Of a stretch of 64,000 nt of DNA, positions 1-64,000 are shown piece by piece. Position 1 is the first letter of the stretch; each line of letters starts with the position of its first letter. A model generated the notes under the pieces. The model saw only the letters and a list, made by a program, of their open reading frames with translations, was not told where the DNA came from and made no database searches. This stretch comes from Methanomassiliicoccus sp. (GTDB lineage: Archaea > Thermoplasmatota > Thermoplasmata > Methanomassiliicoccales > Methanomassiliicoccaceae), in NCBI GenBank assembly GCA_012719175.1, contig JAAYAX010000007.1:1-64000 (forward strand), read 5' to 3'. A program made the position numbers and the translations under genes.

Positions 1-1157
1 CCCTCCCGCTCCACGATCTGGACCGAGCTTCGCTTCATGAACTGAGGGACGTCCAGACCAGAATGTACGTGAGCGAAGCCGGCGGTGGGGAGGACGTGGT
101 TGGTCCCGGAGGCGTAGTCCCCCAGCGCCACCGCGGCATAGCGTCCAACGAAGATCGAGCCGGCGTTGCGTACGCCCTGTAGTGCCTTCTGGGGATCGCC
201 CACCTGGATGGACAGGTGTTCAGGAGCAATGAAATTCACCAGCTCCACTGCGGATGCTTCGTCACGGGCCAGGACATAGCCGCAGTTCTGCAGTGACCTC
301 TCGATGATCTCCTTCCTTTCCGAGCGCACTATCATCTTCTCGATCTCCCTTCCCACCTTGGAGGCCAGGGTCTCATCGGTGGTGATCAGGATGCATGCGG
401 CGTTGGGATCATGCTCCGCCTGCGCCAAGATGTCCGCGGCGATGAAGCCCTCGTCCGCGGTGGAATCGGCCAGTACCGCGATCTCCGATGGGCCGGCGGG
501 AGAGTCTATCTCCACCAGGTCCCTCAGGGCCATCTTGGCCGTGGTCACATAGATGTTACCCGGACCAACGATCTTCTGCACCGGGGAGATGCTCTTGGTC
601 CCGATAGCCATAGCCGCTATGGCCTGGGCTCCGCCAACCTTGTAGATGGCGTCCACACCCGAGATGTCGGCCGCGACCAGCGTAAGGGGGCTCACCGGTG
701 GTGGGGTGCACATGATGACGTGGGGGACACCAGCCACCCTAGCGGGCACAGAACACATGAGGACGGTCGAGGGGTAGGACGCCCGGCCTCCGGGAACGTA
801 GATGCCTACGCTGTCCAGGGGGGTGGTCTTCACACCCAGCACCAGGCCGGGGGATACCTCTCGGGTCCACATATCGGCCGGCCTCTGCATGCGGTGGAAG
901 GCCTCGATGTTCGCCTTGGAAGTTCTGAGCGCATCCACCAGAGCGCCGTCCACCTCGCGGTAGGCCTCCTCTATCTCCTCCCTGGTCACTTTGAGATGCT
1001 CCAGGCGGACCTTGTCGAACCTCTCGGTGAGCTCGAAAAGGGCCTCGTCCCCCTTCTCCCGCACCTGGGATATGATATCTACCACCGGACCCCGGGCCTC
1101 AGAGAGGCTGCCGCGCCGTCTGCTGTTCCATCTTTCGATGTCCACCTGCTTCAACAT
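1..1157 (-). CDS. hisD: Histidinol dehydrogenase, C-terminus cut by window edge
   Basis: Catalyses the last two oxidations of histidine biosynthesis (L-histidinol to L-histidine, NAD-dependent, Zn enzyme, cytoplasmic). I read this frame on the complement from an ATG at 1157; about 385 codons are present and the family is about 425-435 residues, so roughly 40 C-terminal residues lie outside the window. Visible family motifs are VGGAQAIAAMA, KIVGPGNIYVTTAK, EIDSPAGPSEIAVLAD, AQAEHDPNA and the catalytic-pair region FIAPEHLSIQ. The start gives the usual N-terminus MLKQVDIERW. A TATA-like CTTAAAT lies about 30 nt upstream. The frame stays open upstream of 1157 but that part does not look like HisD. 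No other his gene is visible nearby. Confidence 0.95.
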   Translation of the reverse strand, partial: MLKQVDIERWNSRRRGSLSEARGPVVDIISQVREKGDEALFELTERFDKVRLEHLKVTREEIEEAYREVDGALVDALRTSKANIEAFHRMQRPADMWTREVSPGLVLGVKTTPLDSVGIYVPGGRASYPSTVLMCSVPARVAGVPHVIMCTPPPVSPLTLVAADISGVDAIYKVGGAQAIAAMAIGTKSISPVQKIVGPGNIYVTTAKMALRDLVEIDSPAGPSEIAVLADSTADEGFIAADILAQAEHDPNAACILITTDETLASKVGREIEKMIVRSERKEIIERSLQNCGYVLARDEASAVELVNFIAPEHLSIQVGDPQKALQGVRNAGSIFVGRYAAVALGDYASGTNHVLPTAGFAHVHSGLDVPQFMKRSSVQIVERE

Positions 1158-1808
1158 CAGGGGAACTAATGGAGCGCGTGGATTTAAGGGTACTGAGAGG
1201 AACGCCGACGAGGACCAGGGTGGCCAGGATGATGGCCATGCCCCCAGGAGAAGGGTCAGGCCGGTGCTCAGCCGCCCCACGCGGGCATGGAGCGCCCATG
1301 CGATACCGGTCAAAAACAACATGCCTGCTGCCAGGAGGGAGGGGCGGCGGATGGCGAGCACCAGGGCAACATCAGGTGAATAGGGACGATTACCACCACT
1401 GCGAGATGGGTGTGATCATGAAATGGGACACGCCGCCGTGGAGGAGCTTGAGATCACGATCGCCGCTATCATCGCACCGTCAGCCGTTGGCGCCAGGAGA
1501 TATCGTATCTCTCGGTGACCATGTAGATGCCTATGTCTCCCATCCCCCAGGTCTGATTTACCCCCAGGACAGTTAACGCCATGGCCTCCCGGGAGATGTT
1601 GTCGATACCGATAACCGTTGAGACCGTGAGATGGTCGCCAGGACCTTGACGAGACCACCCACCAGCTCCCGAAGGATGTCCAACGGGCCGATGGGCCTGA
1701 TGAACACCTGGATGGGGCACGACATCGGGGCTTGGGACCGCCTTAGGGGAAATATAGCTTTCCTTCAGGTCAAACTATAATAATCATCATCGGCCCTATT
1801 ACGAAGAG
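1158..1808. other. Intergenic stretch, possible decayed gene(s)
   Basis: No intact gene is convincing here. On the minus strand, short open segments in three frames look coding-like: one starting at about 1722 (MSCPIQVFIRPIGPLD...), one covering about 1469-1640 (VIGIDNISREAMALTVLGV...) and one ending at 1416. Chaining them would need two frameshifts. Nearer hisD, a hydrophobic two-helix segment (about 1165-1385, minus) would be continuous only with one extra base in the C5/G5 run at 1241-1245. I do not recognise the family. It may be a pseudogene or antisense noise. Confidence 0.3.
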
Positions 1809-2063
1809 ATGAAGATCGAGATGTTCTACTCAATGAGCTGTGGGAAGTGCCGCATCCTGGAGACGGTCGTGCACACCGCCCTGGAGGACCTCAAGATGGA
1901 CGTTGAGGTGGAAAAGCTGCTCAATCCCGAACAGGCCATGGAGCGTGGGGCCATGTCCCAGCCGGCGATGTGGATCGATGAAAAACTGGTCGTCCAGGGC
2001 CGGGTCCCGCTGGTGAGCGAGATGAAGGAGATGATCCTGAAAGCGAGGGACGGGCAGGCCTAA
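1809..2063 (+). CDS. Small thioredoxin-like protein (glutaredoxin size)
   Basis: 84 residues, a minimal thioredoxin fold starting with a beta strand (KIEMFYS) and a redox CGKC motif at C11-C14. A cis-proline is expected at SQPAMWID (QP), matching the MTH895-like small redox proteins of archaea. Likely a cytoplasmic dithiol/disulfide carrier; the partner is unknown. The ATG at 1809 follows a purine-rich GAAGAG. A TATA-like AAACTATAATAATC lies 30-45 nt upstream, so it probably has its own promoter. The next gene on the same strand, a parvulin, starts 65 nt downstream. Confidence 0.8.
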   Translation: MKIEMFYSMSCGKCRILETVVHTALEDLKMDVEVEKLLNPEQAMERGAMSQPAMWIDEKLVVQGRVPLVSEMKEMILKARDGQA

Positions 2064-2127
2064 GACGAGGCGGACCTTGGACCTTTAAGAAGAACCTTTT
2101 TATTGTGGTTGCCTTTGCCTCTCTCCC

Positions 2128-2409
2128 ATGGTTACCAAAGTTCACGCCGCCCATATACTGGTCAAGGACCAGGCCAAGGCATACGAGCTGCTCGCCCGGA
2201 TCAAGTCCGGGGAAAAGTTCGAGACCATCGCCAAGGAGTATTCCACGTGCCCCTCCAAGAACAAGGGAGGAGACCTGGGAACCTTCGGACGCGGACAGAT
2301 GGTCAAGAAGTTCGAGGACGCGGCCTTCGGCGCCAAGAAGGGTGAGGTAGTGGGACCGGTAAAGACCGAGTTCGGGTACCACCTCATCAAGGTCATCGAC
2401 AGCCAGTAA
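2128..2409 (+). CDS. Parvulin-type peptidyl-prolyl cis-trans isomerase
   Basis: 93 residues, a stand-alone parvulin (PpiC/rotamase) domain with no signal peptide, so a cytoplasmic proline isomerase acting in protein folding. Family motifs are AAHILVKD at the N-terminus, GGDLGTFGRGQMVKKFEDAAF in the middle and GYHLIKV at the C-terminus. The length equals that of single-domain archaeal and bacterial parvulins (about 92 aa). The ATG at 2128 was chosen because longer in-frame options do not add family sequence. TTTTTATTG at about 2097-2105, some 25-30 nt upstream, is a plausible TATA box, so the transcript would be nearly leaderless. Confidence 0.9.
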   Translation: MVTKVHAAHILVKDQAKAYELLARIKSGEKFETIAKEYSTCPSKNKGGDLGTFGRGQMVKKFEDAAFGAKKGEVVGPVKTEFGYHLIKVIDSQ

Positions 2410-2440
2410 ACACCCTTCCGGCCGGAAGGCCGGTGCTTTC

Positions 2441-2806
2441 TCATTTCAATATAGCGTATGTCCATGCAAGCGCGGAGACAAACAACATCGTGAGCGCCCT
2501 GTACGGATCAAAGATGAAGAAACCTGCCAGGAACGACAGCACGATTGCCGCGATGCCCAGGGCTCCCGCCGTGCGGAAGGCCTTTCTTGACCTCCGAACG
2601 CCCTCGACCAACCAGTCATAGGAGAAGTACAGTACCGCTATGAAGAGGACCACCGCTGCGATCTGTATGTATGGTCCCAACATCTCCACTGTGGTCTCCA
2701 GGAGCATCTCCCCGGGATTGATCCCCAGGCCTGTCAGGACCCCCCATACGAAGGCCGAAAGGACGGGCTTGATGTCGAGCTTACGGTTCCTTCTACGTTG
2801 GGGCAC
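2441..2806 (-). CDS. Small integral membrane protein, unknown function
   Basis: 121 residues. A basic N-terminus (PQRRRNRK) is followed by about four hydrophobic segments: roughly 16-30, 45-65 (IQIAAVVLFIAVLYF), 80-98 (ALGIAAIVLSFLAGFFI) and 103-120. The basic stretch VEGVRRSRKAFR lies between helices 2 and 3, which suggests an inside loop. I recognise no family. It is convergent with the parvulin gene and divergent from the flavin reductase gene at 2974. No signature residues give a function. Confidence 0.65.
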   Translation of the reverse strand: MPQRRRNRKLDIKPVLSAFVWGVLTGLGINPGEMLLETTVEMLGPYIQIAAVVLFIAVLYFSYDWLVEGVRRSRKAFRTAGALGIAAIVLSFLAGFFIFDPYRALTMLFVSALAWTYAILK

Positions 2807-2973
2807 GCGACCCCATGACCCCTTCCTCTCTTATCCTTTCTCCTTCCAGTATCTGAATGATGACAACGGTGAGATATCAGAAAGCGAGCACGGAGGTTGT
2901 GTTGCAGCGCCGAGCACCGAACCGATGAGGGTAGAATATTATTAGCACGGCCGCGCCTTGGCTACTGATAAAC

Positions 2974-3507
2974 ATGTCCGAGGAGGTTAAGTTGAACCTG
3001 GGAGCCATAGAAGCGGTGATGCAGCTGCCGCCTGCTCCCGTCATGCTGCTGGCCGTGGGTGAGAACGATCCGAACGTGACCACCATAGGGATGTTTAACG
3101 TGTTCTCCGTGGACCCCACCATCATAGGAATAGGAATAAAGTCCTCACGGTTCAGCTACAAGCTGCTCGAGGAGAGCGACGATTTCTCTCTCAATGTTCC
3201 CGGGAAGGACCTGCTGGAGAAGGTGATGAGGTGTGGACAGCATTCCGGAAGCAGGTTGAACAAGTTCTCCGAGGTCGGTCTTACGCCTAGGCCCGGCAGC
3301 AGGATCCGATCCCCCACCATCGCAGAGTGCCCGTTCACCCTGGAGGTGAAGAAGCTGGAGAACATCGACCGCAGTGACTGGGACCACATATGGTACATGG
3401 GCAAGGTAGTCCATGCGGACATCGACAAGGACTATGACCGGAGCAACGTACTCCTTTATTGGGACGGTGAGTTCTGGACACCGGAAATGGTCAAGGGAAA
3501 GGAGTGA
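2974..3507 (+). CDS. Flavin reductase-like (FMN-binding split-barrel) protein
   Basis: 177 residues, matching the flavin reductase-like/FMN-binding domain. The N-terminal PPAPVMLLAVGENDPNVTTIGMFN corresponds to the strand-loop that contacts FMN; SVDPTIIGIGIKSSRFSY and FSLNVPGKDLLEKV are also typical. In archaea these proteins include ferric or FMN reductases and electron carriers; the donor and acceptor cannot be read from the sequence. The ATG at 2974 is about 35 nt downstream of AATATTATTAGC (2935-2946), a possible TATA element. The stop adjoins the convergent zinc-finger gene that ends at 3508. Confidence 0.85.
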   Translation: MSEEVKLNLGAIEAVMQLPPAPVMLLAVGENDPNVTTIGMFNVFSVDPTIIGIGIKSSRFSYKLLEESDDFSLNVPGKDLLEKVMRCGQHSGSRLNKFSEVGLTPRPGSRIRSPTIAECPFTLEVKKLENIDRSDWDHIWYMGKVVHADIDKDYDRSNVLLYWDGEFWTPEMVKGKE

Positions 3508-3861
3508 TCACTCTAGCAGCTCCCGGACCACCGAGGGCGGCCATATCTCATGGACCTCCTTCAAGTGAGCCTTGAGAGCGGTCGTCAGAAGCTCACCGTC
3601 GTGTCCGTATATGGGGGCACCGCAGTAGGGGCAGAGCAGCGACTCCTCGAGATCCTCCCCCGGTTCCCTATCAGTGGGTACGGTGCCACGCTTCATCCCC
3701 TCCCATAGCTCGGGACGGTGTTCCCTTCCCTCGGTCCCGGAGAGCGGGCTTCCCTGCAGATCGTGAACATCGATCATGTGATCCAGCAGCGCCCTGGTCA
3801 ACTCTGATTCCCCATCGCCATCGAGAAAGTTGGAGCAGATGGGGCAGCGAATGGTGGTCAT
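3508..3861 (-). CDS. Two-zinc-finger protein, unknown function
   Basis: 117 residues with two copies of a CxxC...H-x3/4-H finger. The first is CPIC near residues 6-9 with HMIDVH about 20 residues later. The second is CPYC near 77-80 with HLKEVH. The spacing of C2 to H2 resembles compact archaeal C2H2-type fingers. The linker is acidic and probably disordered. No catalytic motif is present; nucleic-acid or protein binding is possible but not shown. It is divergent from the FTR gene at 4143. Confidence 0.6.
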   Translation of the reverse strand: MTTIRCPICSNFLDGDGESELTRALLDHMIDVHDLQGSPLSGTEGREHRPELWEGMKRGTVPTDREPGEDLEESLLCPYCGAPIYGHDGELLTTALKAHLKEVHEIWPPSVVRELLE

Positions 3862-4020
3862 GGACTAACAATTTGAGCGCCGTGTCCATAAATGCTTCCA
3901 TTCACGGGCCAGGAGGACAACCGGTATCGGCAGGTTGTCCGGCACCAGCATTGACCTTAGCTGACCGTAGGGCATTGAGAGGCGATGAGGATAGAATTGT
4001 GGCCTGTGTTGAGCCACAGA

Positions 4021-4101
4021 GCAGGTGACCTGCAACCTGAAGCCTACGAACATCGCTATCCATCGGAGCGTTTTTTTACGCCCTGTGGCAATCATATATA
4101 T
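4021..4101. promoter_or_regulatory. Palindrome and TATA box upstream of the FTR-thioredoxin operon
   Basis: GCAGGTGACCTGC (4021-4033) is a perfect 6-bp inverted repeat around a central G. ATATATAT at 4094-4101 is a clear TATA box about 42 nt before the ATG at 4143, giving a short 5' UTR that contains a purine-rich ribosome-binding sequence (AAGGGGATG). Whether the palindrome is an operator is unknown. Confidence 0.45.
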
Positions 4102-4142
4102 CGGTCCGGAGGCATCTGGAGGAAAAAGAAGGGGATGTAGAG

Positions 4143-4565
4143 ATGAAAAGACTATGGCGATGCAATGTCTGCAACGATATTCACTACGGTGTGAAGGCTC
4201 CGGCCATCTGCCCGACCTGCGGTGCCAAGACCGCGTTCACGCTGATCGATTATCCCGAGTCCATGAAGGTCATATTCGATGACGGTGAGAGGCTTGACGA
4301 GGTGGATATGCTTCTCGAGGTATGGAATAAGTTCGCGGAAGGCAAACCCTTCAAGGTCAATCCTGACGAGGTGTTCGTGCGAACGTTGGCGAAGGGGGAA
4401 CTGGAGAACCAGAAGAACCATGGTCTGAAGTACTGCCCGTGCAGGATAACCACAGGGGACAGGCTCGAGGACCTTGCCCTGATCTGCCCGTGCAACTTTT
4501 TTATACAGCCTGTCTACAAAGAGAGTGGTGAATGCTGGTGTGGTCTGTTCGTAAGGAGGGATTGA
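4143..4565 (+). CDS. Rubredoxin-like/ferredoxin-thioredoxin reductase catalytic-chain hybrid
   Basis: 140 residues with two domains. Residues 1-30 are a rubredoxin-type metal knuckle pair (C7xxC10, C23xxC26). Residues 60-140 match the FTR catalytic chain, with C98-P-C100, C115-P-C117 and C131-W-C133, the CPC/CPC/CxC pattern that holds a 4Fe-4S cluster next to a redox disulfide. FTR passes electrons one at a time from ferredoxin or rubredoxin to a thioredoxin disulfide. The next gene, one base downstream, encodes a thioredoxin-like protein, the natural partner. The rubredoxin part may replace external ferredoxin. Hybrids of this kind are known in methanogens; the electron donor here is inferred. 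Confidence 0.88.
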   Translation: MKRLWRCNVCNDIHYGVKAPAICPTCGAKTAFTLIDYPESMKVIFDDGERLDEVDMLLEVWNKFAEGKPFKVNPDEVFVRTLAKGELENQKNHGLKYCPCRITTGDRLEDLALICPCNFFIQPVYKESGECWCGLFVRRD

Positions 4566-4566
4566 G

Positions 4567-4872
4567 ATGAGCGAGGCGGGAGACCGATTGATCTTCTTCT
4601 GGGGCCGGGAATGTCCCCACTGTGCGAAGCTTCACCCCATCATTACTGAGGTCAGTGAAGAGCTCGCCAAGGAGAACGGCCGGGGTATCGAGGAGAAGGA
4701 GGTCTGGCACTCGGAGGAGAACGCCAAACTGATGCGTTCCTACGGTCAGGCCTTGAAGAAGGCCTGCGGCGGGTCCCTGGGCGTGCCCGCGCTGTACAAT
4801 GAGAAGACCAAGAAGGCCCTCTGCGGCATGAGGACCACCAAGGAGCAGGTCCTAGAGTGGGCCAAGGAGTAG
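4567..4872 (+). CDS. Thioredoxin-like protein, probable partner of the FTR hybrid
   Basis: 101 residues. The strand LIFFWG runs into the redox motif C16-P-H-C19, the same CPHC as in DsbA and several archaeal thioredoxins. GVPAL near residue 75 is the expected cis-proline loop. The C-terminal TTKEQVLEWAKE is the last helix. No signal peptide is present, so it is cytoplasmic. The ATG is one base after the FTR stop codon, so the two are co-transcribed and probably co-translated, fitting an FTR-thioredoxin electron path. The stop codon is TAG. Confidence 0.85.
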   Translation: MSEAGDRLIFFWGRECPHCAKLHPIITEVSEELAKENGRGIEEKEVWHSEENAKLMRSYGQALKKACGGSLGVPALYNEKTKKALCGMRTTKEQVLEWAKE

Positions 4873-4876
4873 GCAG

Positions 4877-5161
4877 GTGCGGACCTCCGCCCAGAGGAGG
4901 GTCCAGGGTGGCAAGCAAGTACGGGTGTACCTGGAGATCGAGGGCGGAACGGTAACGGCAGCAGAGGTCTCCGGCGACTTCTTCATTTATCCTGAGGAAG
5001 GCCTGAAGGCTTTGGAGGATTCCCTGGTAGGATTGTCCGCAAGCACCACCGAGGATTCCGTCCTGGTGCTGGTAGAGGACATCTTCGGATCACATGGCAT
5101 CACCGCCCTCGGCTTCGGGCCTCGGGACCTGGCCCGGACCATCTGGGAGGCGTTCCGGTGA
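4877..5161 (+). CDS. lplB: Lipoate-protein ligase accessory subunit (C-terminal domain as a separate protein)
   Basis: 94 residues starting at GTG 4877. It matches the small subunit (LplB) of split lipoate ligases, as first described in Thermoplasma acidophilum. The signature is GKQVRVYLEIEGGTVTAAEVSGDFFIYPEEGLKALEDSL, that is, a beta strand, SGDFF, then a helix. It is needed with LplA for lipoyl-AMP formation. It overlaps the lplA start by 4 bases (GTGA), so the two subunits are translationally coupled. Adjacency to the PDH operon supports lipoylation of the E2 protein encoded there. Confidence 0.88.
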   Translation: MRTSAQRRVQGGKQVRVYLEIEGGTVTAAEVSGDFFIYPEEGLKALEDSLVGLSASTTEDSVLVLVEDIFGSHGITALGFGPRDLARTIWEAFR

Positions 5162-5904
5162 TCTGGAGGCTGCTTCCGTTCGAGCATGGCCAGGCCGCTA
5201 TGAACATGGCCATCGATGAGGCGATAAGCGAAGGAGTTGCCCGAAAGATATCACCTCCGACCATAAGGTTCTACGGCTGGACCCCTTCGGCGGTAAGCAT
5301 AGGATGCTTCCAGAACATACTGCAAGAGGTGGACGTGGAGGAGTGCCGCCGACAGGCTGTGGACGTTGTCCGCCGGCGCACCGGTGGCGGTACGGTATTC
5401 CACGATCAGGAAGGGGAGGTCACCTACAGCGTGATCGCGCCCGAGATGATGATGGGGATGGACATCCTGGCATCGTACCGCACTGTCTGCGGCTGGGTCA
5501 TCGACGCCCTGTCCGATCTGGGCATCACCGCCGAGTTCGCACCCATCAATGACATCACTGTGAACGGGAAGAAAGTCTCCGGCTGTGCCCAGACCAGGCG
5601 GGGGGGTGCGTTCCTGCAGCACGGGACGGTGCTCCACTCCCTTGATGCCAGAAGGATGTTCTCCCTGCTCAGGGTGGACCGGGAGAAGCTGGCACAGAAG
5701 GGCCTAGGATCCGCGGAGCAGCGTGTGACCTCGGTGTTGGAGCTCTGCGACTGCACCCGGAACGAGCTGCTGGCCAGCCTGAGAGGCGCGTTCCTCAGGG
5801 GCAAGGAGCATACCACCGCCGAACTATCCGTAGGCGAGAGGGACAGGGCCCTGGAGCTGGTGCGGTCTCGGTACGGCGACCGGGGATGGACCTTCTCCCG
5901 CTAG
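5158..5904 (+). CDS. lplA: Lipoate-protein ligase A, catalytic subunit
   Basis: 248 residues, the biotin/lipoate ligase fold without the C-terminal domain, which is supplied by the upstream lplB product. Motifs are TIRFYGWTPSAVSIGCFQ, the substrate loop RRRTGGGTVFHD and DITVNGKKVSGCAQTRR with the conserved lysine, followed by GAFLQHGTVL. It attaches lipoate to the lysine of E2-type domains. Start is GTG overlapping the lplB stop. Its TAG stop (5902-5904) and the TAG stop of the convergent pdhC gene (5901-5903 on the complement) share the palindrome CTAG. Confidence 0.93.
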   Translation: MIWRLLPFEHGQAAMNMAIDEAISEGVARKISPPTIRFYGWTPSAVSIGCFQNILQEVDVEECRRQAVDVVRRRTGGGTVFHDQEGEVTYSVIAPEMMMGMDILASYRTVCGWVIDALSDLGITAEFAPINDITVNGKKVSGCAQTRRGGAFLQHGTVLHSLDARRMFSLLRVDREKLAQKGLGSAEQRVTSVLELCDCTRNELLASLRGAFLRGKEHTTAELSVGERDRALELVRSRYGDRGWTFSR

Positions 5905-7121
5905 ATGCCCAGTAGCAGCAGCTCCGGGCTCTCCAGGAACCGCCTCAGGTCCGTTAGGAACCTGGCCGCCTCCGCCCCGTCCATAATCCGGTGGTCGAAG
6001 GTGAGGGATAGGTCCAGGACCTTCCTCGGCCTCACCTCCCCGTCGACGATCCGAGGCGCATCATAGATCCGGCCGGTCCCCAGGATGGCCGCCTCAGGAT
6101 GGTTGGGTATGGGAGTGGCGAAAGTGCCGCCGAACACGCCGTAGTTGGTGATGGAGAAGGTGCCTCCCTTGAGATCGGCCAGATCGACCTTGCGCTCGTT
6201 GGCGGCCTCGGAAAGCGTCTTCAGTTCGGCGGCCAGCGCGATAATGTCCTTCTGATCGGTGGCCTTGACCACTGGAACCATGAGACCATCCTCCGTGGCC
6301 ACGGCCACGCCCAGGTTATAGTATTTCTTTATGACGATCTCCCCGGTCTCCTCGTCCATGGAGGAGTTGAGGACCGGGTTCCTCTGGAGGGCGGCGATGA
6401 CCGCCTTCATGATGAAAGGTAGGTAGGTGAGCTTCACCCCCTTCGATTCCATGACCTGGTCCTTCACCTTCTCCCGCAGGGCCACCAGTTCGGTCACGTC
6501 CGCGGTGTCCTGGGTGGTTACCAGCGCGGCCTTGCTCTGGGCTTCCATCATGTGCTTGGCGACCGCACGGCGCACCCCCCTCAGCGGCCTCCGCTCAACC
6601 CAGCCATAGAGGTCGAACTTCGGCTGGACCTTGGGAACGGTCGGCTTCTCCGTAACCGCCCCCGCCCCCCGGACATCATTCTCCACCACCCTGCCTTCAG
6701 GGCCTGTGCCTTTCACGGCGGATATATCCACTCCCAGGTCACGGGCCAGCCTGCGCACTGCGGGGGTGGCCTGTACCGCAGCGGGCGCCCTTACTTCCGT
6801 CCGGCTGCTGACCACGATCTCCTCGCCCACCGGAAGCTCTCCCACCACCGAGACCGATCCCGTCCCGGCCGGCTCGCCCTCCTCACCTTCCTCGATGGTG
6901 GCGAGCACCTCCCCCACCTTGACGATGCCGCCCTCGGGAAAACTGATCTTTCCCATGCGGCCGGAGTAGGGTGAGGGCATCTCCACGATGGCCTTGTCGG
7001 TCTCCACCTCGGCTATGGACTGGTCCTTTTTCACCAGGTCCCCTTCCTTGACCAACCACTTCTTTATCTCACCCTCAGTCACTCCCTCCCCGAGGTCGGG
7101 GAACTTGAACTCCATGGCCAT
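5901..7121 (-). CDS. pdhC: 2-oxoacid dehydrogenase E2 (dihydrolipoamide acyltransferase)
   Basis: 406 residues with complete E2 architecture. The lipoyl domain covers residues 1-80 with the modified lysine in EVETDKAIVEM (K43). A peripheral subunit-binding domain lies around 118-150 (PAVRRLARDLGVDIS...GPEGRV). The acyltransferase domain follows, with the catalytic FDHRIMDG near the C-terminus. It moves the acyl group from lipoamide to CoA. It ends the operon lipA-pdhA-pdhB-pdhC. Substrate (pyruvate, branched-chain or acetoin) cannot be fixed from sequence alone. No E3 gene is in the window. The N-terminal MAM gives two possible ATG starts. Confidence 0.93.
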   Translation of the reverse strand: MAMEFKFPDLGEGVTEGEIKKWLVKEGDLVKKDQSIAEVETDKAIVEMPSPYSGRMGKISFPEGGIVKVGEVLATIEEGEEGEPAGTGSVSVVGELPVGEEIVVSSRTEVRAPAAVQATPAVRRLARDLGVDISAVKGTGPEGRVVENDVRGAGAVTEKPTVPKVQPKFDLYGWVERRPLRGVRRAVAKHMMEAQSKAALVTTQDTADVTELVALREKVKDQVMESKGVKLTYLPFIMKAVIAALQRNPVLNSSMDEETGEIVIKKYYNLGVAVATEDGLMVPVVKATDQKDIIALAAELKTLSEAANERKVDLADLKGGTFSITNYGVFGGTFATPIPNHPEAAILGTGRIYDAPRIVDGEVRPRKVLDLSLTFDHRIMDGAEAARFLTDLRRFLESPELLLLGI

Positions 7122-7132
7122 TTTAGAACCTC

Positions 7133-8110
7133 CTAGAAATTGACGACCCTGTCGATGGCATCTTCTATCCTCCCTGCCGTCATGTAATAATATCTCTCTC
7201 CCTGGGGAAGGGGCACCACGATGTCCGGTGCCGTGACCCTCTCCACCGGAGCCTCCAGCGAGAGGAGAGCCCCCTCGTTGATCCGGGCGATCAGCTCCGC
7301 GGCCAGGCCGCCGGTCATGGGCGCCTCCTGGACTATGACGCAGTGCCCCGTCCTGCGGACTGAGGATAGCACCGCGTTGCTGTCCATGGGAGATAGGGTC
7401 CTAAGGTCCAGGACATCGCACCCTATCCCCTTCCTACTGGCCGATTCCACCGCCTTGTCGATGAGGGGCATCATCGCTCCCCATCCCACCACGGTTATGT
7501 CGTCACCTTCCCGCACCTGTCGGGACTCTCCGAGAGGAATGGCGAAGGTCCCTTCCTCGACCTCCTCCTTCATCAAACGGTAGCTCCTGGTAGGCTCTAA
7601 GAAAATGACCGGGTCAGGATCGCGTATCGCGGAGATCAGGAGACCTTTGGCCTCGCGAGGGGTCGACGGGACCACCACCTTCAGTCCGGGGACCTGGACG
7701 AAAAGCGCCTCCATGCTCTCGGAGTGATGCTCCAGCGCCTTCACGCCCGCCCCGTAGGGCATCCTCATGACCATGGGCACATGCATGCCTCCGCGGGTGC
7801 GGTTCCGCATGCGGGAAGCGTGGGAGATCAACGTACTGAGCGTGAGGTAGGAGAAGCCCATGAACTGGATCTCCGCCACCGGCCTCAGGCCGTTCAGCGC
7901 CATCCCCACGGCCATGCCTGCGATGGCCATCTCCGCCAGCGGGGTGTCCAAAACTCTCTCTGCCCCGAAGCGGTCGAGGAGGCCCTCGGTCACCCGGAAG
8001 ACCCCGCCATCCCTTCCCACGTCCTCGCCCAGGACCACCACCGAGGGATCCTCCGCCATCTCCTCCGCCAAGGCCTGGTTCAGAGCGGAGACCATGTTCA
8101 GGACGGGCAT
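7133..8110 (-). CDS. pdhB: 2-oxoacid dehydrogenase E1 component, beta subunit
   Basis: About 325 residues, normal for E1 beta. Motifs are LNMVSALNQALAEEMAEDPSVVVLGEDVGRDGG, the RFGAERVLDTPLAE block and the C-terminal EAPMTGGLAAELIARI. The alpha2beta2 E1 decarboxylates the 2-oxoacid with thiamine diphosphate and acylates lipoyl-E2. The pdhA stop and this ATG overlap as TGATG, so translation is coupled; a GTG one codon upstream (8113) is an alternative start. The stop is TAG. Confidence 0.92.
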   Translation of the reverse strand: MPVLNMVSALNQALAEEMAEDPSVVVLGEDVGRDGGVFRVTEGLLDRFGAERVLDTPLAEMAIAGMAVGMALNGLRPVAEIQFMGFSYLTLSTLISHASRMRNRTRGGMHVPMVMRMPYGAGVKALEHHSESMEALFVQVPGLKVVVPSTPREAKGLLISAIRDPDPVIFLEPTRSYRLMKEEVEEGTFAIPLGESRQVREGDDITVVGWGAMMPLIDKAVESASRKGIGCDVLDLRTLSPMDSNAVLSSVRRTGHCVIVQEAPMTGGLAAELIARINEGALLSLEAPVERVTAPDIVVPLPQGERYYYMTAGRIEDAIDRVVNF

Positions 8111-9192
8111 CACCTCCCACCTCCTTCAGTACGTCGGGAGCGTTCCAGCTGCGCGGATAGCATCGGAGGCATCTGGCCGTAGGTGTGGATGAAAACATCG
8201 TCCACGGTAGGCCGGGGGAACCTCTCCGCCTCCGCCACTATGCGCTCCGTCTCCTCCTTGGCCTCGCTGTGAATGATCTCATTCGCCCTCTCGTCGAGTA
8301 TGCCCTTGCTCATGAGGTAGGCCTTGAGACGGACCAGGGGATCGCGTCCCTCCCATTCCTTCAGCTCCTCCTCGAGGCGGTACTTCTTGGCATCGTCCGA
8401 CGTGGTGTGGTTCCCCATGCGGTAGGTGAACGCCTCGATCAGCGTGGGACCCTCTCCCCGGCGGGCGCGCCCCACCGCCTCCTGGGTGGCGATGTACATC
8501 GCCAGCACGTCGTTGCCGTCCACCATGATGCCCGGGAACCCGTACGCCACGGCCTTCTGGGCCAGCGTAGGGGCCGCGGTCTGGCGTTGGCGGGGCATGG
8601 ATATGGCCCATTGGTTGTTTTGGACAACGAACACGTTGGGGGTGCGGAACGTCCCTGCGGAATTCAGGGCCTCATGGAAGTCACCGGTGGAGGTGGCCCC
8701 ATCGCCACAATAGCTTAGGGTGACCGTCCCCTCCTTTCGTATCATGGACGCGTAGGCCATTCCCACGGCGATGGGGAGCTGGGAGCCTACTGGGATGACC
8801 GCGGGAAGGACCCTCAGCTCCGGTGGATAATGGCTTCCCTCCTCGTTCCCCATCCAATAGAGGTAGAGCCTCAGCGGGTCCAGCCCTTTCCACAGCAGCC
8901 CTGCCAGCTCCCGGAAGGCCCAGACGAGCCAGTCGTCCTTGCCGATGACCATGGCGGGACCGAGGGACGCGGCCTCCTGACCTCTGTTTGGAGGGTATGC
9001 CCCCAGACGGCCCTGGCGCTGCAGGATCACCGCCTTCTCGTCGATCTGTCTGGCCAGCACCATGGTGCGATACGCCCTATTAAGGATCTCGGTATCGAGA
9101 TGGGGGTCCAAGGATGGGGTCACTAGCTCCCCGTCCTGGTCAAGCACCTGCAGCATCCTCTTCTTGAGGGGATCGTAGTCTTCTATCAACAT
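8110..9192 (-). CDS. pdhA: 2-oxoacid dehydrogenase E1 component, alpha subunit
   Basis: 360 residues. The thiamine-diphosphate motif is clear: YCGDGATSTGDFHEALNSAG followed by VQNNQWAIS, the GDG-X(n)-NN pattern. The phosphorylation-loop region YRMGNHTTSDDAKKYR is typical. It pairs with PdhB to form E1. The gene follows lipA by 23 bases and overlaps pdhB. The N-terminal MLIEDYDPLKKRMLQVLDQDG resembles archaeal and Gram-positive PDH/BCKDH alpha subunits, so pyruvate or branched-chain 2-oxoacids are both possible substrates. Confidence 0.93.
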   Translation of the reverse strand: MLIEDYDPLKKRMLQVLDQDGELVTPSLDPHLDTEILNRAYRTMVLARQIDEKAVILQRQGRLGAYPPNRGQEAASLGPAMVIGKDDWLVWAFRELAGLLWKGLDPLRLYLYWMGNEEGSHYPPELRVLPAVIPVGSQLPIAVGMAYASMIRKEGTVTLSYCGDGATSTGDFHEALNSAGTFRTPNVFVVQNNQWAISMPRQRQTAAPTLAQKAVAYGFPGIMVDGNDVLAMYIATQEAVGRARRGEGPTLIEAFTYRMGNHTTSDDAKKYRLEEELKEWEGRDPLVRLKAYLMSKGILDERANEIIHSEAKEETERIVAEAERFPRPTVDDVFIHTYGQMPPMLSAQLERSRRTEGGGR

Positions 9193-9215
9193 GTCGGGGT
9201 CTCCTTGTCATCACG

Positions 9216-10073
9216 TTAAAGGGTGGGGAAAGAGCTCCTCATGAGAGGACCGGAGGCCACATGGCGGAACCCCAGGTCCTGCGCCTCCTTGGAGAGCCTC
9301 TGGAATATCTCCGGATGTACGTACTCGTGGACCTCCAGTAGGCCGTTCCGGGGACGGAGGTACTGGCCCATGACGACCGTTTCCGTTCCTGCCTTCCGCA
9401 GGTCCCCCAGGGTTTCGATGACCTCATCGTACCGCTCTCCCAGGCCCAGCATGAGGGAGCTCTTGGTCACCATATAAGGGTCCAACCTCCTGATGGTCCG
9501 CAGGGTCTCCAGTGTGCCTTCGTATGTGGACCGGGGGTCCCTTATGTCCTGAAGGCGCCTGACGGTCTCGATGTTGTGGCCGAGCACATCGGGCCCGGAC
9601 TCCACGATTGAGCGGAGGTCGTCCTCGGAGGCGCGCATGTCCGGTATCAGCAGCTCGATGCTTGCGCTTGGATGCTCGCTGTGTATGGCGTCCACCACCG
9701 CACGGTATTGCCCCGCACCCTGATCTGGCAGATCATCCCTGGTCACTGACGTGATCACCACATGCTTCAATCCCAGTTCCGCCACCGCCGAGGCGATCCT
9801 CATCGGCTCCTCCCGGTCCAGGGGTTCAGGCACCCCATGGTCCACCGCGCAGAAGGCACAGCTGCGGGTGCAGGTACGGCCCAGGATGAGGAAAGTTGCA
9901 TGTCCTAGCGACCAGCAGTATCCCAGGTTAGGACAGTGGGCCGAGTCGCATATTGTACGGAGACCGCAGGAACGGAGCGTTTCCCGGACCTTGGGGAATA
10001 CGTCCCCGGTTGACGCTCTCACCTTCAACCATTCGGGCTTTCCTCCGACGACCATCGGTTTTAGTATGGTCAT
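9216..10073 (-). CDS. lipA: Lipoyl synthase
   Basis: 285 residues. It has the two iron-sulfur sites of the family: the auxiliary cluster C42-x4-C47-x5-C53 (CDSAHCPNLGYC) and the radical-SAM motif C68-x3-C72-x2-C75 (CTRSCAFC). The C-terminal RSSFPTL carries the conserved RSS serine that ligates the auxiliary cluster. It inserts two sulfurs into an octanoyl chain on E2. It is the first gene of the PDH operon, so lipoate can be made as well as scavenged by LplA/LplB. No LipB or LipM octanoyltransferase is visible here. It is divergent from the DUF2769 gene at 10154. Confidence 0.96.
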   Translation of the reverse strand: MTILKPMVVGGKPEWLKVRASTGDVFPKVRETLRSCGLRTICDSAHCPNLGYCWSLGHATFLILGRTCTRSCAFCAVDHGVPEPLDREEPMRIASAVAELGLKHVVITSVTRDDLPDQGAGQYRAVVDAIHSEHPSASIELLIPDMRASEDDLRSIVESGPDVLGHNIETVRRLQDIRDPRSTYEGTLETLRTIRRLDPYMVTKSSLMLGLGERYDEVIETLGDLRKAGTETVVMGQYLRPRNGLLEVHEYVHPEIFQRLSKEAQDLGFRHVASGPLMRSSFPTL

Positions 10074-10153
10074 CGCTGAATGAAATAAGCAGCGGAGGTC
10101 CAGCCCCGCTACCGCTAAATACTCCCGCTCTCGGATATCTATGCGGTGATCAA

Positions 10154-10459
10154 ATGGACGCTTACGAGAAGTTGCGGGGCGACCTAGACTCCAGTGTCAA
10201 AGAGGACAGGGAGAGAGCGATCGAGGCGCTGAGGTCCGAGTGCATGTGCCCGGGCTGCCCTATATACAACAAGTGTGCCGAGGAGGCGGGGGAGCTACTT
10301 TACTGCTTCCTGGGGCGCAGCCAAGGATGCATCACCAGCGAGGACCTGGGGTGCGTATGCCTGATGGACTGCCCGGTGGCGAACCGGGCGGGACTGGACA
10401 ATCTGTTCTACTGCACCAAGGGCACCGAGGCGGAGATCAGGAAAAACCCGCCGGAGTGA
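10154..10459 (+). CDS. DUF2769-type cysteine-rich protein
   Basis: 101 residues starting at the ATG at 10154. Twelve cysteines fall in paired motifs: CMCPGCPIYNKC, LLYCFLGRSQGC, CVCLMDCPV and LFYCTKGTEAEIR, the DUF2769 arrangement frequent in methanogens. Function is unknown; metal or Fe-S binding is likely from cysteine spacing. A CTAAATACT element 35-40 nt upstream is a probable TATA box. A second, more divergent copy lies at 11514, on the other side of the SDR gene. Confidence 0.8.
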   Translation: MDAYEKLRGDLDSSVKEDRERAIEALRSECMCPGCPIYNKCAEEAGELLYCFLGRSQGCITSEDLGCVCLMDCPVANRAGLDNLFYCTKGTEAEIRKNPPE

Positions 10460-10494
10460 CCGCCCATTAGAAACGATTATTTCCACGCCGGCCG

Positions 10495-11442
10495 ATGGCC
10501 AGGATGATGAGCTCGAAGGAGAGGGAGTGGAGCGCGGAGACCGTAGGCCGCATCGATGACCTGAACATCATCGTCACCGGCGGAGCCTCCGGTCTGGGGG
10601 CGAGGATCTCCCGCATCCTGGCGGAGAAGGGTGGTCGGATCACCATAGCCGACATCGACACCAGGGGCGCAGGGATGGTGGCCGATGAGATCCGCCGGTC
10701 CGTACCCGGCGCGGAGCCTGAGGTCCGGAGACTGGACCTGGGGGACCTGAGCTCAGTGGAGCGCTTTTCTGCAGCGTACCGGGCTGAGCATGACCAGCTG
10801 GGCCTTCTCCTGAACAATGCCGGCATCATGACCCCTCCTTACCGGACGACGGCGCAGGGATTCGAGTCCCAGTGGGGGGTGAACCACCTGGGCCACTTCG
10901 CCCTCACTGCAGGACTGCTCGAACTGCTCGCCGCGACCCCCGGGTCGCGGGTGGTGGTGCAGACCAGCTGTGTACACCGAGGAGGCAATATCCGCTTCTC
11001 GGACATCAGCTCCGAGCGGTCGTACTCGCCTTGGCGCGCATATAAGCAGAGCAAGCTCGCTACCCTGCTCTTCGCTCGTGAGCTGCACCGCCGGCTGGAG
11101 CTCGCCGGGCTGGGATCGCCGGCCTGTGTGGGCTCCCACCCCGGCCTGGTGAACACCCCGCTGTATCAGAACACCCAGCTCATGCGGTGGTACCTGCGCC
11201 CGTTCATGCATAGCATCGATGACGGGGTCCAGCCTGCCCTGAGAGCTTGCCTCGATCCGTTGGTGAAGGGCGGGGAGCTCATCGGTCCCGACGGATGGAT
11301 GGAGTTCAAGGGCCGACCGGTGAGGGTGCGGCCTCACAACCGGGGAAGGGACATGGATCTGGCGACCAGGGTATGGGAGCTGTCGGAGGGGATGACAGGC
11401 ATCGACCTCGGCGCTCATATCACATCTATGGGCCGCCGGTGA
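10495..11442 (+). CDS. Short-chain dehydrogenase/reductase (retinol-dehydrogenase-like)
   Basis: 315 residues. Rossmann signature TGGASGLGARI, second motif LLLNNAGIM, catalytic YxxxK in AYKQSKLATLLF, and a serine-containing strand before it (VVVQTSCVHRGG). The acidic IADID after beta-2 suggests NAD preference, though this is weak. The C-terminal part (GSHPGLVNTPLY) matches the WWOX/RDH-type extended SDR group. Substrate is unknown. It lies between two DUF2769 genes on the same strand, 35 nt after the first. An inner ATG at 10504 is an alternative start. Confidence 0.88.
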   Translation: MARMMSSKEREWSAETVGRIDDLNIIVTGGASGLGARISRILAEKGGRITIADIDTRGAGMVADEIRRSVPGAEPEVRRLDLGDLSSVERFSAAYRAEHDQLGLLLNNAGIMTPPYRTTAQGFESQWGVNHLGHFALTAGLLELLAATPGSRVVVQTSCVHRGGNIRFSDISSERSYSPWRAYKQSKLATLLFARELHRRLELAGLGSPACVGSHPGLVNTPLYQNTQLMRWYLRPFMHSIDDGVQPALRACLDPLVKGGELIGPDGWMEFKGRPVRVRPHNRGRDMDLATRVWELSEGMTGIDLGAHITSMGRR

Positions 11443-11513
11443 CCCGTGGGCATGATGATATCGGCTGCGGATGCCGCAATGATTGATATTGTGTGGGAAC
11501 GTTGACATGAGCG

Positions 11514-11795
11514 ATGCGCAACATCGATGAACTTAACCGGATGACGCCGGAGAAGAGGAAGGCCGAGATCGCGAGCATGCGGTCGAAGTGCCCGTGCGCC
11601 AAGTGCCCCTCCTTCACGGAGTGTGCCAAGGAACGGGACGAGAAGATGTTCTGCTTCTACGGGCGCTCCCCGGACTGCATATCGCGTGAGCTGAAGTGCA
11701 TCTGCCCCAAGTGTCCGGTGCACGCGGAGTTCGGGTTCAAAGGCCTGCATTATTGCACCCGGGGTGGCGAGAGGACGACCCCCAAGCGGTTCTGA
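11514..11795 (+). CDS. DUF2769-type cysteine-rich protein, second copy
   Basis: 93 residues. It has the same cysteine plan as the protein at 10154: CPCAKCPSFTEC, MFCFYGRSPDC, CICPKCPV and LHYCTRGG. Overall identity looks modest outside the cysteines, so the pair is an old duplication. Unknown function. The ATG at 11514 is used because an upstream ATG at 11506 runs into a stop in another frame. Confidence 0.78.
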   Translation: MRNIDELNRMTPEKRKAEIASMRSKCPCAKCPSFTECAKERDEKMFCFYGRSPDCISRELKCICPKCPVHAEFGFKGLHYCTRGGERTTPKRF

Positions 11796-11879
11796 TCCGT
11801 CAGCTTTCCATCTCTTGAGGCCCTGAGCTCCAATGGCTTGGAGCGTGCTTCACACCAATGTTAAAATATTCTCTTTTTA

Positions 11880-12854
11880 ATGCAGCCAAATAAGAAGTGG
11901 TGGTAGTCGACGGCAACACACAGCGGTTCTCGGATTGCGATCATAGCGGCCATCATCGGGAACCTGGCCATCGCCATTGTCAAGTTCATCGCCGCCGCTT
12001 TAACCGGCTCCTCGGCCATGATCTCTGAGGGCATCCACTCCATCGTGGACACAGGTAACGGGATCCTCCTGCTCCTGGGATTGAAACGGGCCAAGCGGCC
12101 TGCCGACGAGAGCCATCCCTTCGGGTACGGCAAGTCGTTGTACTTCTGGACGAATATCGTCGCAATATCCATCTTCGGCATCGGCGGTGGAATGTCCCTA
12201 TACGAGGGCATCACGTACATCCTGGCAGTGACCCCCAGCACGGTGCTGGGGGACCCAACGGCTGCGTACATCGTGCTCGCGATAGCCATCCTCATCGAGA
12301 GTGTCACATTCGCGATCGCCATAAGACAGTTCAACCAAGCGAAGGGCGTGAAGAGCTCCATGGAGTTCTTGAAGGAGTCCAAGGACCCAAGCCTCTACAC
12401 TGTGGTCCTCGAGGACAGTGCCGCACTGCTCGGCCTTGTCTTCGCGTTCCTTGGCATATTCTTCGGTCACTTGTTCCACAACCCATACCTCGATGGCTTG
12501 GCATCCATCGCCATCGGTATTCTTCTGATGAGCGTTGCTTGGTTCCTGGCCCACCGGACCAGCGGCCTGCTGCTTGGTGAGGGCGTCAGCAGGGAAATGC
12601 TGGCGGACATCCGGAAGCGTGTGGAGGCGGACCCCTCGGTGGAGCGCTCCGGGGACATCCTCACGATGTACCTGGGCCCGCACGATCTGCTCATCAACAT
12701 GGGCGTGTGCTTCGTCGTCGGCACCACGGCCGAGCAGATGCATGAGGCCATCCGCCGCATCGAGGCTGAGCTCCGTAAAGCGTATCCTGAGACCAACAGA
12801 GTGTATATCGAAGCTGAATCGCTGCCTGCCGTAGCCACGAAATGTCCAGATTGA
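11880..12854 (+). CDS. Cation diffusion facilitator (CDF) transporter with interrupted 5' end
   Basis: From 12018 on this is a clear CDF efflux protein: AMISEGIHSIVDTGNG carries the HxxxD metal-site pair, DESHPFGYGK follows, and a cytoplasmic ferredoxin-like domain ends the protein. The first transmembrane helix (IAIIAAIIGNLAIAIVKFIAAALTG) is encoded upstream of 12018, yet no ATG, GTG or TTG exists between it and an in-frame TAG at 11904-11906. An ATG at 11880 is in frame before that TAG. A TATA box (11861-11870) predicts transcription from about 11890, near a GTG at 11897 in another frame; one surplus base around 11933 would join it to the main frame. Either TAG is read through or there is an indel. 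Confidence 0.8.
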
Positions 12855-12914
12855 GCTATCGGTCTTTTTGGATGGATTCCGATCCCTCTGAGAAAGTGGG
12901 ATAGGTGGTCAGGC

Positions 12915-13142
12915 TTAAGTCTGCGATCCCCTTTCCTCTGCCAGCTTGCTGAAGTACTCTACCGAGCTGGGGTTGGTGACGTCTATGGTCAGGATGATGT
13001 TGTCCTCTTCCTCCTCCGCGTCCTTGACGAAACCTATCAGGATGTTCTCATCACCGAACGGGCAAAAGCCCTCGGCTTTGAACCTCTCCAACAGTCCCTG
13101 GGCAAGCTTGTCGGCCTTCGGGGAGGTTATTCGGACGATCAC
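12915..13142 (-). CDS. Small conserved-looking protein, unknown function
   Basis: 75 residues, not recognised. It has an alternating beta/alpha pattern: MIVRITSPKADKLAQGLLERFKAEGF, then strands ILIGFVKDA and NIILTIDVT around the acidic loop EEEED, then an amphipathic C-terminal helix. That is compatible with a small ferredoxin-like (ACT/RRM-type) fold, an inference from pattern only. It lies between the CDF gene and the SRP RNA promoter, on the opposite strand to both. Confidence 0.55.
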   Translation of the reverse strand: MIVRITSPKADKLAQGLLERFKAEGFCPFGDENILIGFVKDAEEEEDNIILTIDVTNPSSVEYFSKLAEERGSQT

Positions 13143-13276
13143 GCTCAGGACTCGAGTCCTGTTTATTTAGATTGGTCGCCTCGGTTCGTGTGTTCTGATA
13201 GTGAAACCACCCGCTGCCCTTGCATCATCATTGATATCCGGTCCAGAGTATCAGCCTGAGCCAGCACTTCGCAAGG

Positions 13277-13284
13277 AATATATA
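13277..13284 (+). promoter_or_regulatory. TATA box of the SRP RNA gene
   Basis: AATATATA at 13277-13284, preceded by the purine-rich GCAAGG that could act as a BRE. It lies 20-25 nt upstream of the predicted 5' end of the SRP RNA, the normal archaeal spacing. Confidence 0.7.
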
Positions 13285-13297
13285 GGTTCAGCATCTT

Positions 13298-13624
13298 AGG
13301 AGGGGCGCTAGGCTCGACCGGGACGTTCGGCACGCCCTTTTACACCGCAGACGTCGATAGCGGGGGTGACAACGGGGGACGCCGTAACCGGAAAGGCGCG
13401 GGCCCTGCCAACGACTATGAGGCCTCGTCCTATGGGGTTGGAGGCGGTTAGGAGGCGCGATCGGAGGGTCGCGCGCCTTTCCCTGGTCACGGAGAACGGG
13501 TCAGGCCCTGACGGGAGCAGCCTTACCGTGGACTACTAACGCTCAAAGGGGAGCGGGGCTGAGAAGCTGGTAGGACAACTCGTGTTGATCCGAGCGGCTA
13601 CCTTCGTGGCCTAGCACCTTCTTC
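13298..13624 (+). ncRNA. ffs: Signal recognition particle RNA (7S RNA)
   Basis: About 325 nt. The 5' end AGGAGGGGCGCTAGGC pairs with the 3' end GGCCTAGCACCTTCTT. The Alu-domain sequence GGACGTTCGGCACGCCC with TTTTACACCGC is the classic archaeal 5' domain. The S-domain helix 8 reads GGTCAGGCCC-TGAC-GGGAGCAGCC (13499-13522), aligning with the conserved CAGG/AGCAG internal loop that binds SRP54. The apical tetraloop is UGAC (13509-13512), not GGAA. GTGGACTACTAACGC follows as helix 6/8 flank. It scaffolds SRP19/SRP54 for membrane-protein targeting. The 3' end overlaps the stop of the convergent gene at 13623. Confidence 0.93.
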
Positions 13625-14618
13625 ATCTTTGTGCATGTGAAGGCAACTTGCTCGGATCGCATCCAGTTATCACGTCATGCTTCAGGTCGAACACCACTGC
13701 GGTAGACTCATTATCAGATATGACCAGCTCATTGGTGTCGTTCACCATTCCCACGACAGCGGCGGTGATGCCGACCGTATCGAAGATCTCTATGATCTCA
13801 CGGGAACAGCCAGGATCACACGTTATCGTAAAACCGCAGCCCTGGTAGGCAAGTAACCACTGCTCGAAATCGACGTCCTGGGGACGGGGGATCCTATCAA
13901 GCTCCACCCTGCCACCCTTACCGCTGGTCTCCAGGAGCATTCCCAGAGTGCCTATGCACCCCGGATTGCTGATGTCCTTTCCGGAACGGACAAGATGCCT
14001 CTTGCCGATCTCGTTCATGATCAGCATCTGCTTGCGGCAGGTCTCCGAGTCCTTCAAGGATGTGGTGTCCCATGCATACGGAAGTGCGGTAGGAAAGAAG
14101 CCGATGAGGTCCATCGCGAATATGATGTCATCGCCCGCCCTGGCAGTATGAGAATAGATGACCGAGTCTCTTCGGGCTGTGCCGAGAACAGCAACGTCGA
14201 TGGCGTTGTATCCACAATCAGGGTGGGTATGACCGCCGACGATGGGGACCCCGAACTTCTGCACCGCAGCCTCCATGCCTTTCATGACCTGAGCGCAGAC
14301 GTTCTCCTCCTTCATGGAGACAATGTCCACCATGGCCAACGGCACACCGCCCATGGCGGAGATGTCGTTCAGGTTCACAAGAACAGCGAAGTAACCAGCA
14401 TAGAATGGATTGGTCTTCATCAGGCTTTCCATGATTCCATCAGCGGCCAGAAGAAGAACGTCGTCATTGAAACCGATGACCGCGGCATCATCTCCATAGG
14501 CTGCGAGGACGTTGTCCTGAGGAATGAGGGGGAAGAAACCTATGACCTCGGAAATGGTCCTCTTGCGGGTTACCCCCGGATACTTCCTGAGCTTCTCTGC
14601 AAGAGCTTGCAGGTCCAT
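13623..14618 (-). CDS. AIR synthase-related protein, probable methanogenesis marker protein 2
   Basis: 331 residues of the PurM/SelD/ThiL ATP-binding superfamily: AYGDDAAVIGF near residue 40 is the N-terminal phosphate/Mg motif, and VPIVGGHTHPD is the second. The combination GVTRKRTISEVI at the start, LNDISAMGGVPLAMVD, and ISNPGCIGTLGMLLETSGKGG matches what I recall of methanogenesis marker 2 proteins, which occur in methanogens and relatives and have unknown substrate. A generic AIRS-like kinase is the alternative. The presumed assignment is one of the main hints that the host is a methanogen lineage. Confidence 0.78.
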   Translation of the reverse strand: MDLQALAEKLRKYPGVTRKRTISEVIGFFPLIPQDNVLAAYGDDAAVIGFNDDVLLLAADGIMESLMKTNPFYAGYFAVLVNLNDISAMGGVPLAMVDIVSMKEENVCAQVMKGMEAAVQKFGVPIVGGHTHPDCGYNAIDVAVLGTARRDSVIYSHTARAGDDIIFAMDLIGFFPTALPYAWDTTSLKDSETCRKQMLIMNEIGKRHLVRSGKDISNPGCIGTLGMLLETSGKGGRVELDRIPRPQDVDFEQWLLAYQGCGFTITCDPGCSREIIEIFDTVGITAAVVGMVNDTNELVISDNESTAVVFDLKHDVITGCDPSKLPSHAQR

Positions 14619-14672
14619 ATTCGAGTCAATAGATGCATGGCTTAAATAAATTATTCAGGCTTGGAAAAAGAG

Positions 14673-15272
14673 TTAGGACTTCTCACCGATGCCGAAATCC
14701 AATTTAGTCTGTTTTGTCTCACGTATGAGATTGGAGAAACCCAGAAGGTCGCAAAGGATCGACGATAGAAGGTCCTCGAACTTCGGGGCGAGAGCGGGAT
14801 CATCGTGAATGTAAGCAAGGTTCACATCCAGGATCTTAATGCCTGCCCTCTGCAGGAATTTTTTCACATCTTGCTTTTCCTCGTTGCTCACCTGCATCGC
14901 GGGGGGCATGTCTCTGACCCCAGCCCTCCTGAGCTCCTCGAAGAATATTGGCCGGTGGAACAACCTGTATAGTGTATAAAGGATCAGAAGATCGGCTTCG
15001 GGACCATTGCTTATAATTCTTGCCCCATCTCCAACGATCTCGTAGACGTCCTTATCCTTCCCTTTTCCAAGGAGGTAAACCTTTGCAGGTGGCACATCCT
15101 TTTCCTTAAGATAATTGTTATCGGTCAGAGCCCTCAGATAACCCGTCAGGATGAGCCGATGAAGGTTTACGCCCCTCTCACCTAGTTCCTTTGATAAGGC
15201 GCTTATGGATTTACCATCATTCTTTAAAATATCGAATATATGTTCCTTCAATGCCCTATCTGGATTAAACAT
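14673..15272 (-). CDS. Putative winged-helix transcription regulator
   Basis: 199 residues, family not recognised. The N-terminal 65 residues read like a winged helix: LKEHIFDILKNDGKSISALSKELGERGVNLHRLILTGYLRALTDNNYLKE, i.e. helix, helix-turn-helix, then a wing (KVYLLGKG). The middle (EADLLILYTLYRLFHRPIFFEELRRAG) and the C-terminus are helical with no metal motif. A 12-bp-periodic motif sits directly in front of its start codon, and related motifs occur upstream of nrdD, which suggests it binds its own promoter and perhaps nrdD; that is inference. Confidence 0.6.
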   Translation of the reverse strand: MFNPDRALKEHIFDILKNDGKSISALSKELGERGVNLHRLILTGYLRALTDNNYLKEKDVPPAKVYLLGKGKDKDVYEIVGDGARIISNGPEADLLILYTLYRLFHRPIFFEELRRAGVRDMPPAMQVSNEEKQDVKKFLQRAGIKILDVNLAYIHDDPALAPKFEDLLSSILCDLLGFSNLIRETKQTKLDFGIGEKS

Positions 15273-15304
15273 TTTATCAGATATGGTAACAGATTTGGTA
15301 AATA
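15272..15304 (-). promoter_or_regulatory. Periodic operator-like motif at the regulator start
   Basis: TTTTATCAGATATGGTAACA (15272-15291) followed by a second TGGTAA; the two TGGTAA copies begin at 15284 and 15296, a 12-bp period. The first 20 bases recur exactly at 46770-46789, again with two TGGTAA copies 12 bp apart. The motif abuts the ATG of the winged-helix-like gene. Confidence 0.55.
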
Positions 15305-15818
15305 AATAATTGATTTGTACATTCTACATTATAAGTTATTAGAAAGCATTGATATCAAGTTCCTTATTACCTCATCGTGCCTCGATTGCATAATCTGTTC
15401 CGAGTATCCTAACATATTGTAGATCGCAGATATCTCGCTATCTTTAACATTCTCTAGATTAGAGATAAATAGAAAATTCTAAGGTCATAAACTCCGGGTA
15501 GTGTTATTGATGATGATAACTATCGAACGACAAAACAATAATTCTTTTTGATGTATAATATATATTCTGACTATCAAGAACAATAATAAACAAACTTGAA
15601 AATATTGGATTTTTTGTTCATTTTTCATACAGTTTCAGGATGCTGGCTCATTCATCTGATAACAAATATGGTATTGAATCTGATAACAAACTCTTTTTTG
15701 AATGGACATTTTTGCATTCCTATTGTACCAGGTTCTTGTCAAAATTACACTTATACCCAATCCTCAATTGTCCTTTTTGTTCAATCAATAGCGAAATGGT
15801 AGGGGCACGAGTGGTATA
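15305..15818. other. Long AT-rich intergenic region upstream of nrdD
   Basis: About 510 bases without a credible gene between the divergent regulator and nrdD. It is much more AT-rich than the flanks. It holds a repeated ATCTGATAACAAA (15654-15666 and 15678-15690, 24 bp apart) with TATGGTA between the copies. A short hydrophobic open frame at 15596-15802 has no ribosome-binding signal and is probably chance. Confidence 0.5.
15654..15690. promoter_or_regulatory. Direct repeat ATCTGATAACAAA upstream of nrdD
   Basis: Two exact 13-base copies start 24 bp apart (twice the 12-bp period seen at 15284/15296 and 46782/46794). ATCTGATAA is the reverse complement of TTATCAGAT in those motifs. It lies 130-165 nt before the nrdD start, so it could serve as a distal operator. 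Confidence 0.45.
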
Positions 15819-17921
15819 ATGAAAGCATCTGAAGAAAAGCAATCGACCAATATGTACGGGGACAATAGGGAATCGACCGAACTCACGCTGTTCGTTAGGA
15901 CGTCCGATGAGGAGCTCAAGAAGTGGGACCGTTCTAAGATATATGATGCCCTGATAAGGGAAACAACGATCAGCGAGGATGCGGCGGCGATCATCTCCCG
16001 TGAGGTCGAGAAGATGATAGCAGAGCTCGAGATAGATATGATCACTGCTCCGTTGATCAGAGAGCTCACAAACGCTAAGCTTGTTGAATATGGACTCTCT
16101 AAGATCAGAAAGCAGCACACCCGTCTAGGTGTCCCGCTATACGATGCACGGCAGATCATAATGATGCCCAACAAGGAGAACGCTAACGTTCCCCATGGGC
16201 CGGAGGCCACCAACCTCACTCTCGCGGAGAACATCAAGAAGGAGTTCGCTCTCCTGGAAGTGTTCACGCAGGACCTTGCCGATGCTCACATGCGCGGGGA
16301 CATACACCTTCATGATCTTGGCATGGTCGACCGCCCGTACTGCTCAGGACAGAGCATCGAGTACGTGAAGAGGTTCGGCCTTAACCTTCCGAATGCCCTT
16401 AGCATCGCCAAGCCGGCACGGCACCCTGAGGTGCTGATCGAACAGATCATCAAGTTCTCCGCAGCCCTGCAGGGACACTTCTCCGGAGCCATCGGCTGGG
16501 ACGCCTTCAATCTGTTCCTAGCCCCTTATCTGGTCGATGTTGACGATAAGCGGATGAAGCAGCTTGCCCAGATCCTCATCTATGAGTTCGCTCAGCAGGC
16601 CGTCGCTAGAGGGGGTCAGAGCATCTTCTCCGACCTGAACCTCTACTGGGAGGTGCCTGACCATTTCGTCGGCGTTCCGGCGATAGGGCCAGAGGGCAAG
16701 TTCACCGGCAAGAACTACGAAGACTACCTCCCCGAGGCCCAGAGGTTTATCAACGCCCTGTTCGATGTTTATCTAGAGGGGGACGCAATGGGGAGGCCGT
16801 TCTTCTTCCCCAAACCTAACGTCCACATGACAGAGAAGTTCTTCCAGACCGAGGGGCACGAGGAGTTCCTGAACAAGATCTCCAAGGTCGCGTCCGAGAA
16901 GGGTAACACCTACTTCGTCTTCGACCGCGGCGGAACTGCCAAGATATCCGAGTGCTGCCGCCTGACCTTCAAGCTGGAACAGTCCGACCTGGACGACGCC
17001 AAGACCCCATGGAAGATGAGATATTCTGCCATGCAGAACGTTACCATCAACCTCCCCCGGGTAGCATACGATGCTCATCAGAACGATGAGCGCCTGTTCG
17101 AGCTGTTGACCAAAAGGCTGGAGATGGTGGCCCAAGCCCATGTCCAGAAGAGGGAGTTCATCACGCAACTGTTCAACATGGGTAAGGACGGACCCCTGTC
17201 CCTCCTCACCATGAACATGGATGGAGAGTCATACTACAGGATCAACAAGTCCTCCTTCCTGGTGGGAATGGTCGGGCTCAACGAGCTAGTGCAATATCAC
17301 ACCGGTAAGCAGCTCCACGAGTCCAAGGAAGCAATGATGTTCGGCCTCAAGGTCATCTCCTACATGAAGACCGAGGCTGAGCGCATTGGAAACGAATATG
17401 GTCTGAAGATGCCCCTGGAGCAGACCCCGGCAGAGTCGACGGCCTACCGCTTCGCCAAACTGGACATGAAATACTACCCGCTCCAGTCACCGACGGTCAT
17501 CAAGGGCAACAAGAAGAACGGAGAGATATACTACACGAACTCCACCTACATGAACGTGGGAGCGGACATATCCGCTATCGAGAGGGTAAAGATGGAGGGC
17601 CGCTTCCATCCTCTGATCGATGCGGGCTCCCTCACCCATGTGTGGCTTGGAGAGTCGAAACCCTCGCCGGAGAGCATTGCGGCGTTCGTGGTCAAGACGT
17701 TCCAGAACACCTCCAACGCCCAGATCTGCTTCAGCCCGGAGTTCACCTCCTGCCTTGGCTGCGGGAAGACCGCGAGAGGGCTGCGCGAGGCATGCTCCTA
17801 CTGCGGCTCCCCTGATGTTGAAGGCATCACCCGTGTGACCGGGTTCTTCTCCAAGACCAAGGGATGGAACAAGGGCAAGATGGGTGAGCTCAAGGACCGC
17901 ACCAGGAACATCATAGAGTGA
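15819..17921 (+). CDS. nrdD: Anaerobic (class III) ribonucleoside-triphosphate reductase
   Basis: 700 residues. An N-terminal ATP-cone (about 10-105) senses ATP/dATP. The ten-stranded barrel follows, including DIHLHDLGMVDRPYC and the LTMNMDG block. The zinc site near the C-terminus is CLGC...CSYC, and RVTGFF holds the glycyl-radical glycine. It makes dNTPs without oxygen, activated by the radical-SAM protein NrdG, which is not in the window. The start at 15819 has a weak purine-rich leader (GAGTGG). It is preceded by a long AT-rich regulatory region, and T-rich sequence (17945-17959) follows the stop. Confidence 0.96.
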   Translation: MKASEEKQSTNMYGDNRESTELTLFVRTSDEELKKWDRSKIYDALIRETTISEDAAAIISREVEKMIAELEIDMITAPLIRELTNAKLVEYGLSKIRKQHTRLGVPLYDARQIIMMPNKENANVPHGPEATNLTLAENIKKEFALLEVFTQDLADAHMRGDIHLHDLGMVDRPYCSGQSIEYVKRFGLNLPNALSIAKPARHPEVLIEQIIKFSAALQGHFSGAIGWDAFNLFLAPYLVDVDDKRMKQLAQILIYEFAQQAVARGGQSIFSDLNLYWEVPDHFVGVPAIGPEGKFTGKNYEDYLPEAQRFINALFDVYLEGDAMGRPFFFPKPNVHMTEKFFQTEGHEEFLNKISKVASEKGNTYFVFDRGGTAKISECCRLTFKLEQSDLDDAKTPWKMRYSAMQNVTINLPRVAYDAHQNDERLFELLTKRLEMVAQAHVQKREFITQLFNMGKDGPLSLLTMNMDGESYYRINKSSFLVGMVGLNELVQYHTGKQLHESKEAMMFGLKVISYMKTEAERIGNEYGLKMPLEQTPAESTAYRFAKLDMKYYPLQSPTVIKGNKKNGEIYYTNSTYMNVGADISAIERVKMEGRFHPLIDAGSLTHVWLGESKPSPESIAAFVVKTFQNTSNAQICFSPEFTSCLGCGKTARGLREACSYCGSPDVEGITRVTGFFSKTKGWNKGKMGELKDRTRNIIE

Positions 17922-17939
17922 GCGCGTCCAAACCACTTA

Positions 17940-17961
17940 TAAATCTTTTATTTTGTTTTCC
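17940..17961 (+). terminator. Oligo-T terminator after nrdD
   Basis: AATCTTTTATTTTGTTTTCC contains three T4 runs within 20 bases, right after the nrdD stop codon at 17921. Archaeal RNA polymerase terminates at such runs without a hairpin. Confidence 0.5.
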
Positions 17962-18072
17962 TACTTTCATCTACCAGCCCTTCGATTCAATCAACATGAC
18001 CTTACGATACTTATGGTCCAAGCGTTAAATATCGCCCCCATCATAGAATGAGCAACAACAGGAGTGTCGCTT

Positions 18073-18330
18073 ATGGGACGCGTCAGGATCGGCGATCATC
18101 TGTGGTTGAACCTGAGCAGGCGTAGCCAATGCGATAATTGCGTATACGAGGTCTGCACCCATAACGATGGAGGCAGGGTGGAAGACTGTCCTCACTTCGT
18201 CCCTGCCATCATGGCCCTGAAGCTATGCTGCCGCTGCGGAGAGGTCTATGAGGTCTCCTCCAACTTCAAGGCCCTGGACTATGAGCTATGTCCAGTATGC
18301 AACTCCAAGGTCTTCATCGTGCACGTCTGA
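18073..18330 (+). CDS. Zinc-ribbon protein, unknown function
   Basis: 85 residues from the ATG at 18073; GGAG at 18061-18064 is well spaced for it. GTG 18064 is an alternative. Cysteine pairs are CDNCVYEVC, CPHF, CCRCGEVYEV and CPVCNSKVF, enough for two zinc knuckles, the last being ribbon-like. No catalytic residues are seen. It may bind nucleic acid or protein. It is convergent with the S2P gene, whose stop lies two bases after its own stop. Confidence 0.65.
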   Translation: MGRVRIGDHLWLNLSRRSQCDNCVYEVCTHNDGGRVEDCPHFVPAIMALKLCCRCGEVYEVSSNFKALDYELCPVCNSKVFIVHV

Positions 18331-18331
18331 C

Positions 18332-19936
18332 TCACAGGAGACGGGGACCGATCAGCTGCCATACTATGAGGAACAGCACTAGCAGCGCGAAGGCCCAGGT
18401 GATGGAGTTCACGTACATGTCCCGTGTGGCCTGATCAGATTTTTTCTTGACCTTGTTCACGATGCTGTCGAGCCAATCCTTGAACAGGAACCCTCCGTCC
18501 AGGGGCACTGCCGGCAGAGCGTTGGTCATCCCCACCATGAGGTTGATCCAGAATATCCAGTACAGGCTGTTGGCGATCATCCAGAAGATATCGGTGGGTA
18601 TGCCAGCGAATATTCCGCCAGGTACGAATATGTCCGACAGGGGGCTCTGGAGAGGCTGAAGCCCGTAGAACGGTAGGGCGATGTAGACCAGCGTCCCGGA
18701 GATGAAATCGTTGAAGGAATCCGCGCCCGCGAAGGGGTTTCCCAGCTTGTCCAGGATCACCTGGGGGTCGTTGGTCACAGCACCCATGTAGGCCGTGTTC
18801 ACTCCCACATAGGCGATGTCCTCGGCATCCTGACCATAGTGCGTCGCGAAGTACTCCTTCTTGCTCACCGGCGTTATGCTGCTAACCGTCGATGCGGCCT
18901 CATATGAACCGGAGGTGGAATTGAAGACCAGTGCGGAGACCGGGACCGTGGTCCCCGGAGCGATTGACATCAGGATGTTCCTGAAATCAGCCTCGTTCCT
19001 TACCACGGAGCCGTTCAGGGAAGACAGTATCATGCCGTTCCGCAGGCCCGCATTGTCCGCAGGAAGATCATCAGCGATGGTGGTGAAGACCACCCCTGAG
19101 ATGACGTTAGCCTGCAATAGATCGTCACCTCGATAGAAGGTGACGGAGGCATTCGTACCTGGGTCAGGAGCGTCGAAGTTGCTGTACTGTCCGTTGCCTA
19201 TAGCTACCCCGTTGACGGAGATTATCTGGTCGCCGTAGCTCAATCCCCCCAGCGTGGCGGGGCTGCCGTCGGCCACCGAGACCACCAAGGGGTTGTCCCT
19301 TATGGGCTCGGCCGACGCCACCATGATCGAAGAGAACAAGAGCGCACAAATGATGGCGGCGATGATGTTGGTGCCCGGCCCTACTGCATAGACCGAGGTC
19401 CTCTTCTTCTTGTCGACCTTGACCAGCGCTTCCTCGTCAGGCTCCACGAACGCTCCCATGGGCACGACCAGGAACACGATGCCCAGGGCCTTGACGGCCA
19501 TATTTCCAACCCTTGTTAGGATCCCGTGGGCGAACTCGTGGATGAAAACGGCCACCACCAGGCCCAAAATGCCGTACCAGATGGGTATTATGGGATTGAT
19601 GCCCGGCAGGCCGATGAGCATTTCCACGGATGGAGCGTTCTCGGCAGGTATGCTGGGTACCAGGAAGGCCTCCCATATGAGCAACGCCATGATGAATACC
19701 ATGGTGCCTATGACAAGGACCTTGCTTAGAAGGGCATAGGCGTTCCAGAACCTTGTGGGCTTGGACAGCTTCTCGATGAGGTCCTTGCCACGCTTGGTCC
19801 TCCACATTATGAAAGGGCCCCACATGGTCATGTTGAACTTCGCGAGGATGCCTCTGCGGTTAAGGGCATAAGCGAGTACAATGTAAATACCGATGACTGC
19901 CAGGGCGATAATTAGGCCGTCCATCCACTTCCTCAA
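18332..19936 (-). CDS. Site-2-type intramembrane metalloprotease (M50) with PDZ domains
   Basis: 534 residues. The zinc motif HEFAH is at 133-137 within a membrane helix, and the third ligand motif NALPAVPLDGG is near 465-475. Between them lie two PDZ-like regions (VVSVADGSPATLGGLSYGDQIISVNG and TTIADDLPADNAGLRNGMILSSLNG). Helices flank both ends. S2P enzymes cut membrane-bound anti-sigma or regulatory proteins, or process signal peptides; the archaeal substrate is unknown. Length and tandem PDZ domains match the archaeal S2P group. Confidence 0.9.
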   Translation of the reverse strand: MRKWMDGLIIALAVIGIYIVLAYALNRRGILAKFNMTMWGPFIMWRTKRGKDLIEKLSKPTRFWNAYALLSKVLVIGTMVFIMALLIWEAFLVPSIPAENAPSVEMLIGLPGINPIIPIWYGILGLVVAVFIHEFAHGILTRVGNMAVKALGIVFLVVPMGAFVEPDEEALVKVDKKKRTSVYAVGPGTNIIAAIICALLFSSIMVASAEPIRDNPLVVSVADGSPATLGGLSYGDQIISVNGVAIGNGQYSNFDAPDPGTNASVTFYRGDDLLQANVISGVVFTTIADDLPADNAGLRNGMILSSLNGSVVRNEADFRNILMSIAPGTTVPVSALVFNSTSGSYEAASTVSSITPVSKKEYFATHYGQDAEDIAYVGVNTAYMGAVTNDPQVILDKLGNPFAGADSFNDFISGTLVYIALPFYGLQPLQSPLSDIFVPGGIFAGIPTDIFWMIANSLYWIFWINLMVGMTNALPAVPLDGGFLFKDWLDSIVNKVKKKSDQATRDMYVNSITWAFALLVLFLIVWQLIGPRLL

Positions 19937-20002
19937 AGCGCTCTAACTACCTTTCACTATTAAACCGTTAGGACTAAAAAAATCGTATGGAATGTGATCG
20001 AC

Positions 20003-20398
20003 TTATTGAGGTTGACCCGGTTGGTCCCTGGTCCATACGTCGTTGGATATGTTCTCATACACTGCGGCCATCTCATCGATCTCGGCCTTGCTCTCTTCGG
20101 GTATGGCAGCCAGCCGCAGGATCTGGTCCCTCTTGAGGACCCAATAGTGTATACGCCACATCTTCCCCTTCTTGAGGTTCACGTCCTCCTCGATGGTGGT
20201 GACGAAACCTTCCTCCTCCAACATATAGAAGACGTCACGGTCCTCGGACGTGAGGCGATTGTCGATGACCGAGTCGTTGTACCCGAAGAAGCTCATGATG
20301 TAATCCGCCAAGCGCACGAGATCGCTCTCGTGCATACCCTTCTTTCCTAGCGTGTTCTTCAACGCTAGGATGAGCTCTTCCATGGTGACCACCGACAT
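20003..20398 (-). CDS. Small winged-helix-like protein (DUF6015-like)
   Basis: 131 residues. TMEELILALKNTLGKKGMHESDLVRLADYIMSFFGYNDSVIDNRL followed by DVFYMLEEEGFVTTIEEDV and HYWVL has helix-turn-helix and wing character. I associate this pattern with DUF6015 of Thermoplasmata, from memory only. The C-terminus (EIDEMAAVYENISNDVW) is a helix. No enzyme motif. The upstream region (20405-20480) is AT-rich, with TATA-like ATATATATTC sequence serving this gene. An inner ATG (MEELIL) is a possible alternative start. Confidence 0.6.
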   Translation of the reverse strand: MSVVTMEELILALKNTLGKKGMHESDLVRLADYIMSFFGYNDSVIDNRLTSEDRDVFYMLEEEGFVTTIEEDVNLKKGKMWRIHYWVLKRDQILRLAAIPEESKAEIDEMAAVYENISNDVWTRDQPGQPQ

Positions 20399-20674
20399 AC
20401 CGTTTCAATGGTATGATGGGCCATATAAAACTTTGGAGATTAAGATTCGTTTTTAATAATATATATTCTAATATATCATAATGGCGTGGTTCTGACCTTT
20501 TTCCCGTTCCCCATTGTTGATGCAGGGTATCAAAGTAAGGTTGAGGTGGTGACGACCATTCCGCATCATCCGACCATATGAGGCACCTTCTCCCCCCTTC
20601 GGTTGATCGTTACGACCGCCCCCGGCCGCGTGCGGTGCGGTCTTCTTCCCTGGTGATGGTGTCTGCTACCCGTC

Positions 20675-21790
20675 CTAATTGCCATGGTCATCGGACCCGC
20701 TCCGCAGGTGGCATGCCACGAAGTGGTCCTTTGTGACCTCGATCAATGGAGGTTCCTCGTTCTCGCACCTCGGCATTCGATACCTGCACCGTGTATGGAA
20801 CCGGCACCCCCGGGGGGGTTCCGAAGGAGAGGGCATCTCGCCCGCCAGAGGTGCCCTATCCCTTCTTCGGGCCGGATCCGGAACGGGGATGGACGAGATC
20901 AACCCCTTCGTATAGGGATGGAGCGGGGCCTCGAACAGCTCCGGGGCGGGAGCGGATTCCACGATCTTGCCCAGGTACATGACGTTCACCCGATCGGACA
21001 TGTAACGAACGGTGCTGAGGTCGTGGGAGATGAACAGGTAGGTAAGGTGGAGCTCCGACTGCAGCTCGTTCAGCATATTGAGGATCTGTGCCTGCACGGA
21101 TACGTCCAGGGCGGACGTGGGCTCGTCCAGCACCACCAGCTCCGGCCTCAGGGCCAAAGCTCGGGCGATGCCTATCCTCTGTCTTTGCCCTCCTGAGAAC
21201 TCGTGAGGGTAGCGGTACAGGTGGTCCGCGCTCAGTCCCACCATCTCCATCAGCTCCCTGACACGGACTTCCGTATCCTCTCCCCTGGTCACTCCATGGA
21301 CGATCAGCGGTTCGCCTACTATGTCCTTGACCAGCATGCGCGGGTTCAATGACGCGTAGGGATCCTGGAAGACCATCTGCATGTTCCTCCTCTGCAGCCG
21401 GAGCTGCCCTGCGTTCATCGCTCCCAGCGAGTACCGCTCGTTGATGGAGGCGAGCTCCGCGGCCACCGGCTCACGTCCCCTGTGCGCATTGTCCGATCCC
21501 TCGCACCTCTCCAGTTCACGCTCCAGCTCCATCATCCGGCACCTCACCTCTTCGGGCATGCTGAAGTACACATGTCCCGCGGTAGGCCGTATAAGGTGGA
21601 GGAGGCACCGCGCTATTGTAGTTTTTCCGCAGCCGGACTCTCCCACGAGCCCCACCGTCTCACCCCTCCGGATGCACAGGTCCACTCCGTCCACGGCCTT
21701 CACCCAGGAGGCCTGCCTTCGCAGAAGTCCTTCGCGGACAGGATAGTGCATCCTCAAACCCCGGGCTTCCATCAGGACGCTATCGTCCAT
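20675..21790 (-). CDS. Oligopeptide/dipeptide ABC transporter ATP-binding protein (OppF type)
   Basis: About 371 residues from [11 protein letters not shown], an ATG at 21790 that overlaps the oppD-like stop by 11 bases; a longer frame to 21829 is less likely. Walker A GESGCGKTT, Q-loop MVFQDPYASLNPR, signature EFSGGQRQRIGIARAL, Walker B LVVLDEPTSALD, H-loop ISHDLS. The C-terminal oligopeptide-type extension has CRFHTRCRYRMPRC, a possible Fe-S or metal site. An insert of about 50 residues starting with YFSMPEE lies between Walker A and the Q-loop. It powers uptake together with the neighbouring subunits. Confidence 0.92.
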   Translation of the reverse strand: MDDSVLMEARGLRMHYPVREGLLRRQASWVKAVDGVDLCIRRGETVGLVGESGCGKTTIARCLLHLIRPTAGHVYFSMPEEVRCRMMELERELERCEGSDNAHRGREPVAAELASINERYSLGAMNAGQLRLQRRNMQMVFQDPYASLNPRMLVKDIVGEPLIVHGVTRGEDTEVRVRELMEMVGLSADHLYRYPHEFSGGQRQRIGIARALALRPELVVLDEPTSALDVSVQAQILNMLNELQSELHLTYLFISHDLSTVRYMSDRVNVMYLGKIVESAPAPELFEAPLHPYTKGLISSIPVPDPARRRDRAPLAGEMPSPSEPPRGCRFHTRCRYRMPRCENEEPPLIEVTKDHFVACHLRSGSDDHGN

Positions 21791-23117
21791 CGGTTCCCTC
21801 CCCACCATAAAGGTGACAGCAAACCTCATGCCCAGGCCTCACCTCCACTTTCCTGGGCTTCTCCCAGGAGCATCTTTCCATAGCCTGGGGGCAGCGGGGG
21901 TGGAACCGGCAGCCCGATGGAGGATGGATGAGGTCAGGGACCGTCCCCTTGATCACCTCCAGGTGCACGCTGCGATCGATCGCGCCAGGGATAGAGCGTA
22001 TCAATCCCTGGGTGTAGGGGTGAAGGGGTGCTCGGAAGATGTCGGAAGTGGCCGCGGTCTCCACCACGACGCCGGCGTACATCACCCCCACCCGGTAGCA
22101 GGTCTCTGCCACCACCCCCAGGTTATGGGTTATCAGCAGGACGGAGGTGCCGGTCTCCCTCTGCATATCCTTAATGAGCTTCAGTATCTGCGCCTGGATC
22201 GTGACATCCAAGGCCGTCGTGGGCTCATCGGCGATAAGCAGCCAGGGGCGGCAGGCCAGGGCCATGGCGATCATGACCCGCTGTTGCATCCCTCCTGACA
22301 GCTCGAAGGGGTAGGAGTTCAGCACCTGAACGGGGTCCGCGATGTTGACGCTCTCGAGCATGGCCTTGGACCGGTTCAGCGCCTCTTCCTTGACCAGCCT
22401 CTCAAATCTTCTGAGCAGGGGCACCCTGGATGCTATCTTCAGCGTGAACGCGTCCGGTTCCTCGCTCATCTTTTTCAAGAAGTGGCGATCGAATCCGCCT
22501 GCCGAGCTCATGGATGGCGATTCCTCGCCAGCCTCCTTGTAGGAAGGGTCTTCCCCATCTGCACCGGGGCTGCCCCCGAGCCGCCTCAAGACGGCCGATG
22601 CCAGCTCCTTGCGCTCATGAGCGAGCATCACCTCGCTCATCTGCTCGCCGATGGAGAGCACGGGGTTGAGCGAGGACATGGGGTCCTGGAAGATCATGGA
22701 GATAAGGTTCCCCCTTATCTTCCGCATGTAGCCATCGCTGCGGGCGAGCATGTCCCATTTATGTATAAGATCGTCCAACTCCAACCTCGCGGCCAGATGC
22801 CCGTCCTCAGTACTGCTTGGGTGGACGCTCTCATCCTCGGTCATGTTCTTCAGCCCCATCATCTTTGACCTGCTGTCATCGGGCATGGAGAAGAAGATAT
22901 GCCCCGAGGTGATCCGTCCCGGAGGCATGGGGAGCAGCCTCAGGATGCACTCGGCGGTGACGCTCTTGCCGCATCCGGTCTCGCCTACCAGACCGAATAC
23001 CTCGCTTCTCCTGATGCGCACATCGACCCCGTCCAGGGCCTGCACCACACCGTCGTACCTGATGAACTCGACACGAAGGTCCTCGATCTCCAGTATGATG
23101 CTGGTCTCTACCATCAC
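21780..23117 (-). CDS. Oligopeptide/dipeptide ABC transporter ATP-binding protein (OppD type)
   Basis: 445 residues, about 100 longer than usual for this subunit. Walker [11 protein letters not shown]-loop [11 protein letters not shown], signature [16 protein letters not shown], Walker [14 protein letters not shown]-loop ITHNLG, and [14 protein letters not shown] near the C-terminus. Two inserts explain the length: one after strand HIFFSMPDD (before the Q-loop) and one of about 70 residues ([15 protein letters not shown]...[10 protein letters not shown]) before the signature. It is in operon with the permeases and OppF-type gene. Confidence 0.9.
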
Positions 23118-23118
23118 C

Positions 23119-24123
23119 TCACCTCCTCATCCTGGGATCGAGAACATCCCGCAGACCATCCCCCAGTAGGTTGAACCCCATGACGAAGATGAAGATGAAC
23201 GCCCCCGGGATGACCCATGCCCAGTAGGGATTGTACAGGTTTCCGTCGTACAGCACCTGGGAGAAGATAAGCTCCGAGCCAGCAGATATCATCCTCCCCC
23301 ATTCGCACAGTCCCGGTTGGCTGAAACCGATAAAGGACAGGCCGGCGGCGGCAAGGACCACCGTCCCCATGTCCATGGTCACCGCCACCAGCATGGGCGA
23401 GAGGGAATTGGGCATTATGTGCCTGAAGATTATCCTCCCGCCCCCCGCTCCTATGGCCCGGGCCGACTCCACATACGCGCTCTCCTTGATCGACAGGACC
23501 TGCCCCCTCACCAATCTGGCGTATGCAGGCCACCATGCGATGATCATGGCCAGGACGATGTTCTCCAGGGACCTGGTGAGAACGGCCACGATGGCCAGCG
23601 CCAGGATGATCGCCGGTATGGATAGGAACACATCGGTTATTCGCATCAGGACTTCGTCGATCACCCCTCCATAGTAACCGGCGATGGAGCCCAGGACCAT
23701 CCCGATGAGGGCGGCGATGCCCACGATGACGATGGCGATCGTGAGCGATGTCCTCGCACCCCAGATGACCCCGTAGTAGATGTCCTCGCCCGATTCACCG
23801 GTGCCGAAGGGGTAGGAAATGGTGGTCGACCTGAACTGCCCGTCCGTGCCCAGGTACTGGAAGGTGTAGTTCGTCCCTGGAGGCTTGGGCGATTGTAGGT
23901 CCATACGGTTGATGATGGGGTCCGGCTGTAACCTCTCCGGAAGGGGGGGCGCCAGGAGCGGCGCCAGGATGGCCACCATGACCACAAAGAGCATCATGGC
24001 CAACCCGATGATGGCGAGGGGGTTGCGGCGAAGCAGGAACATGGACCTGCGCACCTCCCTGACCCGTGGTTCCAGACCCTTGCGGGCCATATCCCAGCGG
24101 CCTCTCTTGTCAGCGCCGGCCAT
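23119..24123 (-). CDS. ABC transporter permease (OppC/DppC type)
   Basis: About 334 residues from MAGADKRGRW (ATG at 24123), 4 bases after the oppB-like stop. An N-terminal OppC_N segment (FLLRRNPLAIIGLAMML) is followed by an external domain, then a BPD_transp_1 core with the EAA-like loop ESARAIGAGGGRIIFRHIMPNSLSPM that contacts the ATPases. Five further helices. It forms the channel with the OppB-type subunit. Confidence 0.9.
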   Translation of the reverse strand: MAGADKRGRWDMARKGLEPRVREVRRSMFLLRRNPLAIIGLAMMLFVVMVAILAPLLAPPLPERLQPDPIINRMDLQSPKPPGTNYTFQYLGTDGQFRSTTISYPFGTGESGEDIYYGVIWGARTSLTIAIVIVGIAALIGMVLGSIAGYYGGVIDEVLMRITDVFLSIPAIILALAIVAVLTRSLENIVLAMIIAWWPAYARLVRGQVLSIKESAYVESARAIGAGGGRIIFRHIMPNSLSPMLVAVTMDMGTVVLAAAGLSFIGFSQPGLCEWGRMISAGSELIFSQVLYDGNLYNPYWAWVIPGAFIFIFVMGFNLLGDGLRDVLDPRMRR

Positions 24124-24127
24124 GGCC

Positions 24128-25156
24128 TCACCCGAGCTTGACCCGAGGGTCAAGGTATGCATACATTATATCAACGACCAGGCTCGACAGTACGATCAGT
24201 ACGGCCGTGAAGAGGACGAAGCCCATTATAGGTGCCGAGGCCAGCTGCACGATGGCCTGCGTGGACCATCTCCCCAGCCCCGGCCAGGAGAATATGGTCT
24301 CGATTATGACCGCGCCGCCAAGGAGGGCGCCGAAGGACATGCCGACCACCGTGGCCGTAGGTATTAGAGCGTTCCTGCGGGCGTGCCTCGCGATCACCAG
24401 CCTCTCCGGCAGCCCCTTGGCCCGGGCGGCCTTGATGTAGTCCTGGTTGAGCACCTCCACCATGCTCGTCCTCATGATCCTGGTTATGACCGCGATCAAG
24501 GAGAAGGCCAGGGTCAAAGATGGAAGTATGATGTGCTTGACACCATCGACGAACATGGTCATATTGCCGTTTAGGAGAGAATCCGCCAGGAACATTCCGG
24601 TGTAAGAGTTCCATCCCACAGAGTACTGCCCGAAGAGGACGACATCGTATCGCTGCACTGCCGGGAGCCAGCCCAGTTGAAAATAGAAGACGTACTGCAA
24701 TATGAGGGCCAGGACGAATATGGGAAGTGATACTCCCAATAAGGCCATGATCCTCGTACTGTGATCGATGCCCCGGTCCTTGTGAGATGCCGATAGTGTA
24801 CCTAGGAACAGGCCGATGATGACGGCTATGAATACGCTGATAAGTGTCAGTTCCAGCGTGGCGGGGAAGAACTCCATGATGCTCTGCGTTACCGGAACGT
24901 CGCCGTTGGTGGGGTCCAACCCCCAGTCCCCTCGAAGGATGGCCGATAGCCAATAGAAATATTGAGTGAAGATGTCATCGTTCAGATGGAGACTTTCCCT
25001 GACGATCTCCCTCTCCTCGGCGGACATATGGGGGCTGATGTATATGGCCGCTGGATCGCCCCCTATGCGCGTCAGGCAGAACACGAAAATGGAGATGCCT
25101 ATGAGAACGGGGATCAGCAGGAGCAATCTCCGGACGATGTAGGTTCTCATCCTCAA
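24128..25156 (-). CDS. ABC transporter permease (OppB/DppB type)
   Basis: 342 residues. N-terminal MRTYIVRRLLLLIPVLIGISIFVFCLTRIGGDPA is the typical OppB start helix. The EAA loop is DYIKAARAKGLPERLVIARHARRNALIPT, about 70-80 residues from the C-terminus. Six helices are visible. It is the first permease gene, 132 bases downstream of the binding-protein gene, a gap with TATTTTTATAG-like AT-rich sequence where a processing site or internal terminator could set subunit ratios. Confidence 0.92.
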   Translation of the reverse strand: MRMRTYIVRRLLLLIPVLIGISIFVFCLTRIGGDPAAIYISPHMSAEEREIVRESLHLNDDIFTQYFYWLSAILRGDWGLDPTNGDVPVTQSIMEFFPATLELTLISVFIAVIIGLFLGTLSASHKDRGIDHSTRIMALLGVSLPIFVLALILQYVFYFQLGWLPAVQRYDVVLFGQYSVGWNSYTGMFLADSLLNGNMTMFVDGVKHIILPSLTLAFSLIAVITRIMRTSMVEVLNQDYIKAARAKGLPERLVIARHARRNALIPTATVVGMSFGALLGGAVIIETIFSWPGLGRWSTQAIVQLASAPIMGFVLFTAVLIVLSSLVVDIMYAYLDPRVKLG

Positions 25157-25288
25157 TCCATTGGCACCCAGTCAGAAAATGCCCTGTGCGTATAAAATGG
25201 TATTTTTATAGTTCGTCACCGCACGTCATCTGGATAAAACATAAAGAAATAAATAAAATATGGTTGAGAAAAAATGTTTCCGACCCTC

Positions 25289-27757
25289 TCATCCCTTGCC
25301 CAGCGCATGATAGTACAGACCGCAGTACATGGGATTGAAGTAGTATCCAGTGACCCACGAGCGCTCGACGTGGAACTGGGTGGCCTGTTTTACCCAGATC
25401 ATGTAGGCGTTGTCATAGCAGGCCAAGGATATGTTGCTGTAGAGCGAGGCCCGATCGGTCTCGTTCAGCTCCACCAGGGCCTCCAGTATCATGGAGTCCA
25501 GAGTGGCATTTTCCATGCCTGTGTAGCCGCTCAGGGCGCCCGTGCTCGACAGCAAGGGGTCAACCTGGCAGTTAGGGTCCGCGTAATCTGGCTGCCATGC
25601 GCAGAAGTATATGGGGAGCTGCCCCATAGCTGCAGCGGTCCAGTAGGCGTTCCACCCCAGTTCCACGACCTCGACCGTGATGGAAGTGGAGATGCTCTCC
25701 ATTCCCTGCTTCAGCAACAGGCTTCCAGCCTTCCACTCGTCGTTCCCCTGAGGGTAGAACAGTTTCACCTGGAACCCCGTTTCCAGGTAGCTCTGCCCCA
25801 GCTGGTCGGGATTCTGCGCCAGGGACAGGTGTTGAGAGGCCTCCGTAAGATCGTACCCATAGAGGGGCACGGAGGGATCGTAGCCGAACATGCCCTGAGG
25901 GATGGGGCCGTTAGGCTGGATGGCGGTGTCGTGCAGGACATCCTGCAGGTACTTTGAATAATTGAACGCGTGCGCGAAGGCCTGCCTGATGTGGACATCT
26001 GTGAAGAAGTCCTGGGAGATGTTACCGATACCGCCAGGAAGGCCAGGGCTGATGTCCTGGTTCATGATGATGAAGTCCAGGTTGAACATGGCCTCCCCTT
26101 CGCTGATGCTCAGGATGTCGCCGTGGCTCCTTATCCCATCAAGGTATTGTCGCCCAACGTACACGTTATCGGCATCGCCGGCAAGAAGGAGCATTTCCCG
26201 GGTGCTCTCCTGCACCACGTTCATGATGATGATGTGGGACAGCTCTGCAGGTCCCTGCCAGTAGTCATCGAACCTGTCCATCTGGATATACTCCTTTGAC
26301 ACCCACTCTCCGAGAGTGTAGGGCCCCGTTCCATCGATGTTGCGGTCCATCCATGTGTTTATGGTGTTGTACTTGTCGCCACCGGGGGTGTGTTCCTGCA
26401 CGTACGCCTCCTCCACCACCGAACCCACCATGAACGCCAGTATGTAGATGAAGGCGGGGAAGGCATTGACCAGATGGAAGGTCACGGTCATGGCGGAGTT
26501 GTCAGATTCAATGGAGGCATCCACGAGCTCCGGGTCCAGGGCCGAGGCGTTGTAATCCTTTATCATCACCTGACCCAGCATCCAGGCCGGCCCGCCAACA
26601 TAGTTCATGGTGAGGACCCGTTCGATGGAGAACTCGACGTCAGAGGGCTTCATCACGTTCCCGGAATGGAACATGACCCCGGAGCGGATGTGGAACGTGT
26701 AGTTCAGGCCATCCGAGGATATGCCTCCATTCTCGACGGTGGGGACCACCGTTGCCAGCATGGGCCTGAGATCAGAGACGGAGGAGCCATTGTACCATAC
26801 AAGGGTCTCGTAGCAATTCTGGATTATCTCCCCTCCGTTCGTCTCCGAGACCCTGGCCGGATCAAGGGTTCTGGGATCGGACACGGTGGCGACTATGAAG
26901 GTACTGGGATTCTTGACGACCTCCTCGGAATTGTAGTTGCTGGGGAGGACCCCTATGGTAATGCAGTAGCCGCCCATGGAGTCATGGACCGAGATCACCG
27001 AGAGCTTGGCCACATACACTGCGCCATCGCCGGCGTACACATGAGTGAGATTGCTGGTGGCATCTACGAAATGATCGGCGAATGCCGTCTGGTTTGCGGC
27101 AAGCAGTGCGGCGACGTCGATGGAGACGGGAGCGGAACCATCGCCATGGTCCAATGTCATGGTCTTGATGTACTTGTTCGACAACAGGGAGGCCCAAGTG
27201 GAGCCGCTGAGGCCTGTGCTCCACGCTCGCGAGGATGAGGTGTCGAAGTGAACGGAGGTGCTGGTGTTGATGAGCTTGTCGCTGACGGCCATGAACGCCT
27301 GTGGCGATGTGGAGTTGGCCGTGTTGGCATTGGGGTTCACAGAGCTCTCGATGATAGTGATCGCCAGAGGCGAGGCCCAGTTGGTGGCAGATTTACCTTT
27401 GTTGTCCTTAACTGTGAGGAAAACCATGTACAGGCCCGGGACATCGTAGAAGTGAGCGTTTGTAGAAGAAGTGGTGTTTTCAATGGTGCCGTCACCAAAG
27501 TTCCATTGGTAATTGGTGATCTTACCTGTGGAGGTGCTGGTAGAAGCATTGAAAGTTATGGGATCCCCGACCGCCGCCGCCGTCCTGTCCGCGACCACTT
27601 CCGCGGCGGTCTTGCTCTCACCGCTCCCCATCAACAGGATCGCACCGGCGATGGCGGCGATCATCAAGACCACGCTCAACAAGATAGCGATGGCCTTCGT
27701 GGATGGCCGTTTCTTCTGTACATCCTCAGGAAGGGTGCGATTGTCTGCTCCCACCAT
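25289..27757 (-). CDS. Extracellular solute-binding protein (family 5) with N-terminal PKD domain
   Basis: 822 residues, long for the family (about 520-600). One N-terminal helix (AIAILLSVVLMIAAIAGAILLMG, about 22-45) anchors it to the membrane. A PKD domain follows (about 55-140; YQWNFGDGT and YMVFLTVKDN), then a second beta-rich spacer, then SBP_bac_5 beginning near DPRTLDPARVSETNGGEIIQNCYETLVWYN. It catches peptides or a related oligomer outside the cell for the permease. Asn-rich NxT/S sequons fit archaeal N-glycosylation. The C-terminus lacks a second anchor. Confidence 0.9.
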   Translation of the reverse strand: MVGADNRTLPEDVQKKRPSTKAIAILLSVVLMIAAIAGAILLMGSGESKTAAEVVADRTAAAVGDPITFNASTSTSTGKITNYQWNFGDGTIENTTSSTNAHFYDVPGLYMVFLTVKDNKGKSATNWASPLAITIIESSVNPNANTANSTSPQAFMAVSDKLINTSTSVHFDTSSSRAWSTGLSGSTWASLLSNKYIKTMTLDHGDGSAPVSIDVAALLAANQTAFADHFVDATSNLTHVYAGDGAVYVAKLSVISVHDSMGGYCITIGVLPSNYNSEEVVKNPSTFIVATVSDPRTLDPARVSETNGGEIIQNCYETLVWYNGSSVSDLRPMLATVVPTVENGGISSDGLNYTFHIRSGVMFHSGNVMKPSDVEFSIERVLTMNYVGGPAWMLGQVMIKDYNASALDPELVDASIESDNSAMTVTFHLVNAFPAFIYILAFMVGSVVEEAYVQEHTPGGDKYNTINTWMDRNIDGTGPYTLGEWVSKEYIQMDRFDDYWQGPAELSHIIIMNVVQESTREMLLLAGDADNVYVGRQYLDGIRSHGDILSISEGEAMFNLDFIIMNQDISPGLPGGIGNISQDFFTDVHIRQAFAHAFNYSKYLQDVLHDTAIQPNGPIPQGMFGYDPSVPLYGYDLTEASQHLSLAQNPDQLGQSYLETGFQVKLFYPQGNDEWKAGSLLLKQGMESISTSITVEVVELGWNAYWTAAAMGQLPIYFCAWQPDYADPNCQVDPLLSSTGALSGYTGMENATLDSMILEALVELNETDRASLYSNISLACYDNAYMIWVKQATQFHVERSWVTGYYFNPMYCGLYYHALGKG

Positions 27758-28069
27758 AAACGTCTCCTCACCTCTCCCCAGCAGCCAGAAGGGAAGAATA
27801 ATATGGGATTAAGGTAAAACTATAAATATATTCTGAGGTAAGTATTGATTAATTATCATCATCCGAAATAACATCTATAACTAGTCTCTAATTATTTTAT
27901 CATCCAGTGTTCATCATACCGAGATCCCTGCTCGATAGAGCGGTCGTTGAGCATATTTGTACGAAGGTCATTATTGCAGAACGAAACATGATAATAAGGC
28001 GCCGTGGTCTGCCATAAGTTATTCAATTACGGCGGCGAGAACGTAAGCTCGTGGGCAGGGTCCTGCTCA
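27758..28069. other. Intergenic region carrying the transporter promoter
   Basis: About 310 bases. On the minus strand TATTTATAGTTTTA (about 27818-27832) is a good TATA box, 60-75 nt before the binding-protein start. Downstream of it there is AT-rich sequence only. No gene seen. Confidence 0.5.
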
Positions 28070-28741
28070 TCATCGGAGGACCCGGAGATCAACTCCGGCG
28101 GGATTGAGGTCCCATATCAGCTCCCGGGCGATCCTCAGCTTCTGCCGCTTCACATCGATGTTCCTTCCGGCCTTGGGACGAGGGTTGTCCATGTCGAAGC
28201 CTATGAGGTCGATACGCGTGGCCCCAAAGTGCCGAGCTAGCATGACCGCGCGGTCGCCGTCGGTGAACCCCCCGAAGTTGAACATGCCGTTGATCGGCCG
28301 GGATTGGGTGGTAGGAGTGATCATCCCGCTGAACCACGGCACATATCTCTCGATGCGGTCCAGGTTGTCACCGTGGGCCAATATCACCGCCACCGACCCC
28401 TGGGCATTGGCACAGATCTGGTCCTCGACCTCGCCGTCGAGATCGGTCACGATCACATCCGGCACCATGCCCACCTCGTGCATGAGCTTGGAGGTCGCCC
28501 CGTCGGCTGCCAGCACCGTTCCTTGGGGAGCATGCCTGCGCAGGTCCGATTCCAGGTTGGGGCCGTCACCAAGGACCGTCACCCTCTCGCCTATGAGGCA
28601 TTGGAGGCAGTCAGGATCGCAGATGGTCTTGCCCTTGCTCAGCTGCAGGAGGCGGCGAGCAGAGGCCTCGTCATCCTGCACAGAGAGCCTCAATTCGCTC
28701 ACTATACGGTCGTAGTATGGCTCCCACTCAGGGAAATCCAT
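28070..28741 (-). CDS. mptE: 6-hydroxymethyl-7,8-dihydropterin pyrophosphokinase, MptE type
   Basis: 223 residues of the DUF115/MptE family. Signatures are VTVLGDGPNLESDL, VLAADGATSKLMHEVGMVPDVIVTDLDGE, AVILAHGDNLDRI and FNFGGFTDGDRAVMLARHFGATRIDLIGFDMD. It transfers pyrophosphate from ATP to 6-hydroxymethyl-dihydropterin, a step to tetrahydromethanopterin or folate in archaea. It follows the DUF373 gene by 8 bases on the same strand. Confidence 0.93.
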   Translation of the reverse strand: MDFPEWEPYYDRIVSELRLSVQDDEASARRLLQLSKGKTICDPDCLQCLIGERVTVLGDGPNLESDLRRHAPQGTVLAADGATSKLMHEVGMVPDVIVTDLDGEVEDQICANAQGSVAVILAHGDNLDRIERYVPWFSGMITPTTQSRPINGMFNFGGFTDGDRAVMLARHFGATRIDLIGFDMDNPRPKAGRNIDVKRQKLRIARELIWDLNPAGVDLRVLR

Positions 28742-28749
28742 GGGCCCAC

Positions 28750-29892
28750 CTACTCGGCGCCGTCGGCGTCGACGGCCGCCTCATCTCCTTTTGGGCCGTT
28801 GAGGTCCCGCAAGGAGGTGCTGAGGAGCCCTCCGAACCCTGCCAGAAGGAAGCCGGCGACGATCTCCAGCACGATTATGGTCTGGTCGAAGTCGCTGTAC
28901 CCGAAGAACACCGCGGTGGCGTCCAAAGCGCCCTGGATGATGAAGCCCAGCGCGAAGACGGTGACCGAGGCTATTATGTAAGGGTATGACAGCGTCCCCT
29001 TGTTCAGGTAATGGCTTATGAACAGCCCCATCTGGTATGTGAAGAAGGCGAACACCCACATCCACATCGTACCATTGATGAAGAGCAATATCTTGAGGAA
29101 GATGTCATCATCAGGGTCCACCAGGGCCGCGTCCACTCCATACATGACCCCTAGAAGCACCAGGAGACCGGAAAGGACCACGAACGGCATCAGGGTGCTG
29201 CCCGACCTTATCGCCCTCCGAGCATTGGACCACCAATCGCGGAACCAATCGCCCAGCTTATAGGCGAACACCAGCAGGTATAGGCCCACCACCGCCCAGA
29301 TCAGGGCCAGACCAATGTTCGTGAACGACACATCGGCGCCCCCGTTGAACAGCTTCACCAGCGGGTCCAGCAGAGCGAAGGTACCGAAGACCAGCAGCGC
29401 CAGTCCTATAGGAGGAAGCAAGCGCTTGCGGATCTTGTCGTCGTTGAGCATCTTGATCAGAATGTAGTAAGTGCTCTCTACCGTCGGCGCCTGCTTGACG
29501 AACACCTTCCGGACCGAGTCCACCTTGACGCGGGAGGATATGACGGGGTAGATGTACTCGTCCTCCGCCCCATCGGACACCAGGACCACACGGTCCGGCT
29601 TCACCTCCTTGAGCACAGTCTCCAGCTGCGTGGAGAGGGCGAGATCGCTCTGATATCCCACATGGGTGTCGCCACATAACGTGGCCACCACCACGTCCAT
29701 TCCCTGCTTCAGCATCTCATCGTACAGGCTCACGGCGGCCAGAACGGTGTTGATATCGGAATCCTCGGGATCCTTGACGCCGAGGGACATGGCGGCGTTG
29801 AGGTTCTCCTCGCGACCGATGAATGGGCTATTAAGGCCAGTCTTGGACCCAAAATCATCATCTCGGTCGACGCAGAGGACTAAAGTTCTCAT
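28750..29892 (-). CDS. DUF373 family membrane protein
   Basis: 380 residues. The N-terminal half is soluble: MRTLVLCVDRDDDFGSKTGLNSPFIGREENLNAA, then AVSLYDEMLKQGMDVVVATLCGD and PDRVVLVSDGAEDEYIYPVISSR, the DUF373 hallmark. The C-terminal half has six hydrophobic segments. Function is unknown; the family is archaeal. It probably forms an operon with mptE. Frameshift-free and of normal length. Confidence 0.88.
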   Translation of the reverse strand: MRTLVLCVDRDDDFGSKTGLNSPFIGREENLNAAMSLGVKDPEDSDINTVLAAVSLYDEMLKQGMDVVVATLCGDTHVGYQSDLALSTQLETVLKEVKPDRVVLVSDGAEDEYIYPVISSRVKVDSVRKVFVKQAPTVESTYYILIKMLNDDKIRKRLLPPIGLALLVFGTFALLDPLVKLFNGGADVSFTNIGLALIWAVVGLYLLVFAYKLGDWFRDWWSNARRAIRSGSTLMPFVVLSGLLVLLGVMYGVDAALVDPDDDIFLKILLFINGTMWMWVFAFFTYQMGLFISHYLNKGTLSYPYIIASVTVFALGFIIQGALDATAVFFGYSDFDQTIIVLEIVAGFLLAGFGGLLSTSLRDLNGPKGDEAAVDADGAE

Positions 29893-30193
29893 CCTATATT
29901 CCTATCCAGTTCCCTCAATATTAAATTTTCCAGTTGTTCCCTGATCCTGTCGTATTCTGATAGCAGATGAACGGTCCATGATTGGTGCGATAGTTAATCC
30001 TTCCTATGGTCGATGTGTAAAAGATGAAAAACAGAAACATCTAAGGAGCGCTTATTATAAAAATTACCTTCGGATGATGGTGTGGCCATGTGTCAACCTG
30101 ATCCCTTCCGGCAAGAATCGGATGTATCAAAAGTTGATTTTCCTGTCAAAACGATTATAATAAAGGTAGCAAATCCAAAGGATTGGAAATCTT
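29893..30193. promoter_or_regulatory. Divergent promoter region
   Basis: 300 bases between the DUF373 gene and the zinc-ribbon gene. TTATAATAAAGG (30154-30165) is a TATA box about 30 nt before the ATG at 30194, so that mRNA is nearly leaderless. Nothing else recognised. Confidence 0.5.
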
Positions 30194-30973
30194 ATGGACA
30201 AAACAACTGGCCTCAAGGAATGTCCTCGCTGTGGTCTGAGGAACCGTCGGGGAGCTTACCAATGCGATTTCTGCGGTTGGGACTTCAAGACCGCCTCCGA
30301 TGACTGGATGGGCCAATTGAACGATCTCGAGAAGATAAACCGGGAGGTGGCCACCGTGGACATGGACACCTCAACGATGTCCAAGATCGAGCTCACCATG
30401 AGACGTCCCGCCGAGATACCGGTCAAGGAGAGGAAGCCGGAGCCTCCAGCGGAGCCCGTCCACATAACCGCCCAGGACCATGGCGATGTCATAGCGCAAC
30501 CGGTGGCGGAAGTGCACACCGTGGCCGAGCCGGTCGTGGAGGCGGTGACGGAAGCAGCGGTCAAGGAGGAGGCCCCGGTGGAAGTTACTTCGCCCGCGGC
30601 CACCGCAATTGCCGCCCCGAGTGGAGAAGCGCATGTGCACAGCCAGGTCAAGGAAGAGAGCGGACTTACCGATCTCCTCCATAGCCGATATGTCCTCCCT
30701 GGAGGCATGGTCACCGCAGGATTAGCGGCCTATGCCGCAGGCATGCTGATGGTTTCCTCTCAGATGGTGGGCACCATGGTCGGTTGGGGCATCGCGGTCC
30801 CTGCATCAGGCCTGATGGCTTACGGCGTCATGCGCCTAGCTCCCATGTTAAAGCGTAACATAGGTGAGCGGGAGACCGTCCTTTGCCCGGTATGCCACGA
30901 GGTTGTGGGCGATAAGGATGCCCGTTGCCCCTCCTGCGGTGTCAGGTTCCAGGAGTCCTCGGCCAAGAGGTAG
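30194..30973 (+). CDS. Membrane protein with N- and C-terminal zinc ribbons
   Basis: 259 residues. N-terminal zinc ribbon C10xxC13...C24xxC27 (CPRCGLRNRRGAYQCDFCGW), a long Ala/Glu/Pro/Val-rich linker (about 75-150) likely disordered, two transmembrane helices (about 165-215, with the Gly/Met-rich GMLMVSSQMVGTMVGWGI), and a second ribbon CPVCHEVVGDKDARCPSCG. This is a scaffold architecture common in Thermoplasmata membranes; function unknown. It ends 4 bases before the MBL-fold gene, so the two are probably co-transcribed. Confidence 0.7.
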   Translation: MDKTTGLKECPRCGLRNRRGAYQCDFCGWDFKTASDDWMGQLNDLEKINREVATVDMDTSTMSKIELTMRRPAEIPVKERKPEPPAEPVHITAQDHGDVIAQPVAEVHTVAEPVVEAVTEAAVKEEAPVEVTSPAATAIAAPSGEAHVHSQVKEESGLTDLLHSRYVLPGGMVTAGLAAYAAGMLMVSSQMVGTMVGWGIAVPASGLMAYGVMRLAPMLKRNIGERETVLCPVCHEVVGDKDARCPSCGVRFQESSAKR

Positions 30974-30977
30974 GGGC

Positions 30978-31613
30978 ATGAGGATCACATGGCACGGTCA
31001 CTCCTGCTTCGAGCTCAGGAACACCATGGGTGTAGTGATAGATCCCCATGACGGGAAGTCCATTGGCATCAAGCCCCCAGTGGTGAAGGCCGACATCGTG
31101 CTCGTCACCCACGAACACTTCGACCACAACTGCGTCCGCATCGTCAAGGGGGATCCCGTTGTCGTTCGTGAGCCCGGCGAGCACACGCCCAAGGGATTGC
31201 GGATCATCGGCCTGCCCACGTTCCATGACCACGAGTCCGGGACCAAGAGAGGCCGCAACATCATCTACACCTTCGTGTTCGATGGCATCCGCATATGCCA
31301 CTGCGGCGACCTCGGGCACATGATCACCAATGAGCAGATAAGGACCATCGGCCCGGTGGACGTGCTCTTCGTCCCAGTAGGGGGGACCTTCACGCTGGAC
31401 CTTGCAGAGGTGAGGGAGCTGATATCTACATTGAATCCCAGCATCGTCGTGCCGATGCACTATCGTTGGGGCAGCCTTTCCATCTCTGTACAGACCATCG
31501 AGCCCTTCCTCGAGGACATACCCGAGGAACAGGTCCTGGGGGTCGGCAACGAGGTCGAGCTGATAAAAGAAGAACTGCCTCCGGTCACAGAGTATTGGGT
31601 CTTCTCCCCTTGA
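30978..31613 (+). CDS. UPF0173-type metal-dependent hydrolase (MBL fold)
   Basis: 211 residues from ATG 30978; the frame is open further upstream but that overlaps the previous gene. The start MRITWHGHSCFEL and the zinc motif THEHFDHN are the UPF0173 signature. Other metal-site histidines are in TFHDHESG, HCGDLGH and VVPMHY. It is a metallo-beta-lactamase-fold hydrolase of unknown substrate, cytoplasmic. Confidence 0.92.
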   Translation: MRITWHGHSCFELRNTMGVVIDPHDGKSIGIKPPVVKADIVLVTHEHFDHNCVRIVKGDPVVVREPGEHTPKGLRIIGLPTFHDHESGTKRGRNIIYTFVFDGIRICHCGDLGHMITNEQIRTIGPVDVLFVPVGGTFTLDLAEVRELISTLNPSIVVPMHYRWGSLSISVQTIEPFLEDIPEEQVLGVGNEVELIKEELPPVTEYWVFSP

Positions 31614-31637
31614 CGCAGAGATGAGAATTTTTCAGGA

Positions 31638-32294
31638 TCACGGGAACAGTGCGTCCTCGACCCTACCCAGTTCGATGGGCGTGGAGCGGAAGCCTATGGC
31701 CGCGCCCTTGGTGTTGGCGATCATGCACGCCCCGACCATGGGCGAGCCGTAATTGAGGGTCCCGATCGCTGCAGGGACCTTGAAAAGGGATCGCAGCATC
31801 TCCAGCTCGGCCTTGGTGGTGGATGGGTGGCAGAGGATGCCCTTATTGGTGGCAACGCAGACCGATCCCACGGTCTTATGGCCCGCCACCATGCCCTGCA
31901 CCACCTCGACCTGCAGGATGTCCGTGATCTGCTTGATCGCCGTACGTCCCAGGTCTGGATTTACCAAGGCAGCGTTGTCGTTGACCAGGATGTTGTTTCC
32001 GCAGGCGCTCATGCGGTCCCTGATCCTCTTGAACGGCAGGAGCTTCATGATAGGACGGACCTCGGACAGCGCCACCATGCCTGAGGTGATGCCCCCGTAG
32101 GAGTTCATGGCCGTCAGCGACCCTAGTATGTTAGAGGAGGCCAGAGGGGTCTGAATGACCGTGGCCTCCATACCTTCCGCTATATCATCAATCAGCGGCT
32201 GGGGTGCGTCTGGAGGAACAAGAGCGATGCTCTCATTGGCCACACAATATACTCCGATGAAGGAATTGCCATTGTAGCTAGAGAGCTTCATCAT
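31638..32294 (-). CDS. eif6: Translation initiation factor aIF6
   Basis: 218 residues, five-fold repeated pentein fold. Motifs are SYNGNSFIGVYCVANE, LVPPDAPQPLIDDI, GNNILVNDNAALVNPDLG, GSVCVATNKGILCHPSTT and NYGSPMVGACMIANTKGA. It binds the 50S subunit at L14/L23e and blocks subunit joining. It ends the operon rps19e-pdcd5-rpl39e-rpl31e-eif6, an arrangement conserved in Euryarchaea. Confidence 0.96.
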   Translation of the reverse strand: MMKLSSYNGNSFIGVYCVANESIALVPPDAPQPLIDDIAEGMEATVIQTPLASSNILGSLTAMNSYGGITSGMVALSEVRPIMKLLPFKRIRDRMSACGNNILVNDNAALVNPDLGRTAIKQITDILQVEVVQGMVAGHKTVGSVCVATNKGILCHPSTTKAELEMLRSLFKVPAAIGTLNYGSPMVGACMIANTKGAAIGFRSTPIELGRVEDALFP

Positions 32295-32308
32295 CTACAG
32301 CACCGTGT

Positions 32309-32581
32309 TTACTCTTCCACGGTGGCGTCCTCGGGCAAGGAGACCTCGACCAGCCCATCCTCGAACTTTACGGCCTTCACTGTGATGTACAGGGGGGGCC
32401 TCTGGATCCCGTTGACCCATATGGCTTCGTTGAGGCGGTGATCGATCCAAATGTCGTCCTCCTTGGCCTTCATGTGGCGGATGACGTGTTCCCGGATCTC
32501 GTTGATGGCCCTCTTGGCCCTCTTGGAGCGGGGAGCGGCCTTGGTCTTTCTGAGCGTGATGTTCATGATCTTCTCGTCCAT
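32309..32581 (-). CDS. rpl31e: Ribosomal protein L31e
   Basis: 90 residues from MDEKIMNITLRKTKAAPRSK; the ATG at 32581 follows GGAGTGAT at ideal spacing, while an ATG 9 bases upstream would overlap the L39e stop. IREHVIRHMKAKEDDIWIDHRLNEAIWVNGIQ is the family core. It is part of the 50S subunit near the exit tunnel. Confidence 0.96.
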   Translation of the reverse strand: MDEKIMNITLRKTKAAPRSKRAKRAINEIREHVIRHMKAKEDDIWIDHRLNEAIWVNGIQRPPLYITVKAVKFEDGLVEVSLPEDATVEE

Positions 32582-32586
32582 GCAGA

Positions 32587-32742
32587 TCACTCCTTGAGCT
32601 TGCTGTGCCTCCAGCTCCTTCTCTTAGGATGCCGGAGAACGGTCCTGTTGGTCCTCATCATGACCCAAGCAGGTACCCTGCGGTTTGACTTTTCCGCCCT
32701 CATTAGGCGGGCCTTCATAGCTGTCGGCTTGTTCCTGGCCAT
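32587..32742 (-). CDS. rpl39e: Ribosomal protein L39e
   Basis: 51 residues, read directly from the complement (ATG 32742, TGA 32587-32589): [20 protein letters not shown], then [13 protein letters not shown] and the C-terminal [11 protein letters not shown]. This is the complete L39e, which lines the peptide exit tunnel. It begins 4 bases after the PDCD5-like gene ends and ends 5 bases before L31e starts. Confidence 0.95.
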
Positions 32743-32746
32743 AAGA

Positions 32747-33088
32747 TTACACCCTTTCGATCTTAATATCTCTTTTCTGTGGCGACACTTTCCTCAGGAT
32801 TGACTTCAAGGTGTTGTCGTCCAATTGACCCTGGATCCTTCCCATCTGCAGTAGGCGGATGAGCTGGTCCTCTACTGCGGCAGCGACGTCAGGATGAGCC
32901 ATCCTGACCTTACCCAGTCGCTCTCGAGCTTCCGGGGTTAGTATCTGCCGCATGATGGCCTGACGCTCTGCTTCCATCTGCTTCTGACGTTCGGCCATCA
33001 TAGCCTGTTGCTGCAGCTGGGCCTCTTGGGACTGCTGCATCTGGGCCATCTTACGGCGTCGAAGTTCCTCGAGCTCGGCGTCCTGCAT
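32747..33088 (-). CDS. PDCD5-like DNA-binding protein
   Basis: 113 residues starting at [20 protein letters not shown]; a 39-residue upstream extension of the frame is not family-like and overlaps S19e, so it is excluded. A long basic/Gln-rich N-terminal helix precedes the three-helix core ([37 protein letters not shown]). The C-terminus [17 protein letters not shown] is typical. The archaeal homologue of human PDCD5/TFAR19 binds DNA or chaperonin; its role in archaea is open. Located in the ribosomal operon, as in most Euryarchaea. Confidence 0.93.
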
Positions 33089-33110
33089 CTGAATACCTCC
33101 ACTATCGAGA

Positions 33111-33536
33111 TCAGTGGGTCTCGTCGTACACTTCCTTGGCGACCTTGTCGAGCATGGCCTGACCCTTGGGAGTGATGACCCTTCCGTCCCTCTTCTGCTT
33201 GGCAATTAGACCGGACTGTTCCAGCTGGATAAGGCAACGGCGAGCGATAGCCCGGCTGCCCTTCACTGCCTTGTTGGGCTTGGAACCGCGGTCTGCGAAC
33301 CCGCCGTACTCCCCGGCGAGCCGGGAGGTCCCGATGGGTCCCTTAAGGTAAACCTTCCTCAATACCGAGGCCGACCGAGTGTACCACCAGTCATCCTGGA
33401 CGGGGGCCTTCTCGGTGTGCCTTCCGGTCTTCGCGAACTCTGCCCACTCCGGGACCTTGATCGTATCCATCTGCTTCAACTGAGCCGCGGCCTTGGCGAT
33501 AAGCTTCTCCGGCGGGACATCATAGACTGTGACCAT
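33111..33536 (-). CDS. rps19e: Ribosomal protein S19e
   Basis: 141 residues. MVTVYDVPPEKLIAKAAAQLK, PEWAEFAKTGRHTEKAPVQDDWWYTRSASVLRKVY, GPIGTSRLAGEYGG and RRCLIQLEQSGLI are family blocks. It is a 30S head protein. First gene of the S19e to aIF6 operon; its promoter would be in the AT-rich sequence at 33545-33600 on the minus strand. Confidence 0.96.
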   Translation of the reverse strand: MVTVYDVPPEKLIAKAAAQLKQMDTIKVPEWAEFAKTGRHTEKAPVQDDWWYTRSASVLRKVYLKGPIGTSRLAGEYGGFADRGSKPNKAVKGSRAIARRCLIQLEQSGLIAKQKRDGRVITPKGQAMLDKVAKEVYDETH

Positions 33537-33901
33537 CTAACCTACCTCGAAATGATATTGATACTACCCAAATATGGATAATGCCTACGGCATTAATATA
33601 GAGGTCGTATAAAAGCGTTTCCAGAGGAGATTGTATCTGGAAAGACCCCTAACTCACTCTGCCAGCAGGGAACGCCTCCTCAAAGGGAGGTGCTGCGGAC
33701 GGACAATCGCTGGTGAGCTAAATAACCTTGCCCTCGTCCTCGGTCCGAGAAAAGGGCTGGTGCTGATGGGCGACCATGCGCTCCGGTCCCATCCCCACTT
33801 CGTAGAATCGTGCTCGTAACTCACGTGTAGGGTGTGGTTGCGGTGGCGGCCTGGAGGGAGAATTCGGCGGTCTAAAATAGTAAGGAGGGGATTGACGAGG
33901 C
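33537..33901. other. Intergenic region with promoter and strongly folded sequence
   Basis: About 365 bases. GTATAAAAGCG (33607-33617) on the plus strand is a good TATA box not followed by a gene until 33902. Downstream are inverted repeats: TTTCCAGA (33618-33625) with TCTGGAAA (33636-33643), GCCTCC with GGGAGG (33674-33690) and GATGGG with CCCATC (33765-33793). It could be a long structured leader of ubiX or a small RNA gene. No known RNA family was recognised. Confidence 0.4.
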
Positions 33902-34444
33902 ATGCGATTCATCGTTGCCATCACCGGATGCTCCGGTATCCGCTACGGAGCAAGGCTCCTTCAGGAGCTAGATGGTGAGAAGGAACTGATCATATCCGAC
34001 ATGGGCAAGAAGGTCCTGGAGGAGGAGACGGACCTCGAGCTCAAGGCCCTGGAGCCTCTGGTGGATGAGATGTACGACAACGATGACCTTTTCGCCCCGC
34101 CGGCATCCGGAACCCACAAGGCCGATGCCATGATCGTCTGCCCCTGCACCCAGTCCACAATGGCCAAGATATCATCGGGCTGCTCTGACAGCCTCATCAC
34201 CAGGGCAGCTTCGGTAGCATTGAAGGAGAGAAGGAAGCTGATCCTAGTTCCCAGGGAGACGCCCCTGAGCGTGATTATGCTTGAAAACGAGCTTAGGCTT
34301 GCCCGGGCGGGAGCGGTGATACTCCCGGCCTCGCCTGCCTTCTACCAAATGCCACGGAGCATCGACGACATGGTCGACTTCGTAGTAGGCAAGATCCTAG
34401 ACCAGGTGGGCCAGGAACACAACCTCTTCAAGCGCTGGGAGTAA
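33902..34444 (+). CDS. ubiX: Flavin prenyltransferase (UbiX family)
   Basis: 180 residues. N-terminal FIVAITGCSGIRYGARLLQEL is the FMN/phosphate loop; CPCTQSTMAKISSGCSDSLITRAASV and KLILVPRETPLSVIMLENELRLARAGAVILPASPAFY are the UbiX hallmarks. It makes prenylated FMN for UbiD-type decarboxylases. No ubiD is adjacent. GGAGGGGATTGACGAGGC precedes the ATG, a strong ribosome-binding site. Confidence 0.94.
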   Translation: MRFIVAITGCSGIRYGARLLQELDGEKELIISDMGKKVLEEETDLELKALEPLVDEMYDNDDLFAPPASGTHKADAMIVCPCTQSTMAKISSGCSDSLITRAASVALKERRKLILVPRETPLSVIMLENELRLARAGAVILPASPAFYQMPRSIDDMVDFVVGKILDQVGQEHNLFKRWE

Positions 34445-34578
34445 GGGCCGCCCCATCGGTCCCCTTTTCTCGTTCGATATCGTTGTTCTGAGGACCAGGC
34501 GATCGGGTCGAAGAGTGTGGTCCGCGCACCCTCTGGGCACGGTCCTCATTCCTCGCTCGAACGGTCCTGGGCGCTAGT

Positions 34579-37458
34579 CTACTCCACGTAGATGGCCGGC
34601 CTGTGCGGCTGGGCCGCGCGCGCCTTCTTCTGGGGATCAGGTGCGGTGGGGTCATCCGCGGAGTAAACACCTACCTCGCATGCCATATCCCTCGCCAGGA
34701 ACACCGCCGCGTCCTGGAGATATGCCATCTCATCGACGTCCATGGCCAGTTTGTTCAGCTCCACCTCTGACCTCTTCAGAAGGTCCTCGGCGGTCTTCCG
34801 TGCGAAGTCCGCGGACTCCTTCCCGCGGCGCTTGAGGTCGTCCTTGAACATGACGGCCTTGGTCAGCCCGGGCACGCTCAGCTGCTTGGAGCGGGCGAGC
34901 TCCAGGCCCAGTTCCAGGACGTCGCGCTTCCACTTGGGGGAGACATAGAGGTACAGCTTGCGGGGGGCGATGCCGGTCACCTTCAGGATCTCGTTGATGT
35001 CCGTGATCACCTCCTTTAGGTAGTTCTCCGACGCCTCGGCGAGGGCATCCGTGGGAAGCTCGTCAGGCTGCGGGTAGGAAGACGTGGAAACGAAGTTTTC
35101 CTCGCCCATGGCCGCCCACATCTCCTCTGCCACGTGGGGGGTGATGGGGGCCATCATGCGTATCCAGGAATGTAGGAGATGGGAGATGGTGTGCGCGTTC
35201 CCTCCTCCCCGGCGAATGTACCAGCGCACATCGGTGAGGGTCTCGAAGTAGACCTCGTTGGATGTCCTCCTCAGGTCGTACTCCTCCATGGCCCTGGAGA
35301 TGGTCAGCGCGCGGTTGGACATACGGGAGAGGAGCCAGTCGTCCACCTTCTGCCGCTCCGCGCCCGGCAGGGCCTTGAGCTCGTCGACGGTGCGAAGGAC
35401 CCGGTCGATCCTTGATGAGTAGTTGTCGATGGCGCTCTCGTCCCACTCCACGTCAGCGAAGGGGGAAGCTATATTGGCATAGTAAAGGCGCAGGGCGTCC
35501 ACGCCGAAGCGCTCCGCCGCGTCCGGGATGGGCTCGGCACCGCCCTTGGATTTCGATATCTTGCCCAGCTTCCCGGTGACATACCAGTTAACGAATATCC
35601 CGCGGGGCCACAGCTGCTCGGGCAGGACGGCCACATGGTTCATGAGGAAAGCGGGGAAGTGCACCGTCATGTGCTCCTTTCCCCCGAGGTTTATGTCCAG
35701 GGGATACCAGTATGTGACATCCTGCCTAATCCGCTCCAGCACCTCCATGGAGGCTCCGGTGGACGCGGCCACCTGGGCGGGGTCGCCCTTGCCCAGGTAC
35801 ACGTGGTCGAAGAACTCCTCCGTCATGGAGGACAGGGGGAGCTGCCCGGAGTTGTAGTATTGGGACACCAGGTAATAGATGGGGTAGAGGGTGGAGTCGG
35901 AGATGGCCTCGATGATCCACTTGTCGTCATACGGGAACCTTGTTCCCAGCCAGTTACCCTGGCGGACGCAGGCCCGCTCGCGGAACCAGTCGAGCACCCC
36001 TTGGATATTGACGTAGTAGTCCTGGGGGAGTATCTGCATGCTCTTGGCGTGCCGCTTGCTGTCCTCTGTAAGCGAGGGGTTCGCATAGTCGATGAACCAC
36101 TGATCAGGGACCTTGCGAATGACGACAGGGCGACCGCAGCGGCAGACCACCTCCTCCGACAGGTCGTAGAACAGCTCGGCCTCCCCGCTCTCGATCATCA
36201 TCTGCTTTATGAGCTCCTTGGCCTCCTCGACCTTCATCCCCGAGAACTGACCCGCATTTGAGCTCATACGTCCAGTGTGGAAGCCGTCCTTGTAGATGGC
36301 CTTCTTGGCCTCGTCCAGCCGGGGGTCCCCGGCCTCGGTTATGCCCATCTTTTCTATCAACTCCACCGCCGGGAGGGGTCCGTAGCCCTTGGTCTCGATG
36401 ATGGGGATGGGTTCGATGGAGCGGACCATCTGAGGATCCAGGCCGTACTTGGACAAGGCTTCCTCGTCCTCCTGCAGGAGCTTGAGGGAGATCCAATCGT
36501 CGGGTGCGTCCGAGGGGACGCTGGTCACCAGGCCGGTGCCTACATCCGGCTTGCAGAACGAGGCGGGCAGTACGGGCACCTCGCGGTGTATGACCGGTGC
36601 CACGCACGTCCTTCCTATTAGCTCGGTGCCAGGGATCGTTCCCTCGATCTCCAGATCGTCCTTCTGGTAGCGCATCTTGTCGTAGGACGGCTGGCTGATC
36701 ACCCACAGTTCGCCCTTCCGCCTCACCTTGACATACTCGACATCGGGATTGACCCAGAAGTTGGTTTGTCCGTACACCGTCTCCGGCCTCAAGGTAGCGG
36801 CCACCAGTAAGAGGTTCCCGCACCGGAACTTCAGCAGCGTATACTCGTTGGTCTCGGCGCTGCCCCCCTTGGACAGGTCGGTCTCGGAGGCGTCCACCGC
36901 CACCGGTCCACACTCCACGCAGGCGGGGGCGAAGTAGGGTTTCTGAATGAGAAGACCTTTGTCATGCAGCTTTCGGAACTGCCACTGGATGAACTGGCCG
37001 TAATCGGGGTTGGTAGTGGAGGTGAAGCGGCGCCAATCAGCCAGGAAGCCGAACCTCTTCCAGTACTGGTTCACATATACCTGGTTGAAGAAGTCCACCA
37101 CCTTCTGAGGCTCGGTCAGCTCAGCGAGCTTCTCAGGCGGGCAGCCGTTGGCCAGAAGGTAGTCGAGTGTCTTCTGGTCCTTCTCCCGGATCCTCTTGGC
37201 AAGCGATATGGCCCCATTGCCGGTGGCGTGGGTGCCCACAGGGAACAGGACGTTGAACCCGCACATCCTCTTGTAACGCGTGATCGCATCCACATATGTG
37301 TAACCGCGCATATGGCCGACGTGGAGGTAGCCGGTCAACCCCGGGTAGGCGAAGATCATCATGAACTTGGGCCTATCATCCCTATTCGCCTCGAATATCC
37401 CGGCCTCATACCAGCGTTGCTGCCACTTGGCCTCTATCTCCGCGGTCCAGCTCGACAT
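34579..37458 (-). CDS. leuS: Leucyl-tRNA synthetase, archaeal/eukaryotic type
   Basis: 959 residues. Class I signatures are YPGLTGYLHVGHMRGYTY (HIGH box as HVGH) and KISKSKGG (KMSKS). The CP1 editing domain is included (LRPETVYGQTNFWVNPD). The C-terminal part has the anticodon-binding helical domain and a terminal domain, as expected for about 950-residue archaeal LeuRS. A tRNA-Leu gene lies 21.6 kb away at 59076. Confidence 0.97.
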   Translation of the reverse strand: MSSWTAEIEAKWQQRWYEAGIFEANRDDRPKFMMIFAYPGLTGYLHVGHMRGYTYVDAITRYKRMCGFNVLFPVGTHATGNGAISLAKRIREKDQKTLDYLLANGCPPEKLAELTEPQKVVDFFNQVYVNQYWKRFGFLADWRRFTSTTNPDYGQFIQWQFRKLHDKGLLIQKPYFAPACVECGPVAVDASETDLSKGGSAETNEYTLLKFRCGNLLLVAATLRPETVYGQTNFWVNPDVEYVKVRRKGELWVISQPSYDKMRYQKDDLEIEGTIPGTELIGRTCVAPVIHREVPVLPASFCKPDVGTGLVTSVPSDAPDDWISLKLLQEDEEALSKYGLDPQMVRSIEPIPIIETKGYGPLPAVELIEKMGITEAGDPRLDEAKKAIYKDGFHTGRMSSNAGQFSGMKVEEAKELIKQMMIESGEAELFYDLSEEVVCRCGRPVVIRKVPDQWFIDYANPSLTEDSKRHAKSMQILPQDYYVNIQGVLDWFRERACVRQGNWLGTRFPYDDKWIIEAISDSTLYPIYYLVSQYYNSGQLPLSSMTEEFFDHVYLGKGDPAQVAASTGASMEVLERIRQDVTYWYPLDINLGGKEHMTVHFPAFLMNHVAVLPEQLWPRGIFVNWYVTGKLGKISKSKGGAEPIPDAAERFGVDALRLYYANIASPFADVEWDESAIDNYSSRIDRVLRTVDELKALPGAERQKVDDWLLSRMSNRALTISRAMEEYDLRRTSNEVYFETLTDVRWYIRRGGGNAHTISHLLHSWIRMMAPITPHVAEEMWAAMGEENFVSTSSYPQPDELPTDALAEASENYLKEVITDINEILKVTGIAPRKLYLYVSPKWKRDVLELGLELARSKQLSVPGLTKAVMFKDDLKRRGKESADFARKTAEDLLKRSEVELNKLAMDVDEMAYLQDAAVFLARDMACEVGVYSADDPTAPDPQKKARAAQPHRPAIYVE

Positions 37459-37754
37459 ATGACTAACCTATCGGCCAGGAACATCGTAATCATATAAATG
37501 GGTTTTTTAACGGGCGTTCTAGAGGTTTTCAGAGCCGATGTTCGACGGCCCGTTCCGCACAGAAAGACTGCGCTCACACATGGAACTGACAGAGGAGACC
37601 GGCGCCCGAGGGCTTGTCGTCCAAGTCCTCAGGGAGAGATAAAGCAAACCTATATGGACCTCCGGCTGGAATATTTTTCCCTTAGGCCCATGAGCGACAG
37701 CTTCTCATCTCCTGGTAGTCTCCTCCTGGGAGCGGGGGGATCGGTCTGAAAAGG

Positions 37755-40214
37755 GTGACGGCAGTAATTGTCATCGCTCTCCTGTCCTTGACCGTCTTCT
37801 GCACCCTCCCCTCGACCGCAGAGGCCAGGGAGGGTTATCAGGCAGATGGCGTATGGTTCTCCGGGGAGACTCAGTTCAACAGGCCTACCGGCGTGACGGT
37901 CGACGTCTGGGGATATGTGTATGTCGTCGATTCGAGCAACAACCGCATCCAGATCTTTGATGGAAGCGGGGCCCTCATGACCATATGGGGACGCCAGGGG
38001 TCGGAGGAGGGGGAGCTCAACGGCCCGGTGGGGATCGCCGTGGACTCGACCGGTCACGTGTACGTGACCGACGCCAACCGGGTCCAGAAGTTCACCAGGA
38101 GCGGGGACCTGGTGGCCTCATGGGGGGGCATAGGTGTCGGGGACGGAGAGTTCAACGGGCCTTGGGGCGTCGCCGTTGACACCTCCGGGAACGTGTACGT
38201 CGCCGATACCTGGAACCACCGCATCCAGAAGTTCGATGCCAACGGCAGCTACATCGCTCAGTGGAGCGGCTGGGGCCGGGGAGGGATGGACGAGTACCCC
38301 ACGGGGGTGGCCGTGGATCCTGCCGGTAATGTATACGTGACCGACCTCAGCTTCGAGCTTGCCACCAAGTTCGATGCCAACGGGACCTTGTTGTCGGCTT
38401 GGGGTAGCTCGAGCTTCAACGAATCCCAGCTCTGGGGCCCCCAGGGGGTGACCGTGGACAGTTCCGGGAACGTATACCTGGCCGATACCCACAACAACAG
38501 GGTGCTGGCCCTGAACGATAGCGGGGAGCTTGTCAGGACGTTCGGGGGGCCGGCCGGGGGCGAGCTCAACCGGCCGGGCTCGGTGGCGGTCGACAGTGCG
38601 GGAAATGTGTACGTGGCCGATACCTGGAACCACCGCATGCAGAAGTTCGATGATGATGGCACACCCTTGATGCGGTGGGGAAGCAAGGGTGGCGGTGAGA
38701 AGTGGCTGCACGGGCCCACCGGCCTGGCCGTGGACACCGCTGGGAACGTGTTCGTGGCGGACTCGAAGAACGACCGCATCCAGGTATTCGATGGCAGCGG
38801 CAGGTATATCGACGACTGGGGGGTCAGCGGCGATGGGGATGGAAAGTTGGACGCGCCTTGGGGGATCGCCGTGGACTCGACCGGGAACGTCTACGTGGCC
38901 GACTCCAACCGGGTCCAGAGGTTCACGGACAGGGGTGCCTTCCTGACCGCGTACGTGATGGACAGGGGGGACAGCTCCGCTCGTCCTTCTGGTGTGGCCG
39001 TGGATACGGCAGGCAACGTCTATGCCACCGACCATCAGAACAACTGCATCTATAAGTTCGACGGCCAGGGAGCTGTCGTCTCCGTGTGGAGGGACGACAA
39101 TGGGAGCTGGCTCCAGTGCCCTTGGGGGGTGGCAGTTGATGCCTCAGGCAGCGTGTTCATCACCGATTACTTCGCGAACCAGATAGTGAAGCTGGATGCC
39201 GAGGGGAATATCCTCGAATTGTTCGGACGCCAAGGGGCCGGTGGGGCAGAGTTCAATGGTCCTGCAGGCATAGCGCTCGACAAAGATGGGAACATCTACG
39301 TGACCGATTACCGCAATAACCGAGTGCAGAAGCTGGACTCCAGTGGAGAGCCGATGACCATGTGGGGTCATTATGGCCACGAAGCGGGGCAGTTCAGGAG
39401 CCCCACGGGGATCGCCGTGGACTCGACCGGTCACGTGTACGTCGGTGATTACCTGAACGACCGCATACAGACGTTCTCCCTGGACACCATGCCCCCATCC
39501 CTGATGGGGATGAGGCCCGCCGATGGAGAGGCGGACGTCGATCCTGCCTCATCAATAGACCTGGTGTTCGATGAACCGATGGACCAGGCATCGGTGGACG
39601 AGGCGCTCACGGTGAGCTCATCGTCCGGCCTCCGGATATCTGGTTATCTGGTGTGGAGCGATGGGAGCACCCTATGTTCCTTCGTCCCCTCAGCGATGCT
39701 CCAGCAGAACGCCACCTACGCGGTCAGGTTGCAGGGTGGGGCGATGGATGCTGCGGGCAATGGAATGCCCTCGGAGATCGAGGTGACGTTCCGCACGGCA
39801 ACGGCGAACGCTACGACCATAGTGGTGGAAGGCTCCCCGCTCTCAGGGTCGCAGTACACCGCGGAGAACCCCACGGTGGATCTGGCGGGATCCATCCTTG
39901 ACAGCTCCACGGTGGTGAGCGTGACCTGGATCAACGACAGGGGTGGTTCAGGCGTCGCTTCCGGTACTGCAGTGTGGGACATACCGGATGTGAAGCTGTC
40001 CTCGGGGGTCAACAACATCACCATCACTGTCCAGTACGCATCGGGCAAGACCAACTCTCAAGCCATCTCTGTTGCCTACCAACCACCCGACCCCACCTCC
40101 CAGTATGGCTCCGACATTCCGATGGAGATGGTGTTCATAGGGGTGGTCGCCTTGACGCTGGCCGGTGGTGGAGGGCTGTACCTATGGCGGCGCCGGAGAA
40201 GCAGCATCCGGTGA
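37755..40214 (+). CDS. Cell-surface protein with 12 NHL repeats and C-terminal anchor
   Basis: 819 residues, start GTG 37755. Signal peptide (VIVIALLSLTVFCTLPSTAEA), then twelve NHL repeats of about 45 residues, each with a core like GVAVDTSGNVYVADTWNHRIQKFD, enough for two six-bladed propellers. An Ig-like domain follows (PADGEADVDPASSIDLVFDEPMD) and a second beta domain, then a transmembrane helix (MVFIGVVALTLAGGGGLYLW) and the basic tail RRRRSSIR. It is probably an S-layer-associated or adhesion/binding protein with no visible catalytic residues. Convergent with the FN3 protein, 28 bases apart. Confidence 0.88.
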   Translation: MTAVIVIALLSLTVFCTLPSTAEAREGYQADGVWFSGETQFNRPTGVTVDVWGYVYVVDSSNNRIQIFDGSGALMTIWGRQGSEEGELNGPVGIAVDSTGHVYVTDANRVQKFTRSGDLVASWGGIGVGDGEFNGPWGVAVDTSGNVYVADTWNHRIQKFDANGSYIAQWSGWGRGGMDEYPTGVAVDPAGNVYVTDLSFELATKFDANGTLLSAWGSSSFNESQLWGPQGVTVDSSGNVYLADTHNNRVLALNDSGELVRTFGGPAGGELNRPGSVAVDSAGNVYVADTWNHRMQKFDDDGTPLMRWGSKGGGEKWLHGPTGLAVDTAGNVFVADSKNDRIQVFDGSGRYIDDWGVSGDGDGKLDAPWGIAVDSTGNVYVADSNRVQRFTDRGAFLTAYVMDRGDSSARPSGVAVDTAGNVYATDHQNNCIYKFDGQGAVVSVWRDDNGSWLQCPWGVAVDASGSVFITDYFANQIVKLDAEGNILELFGRQGAGGAEFNGPAGIALDKDGNIYVTDYRNNRVQKLDSSGEPMTMWGHYGHEAGQFRSPTGIAVDSTGHVYVGDYLNDRIQTFSLDTMPPSLMGMRPADGEADVDPASSIDLVFDEPMDQASVDEALTVSSSSGLRISGYLVWSDGSTLCSFVPSAMLQQNATYAVRLQGGAMDAAGNGMPSEIEVTFRTATANATTIVVEGSPLSGSQYTAENPTVDLAGSILDSSTVVSVTWINDRGGSGVASGTAVWDIPDVKLSSGVNNITITVQYASGKTNSQAISVAYQPPDPTSQYGSDIPMEMVFIGVVALTLAGGGGLYLWRRRRSSIR

Positions 40215-40242
40215 GCTGCCGCTCCCTATAAGTTAGATCGTC

Positions 40243-43200
40243 TCACATGCCCTTCTTCTGGGACCCTCTGTTCCTGCGCACCAGCAGCACGATGCCCGTG
40301 GCTCCCACGAGGGATATCCCTGCAATGGTGAGGATCTCCGCGCCGGAGCCTATCAATGATGGCCCGGGCAAGAGAGCGCTGACGACGGGGGCGGAGGGGC
40401 CTGTTCCCGCCTCGTTTATCGCCACGATGGAGTAGTAGTAGGTCGTTCCGGGCGAGCGGCCAGTATCCTGATACGAGAGAGTGGTCACCAAGGTGATGTA
40501 GGCGAGGGTCTCAGGAGAGGTACCCCGGAATATCATGTACTTGGTGATGGCCGATCCGCCGGATTGACTGGGAGCGCTCCATGTGAGCATTATCATCCCG
40601 TTCTCCGCCCGGGCCGTGAGGTCCAGGGGCTCGGAGGGAATGGAGTATGGAGATATGGTCACGTTCAGCTCACTGCTGCGGGCGCTCTCCCCCAGGGAGT
40701 TCATGGCAGTGATGGCATAGTAGTATGTCATCCCCTTGACGGTAGTGGTGTCAAGGTACCAAGGATCGGTGGTATTGGCGAAGGGGATGAGGACCTCGGA
40801 GCTGACCCCTCGGAACACATTATATCCCGTGACAGGAGAACCGCCGTCGGCGGCCGGTGCTGTCCAGTTGAGGAGCACGTTCCCATCATTCACCGAGGCC
40901 ATGAGGTCCTGGGGGACGGAGGGTGCCGAGAGCACGCTGAAGGAGCTGGCGGAGACCGTGGACGAGCGTCCGCTCTCGCCGACCGAGTTAACAGCGGAGA
41001 CCGCGTAAGTGTAGTTGACACCTTCCTCCACGTTCAGGTCGGTGAAGGAGGTATCGTTCGTGGAGCTCCACAGGCTCATGGTCGTATGGCTCAGCCCCCG
41101 GTAAACCTTGTATTCGGTTATCGGGGAGCCTCCATCACTGCCTGGGGCCGACCAGGTCAAGGTAATGAAACCGTTGCCACCGGCTGCCGTCAGGTCCGTG
41201 GGGGTGGACGGCCTGACCGTGAATATGGCGGAGATCACGGTGCTCCTGTTCCCCTCATCAGGGTTCAGCGCGCTGACCTGGTAGTAGTAGAGCACGCCAC
41301 TGGTTATAGTGCTGTCCGAGAACGTAGTGCCTGCAGTGGTGGCCAGGTATCCCAGGGAGGTCGAGCTTGTACCACGATAGATCTTGTAACCGGTGATGGC
41401 CTTCCCGCCGTTGTCCGCCGGCGCCACCCAGGATAGGTCGATCCGCCCGTCGCTGGCCGTGGCCCGCAGGTCGCCCGGTGCACCCGGTGCGGCCACCGGT
41501 GCTACTGGCCTTGCGGTGAGCTGGTTGGACCTGGCGCTCTCACCTATGTCGTTCACAGCGGCGACCTCGTAGTAATAGGTCTGGCCGTTTATCACGCTCG
41601 TATCTACGAAGGAGAGGACATTCTCGACCCCATCTAAGTACACCATTCCGCTAGGGGCCGCTCCGCGATAAATGGAGTACAGGGTGACAGGGCTGCCCCC
41701 GTTGCTGCTCGGCGCCGACCAGGATAGCGTCACTTGACCGTTGCCGGCGGTCGCGGAGTTCAGAATAGGTGCGCCGGGCACGGTCGCGGGAACCGTCGAA
41801 AGCTCGTTGGACAACGCGCTATCTCCTACCGCGTTCACCGCGCTGACCTTGTAGAAGTAACGCTGGCCGTTGGTGAGGCCCGTATCAGTATAGCTCGATA
41901 CCGCTCCGAGGGTGGTCAGGAGGGTCTCCCCGTTCGTGGCGGTGCCCCTGTAGACCTTGTATCCTGTGATAGCGGTGCCGCCGTCACTACTGGGCGCCGT
42001 CCAGGATAACGTTACTTGACCGTTGCCTGCAGTCGCGGAGTTCAGGGTGGGCGCGCCAGGGACAGTGTTGGGAGCGGCAGGGGTTGCCGAGGCCTCGTTT
42101 GACAACGCTCCTTCACCCGCCGCGTTAACTGCACTGACCTTGTAGAAGTACACCTGACCGTTCGCCAGCCCTCCATTGGTGTATGACAGGACGTTGCCCA
42201 CCGTCGTCAGGTAGATTTCACTTCCGGCTGAGGTGCCGCGGTAGATCTTGTAAGAGGTCACCGCATTGCCACCGTTGCTGCTCGGCGCCGACCAGGACAA
42301 TGTCACCTGAGCGTTGCCTGCTGTCGCGGAGTTCAGGGTGGGCGCGCCGGGCACGGTCGCAGGAACGGCCGAAAGCTCGTTGGACCTCGCGCCCTCACCA
42401 ACGCCGTTCTTCGCACTGACCTTGTAGTAATAGGTCGCCCCGTTGGTCACGCCGGTATCGACGTAAGTGAGAACGTTTCCTTCCGTTGCGATTAGGGTTC
42501 CGGAGCCTGCTGAGCTTCCCCGGTAGATCAGATAGTTGGTTATCGAGCTACCGCCATCGCTGCTTGGGGCGGACCAGGACAGCGTTACTTGACCGTTGCC
42601 GGCGGTCGCAGAATTCAGAATAGGTGCTCCGGGAACGGTATCCCCTGATACAGGGGTTGTGGAGCGTTCGTTGGAACGCTCGCTCTCACCTATCCCGTTA
42701 ACGGCGGTTACCTGATAATAGTAGGTCGCTCCGTTCGTCAGACCGGTGTCCGTGTAGCTGAGAGCGGTGATCGCGCTGGTGATGAGGGTCTCACCGCCTG
42801 AAGAAGTGCCGCGATAGATGTTGTAACCGGTGATCGCATCTCCTCCATCGTCCGGCTTAGACCAAGACAGGGTGACTTGACCGTCTCCCGCGGTCGGCGC
42901 GTTTAGTGTAGGAGCACTAGGTCTCGTGGCCGGCGCTGTAGGTGTTGCCGAGCGTTCGTTGGACCGGGCGCTCTCACCTATGTCGTTCACAGCGGTGACC
43001 TGGTAATAGTATGTCTGACCGTTGGTAACGGTCATATCGGTGTATGTCGCAACGTCACCGACCGTATCCAGATAGGTCTCCGTGTTGGCCTCTGTTCCGC
43101 GGTACACCTTGTACCCCGTTATCGCATTTCCCCCATCGTCCGGCTTTGTCCACGACAGCGTTACCTGGCCGTTGCTGGGGTCCGCGGAGCTCAGAACAGG

Positions 43201-43602
43201 TGCGTTAGGGACGGTCGCAAGTTTCGCAGGGGTGGCAGGTACCTCACCGGTCCATTCTCCCTCCCCCTGGTCGTTCAGCGCGCAAACCCTGTAATAATAG
43301 ATTACACCGTTGGTAAGTGGTGAATCACCGTATGTCAGCACGTTTCCCAATGGTATGATGGTCCCCAGTGACCCTTGGATAGTGCTCCTTGATACATTGT
43401 ATCCCGTGATCTCGCTGTCCCCCGGGGAAGCGGGAGCTTGCCAGGTAAGTGTTACCGATCCATCATATGCAGAGGCATCGAGGTTTCTAGGTGCCCCCGG
43501 AACGCCGGGATTGAGAGCGTTCATCTGAGCGGGAACAAATAACAATGGTAACACTAAAGAGCACAGCAAAACTAGGATCGTGACGAGCACTGAAGGCTTC
43601 AT
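40243..43602 (-). CDS. Cell-surface protein with 11 fibronectin type III repeats
   Basis: 1119 residues. Signal peptide (VLVTILVLLCSLVLPLLFVPA), eleven FN3 domains of about 93-96 residues each with the pattern P-x-AP-x-LNSATAGNGQVTLSWxAPxxDGG...ITGYKVYRGT...YYYKVSAVNxxGE, and a C-terminal anchor (ILTIAGISLVGATGIVLLV plus RRNRGSQKK). The central domains (4-7) are nearly alike, so recent tandem duplication is likely, and the DNA is internally repetitive. Role is probably surface architecture or adhesion. Confidence 0.9.
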   Translation of the reverse strand: MKPSVLVTILVLLCSLVLPLLFVPAQMNALNPGVPGAPRNLDASAYDGSVTLTWQAPASPGDSEITGYNVSRSTIQGSLGTIIPLGNVLTYGDSPLTNGVIYYYRVCALNDQGEGEWTGEVPATPAKLATVPNAPVLSSADPSNGQVTLSWTKPDDGGNAITGYKVYRGTEANTETYLDTVGDVATYTDMTVTNGQTYYYQVTAVNDIGESARSNERSATPTAPATRPSAPTLNAPTAGDGQVTLSWSKPDDGGDAITGYNIYRGTSSGGETLITSAITALSYTDTGLTNGATYYYQVTAVNGIGESERSNERSTTPVSGDTVPGAPILNSATAGNGQVTLSWSAPSSDGGSSITNYLIYRGSSAGSGTLIATEGNVLTYVDTGVTNGATYYYKVSAKNGVGEGARSNELSAVPATVPGAPTLNSATAGNAQVTLSWSAPSSNGGNAVTSYKIYRGTSAGSEIYLTTVGNVLSYTNGGLANGQVYFYKVSAVNAAGEGALSNEASATPAAPNTVPGAPTLNSATAGNGQVTLSWTAPSSDGGTAITGYKVYRGTATNGETLLTTLGAVSSYTDTGLTNGQRYFYKVSAVNAVGDSALSNELSTVPATVPGAPILNSATAGNGQVTLSWSAPSSNGGSPVTLYSIYRGAAPSGMVYLDGVENVLSFVDTSVINGQTYYYEVAAVNDIGESARSNQLTARPVAPVAAPGAPGDLRATASDGRIDLSWVAPADNGGKAITGYKIYRGTSSTSLGYLATTAGTTFSDSTITSGVLYYYQVSALNPDEGNRSTVISAIFTVRPSTPTDLTAAGGNGFITLTWSAPGSDGGSPITEYKVYRGLSHTTMSLWSSTNDTSFTDLNVEEGVNYTYAVSAVNSVGESGRSSTVSASSFSVLSAPSVPQDLMASVNDGNVLLNWTAPAADGGSPVTGYNVFRGVSSEVLIPFANTTDPWYLDTTTVKGMTYYYAITAMNSLGESARSSELNVTISPYSIPSEPLDLTARAENGMIMLTWSAPSQSGGSAITKYMIFRGTSPETLAYITLVTTLSYQDTGRSPGTTYYYSIVAINEAGTGPSAPVVSALLPGPSLIGSGAEILTIAGISLVGATGIVLLVRRNRGSQKKGM

Positions 43603-44107
43603 CCAGTCGGGCCTCCACTGTTATCTTATGTGATAGTGTTTGGTGCGTTGTGGATATAATCATTTCCTAATGAGACCAAGCTTGGATGTCCCTTTCGTGC
43701 CGACAACCTGTCAGACGTGCAACATGCTCTATTTTCACGTTCAACTTTTTACCCCGGTACATGAATCATCAGAATAATTTCGTTTATAAGGCGTTCCGCA
43801 TCAACCTATTCCCTTGACATTACCTTCTTGCTGGCGATGATTGTTTTTGCCCTTTATTCGAGAGTAAACCATCTAATAGGTAATAATGAATTCACCTGAT
43901 GCTTCAGACCAAGGGGATGGAGAGCTGTGTCCGACATGTTTGCCTCTGATCGAGTAAGACCAATGTTGCCGATGTGCCGCGAGCTTCCCGCACCGTTCGG
44001 CCGTCCTACGAGAGAGGTAAATGACCATTCTCAAGAAGTAAAAAAAGCTGTAAAAATATATATGAAAGGTGTAAAAAAATAATGTCTGGCTAAGCGTTAT
44101 TAACGGG
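43603..44107. other. Intergenic region between the FN3 gene and the RHH-FtsZ operon
   Basis: About 500 bases with no convincing gene. It becomes AT-rich towards the RHH gene. A minus-strand open frame at 43873-44178 encodes an F/Y-rich peptide that looks like translated AT-rich sequence. Promoter elements for the FN3 gene should lie at 43610-43680. Confidence 0.45.
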
Positions 44108-44156
44108 TATCGAATTCGATATAAAGTAGTCATATTTTGGCATACGTTTGGCATAC
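44108..44156 (+). promoter_or_regulatory. Promoter with palindrome and direct-repeat operator before the RHH-FtsZ genes
   Basis: TATCGAATTCGATA (44108-44121) is a perfect 14-bp palindrome that runs into the TATA box GATATAAAG (44118-44126). TTTGGCATAC occurs twice, at 44136-44145 and 44147-44156, an 11-bp direct repeat over the predicted transcription start (about 44147). RHH proteins bind such tandem half-sites, so autorepression by the gene product at 44215 is a fair inference. Confidence 0.6.
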
Positions 44157-44214
44157 CATTAAATAGTTTACATATCATTTCCTTTTACATCCTGAGCAAA
44201 CAGGTGGGCTGACC

Positions 44215-44598
44215 TTGGACGGAGAAAGGATATCACTGCGTTTGGAGACCGAGGATCTAGAGCTTCTCGACGATTTCATCGAGAGGCATCCGGAGTACTC
44301 GAACCGCTCTAATCTAGCAAGGGTAGCTTTTCGCGCGTTCATAGATGAGATCGAGGGGACCAACAAGACCAGCGCCGAGGAGACAAAGCAAGAGGAGAAC
44401 GTGATCTCGGTCAGGGTCCCCCCGTTCATACACAATTCAATCGTGAAAATGGTACGGAATGGGCTATACAATTCCTCCGAAGAAGCGGTCCTGGATTGTG
44501 TCAGAAAGGTATATATCACATCGGACAAAGCACGCGAGGCCATGTTACAGGCAGATCTTGAGGCCTTCATGAACACGGTGCAGATATATCCTGGTTAG
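44215..44598 (+). CDS. Tandem ribbon-helix-helix regulator, CdrS-like context
   Basis: 127 residues, start TTG at 44215. Residues 4-45 form a ribbon-helix-helix: strand RISLRLE, helix TEDLELLDDFIERHP, then SNRSNLARVAFRAFIDEIE. A second RHH follows at about 62-105: strand VISVRVP, helix FIHNSIVKMVRNG, then SSEEAVLDCVRKVYI. It probably folds as a single-chain pseudo-dimer. The next gene is FtsZ-like. In haloarchaea the RHH protein CdrS sits before ftsZ2 and controls it, so a cell-division regulator is likely by analogy. The TAG stop is 115 bases before ftsZ. Confidence 0.75.
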   Translation: MDGERISLRLETEDLELLDDFIERHPEYSNRSNLARVAFRAFIDEIEGTNKTSAEETKQEENVISVRVPPFIHNSIVKMVRNGLYNSSEEAVLDCVRKVYITSDKAREAMLQADLEAFMNTVQIYPG

Positions 44599-44712
44599 GG
44601 CTGGCTCGGAAGACCTTAGGGATGGGGTCGTCAGAAGGGATGGGATGCACGGTTTTGTGCTAACAAGACCGGTCGGCTCGCCTGTTGCGATGGTCCAGGA
44701 AGGAGTGTGGGG

Positions 44713-45516
44713 ATGATGAATATAAAGAGAGAGCAGATCGTGGCCACCCTTAGCAAGGGTCTTGTCGAACCAAAGATCTCCGTGGTCGGATGCGGGGGCG
44801 CTGGCAACAACGTTGTCAACAGCATCTACTGGAGCAACAAGAAGGTGGAGACCGTGGCGGTCAACACCGACGAGACCAAGCTGGACAATATCGTGGCGCA
44901 CAAGAAGGTCCTCATCGGCAAGGACGTTACCCATGGCGAGGGCGCCAAGGGATTTCCTGAGGTGGGAGAGCAGTGCGCGGACATGGCTAGATCTCATCTC
45001 GCAAGCGTTCTGAAGGGCAGCGACATCGTTATCGTCATCGCCGGAATGGGCGGTGGAACGGGCACTGGAGCTGCGCCTGTGGTCGCCGAGGTGGCCAAGG
45101 GTCTGAACGCGGTCACATTCGCCATCGCCATCAATCCCTTCTCCCACGAGAGGGGGAGGCAGGACACCGCCAAGGAGGGCATCAGGAAGCTACGCAACGT
45201 CGCTGAGCATACCATCGTCCTGGAGAACGATCGCCTGCTGCAGCTCGCCGGGGACGTGTCCATAACCGAGAGCTTTGCCATCATGGAGCGGTCTATCAAC
45301 GGGTTGATCGACTCCATGACCCACCAGATCTCCGAGGACGTCGTCGCTCCTATCCGGGAGGAGGTAGACGCCTATATGCGCGAGAGGGCCTCGGTGGAGA
45401 TCGTCAACCATGCCAACACCCTCCCCGTCACGCAGATGATATCCACCCTTGATGCTCACAAGACAGTGGAGATAAGCTTCATCTCGTCCGCAGATCCCCA
45501 GCTACTATCAAGATGA
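44713..45516 (+). CDS. FtsZ-like protein lacking the T7 loop and C-terminal domain
   Basis: 267 residues from ATG 44713 (AGGAG at 44701-44705). The GTP-binding domain is intact: VVGCGGAGNN, AVNTDETKLD, and the tubulin signature GMGGGTGTGAAPVVAEVAK, then NPFSHERGR and NDRLLQL. Helix H7 (ESFAIMERSINGLIDSMTHQI) is present but is followed by SEDVVAPIREEVDAYMRERA where FtsZ has the NxDFADV T7 loop with catalytic aspartates. The second domain is missing, and no continuation exists in other frames before the next gene. Canonical FtsZ has 350-400 residues. It should bind GTP but not support normal head-to-tail hydrolysis. Confidence 0.88.
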   Translation: MMNIKREQIVATLSKGLVEPKISVVGCGGAGNNVVNSIYWSNKKVETVAVNTDETKLDNIVAHKKVLIGKDVTHGEGAKGFPEVGEQCADMARSHLASVLKGSDIVIVIAGMGGGTGTGAAPVVAEVAKGLNAVTFAIAINPFSHERGRQDTAKEGIRKLRNVAEHTIVLENDRLLQLAGDVSITESFAIMERSINGLIDSMTHQISEDVVAPIREEVDAYMRERASVEIVNHANTLPVTQMISTLDAHKTVEISFISSADPQLLSR

Positions 45517-45607
45517 GAGGGAAAGGGCGCGCGGGCAATCTCCCCTCGCCCCCCTCCATTCCTTCTTTTTGGCATCGCTTTATTATCGTTCGAACTGATT
45601 TATCGGC

Positions 45608-46708
45608 GTGCGCGTAGGACTTGTCATCAATCCCATCGCGGGCATGGGCGGAGCTGTGGGCCTCAAAGGCACGGACACCGCTGAGGTGCTTGCGGAGGCC
45701 ATCAAAAGAGGAGCGCACCCCCAGGCAGAGGAGCGGACATACGCTGCGATCAGGGCCGCGGGAGAGCTCGTGGGATACGAGTTCATCACTGCCAGTGGCA
45801 ATATGGGGGAGGGCGTCCTACGCCGGTGTGACGCTAAGTTCTCCGTCGCCTATTGCCCCCCTGAGGAGACGACCGACCACGACACCTTGACGGCATGCTC
45901 CCAGATACTCGGTGAAGGTGTGGACATCCTTCTGTTCGCAGGAGGGGACGGTACGGCCCGGGACGTAATGGACGTCGTAGGGGAGAGGGTACCGGTCATT
46001 GGCATACCGAGCGGCGTCAAGATGCAGTCCGGTGTTTTCGCTAACACTCCGCAGGCCGCGGGGGTGCTCCTCCGCAGGTTCCGCGTGGAAGGCCTCCCTT
46101 CGAGGCGGGCCGAGGTGATGGACATCAATGAGGAGGAGGTGCGTCGGGGGCGCATCAACACCTACCTCTACGGTTACATGCTGATCCCGGACGATGCGAA
46201 CCTGATGCAGCCCTTCAAGCTGGTTCTGGGCGGTGGTGATGAGGATGAGCACAAGAGGGAGATCGCCAAGTTCTTTGTAGAGGGTGTCAAACCTGGCGTG
46301 CTCTACATCCTAGGTCCCGGGACCACATTAGAGACGGTGGGCAGGCAGATGGGCATTGACAAGACGCTACTGGGAGTGGACCTGGTGATGGACGGCGGTC
46401 TCATCGGCAAGGATGTGGATCAGCAGGCAATACTGGCCGCCCTGGAGAGGTATCCTTCGGCCATGATCGTGATCTCGCCCATTGGAGCCCAGGGGTTCAT
46501 CTTCGGCCGGGGGAGCCAGCAGATCTCGGCCGATGTCATCAGAAAAGTGGGCGTGCGCAACATTGTGATACTGGCCACTCCTCTGAAGATGCGAGAGACC
46601 CGGACCCTCAGGGTCGACACCGGGGATGCTGAGCTCGACAAGATGCTTCGGGGGTATGGCATGGTGGTCATCGGGTATGACAAGCAACTCGTGACCCCGA
46701 TCGATTAG
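45608..46708 (+). CDS. ATP-NAD kinase family protein
   Basis: 366 residues, GTG start. VGLVINPIAGMGG and LLFAGGDGTARDVMDVVGERVPVIGIPSGVKMQSGVFA are the NAD kinase/diacylglycerol kinase-fold motifs (GGDGT). The C-terminal half (GPGTTLETVGRQMGIDKTLLGVDLVMDGGLIGKDV) is typical of the larger AcoX-like branch annotated as ATP-NAD kinase. It probably makes NADP or phosphorylates a related nucleotide. The gene follows ftsZ by 91 bases with a T5 run between, so it may be separate. Confidence 0.85.
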   Translation: MRVGLVINPIAGMGGAVGLKGTDTAEVLAEAIKRGAHPQAEERTYAAIRAAGELVGYEFITASGNMGEGVLRRCDAKFSVAYCPPEETTDHDTLTACSQILGEGVDILLFAGGDGTARDVMDVVGERVPVIGIPSGVKMQSGVFANTPQAAGVLLRRFRVEGLPSRRAEVMDINEEEVRRGRINTYLYGYMLIPDDANLMQPFKLVLGGGDEDEHKREIAKFFVEGVKPGVLYILGPGTTLETVGRQMGIDKTLLGVDLVMDGGLIGKDVDQQAILAALERYPSAMIVISPIGAQGFIFGRGSQQISADVIRKVGVRNIVILATPLKMRETRTLRVDTGDAELDKMLRGYGMVVIGYDKQLVTPID

Positions 46709-46769
46709 AGATCCCATCTCAATGGAACTCAAGTGCGACTACTCACTGATCATAATTAGCCAGATGTTT

Positions 46770-46801
46770 TTTTATCAGATATGGTAACAAACATGGTAAA
46801 C
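46770..46801. promoter_or_regulatory. Second copy of the 12-bp-periodic motif
   Basis: TTTTATCAGATATGGTAACA (46770-46789), identical to 15272-15291, with TGGTAA at 46782 and 46794. It lies between two convergent genes, so it does not front an obvious promoter. AAACAATATGAAGAAACG follows, but the short frame ends at once. Confidence 0.45.
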
Positions 46802-46925
46802 AATATGAAGAAACGCTGGTGAGAGTTGAATTATTTGAGATTGATCCTTAACCATCAATAAGGGAAAGAGGAGGTTGAGAGATTTCTTCTCCCCTGGAAA
46901 TTTACTACGAATTAGGAAAAAGGTT

Positions 46926-47525
46926 TCAGGGCTCTGCTCCCTTGGCCTCCTGGTAGCCCAGCTCGAACGCCCGGACGTTGATGTCCCGCGCCTTCGCGGG
47001 GACCACCTCGAGGAGAGACTCCAGCATCCTGTCCTTGGATAGGGGGAAGCCCTTGACGGCGGAGATGGCGCCGATAAGCACGGAGTTGGCGGTTATGGCC
47101 TTCCCGGCCTTTACCGCCAGGGCGGTGGCGTCCATCGCGATCAGGTTAGGATTGACGTCCCTGATCGCCGTCAGGACCTCGTCCACGGGAGGGTACTTGT
47201 CCTGGCCGGCGGACACGCTGATGGGGACCACCGGGGTCACGTTGGTGACGATGTGGCTGTCCTCGTTGATCATGTTCAGGGACCGGCAGGTCTCCACCGG
47301 TTCAAATCCCAGGAGCAGGTCCGCACCCCCCAGAGGTATGAGGGGACTGAGGATCTCCCGCCCCATGCGGACCGAGCACTGCACGCTTCCTCCGCGCTGG
47401 GCCATGCCGTGCACCTCCGACATCGCCACCTCCAAACCCTCCACCACGGCCGCGTTCCCCAGGACCGCGGACGCCAGCAGCACGCCCTGGCCGCCTACGC
47501 CAACAAGCTGGATGTTGTACTTCAT
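46926..47525 (-). CDS. iorB: Indolepyruvate:ferredoxin oxidoreductase, beta subunit
   Basis: 199 residues: NIQLVGVGGQGVLLASAVLGNAAVVEGLEVAMSEVHGMAQRGGSVQCSVRMG is the IorB/PorG-type domain. With IorA it oxidises aryl 2-oxoacids from aromatic amino acids, or runs in reverse, with ferredoxin. It overlaps iorA by 4 bases (ATGA). Last gene of the por-ior run. Confidence 0.94.
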   Translation of the reverse strand: MKYNIQLVGVGGQGVLLASAVLGNAAVVEGLEVAMSEVHGMAQRGGSVQCSVRMGREILSPLIPLGGADLLLGFEPVETCRSLNMINEDSHIVTNVTPVVPISVSAGQDKYPPVDEVLTAIRDVNPNLIAMDATALAVKAGKAITANSVLIGAISAVKGFPLSKDRMLESLLEVVPAKARDINVRAFELGYQEAKGAEP

Positions 47526-49336
47526 CTTACCACCTCAATGGCCTGCTTGGGGCATACTTGTGCACATCCTCCGCAGCCGATGCACATGGAGGCGTCGATC
47601 TTCACCGGACCACCCTCCTTGCTCAAAGCGGGACAGGAGAACCGGGAGACGCAGGTGTAGCAGCGGACGCACTTTTCCTTGTTTATCTCGTACCGTGTGG
47701 GCACGAGCTTGCCCTCCTTGGTCTTGAGCAGGGGGCAGGCATGTTTGGATATGACGACCGAGAGGCCGTCATACTTCACCGCCTCCTTCATCGCCTCGAT
47801 GGTGTCCTTGATGTTGTAAGGGTCCACGGTGCGCACGAACTCCACCCCGCACGCCCGGACCAGGGGCTCCAAGGGCATCGGGGGGGATTCCACGCTCCCG
47901 TACTCCCTACCGGTGCCCGGGTTGGGCTGGTGTCCGGTCATGGCCGTGGTGCGGTTGTCAAGTATAACCAAGGTGAACTTGTGCCTGTTGAACGCGGCAT
48001 TGATCAGCGGCGGTATACCGGCGTGGAAGAAGGTGGAATCACCTATGAAGGACACCACCTTCTGCTCCGTGGCCTCGGAGAAACCGCCGGCCGCTCCTAC
48101 GGAAGCGCCCATGCACAGCACGTAGTCCACGGTCTGCATGGGCGGCTGTACACCGAGAGTGTAGCAGCCGATGTCCGATGAGTAGATCGCGCCGTCCTTA
48201 CCCACGGCCCGCTTCACCGCGTAGTATGTGGCCCGGTGGGGGCATCCCGCGCACAGGACCGGAGGGCGGGAGGGTAGCTGTATGGACGGCAGCGGGAGGG
48301 GCTTCTTCTCCTCCTTCACCTTCAGTATCGATGACAGCGAGAGTATCAGGTCGGGCGAGAACTCGAAGGCCCGCGGGAGGTGCTTGGTGTGCTTCCCCAG
48401 GACCTCCACGTGGATGTTGTACTGCTGGGCGACCCTGCGCACCTCGTCCTCGAGGTATGGCTCCAGCTCCTCCAGCACGACCACCTTCTGCTTCCCCTCC
48501 AGGAACTTGCGTACCTTATCCTCGGGCACGGGGTTGGTGAAGCCCAGCTTCAGGATCTCCACGTCCTCCAGCCACTCCTTGGCGTAGGTATAGGTGACCC
48601 CGCTGGTCACGACACCGATGCGGGAGCTGCCGGTGATGAAGTTGAGGGTGGAGCCCTCGGACATCCTGAGGGCCCGTTCCATCCGCTTGAGCTGCTCGAC
48701 CCGCAGAAGGCGGGCGTTGGCGGGCACGGGGACGAAACGCTTGGGGTCCTTCTCGAACTTCCCCTTGCGCGTGGGAGTGAAGGCCTTGTGGAGCTCCACC
48801 GCCCCCCGCGCATGGTTCACCCGGGTAGTGGTGCGGAACAGCACCGGGACCTGCAGGAGCTCGGAGATGCGGTAGGCCTCCACCAGCATGTCCCTGGCCT
48901 CCGCCGGCGTGGACGGTTCGAGCATGGGGTAGAGACCCAGCTTGGCATAGTAGCGATTGTCCTGCTCGTTCTGCGATGAATGGCAGGAGGGGTCATCGGC
49001 GGTCATGATGACCATGCCGGCCCGCACGCCCGTGTACGAGAGCGTCATGAAGGCATCGCTGGCGACGTTGAGCCCCACGTGCTTCATGAAGGCGAAGGAG
49101 CGCACGCCCGACGCTGCGGCCGCTCCTGCGACCTCCACCGCCACCTTCTCGTTGATGGAGTACTCGAAGTACATCCCTGCGGGGGCGGCGATGTCCTCCA
49201 GGATACCTCCGACCTCCGAGGAGGGGGTGCCCGGGTAGGTCGCAGCCACGCCTACTCCGGCCTCGATCAGACCTCTCGCTATCGCCTCGTTACCCAACAG
49301 CAGGAGCCTGCCGCTGTTCGCCAATAGTCTATCCAA
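47522..49336 (-). CDS. iorA: Indolepyruvate:ferredoxin oxidoreductase, alpha subunit
   Basis: 604 residues. Pyrimidine-binding and TPP domains are fused: LLGNEAIARGLIEAGVGVAATYPGTPSSEVG at the start, and CAGCPHRATYYAVKRAVGKDGAIYSSDIGCYTLG in the TPP half. Two 4Fe-4S motifs close the protein: CVRCYTCVSRFSCP (slightly odd) and CIGCGGCAQVCP. Heterotetramer with IorB, cytoplasmic. Confidence 0.95.
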   Translation of the reverse strand: MDRLLANSGRLLLLGNEAIARGLIEAGVGVAATYPGTPSSEVGGILEDIAAPAGMYFEYSINEKVAVEVAGAAAASGVRSFAFMKHVGLNVASDAFMTLSYTGVRAGMVIMTADDPSCHSSQNEQDNRYYAKLGLYPMLEPSTPAEARDMLVEAYRISELLQVPVLFRTTTRVNHARGAVELHKAFTPTRKGKFEKDPKRFVPVPANARLLRVEQLKRMERALRMSEGSTLNFITGSSRIGVVTSGVTYTYAKEWLEDVEILKLGFTNPVPEDKVRKFLEGKQKVVVLEELEPYLEDEVRRVAQQYNIHVEVLGKHTKHLPRAFEFSPDLILSLSSILKVKEEKKPLPLPSIQLPSRPPVLCAGCPHRATYYAVKRAVGKDGAIYSSDIGCYTLGVQPPMQTVDYVLCMGASVGAAGGFSEATEQKVVSFIGDSTFFHAGIPPLINAAFNRHKFTLVILDNRTTAMTGHQPNPGTGREYGSVESPPMPLEPLVRACGVEFVRTVDPYNIKDTIEAMKEAVKYDGLSVVISKHACPLLKTKEGKLVPTRYEINKEKCVRCYTCVSRFSCPALSKEGGPVKIDASMCIGCGGCAQVCPKQAIEVVR

Positions 49337-49340
49337 ACGT

Positions 49341-50258
49341 TCACCTTCCGCCCGCCTCCACCTTGGCCTCGAGCTCCTCGTATTCCCTGTCCACGAGGGC
49401 CTGGACCTCGGCCACTCCAGCGGGGGTCAGGTGCTTGAACCTCCCCTGGAGGCGAAGATATTCTTCAACCGGCTTCCTCTTCTTAATCTCTTTGGTGAAC
49501 CTGTACCGGCCCTCCTGGAATTCGTAGAGGGGGAACACCCCGGTGCGCACGGCCAGGCGGGAGACCTCGATCGCCTTCCGCGGGTCCATCCTCCAGCCCG
49601 AGGGGCAGGGGGAGTAGGCATGTATGAACTTGGGACCGGGGATCGACTTGGCGCGGCGTATCGTCCTGATGAAGTCCTCGGGGTAGGCGACGCTGACCGT
49701 GCCCCCATACACTATGCCGTTGGCGATCATCATCTCCATTATGGGCTTCTTGCCTTTCCGCTGCTGGATGTGCTTTCCCCCGGGGGTGGTGGTGGTCCAT
49801 GCCCCGCAGGGCGTAGCCCCACTGCACTGGATGCCGGTGTTCATGTACGCCTCGTTGTCGTACATAACGTACAGGAAGTCGGTGTTGCGGTCCACCGCCC
49901 CCGACAGCGCCTGCAGGCCTATGTCCACGGTGCCTCCGTCGCCGGCCCACCCCACCACGGTCACATCCTCCACGCCCTTCTTGTCGAGCGCGGCCCTGAT
50001 GCCCGAGGACACCGCGGCGGTGCACTCGAAAGCGTGGTCCACCAGAGGGACCTTCAGCGAGTACCGGGGCCACACGCCAGGTATGATAGCGGCGCATCCC
50101 GCCGGGAGATTGATGATCGTACGCGGTCCCAACGCCTTAAGCAGATAGCGGAGGGCCAGGGGCTCGCCGCAGCCCGGGCAGGCGCTGTGCCCCGGCGTCA
50201 TCAGCTCCTCTTGAGGGATGGTGAACTTGTAGTGCTTGTTCACGGGATCATCGATCAT
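49341..50258 (-). CDS. porB: 2-oxoacid:ferredoxin oxidoreductase, beta subunit (TPP)
   Basis: About 305 residues from MIDDPVNKHYKF; the frame extends to 50297 but that overlaps porA. CPGCGEPLALRYLLKALG and VVGWAGDGGTVDIGLQALSGAVDRN give the TPP and Fe-S cysteine motifs; CGAWTTTTPGGK and YSPCPSGWRMDP match PorB/VorB. With PorA/C/D it links 2-oxoacid oxidation to ferredoxin reduction or acetyl-CoA to pyruvate synthesis. Confidence 0.92.
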   Translation of the reverse strand: MIDDPVNKHYKFTIPQEELMTPGHSACPGCGEPLALRYLLKALGPRTIINLPAGCAAIIPGVWPRYSLKVPLVDHAFECTAAVSSGIRAALDKKGVEDVTVVGWAGDGGTVDIGLQALSGAVDRNTDFLYVMYDNEAYMNTGIQCSGATPCGAWTTTTPGGKHIQQRKGKKPIMEMMIANGIVYGGTVSVAYPEDFIRTIRRAKSIPGPKFIHAYSPCPSGWRMDPRKAIEVSRLAVRTGVFPLYEFQEGRYRFTKEIKKRKPVEEYLRLQGRFKHLTPAGVAEVQALVDREYEELEAKVEAGGR

Positions 50259-50260
50259 GG

Positions 50261-51442
50261 TCACCACCTCCCCGTGCCGTCTTTGAGGGCCACCCACTCC
50301 ACCATGCGGTCCACTTTACTAGAGGCGGCGATCTTGAGCAGGTCCTCGAATATCCACTCGATGTTCTTCACGGTGACGTCACGGCCGCCCAGGCCTCCCA
50401 CGTAGTTCTTCATGGCGTTCCTCTGTCCATGCAGCGCGGAGCGCACCTCGTTGAACATGGCGCCGCCGTCCCCGAAGGTATAGCTGCGGTCGAACACTCC
50501 CACAGTGCGGACCTTCTTGCCCAGCTGATAGACCTCCTGGGCGGGGAAGGGGCGGAACACCCGCAGCTTGGCCACTCCTACTTTCTTTCCTTCTTCGCGA
50601 AATTTGTCTGCTACTTCCTTGGCAGTGCCGGCGGCCGACCCGGCGACGACCAGCACGGCCTCGGCATCATCGCAGCGGTACATCTCCATCATCCCCCCGT
50701 AGCTGCGGCCGAACTCCTTCTGGAAGGCCTCCTCGGCCTCCAGCAGCTTGGTCCTGGCCACCTCCTGCGAGAGGTAGATGCGGTGGCGGAACTCTGTCCA
50801 CCAGTCGGGCATGACCACTCCCCCGTGGCGCATGGGCCTTTCGATGCTCACGGGGTGCTCCGGCCTGAAGGGCGGTAGATAGCGGTCCACCGCCTCCTGG
50901 TCCGGCACGTCCACGCTGTCGACCGTATGAGAGAGGATGAACCCGTCCTCTATGACCATGACGGGCAGCATGACCTCGGGGTCCTCGGCCACGCGGTAGG
51001 CCATCAGGACGGTGTCCAGCACCTCCTGGTTGTTCTCGCAGAATATCTGCATCCAGCCCACGTCCCTCTCCGTGATCACGTCCTGATGCTCTCCCCAGAT
51101 GTTCCAGGGACCCCCGATGGTGCGGGCGGCCACGGGCATGACGATGGGGCGACGGGCACCGACGGCCCACATCAGCATCTCGTGCATAAGTGCCAGACCG
51201 TGACTGGACGTTGCCGTGAACGTTCGGGCGCCGACGTAAGAGGCGCCGATGAGGGCGGACATGGCGGAGTGCTCGCTCTCCATCATCATGAACTTGGCAT
51301 CCATCTCCCCCTTCTCCACCATCTCCGCGCACTTCTCCGAGATGGACGTCTGGGGGGTGATGGGGTAGACCGCGACCACATCGACCTTGGCCAGCCGGGC
51401 CCCGTGGGCGGCGGCGTAGTTGGCGGTCATCATCTCGATCAT
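50261..51442 (-). CDS. porA: 2-oxoacid:ferredoxin oxidoreductase, alpha subunit
   Basis: About 393 residues from MIEMMTANYAAAHGARLAKVD; the ATGA overlap with porD fixes this start. VYPITPQTSISEKCAEMVEKGEMDAKFMMMESEHSAMSALIGASYVGARTFTATSSHGLALMHE is the conserved pyrimidine-domain block. Pyruvate is the most likely substrate from the order and lengths, but 2-oxoisovalerate cannot be excluded. Confidence 0.93.
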   Translation of the reverse strand: MIEMMTANYAAAHGARLAKVDVVAVYPITPQTSISEKCAEMVEKGEMDAKFMMMESEHSAMSALIGASYVGARTFTATSSHGLALMHEMLMWAVGARRPIVMPVAARTIGGPWNIWGEHQDVITERDVGWMQIFCENNQEVLDTVLMAYRVAEDPEVMLPVMVIEDGFILSHTVDSVDVPDQEAVDRYLPPFRPEHPVSIERPMRHGGVVMPDWWTEFRHRIYLSQEVARTKLLEAEEAFQKEFGRSYGGMMEMYRCDDAEAVLVVAGSAAGTAKEVADKFREEGKKVGVAKLRVFRPFPAQEVYQLGKKVRTVGVFDRSYTFGDGGAMFNEVRSALHGQRNAMKNYVGGLGGRDVTVKNIEWIFEDLLKIAASSKVDRMVEWVALKDGTGRW

Positions 51443-51717
51443 AGGACTTCCCTCTGCATCTTTATCGCGTTCCGGGGGCACTCGTTGGAGCATATGCCGC
51501 AGCCTTTGCAGTGATCGAGGTCCACGGTGGGGTAGTCACCCTCCTTCCGTACGATGATGCTCATGTCCGGGCAGTACTTCCAGCACATGTAGCAGCGGAT
51601 GCACTTGTCCTCGTTCACCACCGGTCTGATGCTCCTCCAGGTCCCGGTTATGATGTCCTCGGTGTTCTGCTCGGCCACCGGCTCCGATGGCAGGTCCTTG
51701 AGGGTGCGGTACATCAC
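51439..51717 (-). CDS. porD: 2-oxoacid:ferredoxin oxidoreductase, delta (ferredoxin) subunit
   Basis: 92 residues with two classical 4Fe-4S motifs, CIRCYMCWKYCP and CKGCGICSNECP. It relays electrons from the TPP subunits to external ferredoxin. It overlaps both neighbours by 4 bases. Confidence 0.94.
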   Translation of the reverse strand: MMYRTLKDLPSEPVAEQNTEDIITGTWRSIRPVVNEDKCIRCYMCWKYCPDMSIIVRKEGDYPTVDLDHCKGCGICSNECPRNAIKMQREVL

Positions 51718-52265
51718 AGCCCCTCCAGCTGCTTATAGGCGTCCTGGGCCGCGGCCACGTTCTGCTCCCGTTTCGCCGGCACCGACTCCTTGATGCTCTC
51801 CACCAGTGAATTGATGGTGACCTCGGGGCAGGCGCGGACGAAGGCGCCCAGGATGGCGGTGTTCACGATGGGTGCGGTGGCGCTCCCCAGGCCCCGCCGC
51901 AGGGCTATAGCCGTGGCGTCCACCAGAACCGTCCGCCGTCCGTTGGGGAGATCGAGATCCTCGGGGGAGTGAGAGGTGTTGATAAGCAGCGTCCCACCAT
52001 CCTTCTGCCCCTCGGTGACGTCGATCATACTCATGAGCGCCGGGTCCAGGACCACCACGTGGTCCGGCTCATAGATGCCGGCGTGGATACGGATGGGGCG
52101 GTTGTCTATGCGGCAGAACGCCATCACCGGCGCTCCCCTGCGCTCCACTCCGAAGAAGGGAAAGGCGGATGCGTACTTGCCCTCCCTGACCGCTGCCTTA
52201 GCAAGGATCTCCGAGGCGACAACGGCTCCCTGTCCGCCCCGGCCGTGAAAACGAACTTCCAACAT
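51714..52265 (-). CDS. porC: 2-oxoacid:ferredoxin oxidoreductase, gamma subunit
   Basis: 183 residues: MLEVRFHGRGGQGAVVASEILAKAAVREGKYASAFPFFGVERRGAPVMAFCRID is the gamma-domain signature. First gene of porCDAB-iorAB, an order common in methanogens and Thermoplasmata. Its promoter should lie in 52266-52400. Confidence 0.94.
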   Translation of the reverse strand: MLEVRFHGRGGQGAVVASEILAKAAVREGKYASAFPFFGVERRGAPVMAFCRIDNRPIRIHAGIYEPDHVVVLDPALMSMIDVTEGQKDGGTLLINTSHSPEDLDLPNGRRTVLVDATAIALRRGLGSATAPIVNTAILGAFVRACPEVTINSLVESIKESVPAKREQNVAAAQDAYKQLEGL

Positions 52266-52612
52266 TCAATGACCTCTGTGATATCTTTCCAGATACGTTC
52301 TCCTAACCCTTGGCAAGCGCACGAGGGTATTGAAACTAACGCGCCCAGTTCTAAAAGGTGAAAAGCGTGGTACGGATTCCAAGGTATCTGGATGATCTCT
52401 CTGGAATAACGAGAATTGGTGTCTGCGTGCTCATGCCCCGGCCGGCATCGATCTGACTGCTGTACTATCGGGCAGACCGGTCGCCGTTCTAGTGGACAGC
52501 ATAAATGACCAGGACTGGATGGGTTTCACGTTCCATGCGCTCCATCGGGCAAGGTCATCATCCAGGCATGGTGTTCAGAAAAGATTTTTACCTGGGCGTC
52601 TCATCAAGCATC
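52266..52612. other. Intergenic region between porC and the RNA-binding protein gene
   Basis: About 350 bases. Both flanking genes are transcribed outward. No firm TATA box was identified for either. Open frames starting at 52492 and 52505 are upstream extensions or shadows of the gene at 52613. Confidence 0.35.
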
Positions 52613-53068
52613 ATGGACGTCGCCAACCTGTCCTTTCGTGCTTTCAGCCTAGCCACCGAGGACCCGGACCGGGTGGAGAGAGCGCTGAGGTTCGTCTCCG
52701 GTGCTGAGGAGATCAAGCGCAGCACGAGCTCCGGTTATCATGGCAATCCCATCATCATCATGGAGGCCAAGATCACCGATTCCAAGGGCATCAAGGCGGT
52801 CTTCCGTTCGCTCGGAAGACAAGAGCTAGAGAGGTTCCTGGACACGTTGGACCGCAGGCTCGATGAGGACTCGTTCTTCTTCTTCCGCCTGGACAAGCAG
52901 GAGGCCTACCTAGGCAATATGAGGAGCGGCGATGGTGACGACATCATTGCTGTGCGTGCCAAGGTCAAGTCCTATCCACAGAACCGGGAGAACGCATTGG
53001 CGTCGATGGAAAAGTTCCTGCGCTCAGAGATAGAAAGGATCTCCCGGCTGGAAGCCGATGAGAAGTGA
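52613..53068 (+). CDS. RNA-binding protein, COG1325 (exosome-associated) type
   Basis: 151 residues from MDVANLSFRAFSLATEDPDRVERALRFVSG; the frame runs 36 codons further up without family character. IIIMEAKITDSKGIKAVFRSLG and DRRLDEDSFFFFRLDKQEAYLG are typical of this archaeal predicted exosome subunit/RNA-binding group, a ferredoxin-like fold. Likely role in RNA processing. Confidence 0.8.
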   Translation: MDVANLSFRAFSLATEDPDRVERALRFVSGAEEIKRSTSSGYHGNPIIIMEAKITDSKGIKAVFRSLGRQELERFLDTLDRRLDEDSFFFFRLDKQEAYLGNMRSGDGDDIIAVRAKVKSYPQNRENALASMEKFLRSEIERISRLEADEK

Positions 53069-53194
53069 GTTCATCCTTCCGCGCTTCTTATGATCTTGGA
53101 TCAAATGACCAGTATCTTGACCCTGTCAATACTGTAAGGGCTACGGGGTAACCGAGAAATACGTTCTCGGCGTTCTACGCACTGGGTCAGCAAG

Positions 53195-53983
53195 ATGCGG
53201 GTCATCAAGAGATCTGGAGAGAGCGAGGAGTTCGATCCCAAGAAGACCGTGAACGCCATGGTTCGGTCCGGTGCATCCGATGAGGAGATCAAGGGTATCA
53301 TGGAGGCGCTGGAGCCTCAGCTCTATGATGGCATCACCACCGAGGAGATATACAGCATGGTACGCCGTATGCTGCAGGGGCGCAAGGCCGCCCGCTACAG
53401 CTTGAAGAAAGGGATCCTGCGCTTAGGCCCCGAGGGTGAGAACTTCGAGACCTATGTCTCCCGCCTCTACCGGGCCGAAGGTTATGAGACCAAGACCCGA
53501 CAGTTCCTGAACGGTCGCTGCATCAAGCATGAGGTGGACGTGCTCATGACCCGGGACCAGGAGAGGGTCATGGTGGAGTGCAAGTTCCACAACTATCTGG
53601 GGATCAAGTGCACCATCCAGATAGCTCTCTACGTTTTCGCGCGGTTCCTGGACGTCAAGGAGGGCAGCAACATCGACCGTCCAATACTCGCTACCAACAC
53701 CCGCTTCTCCCAGGACGCCCTGCAATACGGGAAGTGTGTCGGACTGGAGCTGCTGGGATGGAACAGCCCGGAGGGCAACGGGATCGAGGCCCTGGCAGAG
53801 AGGCACCGCCTCTTCCCAGTGACCATCCTGGACATGCGCAAGAGCGATCAGGACATCTTGCTGGACAACCATTTCATCCTCGTGAACGATGTTCTTGACC
53901 GCGCCAAGGACGTCCGTCGGCTCCTGTCGAAGGAGTCGGCAGAGAGCGTGATAGCACAGGGGAACGAGATCTTGGCCTGCTGA
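53195..53983 (+). CDS. ATP-cone domain fused to Mrr-like (PD-(D/E)XK) endonuclease
   Basis: 262 residues. Residues 1-75 are an ATP-cone (VIKRSGESEEFDPKKTVNAMVRSGAS...EEIYSMVRRMLQ), normally an allosteric ATP/dATP sensor. Residues 85-185 are an Mrr-type nuclease: FETYVSRLYRAEGYETKTRQFLNG, then HEVDVLM and VMVECKFHN give the D-(E)xK catalytic set. The C-terminal part (VTILDMRKSDQDILLDNHFILV) is helical. This fusion occurs in archaea and bacteria with no settled function; nucleotide-sensing restriction or repair is possible. Confidence 0.85.
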   Translation: MRVIKRSGESEEFDPKKTVNAMVRSGASDEEIKGIMEALEPQLYDGITTEEIYSMVRRMLQGRKAARYSLKKGILRLGPEGENFETYVSRLYRAEGYETKTRQFLNGRCIKHEVDVLMTRDQERVMVECKFHNYLGIKCTIQIALYVFARFLDVKEGSNIDRPILATNTRFSQDALQYGKCVGLELLGWNSPEGNGIEALAERHRLFPVTILDMRKSDQDILLDNHFILVNDVLDRAKDVRRLLSKESAESVIAQGNEILAC

Positions 53984-54297
53984 CCACCATTATTGAGCGT
54001 CCCTAATCCCATGTTGACCTGGTATAACGGGCCGAGGCCGGTGGCGATGGATCATGTCGTCGGTATGTCCAGAGTCACCCTGGCACCTCCAAGGGAGGTC
54101 CATCTTTTCGGGTCGGACCTGCCTATGATAAGGGGCAAGGCGGCAAGCTCTCAACATATTGGTATCCATAGAACGGCCGAGGGCAGGGGACGATAACAAC
54201 ATATAGACCAGGGGACGTTTTCCCACATCAGCAACCGGGTGAGAAAGGATGCAGCTGAGTGAAGCTATATATCCGCTCACCGTAGGGGTGGGGTCAA
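53984..54297. other. Intergenic region before tbp with promoter
   Basis: About 310 bases. CTATATAT (54265-54272) is a TATA box 25-30 nt before the GTG at 54298. GGTGAG (54238-54243) and CTCACC (54276-54281) flank it as an inverted repeat. An open frame at 53993-54196 has no supporting features. Confidence 0.45.
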
Positions 54298-54923
54298 GTG
54301 AAAGGCCTTATCGAACTTGCTCTGAAATATAGGCATGAGGAAAAATCACTGATGGGGGCATCGTCATCTCAGATTATTTTGTTCAAAACATCGTAGCATC
54401 GGCAAACTTGGGAACTGAACTGGACCTGGACCTTCTCGCTCTGAACATGAGCGAAGCGGAGTATAACCCCACAAGGTTCCCTGGACTGATATTCAGGTTG
54501 AAGTCTCCCAAGACCGCTACCCTGCTGTTCCGAAGCGGCAAGCTTGTGTGCACCGGTTCCAAGACCCTGGAGCAGGTGGAGCAGACCATTAAAACGGTCA
54601 TCAAAGCGGTGGAGAAGGCAGGGATACACATCACGTCCTCCCCTAAGTACGAGGTCCAGAACATCGTGGCCTCTGCGGACCTGGGTGGGCCGGTCAATCT
54701 GACCTCGGTCGTCGTCTCTCTTGGTCTCGAGAGAGTGGAGTACGAGCCGGAGGTGTTCCCTGGCTTGGTCTACCGTCTGAGCGAGCCCAAGGTCGTCATC
54801 CTGCTCTTCGGTTCGGGCAGGCTCGTCTGCACCGGGGCGAGGACATCACAGGACGTGGAGGCGGCGGTCAAGAAGATAAAGGAAGAGCTGCAGGCCGCCG
54901 AGCTGTTGGAGACGAGGGACTAA
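54298..54923 (+). CDS. tbp: TATA-box binding protein, reading frame broken near the 5' end
   Basis: Two TBP repeats are clear: NIVASANLGTELDLDLLALNMSEAEYNP / FPGLIFRLKSPKTATLLFRSGKLVCTGSKT, and NIVASADLGGPVNLTSVVVSLGLERVEYEPEVFPGLVYRL / GSGRLVCTGART. The first strand (FVQNIVASANL) has no ATG, GTG or TTG before it in frame; a TGA lies at about 54339. A GTG at 54298, 25-30 nt after a good TATA box, opens a frame that would join the TBP frame if the G5 run at 54354-54358 had six Gs. Either an assembly indel or a truly damaged paralogue. TBP recruits TFB and RNA polymerase. Confidence 0.88.
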
Positions 54924-54978
54924 GCCATCTACGAACGAGATGGACGAAAAAGACCGAAAGGAAATAAACTGGGGAGGT

Positions 54979-55056
54979 GGGCGATCTTAGATTCGCTCAT
55001 GCTCGCTCACCTCGCTCGTTCATGTCATTTTGTATTCCCCTGACGGCAGATCGCCC
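54979..55056. other. Long inverted repeat between convergent genes
   Basis: GGGCGATCT (54979-54987) and AGATCGCCC (55048-55056) are perfect 9-bp arms around a 60-base loop containing repeated GCTC. It lies between the convergent tbp and Fpg-like genes. It may be a bidirectional terminator, or part of a small RNA. Confidence 0.4.
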
Positions 55057-55120
55057 TGGAACGCATGAGTCCCATTAATAGACCATAAACAGGTATGACC
55101 AACGCGGCATTATGTCACGC

Positions 55121-55948
55121 TCAGATCTTCTGGCAGCCCTCGCAATAGTAGATGCTCCCGCCCATGTAAGCCTCCTTCTTGATCAACGTCCCACACACTG
55201 GGCATGGCTTATTCACCGTTTTCTTACTGAGGATCGTTCTGTAGCCGCCGGGATGTCCGAACAGATCCAGCTCGGTATCCCGGCCTCCCTGTTCCATCAT
55301 TTTTCCCAGAGTGTTCTTTACGCTCCAGAACAGCCTCTCGACGTCACCAGAATTCATGGTGTTCACCTTCCTCTTTGGATGCATGCGGGAGTTCAGGAGG
55401 ATGTCCTGCAGAACGCCATTACCCAGGCCAGGGACCCTCTGTTCCGTGGCCAGTAGGGCCTTTAAACTTCCTTTCTGAGCGTCCGGGGCTGAGACTATTC
55501 GTTGGAAATGATCCATGTCGAAGGCGTCGGTCAGGGGAGAGGGTTTCTCCTTCGCCACCCGGTAGTAGGGGTTGTCCAACTCACCCTCGGCGAAGGCGCC
55601 CACGCCCCCGTACATTTGAACGGATGCGCTCAGGGCCGTGCCGTCCTTGAATTCCAGCAACAGCTGGTGCTTCTGAGGCCTACTATCGCCGACCCCATGA
55701 AACCTCATGTTGATCCCCTCCCCGAACAAGATGTTGGATTTGCTGGCCTTGATCTCAACGAGCCCACCGTAAGCCTCAGCCTTCAGAACGGTCTTGCCCA
55801 CAAGGAGATCTGGATACTTGGACAGGTCACCGTAGTACCAGGCCAACTTGTGAGGCGTATGCCCGCCTATCACATTAGCGATCCTCTTCCCTGCGACCGT
55901 GCTGGAGATCTGACCAGCGATGCAATGAGCTTCTGGCAGTTCGATCAT
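55121..55948 (-). CDS. Fpg/Nei-family DNA glycosylase homologue without the catalytic proline
   Basis: 275 residues. The start is MIELPEAHCIAGQIS, where active Fpg/Nei enzymes have MPELPEVE; the residue after Met is Ile, not the Pro that acts as Schiff-base nucleophile. H2TH region LLATEQRVPGLGNGVLQDILLNSRMHPKRK and the zinc finger CPVCG...CEGC (positions about 247-272) are intact. I recall similar MIELPEA proteins in clostridia and archaea annotated as endonuclease VIII. It likely binds damaged DNA; lyase chemistry should differ. Confidence 0.88.
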   Translation of the reverse strand: MIELPEAHCIAGQISSTVAGKRIANVIGGHTPHKLAWYYGDLSKYPDLLVGKTVLKAEAYGGLVEIKASKSNILFGEGINMRFHGVGDSRPQKHQLLLEFKDGTALSASVQMYGGVGAFAEGELDNPYYRVAKEKPSPLTDAFDMDHFQRIVSAPDAQKGSLKALLATEQRVPGLGNGVLQDILLNSRMHPKRKVNTMNSGDVERLFWSVKNTLGKMMEQGGRDTELDLFGHPGGYRTILSKKTVNKPCPVCGTLIKKEAYMGGSIYYCEGCQKI

Positions 55949-56000
55949 TGGCTCACCCTTTTCACCATGTCACATTGCTTTGGATATCTCCCATGCCATA

Positions 56001-56729
56001 TCACCGTCTCTTATCGAAGAAGGGGCAGACGGTCAAGCATCTGCTGCAGGTCATCTCCCCGAAGCTCATGCCATTGACGAACGAGGCTACATGACCGCTG
56101 CCGATCCCGCTCCTCACTATCGCCTTGAAGAAAGGGCGAGCCACCGAAGGCATCAGACCGGTAACGTTGATACAACGGAGGCTGTCCACCCCGTCGCTAG
56201 ATATCGCCCCCGTGGGGCAAGCGGCCACGCACTTCTTACAGTGCATGCATGATACCGTGCTCTCCCTCTTAGAAGATTGGTACTCCTTCTCCACCAGTAT
56301 GGCTGAGAGGCAGAGGCGGTTCCCGAACCGCTCGGTCAATAACAAGGTGCTCTCACCCAGCTCACCCATCCCGCTCCTGGCCGCAGCGTGCTTCAGGGAC
56401 ATCAGCCCCTTGATCCGCCCCTCCTTGATCTCTATAGGGAGGAAAGTCGGGATGGCCACGGCCTTATCTCCTTCCTTTCGCAGAAGGTCGCACAGCTTGA
56501 AGGATACCTCGTCCATGTGCTTCTCGATCTGGAGGAGGTTATGGGATCTGGTCTTGCTCTCCACATCGAACAGTGCGGCCGGCATCTCCTTGCCCATAAC
56601 GATGATGCTCTTGAAAGATGGTAGGAGGCCGCTGACTAAATTTGCCTCCATCTCAGATAGCGAGCTCCTACTGATGACCGAATGGTCATCCACCCCGTTC
56701 TCTTTGAAGAACACTTCCAGATCGACCAT
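56001..56729 (-). CDS. 4Fe-4S protein related to epoxyqueuosine reductase (QueG-like)
   Basis: 242 residues from MVDLEVFFKENGVDD; the frame extends to 56801. The domain between 55 and 170 (SIIVMGKEMP...HAAARSGMGELGESTLLLTERFGNRLCLSAIL) is the QueG/reductive-dehalogenase-like cobalamin-associated core. Two Fe-S motifs follow, CMHCKKCVAACP and CSRCLTVCP. Epoxyqueuosine is not expected in archaea, so another reductive reaction is likely. Convergent or unrelated neighbours give no pathway. Confidence 0.78.
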   Translation of the reverse strand: MVDLEVFFKENGVDDHSVISRSSLSEMEANLVSGLLPSFKSIIVMGKEMPAALFDVESKTRSHNLLQIEKHMDEVSFKLCDLLRKEGDKAVAIPTFLPIEIKEGRIKGLMSLKHAAARSGMGELGESTLLLTERFGNRLCLSAILVEKEYQSSKRESTVSCMHCKKCVAACPTGAISSDGVDSLRCINVTGLMPSVARPFFKAIVRSGIGSGHVASFVNGMSFGEMTCSRCLTVCPFFDKRR

Positions 56730-56801
56730 CGTTGATGATATTATTTTGGAGGTTAAAGTTCCTATGGCATATGCTGGAAAAATACCAGCTTTTGTTTGCA
56801 C

Positions 56802-57002
56802 TTAGCTTCAGATCGATCACCGTCTCCACCTTTTATAGAGGAAAGCCTGGTGTCCTAGTCGTATAGTGCCTTGTAAGCGTGTATGCTCTCTCCTCTCATC
56901 ATGTTCCTTCTCGTCTCGTAGGCGTCCTATCGGTCCCATGAGTCCTACGCCGGTCACAGTCGTCGTTACCTCAATATTCCCTTTCCAAATCACATCCAGC
57001 AA
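56802..57002. other. Left border of the AT-rich island
   Basis: About 200 bases without a gene before the tRNA-Leu 5' fragment. The last 12 bases (ATCACATCCAGC) also precede the intact tRNA-Leu at 59076, so the 5' flank was copied along with the tRNA sequence. Confidence 0.45.
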
Positions 57003-57046
57003 GCAGGGGTAGCCACGCTTGGCTAACGGCGTGGAACTTAGGACCG
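57003..57046 (+). pseudogene. 5' fragment of tRNA-Leu
   Basis: GCAGGGGTAGCCACGCTTGG and the following bases up to the anticodon loop (ACTTAGGA) align with bases 1-44 of the intact tRNA-Leu at 59076, with about five changes. The 3' half is absent; AATTTTAACG follows. This is a truncated tRNA copy, as left when an element integrates into or captures a tRNA gene. Confidence 0.85.
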
Positions 57047-57167
57047 AATTTTAACGCCCACACATCCAGTATGACACTCTGCCTAATATTGTAGTGCTAC
57101 CTTTGTAATATGGGTAAATAATATAATTTCGACTATACAACCTACTTAACAAACTCCAATCCAGCCC

Positions 57168-58265
57168 TCAATCCCTGATTTCTTTCATAATATCCATTTT
57201 AACATTATCCCATCTCTCTGGAGGAACCTTATTGACGACATATTTTGAGAACTGGGGCATCCCGTCCAGCCAACCATCTAACTCTATCTTCTTCCCAGCC
57301 CCTCTGACATAATAGGCACCTCCATAGTTAGACCATTTATACCTAATCGATTCCACTTCATTCCAAGGTATGAAAACATTTTTCAAATAAAAAGACCGTC
57401 TCTCGATACCTTCCGCGGATAACACAAAATATGAATGGGACAGCTCTAAAAGCCCAATGATGGGGGAAATGCTGAGGACAAATAAAAAAACCCCCGTCCA
57501 TGAGATGAGGGTCTTATCGCCAGGGGCAAAGATGTAGGCGCCCCAAAGCCCAGCCCATAAAGCTATCGAGATAATCGAGAGAAATATCTTTCCCCATCTG
57601 TCATACCTCATTATCATCGTTCCCGGTGGGATCGTTGCTACAGGCCTAGAGATGAAATCGCTTGCTTCGCTAGTCAGAGCTTTCCTGGGGACCTTAGCTC
57701 TCATAATCTCAAAAAGGGGTTCGTAATTATCCAAGGTCAGTTTCATTCTTATTTCAATTTGGGCATTTTGAATTGTCAAGATGAATGGGTCTACATCGAT
57801 CTTAGTAACATCCTGCCATTGTATGCTCCTTTTTACTTTGAATCCTTTACGTGTTACCTTTCCTGACCTAATCTCGACATCTGTGGCAATGAACAAGGTT
57901 CGGAGTGAGAGAGTACAGATTATCTTGATTATGAGGCTCATTGAAAGGATGAATAAATAAACGCAAATTAGGCCGAACAATGAATCCATTCCGGAATCGT
58001 AGGGCGAAACTGCAATGCTGATGATTAACATGATAAGCAGAATACTGCCAGCCGACATGGGAAACATCTGCGTCATAAAAACGTCAGAATCGTCGTCTGT
58101 CGCGAGCAGAACGGGTTTACTACTACTTTGTAAAATTTGAGGAGTTGATAGGCTACCAATTCTTTTACTGCGGTTTACCAACTCTATCCAACAGATTACT
58201 AAGAATAAGGACCACACTGCCGCAATGACGATAATGGCCCAGCCCAGGACTATATTATTTGCCAC
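57168..58265 (-). CDS. Membrane protein with PH-like domain, island gene
   Basis: 365 residues. Two N-terminal/central helix pairs (about 8-28, 78-120) and a second pair (about 240-285) alternate with soluble segments. VEIRSGKVTRKGFKVKRSIQWQDVTKIDVDPFILTI and YFVLSAEGIERRSFYLKNVFIPWNEVESIRYKW read like two PH/YdbS-type domains (beta sheet with a WNEV/WQDV turn). Function unknown. Base composition and codon use (AT-rich, AAA/ATA codons) differ from the core genes. Confidence 0.65.
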   Translation of the reverse strand: MANNIVLGWAIIVIAAVWSLFLVICWIELVNRSKRIGSLSTPQILQSSSKPVLLATDDDSDVFMTQMFPMSAGSILLIMLIISIAVSPYDSGMDSLFGLICVYLFILSMSLIIKIICTLSLRTLFIATDVEIRSGKVTRKGFKVKRSIQWQDVTKIDVDPFILTIQNAQIEIRMKLTLDNYEPLFEIMRAKVPRKALTSEASDFISRPVATIPPGTMIMRYDRWGKIFLSIISIALWAGLWGAYIFAPGDKTLISWTGVFLFVLSISPIIGLLELSHSYFVLSAEGIERRSFYLKNVFIPWNEVESIRYKWSNYGGAYYVRGAGKKIELDGWLDGMPQFSKYVVNKVPPERWDNVKMDIMKEIRD

Positions 58266-58423
58266 CTTTATCGACTGGGGGCAATAGGTTGTATTGAAAT
58301 TAAATATATTGAAAAAAAATGGGCAGCGTTGGAGATGGGAGCGACTTTATTTCCTCCAATAACTCTAACAATGACGCCTCTGAGATCGATTTACTACTTT
58401 TTATAAGATAATACCGATACTCC

Positions 58424-58793
58424 ATGCAGTTGGGGGGGGGGTCATTTAGAAGATAAGGATTGCGCTGTCGAATCCAGTGATATATCGATGTGGCATCAGC
58501 TGGATGGCACCCTAACAGGCCTCCGCCTAGAATGTGAAGGCAATATCAAGGCGACCTTAAAGATTGGGGGGCTATTCACTCTCGGTAGTTTTTCGGGAAC
58601 AACGCCCACGATCTATATCGGCTTTAAAACAAAAACTATCTGGTCGAGCCTGACATATCGAACAGTAATAACAAATTCCGCAACAGGCGAAATACTGGGG
58701 GAGTACACTACAAGTCACAGCCGGAATGGTGTTCTGGCCCTTAAGGGACACGACTACATTCTTTCCCTTGACATGGACAATACCAATCACTAA
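58424..58793 (+). CDS. Small unknown protein with G10 tract near the start, frame off by one
   Basis: The main open frame starts at ATG 58488 (101 residues, beta-rich, e.g. PTIYIGFKTKTIWSSLTYRTVIT). An upstream ATG at 58424 lies 20-25 nt after a TATA box (TTTTTATAAG, 58398-58407), ideal for a leaderless transcript. That ATG is followed by ten Gs (58432-58441); with ten the frame ends at TAA after 10 codons, with nine it continues straight into the 101-residue frame. Not recognised as any family. Protein reality is uncertain. Confidence 0.45.
58432..58441. repeat. Homopolymer G10
   Basis: Ten consecutive G in an AT-rich region, 8 bases after a possible leaderless start codon. Such runs slip in replication and also cause sequencing errors. 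Confidence 0.9.
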
Positions 58794-59075
58794 GCATACT
58801 ATCTCTCAGATGATAAAGCCAGGAAGCTAGGGGTAACAAGAATTCTTATGTCACCACTTAGATACGAGTATCAATCAATTGACCTGAGTCCTGAAGACCC
58901 TGATCAGTGGTTGGTGGCGTTAATTCTAATTCATTTTATTATTAATTTTCATGGCTTCGGATAATCGTCGCACCTGTGTTATCATGTACGCATGGCAATA
59001 CTATTCTGATGTCCATGTCAAGACATCGAACGTCAGCAATGCCTTTATAACCCTGTTTTTCATCACATCCAGCAC

Positions 59076-59162
59076 GCAGGGGTAGCCAAGCTTGGCCAAC
59101 GGCGTAGGACTTAGGATCCTATCCTTAGTGGTCCGTGCGTTCAAATCGCACCCCCTGCACCA
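59076..59162 (+). tRNA. tRNA-Leu(UAG), complete, CCA encoded
   Basis: Acceptor GCAGGGG pairs with CCCCTGC, discriminator A, then CCA (59160-59162) encoded in the DNA. D arm AGCCAAGCTTGGCCAACGGC; anticodon stem TAGGA/TCCTA with loop CTTAGGA gives anticodon UAG (reads CUN Leu). A long variable arm (CCTTAGTGGTCC region) confirms class II. T arm GTGCGTTCAAATCGCAC. It lies within the AT-rich island between 5' and 3' tRNA-Leu fragments. Confidence 0.95.
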
Positions 59163-59269
59163 TTTTGACGCACCAGTCACCTCTCGTCTTGTGTTATTTC
59201 GATGTGACAATATCCAAAGTTACTGAAGACGAACACGGTTCTAATGAGGAATGGTGGGAGGTTTTGATA

Positions 59270-60757
59270 TCACAACAGATCTTCCTGCGTTAATGGGTCT
59301 GCAGTTCTTTTACATTCCACTAGCATTACAAAGGGATCATTATCTGGGGGATAGGAGCGTTCTGGAAATCCTGTAACAAGCCCATTCGTCACGAGAAGAC
59401 GTGGCGAGTTAGTAATGCCGCCCACCAAGACCGAACCTTCCTGCGTCAGAGACAAGGCATACGCCCTCTCATCTCCTGATCCTCCTATCATGGTGGAATA
59501 TGTGATGCTGTCTCCCTCTTCGTTCACCTGAATGAGGAAAGCATCGAGTTCCCCTCCAGAATAATTGTGGCTGTTCGTATCTTGCGTAACTGGGAAGCCC
59601 GCCATACCAAAGAAGCCCGTTACTAAAATTTGTTCTGATGTGTCGATCTTGATATTGTAACCATAATCCCATCCGGGCGTTCCAACCAATGATGAGAAAA
59701 CAATATCCAATTCCCTATTGAGTTTCAAGATCAAAACATCACCATGCCCTTTGTTTGGGGTGTTTATGTTGGCCTTCGGTCCGGGGAAGTTACCAAAGCT
59801 TTGCCCCGTGATGTAGATATTGTCTGAGCCATCTATACACATCCCGAATCCATCGTCATATTCGGGGGAACCCAATAAACGAGTTTTCTCGATTACCCCA
59901 TTAGGCTGAAGAACGGAGATGAACACGTCGCTTTCTCCCGAACTTACTCCCGTGACAATCGCTTCCGAACCAAGCTCTGAAGATGAGCTTGCCCCACACA
60001 CTACAACCCTGCCTTGTGAGTCTACTGCGATAGCATGACCGGTATCAACACTAGATCCCCCCAGGACTCTTGAGAACATTAATTCCCCTTTAGGGCTGAA
60101 CCCCTGGATGAATGCATCCATTCCATTAGATGGATTCTTTTCATCACCTATTGTTACCTGGAATTCCTTTGAAGAAATGCAACCTGTCAGGAACAAGGTC
60201 CCGTCTGAGCTCACTGCTAAGGCATGGGAGCTATCGAAATCCGAACCCCCTATGATATGGCTGAATAGGAGCTGGTCGGTAAAGGGATCAATTTTCAATA
60301 TGAATCCGTCAGGACCACCACGATCACCTGCTTCACTAGTAACGGGAAAGTCAAACGAAAATGTAGTACCCGCCACATAGATGTAACCAGCGTCATCAAC
60401 AACGACGGCGTTGCCGCCATCGGAATCATTTCCTCCTACTAAACAACAATATTTGACCACAGTGCCGGTGCTGTCCAGTTTGAGGACCATTACATCTGAG
60501 GAATTGTTGTGCCCAACATATTTGGCAGAAGTTATGGGCAATCCCATCCCTCCACTTCCCGTTAGATAGATATTTCCCTCCTTGTCAGTGCAGCTAGATC
60601 TGATTTCATCGCTGAAGTCACTGGGATGCGATCCCACGATCTTCTCCTGATCTGTCATGGATGATTGAAAATACCCAGAGGATATCAAAGCAAGTAGACA
60701 TATAATGGTGGTTAAAAGAACTGCAAAGATAGCAATGTTCAGCGATTTCCTCATCAA
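59270..60757 (-). CDS. Secreted/anchored beta-propeller protein (SBBP-type repeats), island gene
   Basis: 495 residues. One N-terminal hydrophobic segment (NIAIFAVLLTTIICLLALI) is a signal or anchor. At least eight repeats of about 50 residues have the form GGSDFDSSHALAVSSDGTLFLTG...DAFIQGF, i.e. SBBP/beta-propeller units. No C-terminal anchor and no catalytic residues. A surface or secreted binding protein is likely. AT-rich codon use unlike the surface protein at 37755, so a separate acquisition is likely. Confidence 0.8.
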   Translation of the reverse strand: MMRKSLNIAIFAVLLTTIICLLALISSGYFQSSMTDQEKIVGSHPSDFSDEIRSSCTDKEGNIYLTGSGGMGLPITSAKYVGHNNSSDVMVLKLDSTGTVVKYCCLVGGNDSDGGNAVVVDDAGYIYVAGTTFSFDFPVTSEAGDRGGPDGFILKIDPFTDQLLFSHIIGGSDFDSSHALAVSSDGTLFLTGCISSKEFQVTIGDEKNPSNGMDAFIQGFSPKGELMFSRVLGGSSVDTGHAIAVDSQGRVVVCGASSSSELGSEAIVTGVSSGESDVFISVLQPNGVIEKTRLLGSPEYDDGFGMCIDGSDNIYITGQSFGNFPGPKANINTPNKGHGDVLILKLNRELDIVFSSLVGTPGWDYGYNIKIDTSEQILVTGFFGMAGFPVTQDTNSHNYSGGELDAFLIQVNEEGDSITYSTMIGGSGDERAYALSLTQEGSVLVGGITNSPRLLVTNGLVTGFPERSYPPDNDPFVMLVECKRTADPLTQEDLL

Positions 60758-60840
60758 CTTCCCGGTTAGGTAATGAAATATGGCGATGATAAATATATTT
60801 ATTAAGCCTCAACTAATTGAGTCAAGAGGATTCAGACTAA

Positions 60841-60875
60841 TAGTCCGTTCGTTCAAATCGCACCCCCTTGCACCA
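60841..60875 (+). pseudogene. 3' fragment of tRNA-Leu
   Basis: TAGTCCGTTCGTTCAAATCG followed by CACCCCCTTGCACCA aligns with the last 35 bases of the intact tRNA-Leu (variable arm, T arm, acceptor, CCA) with one inserted base and two or three changes. No 5' half precedes it. It marks the right edge of the tRNA-bounded islet. Confidence 0.85.
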
Positions 60876-61263
60876 CTCATTCTAACAATGACTACAAGTG
60901 TTGTCATGTTCTTCACCCCTTCAAGTCCGGGATGCATACATCTGTCTTCTCTCCCCCAAGGAGTGGGAACAGAAAACAGAGAGAGCGTTCTAAGAATCAG
61001 AAGCGAAGAAGCGTGTTTTATCACTTAATCTTCCCATTTTATCAAAATCGAAGGACTCTTGCGCGATACCCTTTTACATTTCTTCATTCTGCTCTGAAAT
61101 CCAGGATTTTCCATTTTTCGTTCATGGTAAAAATAATGGGATCCTCAAACATTGCCAAATTTCTAAGTCCCCCATATTCTCCAAAGGGCTTGAGTTAAAA
61201 TTTCTAAAATCCATATGATCAATATCGGCACCTATTTTGCGTTGGCCTAACAATATTGTCTTG
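60876..61263. other. Gap between tRNA fragment and methyltransferase gene
   Basis: About 390 AT-rich bases. Short open frames on both strands, none convincing. No integrase remnant was recognised. Confidence 0.4.
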
Positions 61264-61950
61264 ATGAATATGGAGGGGAGCGACAATATCACTGAGCGTG
61301 ACCATCTCTGGAATGCAGCACAAAAGATAGATGAAAGCTTGATTGGGGAAGAGTATAGCAAATTGGGTGCTAGAGCTCTGAATATGTTTTACGAGAATAA
61401 CGTTCATGACATCCTCGTTCTTGGCTGCGGGAAAGATGGTGATGTTCATACGTTCACAAGAAAAAGATTTTGCATTACAACCATCGATTTTTCTTCATTC
61501 GAAACGGACGAGTCGGGAAAAGGGAAAGAGAAAGGTGGTATCATTAGTTGTGGCGCCTTTTTGTCAAAGAACATTCGTGAAAAGCTTCCCTCTTCGCGTT
61601 CTTCGATAGATGCAATATTTTCTAAACTATTGTTGTGCGTGGATCTAAGGGAAGATGAAATAATGGATTTGATGTGGGAATGTCTTCGAGTCCTAAGACC
61701 AGGTGGTTTGAACATATTATCAGTCTTTAGCGACCATGACCCCGCTTGTGGAGCAGCGGTGACATGCGGACAGGATGAATGGATAAGTGATCGTGGTTTC
61801 GTGTCTCATTTCTTCAATGAAGAAAAGATAAGAAGGATTGCCAAAGGTTTCATGGTGTTATGGATACAAGATTATGTGGAAGAAAAACCATCGGGCTCCA
61901 AATTGATGTATGAGATTGTATTGATGAAACCAAAGAGGTCCAGGCTATAG
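61264..61950 (+). CDS. Class I SAM-dependent methyltransferase-like protein
   Basis: 228 residues from ATG 61264 (a TTG at 61237 is an upstream option). Motif I is ILVLGCGKDGDVHTF, motif II-like CITTIDFSSFE, and the post-I region SSIDAIFSKLLLCVDLREDEIMDLMWECLRVLRPGGLNILSVFSDHD contains the usual LRPGG loop. Substrate unknown. It is AT-rich, like the island genes. No neighbour suggests a pathway. Confidence 0.75.
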   Translation: MNMEGSDNITERDHLWNAAQKIDESLIGEEYSKLGARALNMFYENNVHDILVLGCGKDGDVHTFTRKRFCITTIDFSSFETDESGKGKEKGGIISCGAFLSKNIREKLPSSRSSIDAIFSKLLLCVDLREDEIMDLMWECLRVLRPGGLNILSVFSDHDPACGAAVTCGQDEWISDRGFVSHFFNEEKIRRIAKGFMVLWIQDYVEEKPSGSKLMYEIVLMKPKRSRL

Positions 61951-62212
61951 GTTCAGGATGTGTACATTAAATGCAAATGTTCAACAAATTGTATTTACAT
62001 TTATCTCTTGCTTACATAGTAAACCGATATTTAAGGTGATGATGTTTTTATCATCTCTCTACAAAATTTCTTTTTAACCAGGCAGCACTAATATTGTATA
62101 TTTTTTTTCCACACTTACATATTTTTGCTTAGAGAAGAGAAATGGACTTCTAATGACCGCAGACAGTTAAGAGGACTACCTACCTGATTGGAAATAAATC
62201 GCAGTCGTCACT

Positions 62213-62482
62213 ATGATGGCAATGGCACTTGGTGTCCACTATCTGGCGGTTGGCATACTATCGCTATAAAATGTTGGGTCAGTACCCAGTGTGATCGTCG
62301 TCTCCTTTGGCTTCGCGGCTCTCTTCGGTATGACTCTTTGTGCAGTGGCTATGTTGTACAGGTCGACGCTCAAAACGAACAATGCAACGATTGTTGCCAC
62401 GGTGTTGACCTTCTTGATGTTCATGACCCTCGTCACGCAACTGCTCACGATGTCAAATATCGATCCGTTCTTCATGACTTAA
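62213..62482 (+). pseudogene. Small membrane protein, frame interrupted by one TAA
   Basis: From ATG 62213 the frame reads MMAMALGVHYLAVGILSL, then TAA (62267-62269), then continues in the same frame as VSFGFAALFGMTLCAVAMLYRS and VATVLTFLMFMTLVTQLLTM. Three hydrophobic segments suggest one membrane protein with a nonsense change. Alternatively TATAAAA (62265-62271) is a TATA box and a leaderless GTG at 62291 starts a 63-residue two-helix protein. Not recognised. Confidence 0.45.
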
Positions 62483-62596
62483 TAAACAATGCATGGAGAT
62501 ACTTAATCAGCATAATCTAGAAAATCCAATTGACTGGATTCAGTTGAGGAAGTCATTACGCCCCATAAAAAAGGAACGATTGATATGGTGGCACTT

Positions 62597-63721
62597 TCAC
62601 TCTCTCATCTTACCTCCGTCCTTGGAGCCCTGGACGAACGCCTGGAAGTTCGCCGCCGACATCAGCGGAGGGCACTCGCAGGCCATCCCTGCAAGGAAAC
62701 CGTTCTTGAAGTGCTTGTATCGCATGGCGTCCTCGTACGCCTGGTCGTACACCTGCTGGGGGGTGCCATTGTACGCTAGAAGGGTGTCGGTGTTGCCCAT
62801 TATGCAGCACTTGTCCTCGTAGATCTTGGCCACCTTCAGAAGGTCGAAGGGCTTCTGGCCATCATAGGCGACGTGCATTACCGATCCGGGCGGAAAAGGC
62901 ATGTCCTGGCACAGGTGGTAATCCTTACCATGGTCGCCGCACTGGTGGTAGAAGATCCCGGTCGTCCCCGCGTCGAGCTTGACGATCTTCTCTAAAGCTT
63001 CCTTCATGTAGTCGGTGGCGAACTCCTTGCATTGGTCGACCGACATCGTGCTGCTGTTCGCCAGCAGGGTGGCACAAGACGTTTTGAACGGTTTCCCGGG
63101 GTAATGGATAGTTAACGCCTCACAGGCGTTGACGCAGTGGGTCACCACCTTCTTCATTATGCTGTGCGCCAGGTCCGGCTCCTGGATGACCCACATCAGC
63201 ATGTTCTCCGGTGAGACCCAGAAACTGCCTACTACGAACGGCTCGTAGATGAACTGCCATGGCTTGTAGCCCTTGCCGGAGTAACTCTCCACCGCCTTCA
63301 GACCCCGAACGTGCCTTGCCATGGTCGGACCATTTGCCAGCTCCTCGGGCGACAGCGGCTCAAGCTTGTCCGCCTTCTCCACAGTGTCCGCCGGGTACGT
63401 TACGATGTCAGGGGCGGCCATGGGGCCGGTCGGCATCTTGATGGTGCCGCCGTAGTCCTCGTTCCAGTAGACCGCATAGTTCCAGTTCAGGTACGGCATT
63501 ATGCCATGAACCCGGGCGGTGTCCAGCTGCCAAGCGATCGCTTTTTCCGGTTCAGTATAATAATCGTAAAGGGAGTGGCCGTGAGCGGTGGCCGCATAGC
63601 TGCTGACCAGCGGGCTTATGGGAACGTGATCGTGGTCTCCGTTCACGAACATCCTCTTGATGTTCTCCCTCTCCCGGTCATAGTTATCCTTCGTACCCGC
63701 GGGCAGTGAATCCCAGCTCAT
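62597..63721 (-). CDS. UroD-superfamily methyltransferase (MtaA/methylcobamide:CoM type)
   Basis: 374 residues of the uroporphyrinogen decarboxylase/MtaA barrel. The zinc motif HxC is in IFYHQCGDHG and the third cysteine in GMACECPPL near the C-terminus, as in zinc-dependent corrinoid methyltransferases. Other blocks are YLNWNYAVYWNEDYGGTIKMPTG and SFWVSPENMLMWVIQEPDLAH. True UroD lacks the HxC/C set, so methyl transfer between a corrinoid protein and a thiol such as CoM is more likely. No corrinoid protein or activator gene is in the window. Confidence 0.82.
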   Translation of the reverse strand: MSWDSLPAGTKDNYDRERENIKRMFVNGDHDHVPISPLVSSYAATAHGHSLYDYYTEPEKAIAWQLDTARVHGIMPYLNWNYAVYWNEDYGGTIKMPTGPMAAPDIVTYPADTVEKADKLEPLSPEELANGPTMARHVRGLKAVESYSGKGYKPWQFIYEPFVVGSFWVSPENMLMWVIQEPDLAHSIMKKVVTHCVNACEALTIHYPGKPFKTSCATLLANSSTMSVDQCKEFATDYMKEALEKIVKLDAGTTGIFYHQCGDHGKDYHLCQDMPFPPGSVMHVAYDGQKPFDLLKVAKIYEDKCCIMGNTDTLLAYNGTPQQVYDQAYEDAMRYKHFKNGFLAGMACECPPLMSAANFQAFVQGSKDGGKMRE

Positions 63722-63830
63722 ATCCTTCCCCTCGGCATATTCATCCCTTCAGCATCCCGCACACTTTTTCATTCTATATGCACCAATCGTTCATGCCATT
63801 TATGTATGATAAGGTACCAATTAGTTATAC

Positions 63831-64000
63831 CGACCTGATCTGGAACCAAACACACAACCACAGAGCAAATAGGAAGTGCCGGAAGAACGCTTCTAAACCG
63901 GATCAGGTCGATAATTCCTCCTATTGAGGGGGCTGCGCCTTCATCCGAGACAACCTAGTCCGAGATCTATAGCCAAACATCCTATGAGGCGCTGCCCCCT
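63831..64000. repeat. Two inverted-repeat pairs at the window end
   Basis: CGACCTGATCTGG (63831-63843) is the reverse complement of CCGGATCAGGTCG (63898-63910) with one mismatch. AGGGGGCTGCGCCTTCAT (63927-63944) pairs with the last 17-18 bases (reverse complement AGGGGGCAGCGCCTCATA). They could be operator, RNA stem or element ends; the window stops inside the second arm. Confidence 0.6.

Follow-up and report, generated by a model that had tools for sequence, protein, structure and literature searches.

Most microbes divide by means of a ring built of FtsZ. In the CdrS-ftsZ2 operon of Halobacterium and Haloferax, ftsZ2 follows a ribbon-helix-helix (RHH) gene (PMC7439475, PMC8406309), and RHH-ftsZ2 pairing is known in Halobacteria and other archaea (PMC7439475, PMC9871819). 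Members of the FtsZ superfamily not tied to classic division are also known, namely FtsZl1, which has no recognizable tubulin C-terminal domain and no identifiable T6-H7 region, contains family inserts and is encoded beside vWA/OmpA genes, and FtsZl2, which retains the T7 loop and has about 300 extra residues (Makarova and Koonin 2010, PMC2875224).

In the window, by which we mean the whole stretch of 64,000 nucleotides that was analyzed, a gene for a tandem RHH (CdrS-like) regulator of 127 aa (44215-44598, plus strand, TTG start) is followed, after an intergenic gap of 114 bp, by a gene for an FtsZ of 267 aa, here called short FtsZ (44713-45516, plus strand, ATG start with an alternative ATG at 44716), with a Shine-Dalgarno-like AAGGAG on the plus strand (44700-44705) 7 bases 5' of the ATG at 44713. 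As in the CdrS-ftsZ2 operon, the RHH gene lies directly upstream on the same strand, and the GTPase half of short FtsZ is about 40-45% identical to that of the operon's FtsZ2, to whose side the tree joins it. Unlike that FtsZ2, short FtsZ has no T7 loop, C-terminal domain or SepF-type C-terminal motif, and this genome keeps, in addition, a separate ordinary FtsZ2-RHH operon. Short FtsZ shares the missing C-terminal domain with FtsZl1 but keeps T6-H7, is flanked by RHH and NAD kinase genes and, in contrast to both FtsZl1 and FtsZl2, closely resembles true FtsZ in sequence.

The pylS gene is carried by the same genome and by several genomes of a family designated f2. A PylRS of g17 matches PDB entries 8ifj and 7r6o (E 1e-135 and 1e-131) and 6jp2 and 6ezd (E 1e-109), which we take to be the enzymes of methanogenic archaeon ISO4-G1 and Methanomethylophilus alvus; from these matches, the order is probably Methanomassiliicoccales and f2 Methanomethylophilaceae. 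A keyword search of the main texts of an archaeal FtsZ/SepF survey (PMC8178401), an FtsZ/tubulin evolution paper (PMC9871819) and the CdrS and FtsZl papers turned up no mention in this order of an FtsZ2 paralogue truncated at the C terminus, and the short FtsZ family is real and apparently undescribed.

A truncated FtsZ2-type paralogue conserved across the order

The initial annotation had proposed an FtsZ relative that lacks both the T7 loop and the C-terminal domain, and this was borne out by Pfam, alignment and AlphaFold2. The tubulin GTPase domain PF00091 is the sole Pfam match in the protein (residues 21-179, E 1e-38), the alignment to the NCBIfam ftsZ model ends at about residue 214 with a score below the cut-off, and a profile search for FtsZ_C (PF12327) gave no match at the locus or anywhere on its contig. 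The T7 motif NxDxxD is absent from the window protein and the aligned orthologues, and VVAPIREEVDAYM is found where the genome's own FtsZ2 has LVNIDFNDLRTIM. Both the alignment and the AlphaFold2 model, which was built with 52 family sequences (mean pLDDT 81.8, mostly above 90 in the GTPase core), end after H7, modelled as a single 49-residue helix (183-231) whose confidence drops along its length, and residues 232-266 are predicted to be a disordered tail, which is variable across orthologues. What had been annotated as a short unrelated tail is thus an extension of H7 followed by a variable disordered stretch. Foldseek with this model retrieved the FtsZ N-domains 7ohk and 2vap (E about 4e-21, about 190-206 residues aligned), and T6-H7 is present as N171-D172 followed by the 183-231 helix. 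The weakest among the matches listed for short FtsZ was PDB 4b45, presumably CetZ (E 6e-11, against 1.6e-37 for Methanocaldococcus jannaschii FtsZ1); CetZ is likewise an archaeal paralogue of the tubulin superfamily with a possible non-division role, but it is a two-domain protein.

Residues G112-G116, G118 and N50-T51-D52 are invariant across 52 short FtsZ sequences. The composite active site also retains its acceptor side, with D52 in all 52 sequences and R148 in 43 of them; these residues align with D46 and R143 of Staphylococcus aureus FtsZ, which contact the T7 loop of the upper subunit (PMC8936486). T54, the counterpart of the K+-trapping Q48, is not conserved. Motifs resembling PQLLSR/PQFLTR recur in the tails of 12 of 28 proteins outside f2 (0.04 in shuffled tails), and others resembling PIELLISA in 7 of 31 within f2 (0.02 in shuffled tails), both patterns having been picked post hoc. 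A SepF-type C-terminal motif was sought in short FtsZ and is absent, and the tail motif is kept also in g17 genomes without SepF. An N-terminal amphipathic helix for membrane binding was likewise unsupported (hydrophobic moment of 0.09 in the window protein).

The orthologues found by a protein search of 41 relatives all end at the same point, with frames of 246-307 aa outside f2 and none longer, and once family f2 and two loci fetched later were added, short FtsZ could be read in 60 genomes of the order, all with the same truncation. The full-length orthologue at this locus that would have contradicted the annotation was sought among the relatives and none was found. In a survey of 245 genomes of the phylum, short versions were restricted to the order and to G257 and G284, from neighbouring families, the frames of the other strong matches being mostly of 300-540 aa; the archaeal matches examined from a named scan (Haloferax and others), which appears to omit the order's own records, were full-length. 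Nine pairwise comparisons gave dN/dS values of 0.06-0.28, indicative of purifying selection. These data confirmed that short FtsZ is a real, conserved and selected FtsZ2-type paralogue consisting of the GTPase half and a prolonged H7; it belongs to the FtsZ family by descent, yet lacks T7 and FtsZ_C, two defining features of a functional FtsZ.

In a tree of GTPase domains all the short proteins group in a single clade (100/100) apart from FtsZ1. Grouping this clade with the class-level FtsZ2 was not rejected by the AU test (p 0.55), and grouping it with FtsZ1 was (p 0.035). The basal nodes are weak, so that the exact sister of the short clade is not fixed, and a placement beside FtsZ2 instead of within it is also possible. 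An RHH gene lies directly 5' of all five FtsZ2 copies of the order examined and of none of 23 FtsZ1 copies. Thus, the tree, the AU tests and the RHH position all upheld the annotated kinship with the RHH-FtsZ2 (CdrS) system. Because the short clade joins FtsZ2 and not FtsZ1, the pair has the look of a CdrS-FtsZ2-type operon that was duplicated, and the simplest history that the sequences suggest would be that an RHH-ftsZ2 operon was copied and its FtsZ then lost the C-terminal half.

PF00091 detected seven FtsZ copies in the genome, including short FtsZ, four of FtsZ1 type (two in tandem on contig C12, one on C13 and one on C5) and a single FtsZ2 (C12, minus strand), the one in the ordinary FtsZ2-RHH operon. 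The five FtsZ_C domains of the genome all lie within full-length copies, and hence no loose C-terminal half complements short FtsZ. A terminal D[IV]D[FL][IV][KR]-like motif, as expected for SepF binding, is present in three of the four FtsZ1-type paralogues. The seventh copy, a degenerate FtsZ-like one (G000:C6:1-786) with the signature GLGGETGSH and an altered T7 is cut by a contig end.

Loss of ordinary FtsZ in family f2

The f2 sample comprised 45 genomes, each at least 90% complete and several in a single contig. FtsZ_C was matched in one of them, below the cut-off, compared with 31 of the 31 other genomes of the order, and FtsZ1 was found in 0 of 45. Short FtsZ is present in 43 of 45 (PF00091) with its GTP site intact. 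The idea that f2 has only short FtsZ was nevertheless too strong, since a profile search based on the second protein (A3) detected a degenerate FtsZ2, here called B, in 37 of the 45 genomes. The model of B has both tubulin domains (pLDDT 87.6, pTM 0.88), and B groups with the FtsZ2 of the order (98/85). The B proteins (L072-L091) have no NxDxxD loop, most carry GPFFSTF.EK.YT.AY, and the B gene mostly still lies behind a tandem-RHH gene. Six f2 genomes (G015, G041, G060, G071, G073 and G075) have short FtsZ and no second tubulin-superfamily gene that could be found, and two (G042 and G072) gave no tubulin-superfamily match, neither to short FtsZ nor to B. SepF was found in at most 17 of the 45 genomes, 13 of them above the cut-off. 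A replacement by ESCRT-III was also considered and gained no support, with no Snf7 match in 76 genomes, in a weak search that recovered its Sulfolobus control only below the cut-off.

Elsewhere in the same class, ten genomes of family f9 (genera g31, g30 and g44) gave no tubulin-superfamily match, and G261, from another family, contains a second, very divergent FtsZ-like ORF of 306 aa immediately behind FtsZ2 (L199:1300-2217, minus strand).

Since f2 is devoid of FtsZ1 and of a recognizable FtsZ_C, the function conserved in short FtsZ cannot be to cap ordinary FtsZ1 filaments, and any conserved partner would have to be FtsZ2 or its remnant. Accordingly, the annotated role of capping or tuning real FtsZ filaments did not hold as a conserved action on FtsZ1, and either a link to FtsZ2 or B or an independent role is possible. 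That short FtsZ, by itself or together with the T7-less B, stands in for FtsZ in f2 without a T7 catalytic loop seems to us rather unlikely; if true, f2 would have a tubulin-superfamily system devoid of the T7 loop in cells where FtsZ1, recognizable ESCRT-III and, mostly, SepF were not found. The pattern of gain and loss, in which FtsZ1 and SepF disappeared and short FtsZ and an FtsZ2 remnant stayed, sets the functions of FtsZ1 apart from those of FtsZ2, and it makes testable how f2 methanogens divide without a T7-bearing FtsZ, FtsZ1, recognizable ESCRT-III and, in most cases, SepF.

Proposed action of short FtsZ on FtsZ2

In an FtsZ filament the T7 loop of the upper subunit completes the active site on the GTP of the lower one, growth is assigned to the T7-exposing end, and the incoming monomer enters by its GTP-bound top surface (PMC8936486). 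Short FtsZ keeps the arriving face and misses the face for the next subunit, so that it could add to a chain and then end it. We therefore propose, with a probability of about 0.4, that short FtsZ is a GTP-bound terminator and partner that docks on the T7-exposing end of FtsZ2. At the growing end of an FtsZ2 filament or dimer, or of the degenerate FtsZ2 B in f2, short FtsZ would dock with its GTP-bound top face on the exposed T7 loop, and no subunit could add beyond it because short FtsZ offers no T7 face. The T7 loop of the partner would then hydrolyze the GTP of short FtsZ and cause its release. In f2, where B has lost the T7 residues, a slow or static complex would be expected. The term non-catalytic in the initial annotation fits the residues for hydrolyzing a neighbour's GTP, which are missing, but it is too strong for a protein that retains the acceptor side: as an upper T7 loop hydrolyzes the GTP of the subunit below (PMC8936486), a partner could hydrolyze short FtsZ's own.

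The invariance of the GTP-site residues in 52 sequences and the retained acceptor side are in favour of such a terminator; by analogy, the geometry of the growing end (PMC8936486) is one that an N-terminal half could copy. The kinship to FtsZ2, the uniqueness of the operator (see below) and the purifying selection also argue for it and, as a correlation, so does the retention in f2 of short FtsZ (43/45) and B (37/45) while FtsZ1 (0/45) and SepF (17/45 at most) are missing. Against it are the six f2 genomes with short FtsZ and no second tubulin-superfamily gene, the absence of the NxDxxD loop from B, the lack of conservation at T54, and the conserved H7 extension, to which termination gives no role. 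A one-ended stop to filament growth would resemble the action of MciZ of Bacillus subtilis (PDB 4u39) and similar cappers; MciZ, however, is an unrelated small peptide, and the cap proposed here is half an FtsZ. No truncated FtsZ with capping was found in an open-literature search. Short FtsZ would represent a family-wide natural FtsZ without the catalytic-loop half, kept by selection across the order and with its own single-target switch, and it makes testable whether an N-terminal half of FtsZ acts as a chain terminator in cells.

The same six f2 genomes, in which neither B nor any other tubulin-superfamily gene was found, favour a different explanation, in which short FtsZ is a self-sufficient GTP switch or scaffold that assembles through its extended H7 and tail, independently of full FtsZ, and serves division, shape or another membrane task. 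This is the main rival explanation and, in our view, only slightly less probable. In f2, short FtsZ would, from the gene content, be the main remaining GTP-binding protein of the tubulin superfamily, and its GTP site is intact after the loss of all FtsZ1; the stretching of H7 to 49 residues in the model and the recurrence of related tail motifs (12/28 outside f2, 7/31 inside) would also be accounted for. Nevertheless, FtsZ assembly relies, in all cases characterized, on the T7 face that short FtsZ lacks, the confidence of the extended helix drops along its length while the tail is variable, and the six absences are gene absences in a family whose B is divergent enough to be missed.

The RHH regulator and its operator

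Residues 4-56 of the RHH protein match the NCBIfam CdrS model (E 1.3e-7; 31.4 bits, below the equivalog cut-off of 100), and residues 64-116 give a ParD-like RHH match, so the protein has two RHH domains instead of one. The candidate operator (44129-44157, plus strand) consists of three tandem half-sites with an 11-bp pitch, which read TATGAC, TATGCC and TATGCC on the minus strand, and it adjoins a TATA-like element, ATTAAATAG (44158-44166, plus strand), presumably of the promoter; relatives have TATA-like elements at a similar distance. The diagnostic pattern GGCATACNNNNGGCATAC occurs once in the 2.42-Mb genome, at this locus. In 64 regions 5' of the RHH gene there are 106 copies of TATGAC, against 8.3 in dinucleotide shuffles (16 at most); the half-site pitch in the promoter is 10-11 bp, the commonest arrangement being direct repeats 10 bp apart (22 pairs) beside a TATA-like element. 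Of 25 genomes searched, 19 contain TATGACNNNNTATGAC, in exactly one copy each, which lies just 5' of the short FtsZ operon in the 18 with known coordinates and at a contig end, where it could not be placed, in G025. In f2 the half-sites are altered to GTAAGAC and GTCGGAC (23 and 27 copies, where about 0.5 would be expected). The FtsZ2 operon of the order has a different, inverted site, TTGTCCGACA...TGTCGGACAA, and an operator shared with FtsZ2 was rejected, inverted TGTCxGACA sites being present 5' of four of the five FtsZ2 copies examined.

These patterns suggest that the RHH protein binds the tandem TATGAC-type sites, and the occurrence of the operator once per genome, at this locus, makes the regulator appear dedicated to the pair. 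In contrast, CdrS of Haloferax has 18 sites (PMC8406309), and the protein described here differs from it both in being tandem and in its single-copy operator. The same gene pair was looked for in relatives, and the RHH gene lies directly 5' of short FtsZ on the same strand in 60 of 60 genomes and in two more from neighbouring families. With this pairing and the unique operator, the annotated control of short FtsZ by its own RHH protein is strongly supported at the sequence level. If short FtsZ is a terminator of FtsZ2, the RHH protein would bind the tandem sites beside the TATA element and keep the pair at a fixed level, since a terminator has to be tightly dosed.

The strict one-to-one pairing in the 60 genomes and the single-site operator would also suit a feedback module in which short FtsZ is a GTP-sensing partner that tunes the binding of RHH to DNA. 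We consider this improbable, since ordinary FtsZ2 and RHH genes pair likewise, which is explained by co-transcription (PMC7439475), a fusion of short FtsZ with RHH was never seen, and a regulator whose single target is itself would make a module without output. A pseudogene, a frameshift, an assembly error or a split FtsZ with its other half elsewhere, for which nothing speaks beyond the missing half, has next to no chance of being correct and is ruled out by the identical truncation in 60 genomes and in members of two neighbouring families, by the dN/dS of 0.06-0.28 and by the lack of an orphan FtsZ_C domain in this genome and in 44 of the 45 f2 genomes.

Downstream of short FtsZ lies an NAD-kinase-like gene (45608-46708, plus strand; PF01513, E 1e-20), a conserved 3' neighbour at most loci outside f2, whose functional tie to the RHH-FtsZ pair is uncertain; at f2 loci an IorB-like gene (46926-47525 in the window) adjoins short FtsZ in its place. 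Between the RHH and FtsZ genes the window contains AAGGGATGGGA (44635-44645), and its peptide reading, KGWDA/EGMG, shows this DNA element to recur beside RHH/FtsZ genes in many relatives. On the other side of the pair, two large repeat-protein genes (37755-40214 and 40243-43602) are arranged tail to tail, one NHL-repeat-like and the other fibronectin-III-like, and their products, with C-terminal membrane anchors, are probably surface proteins.
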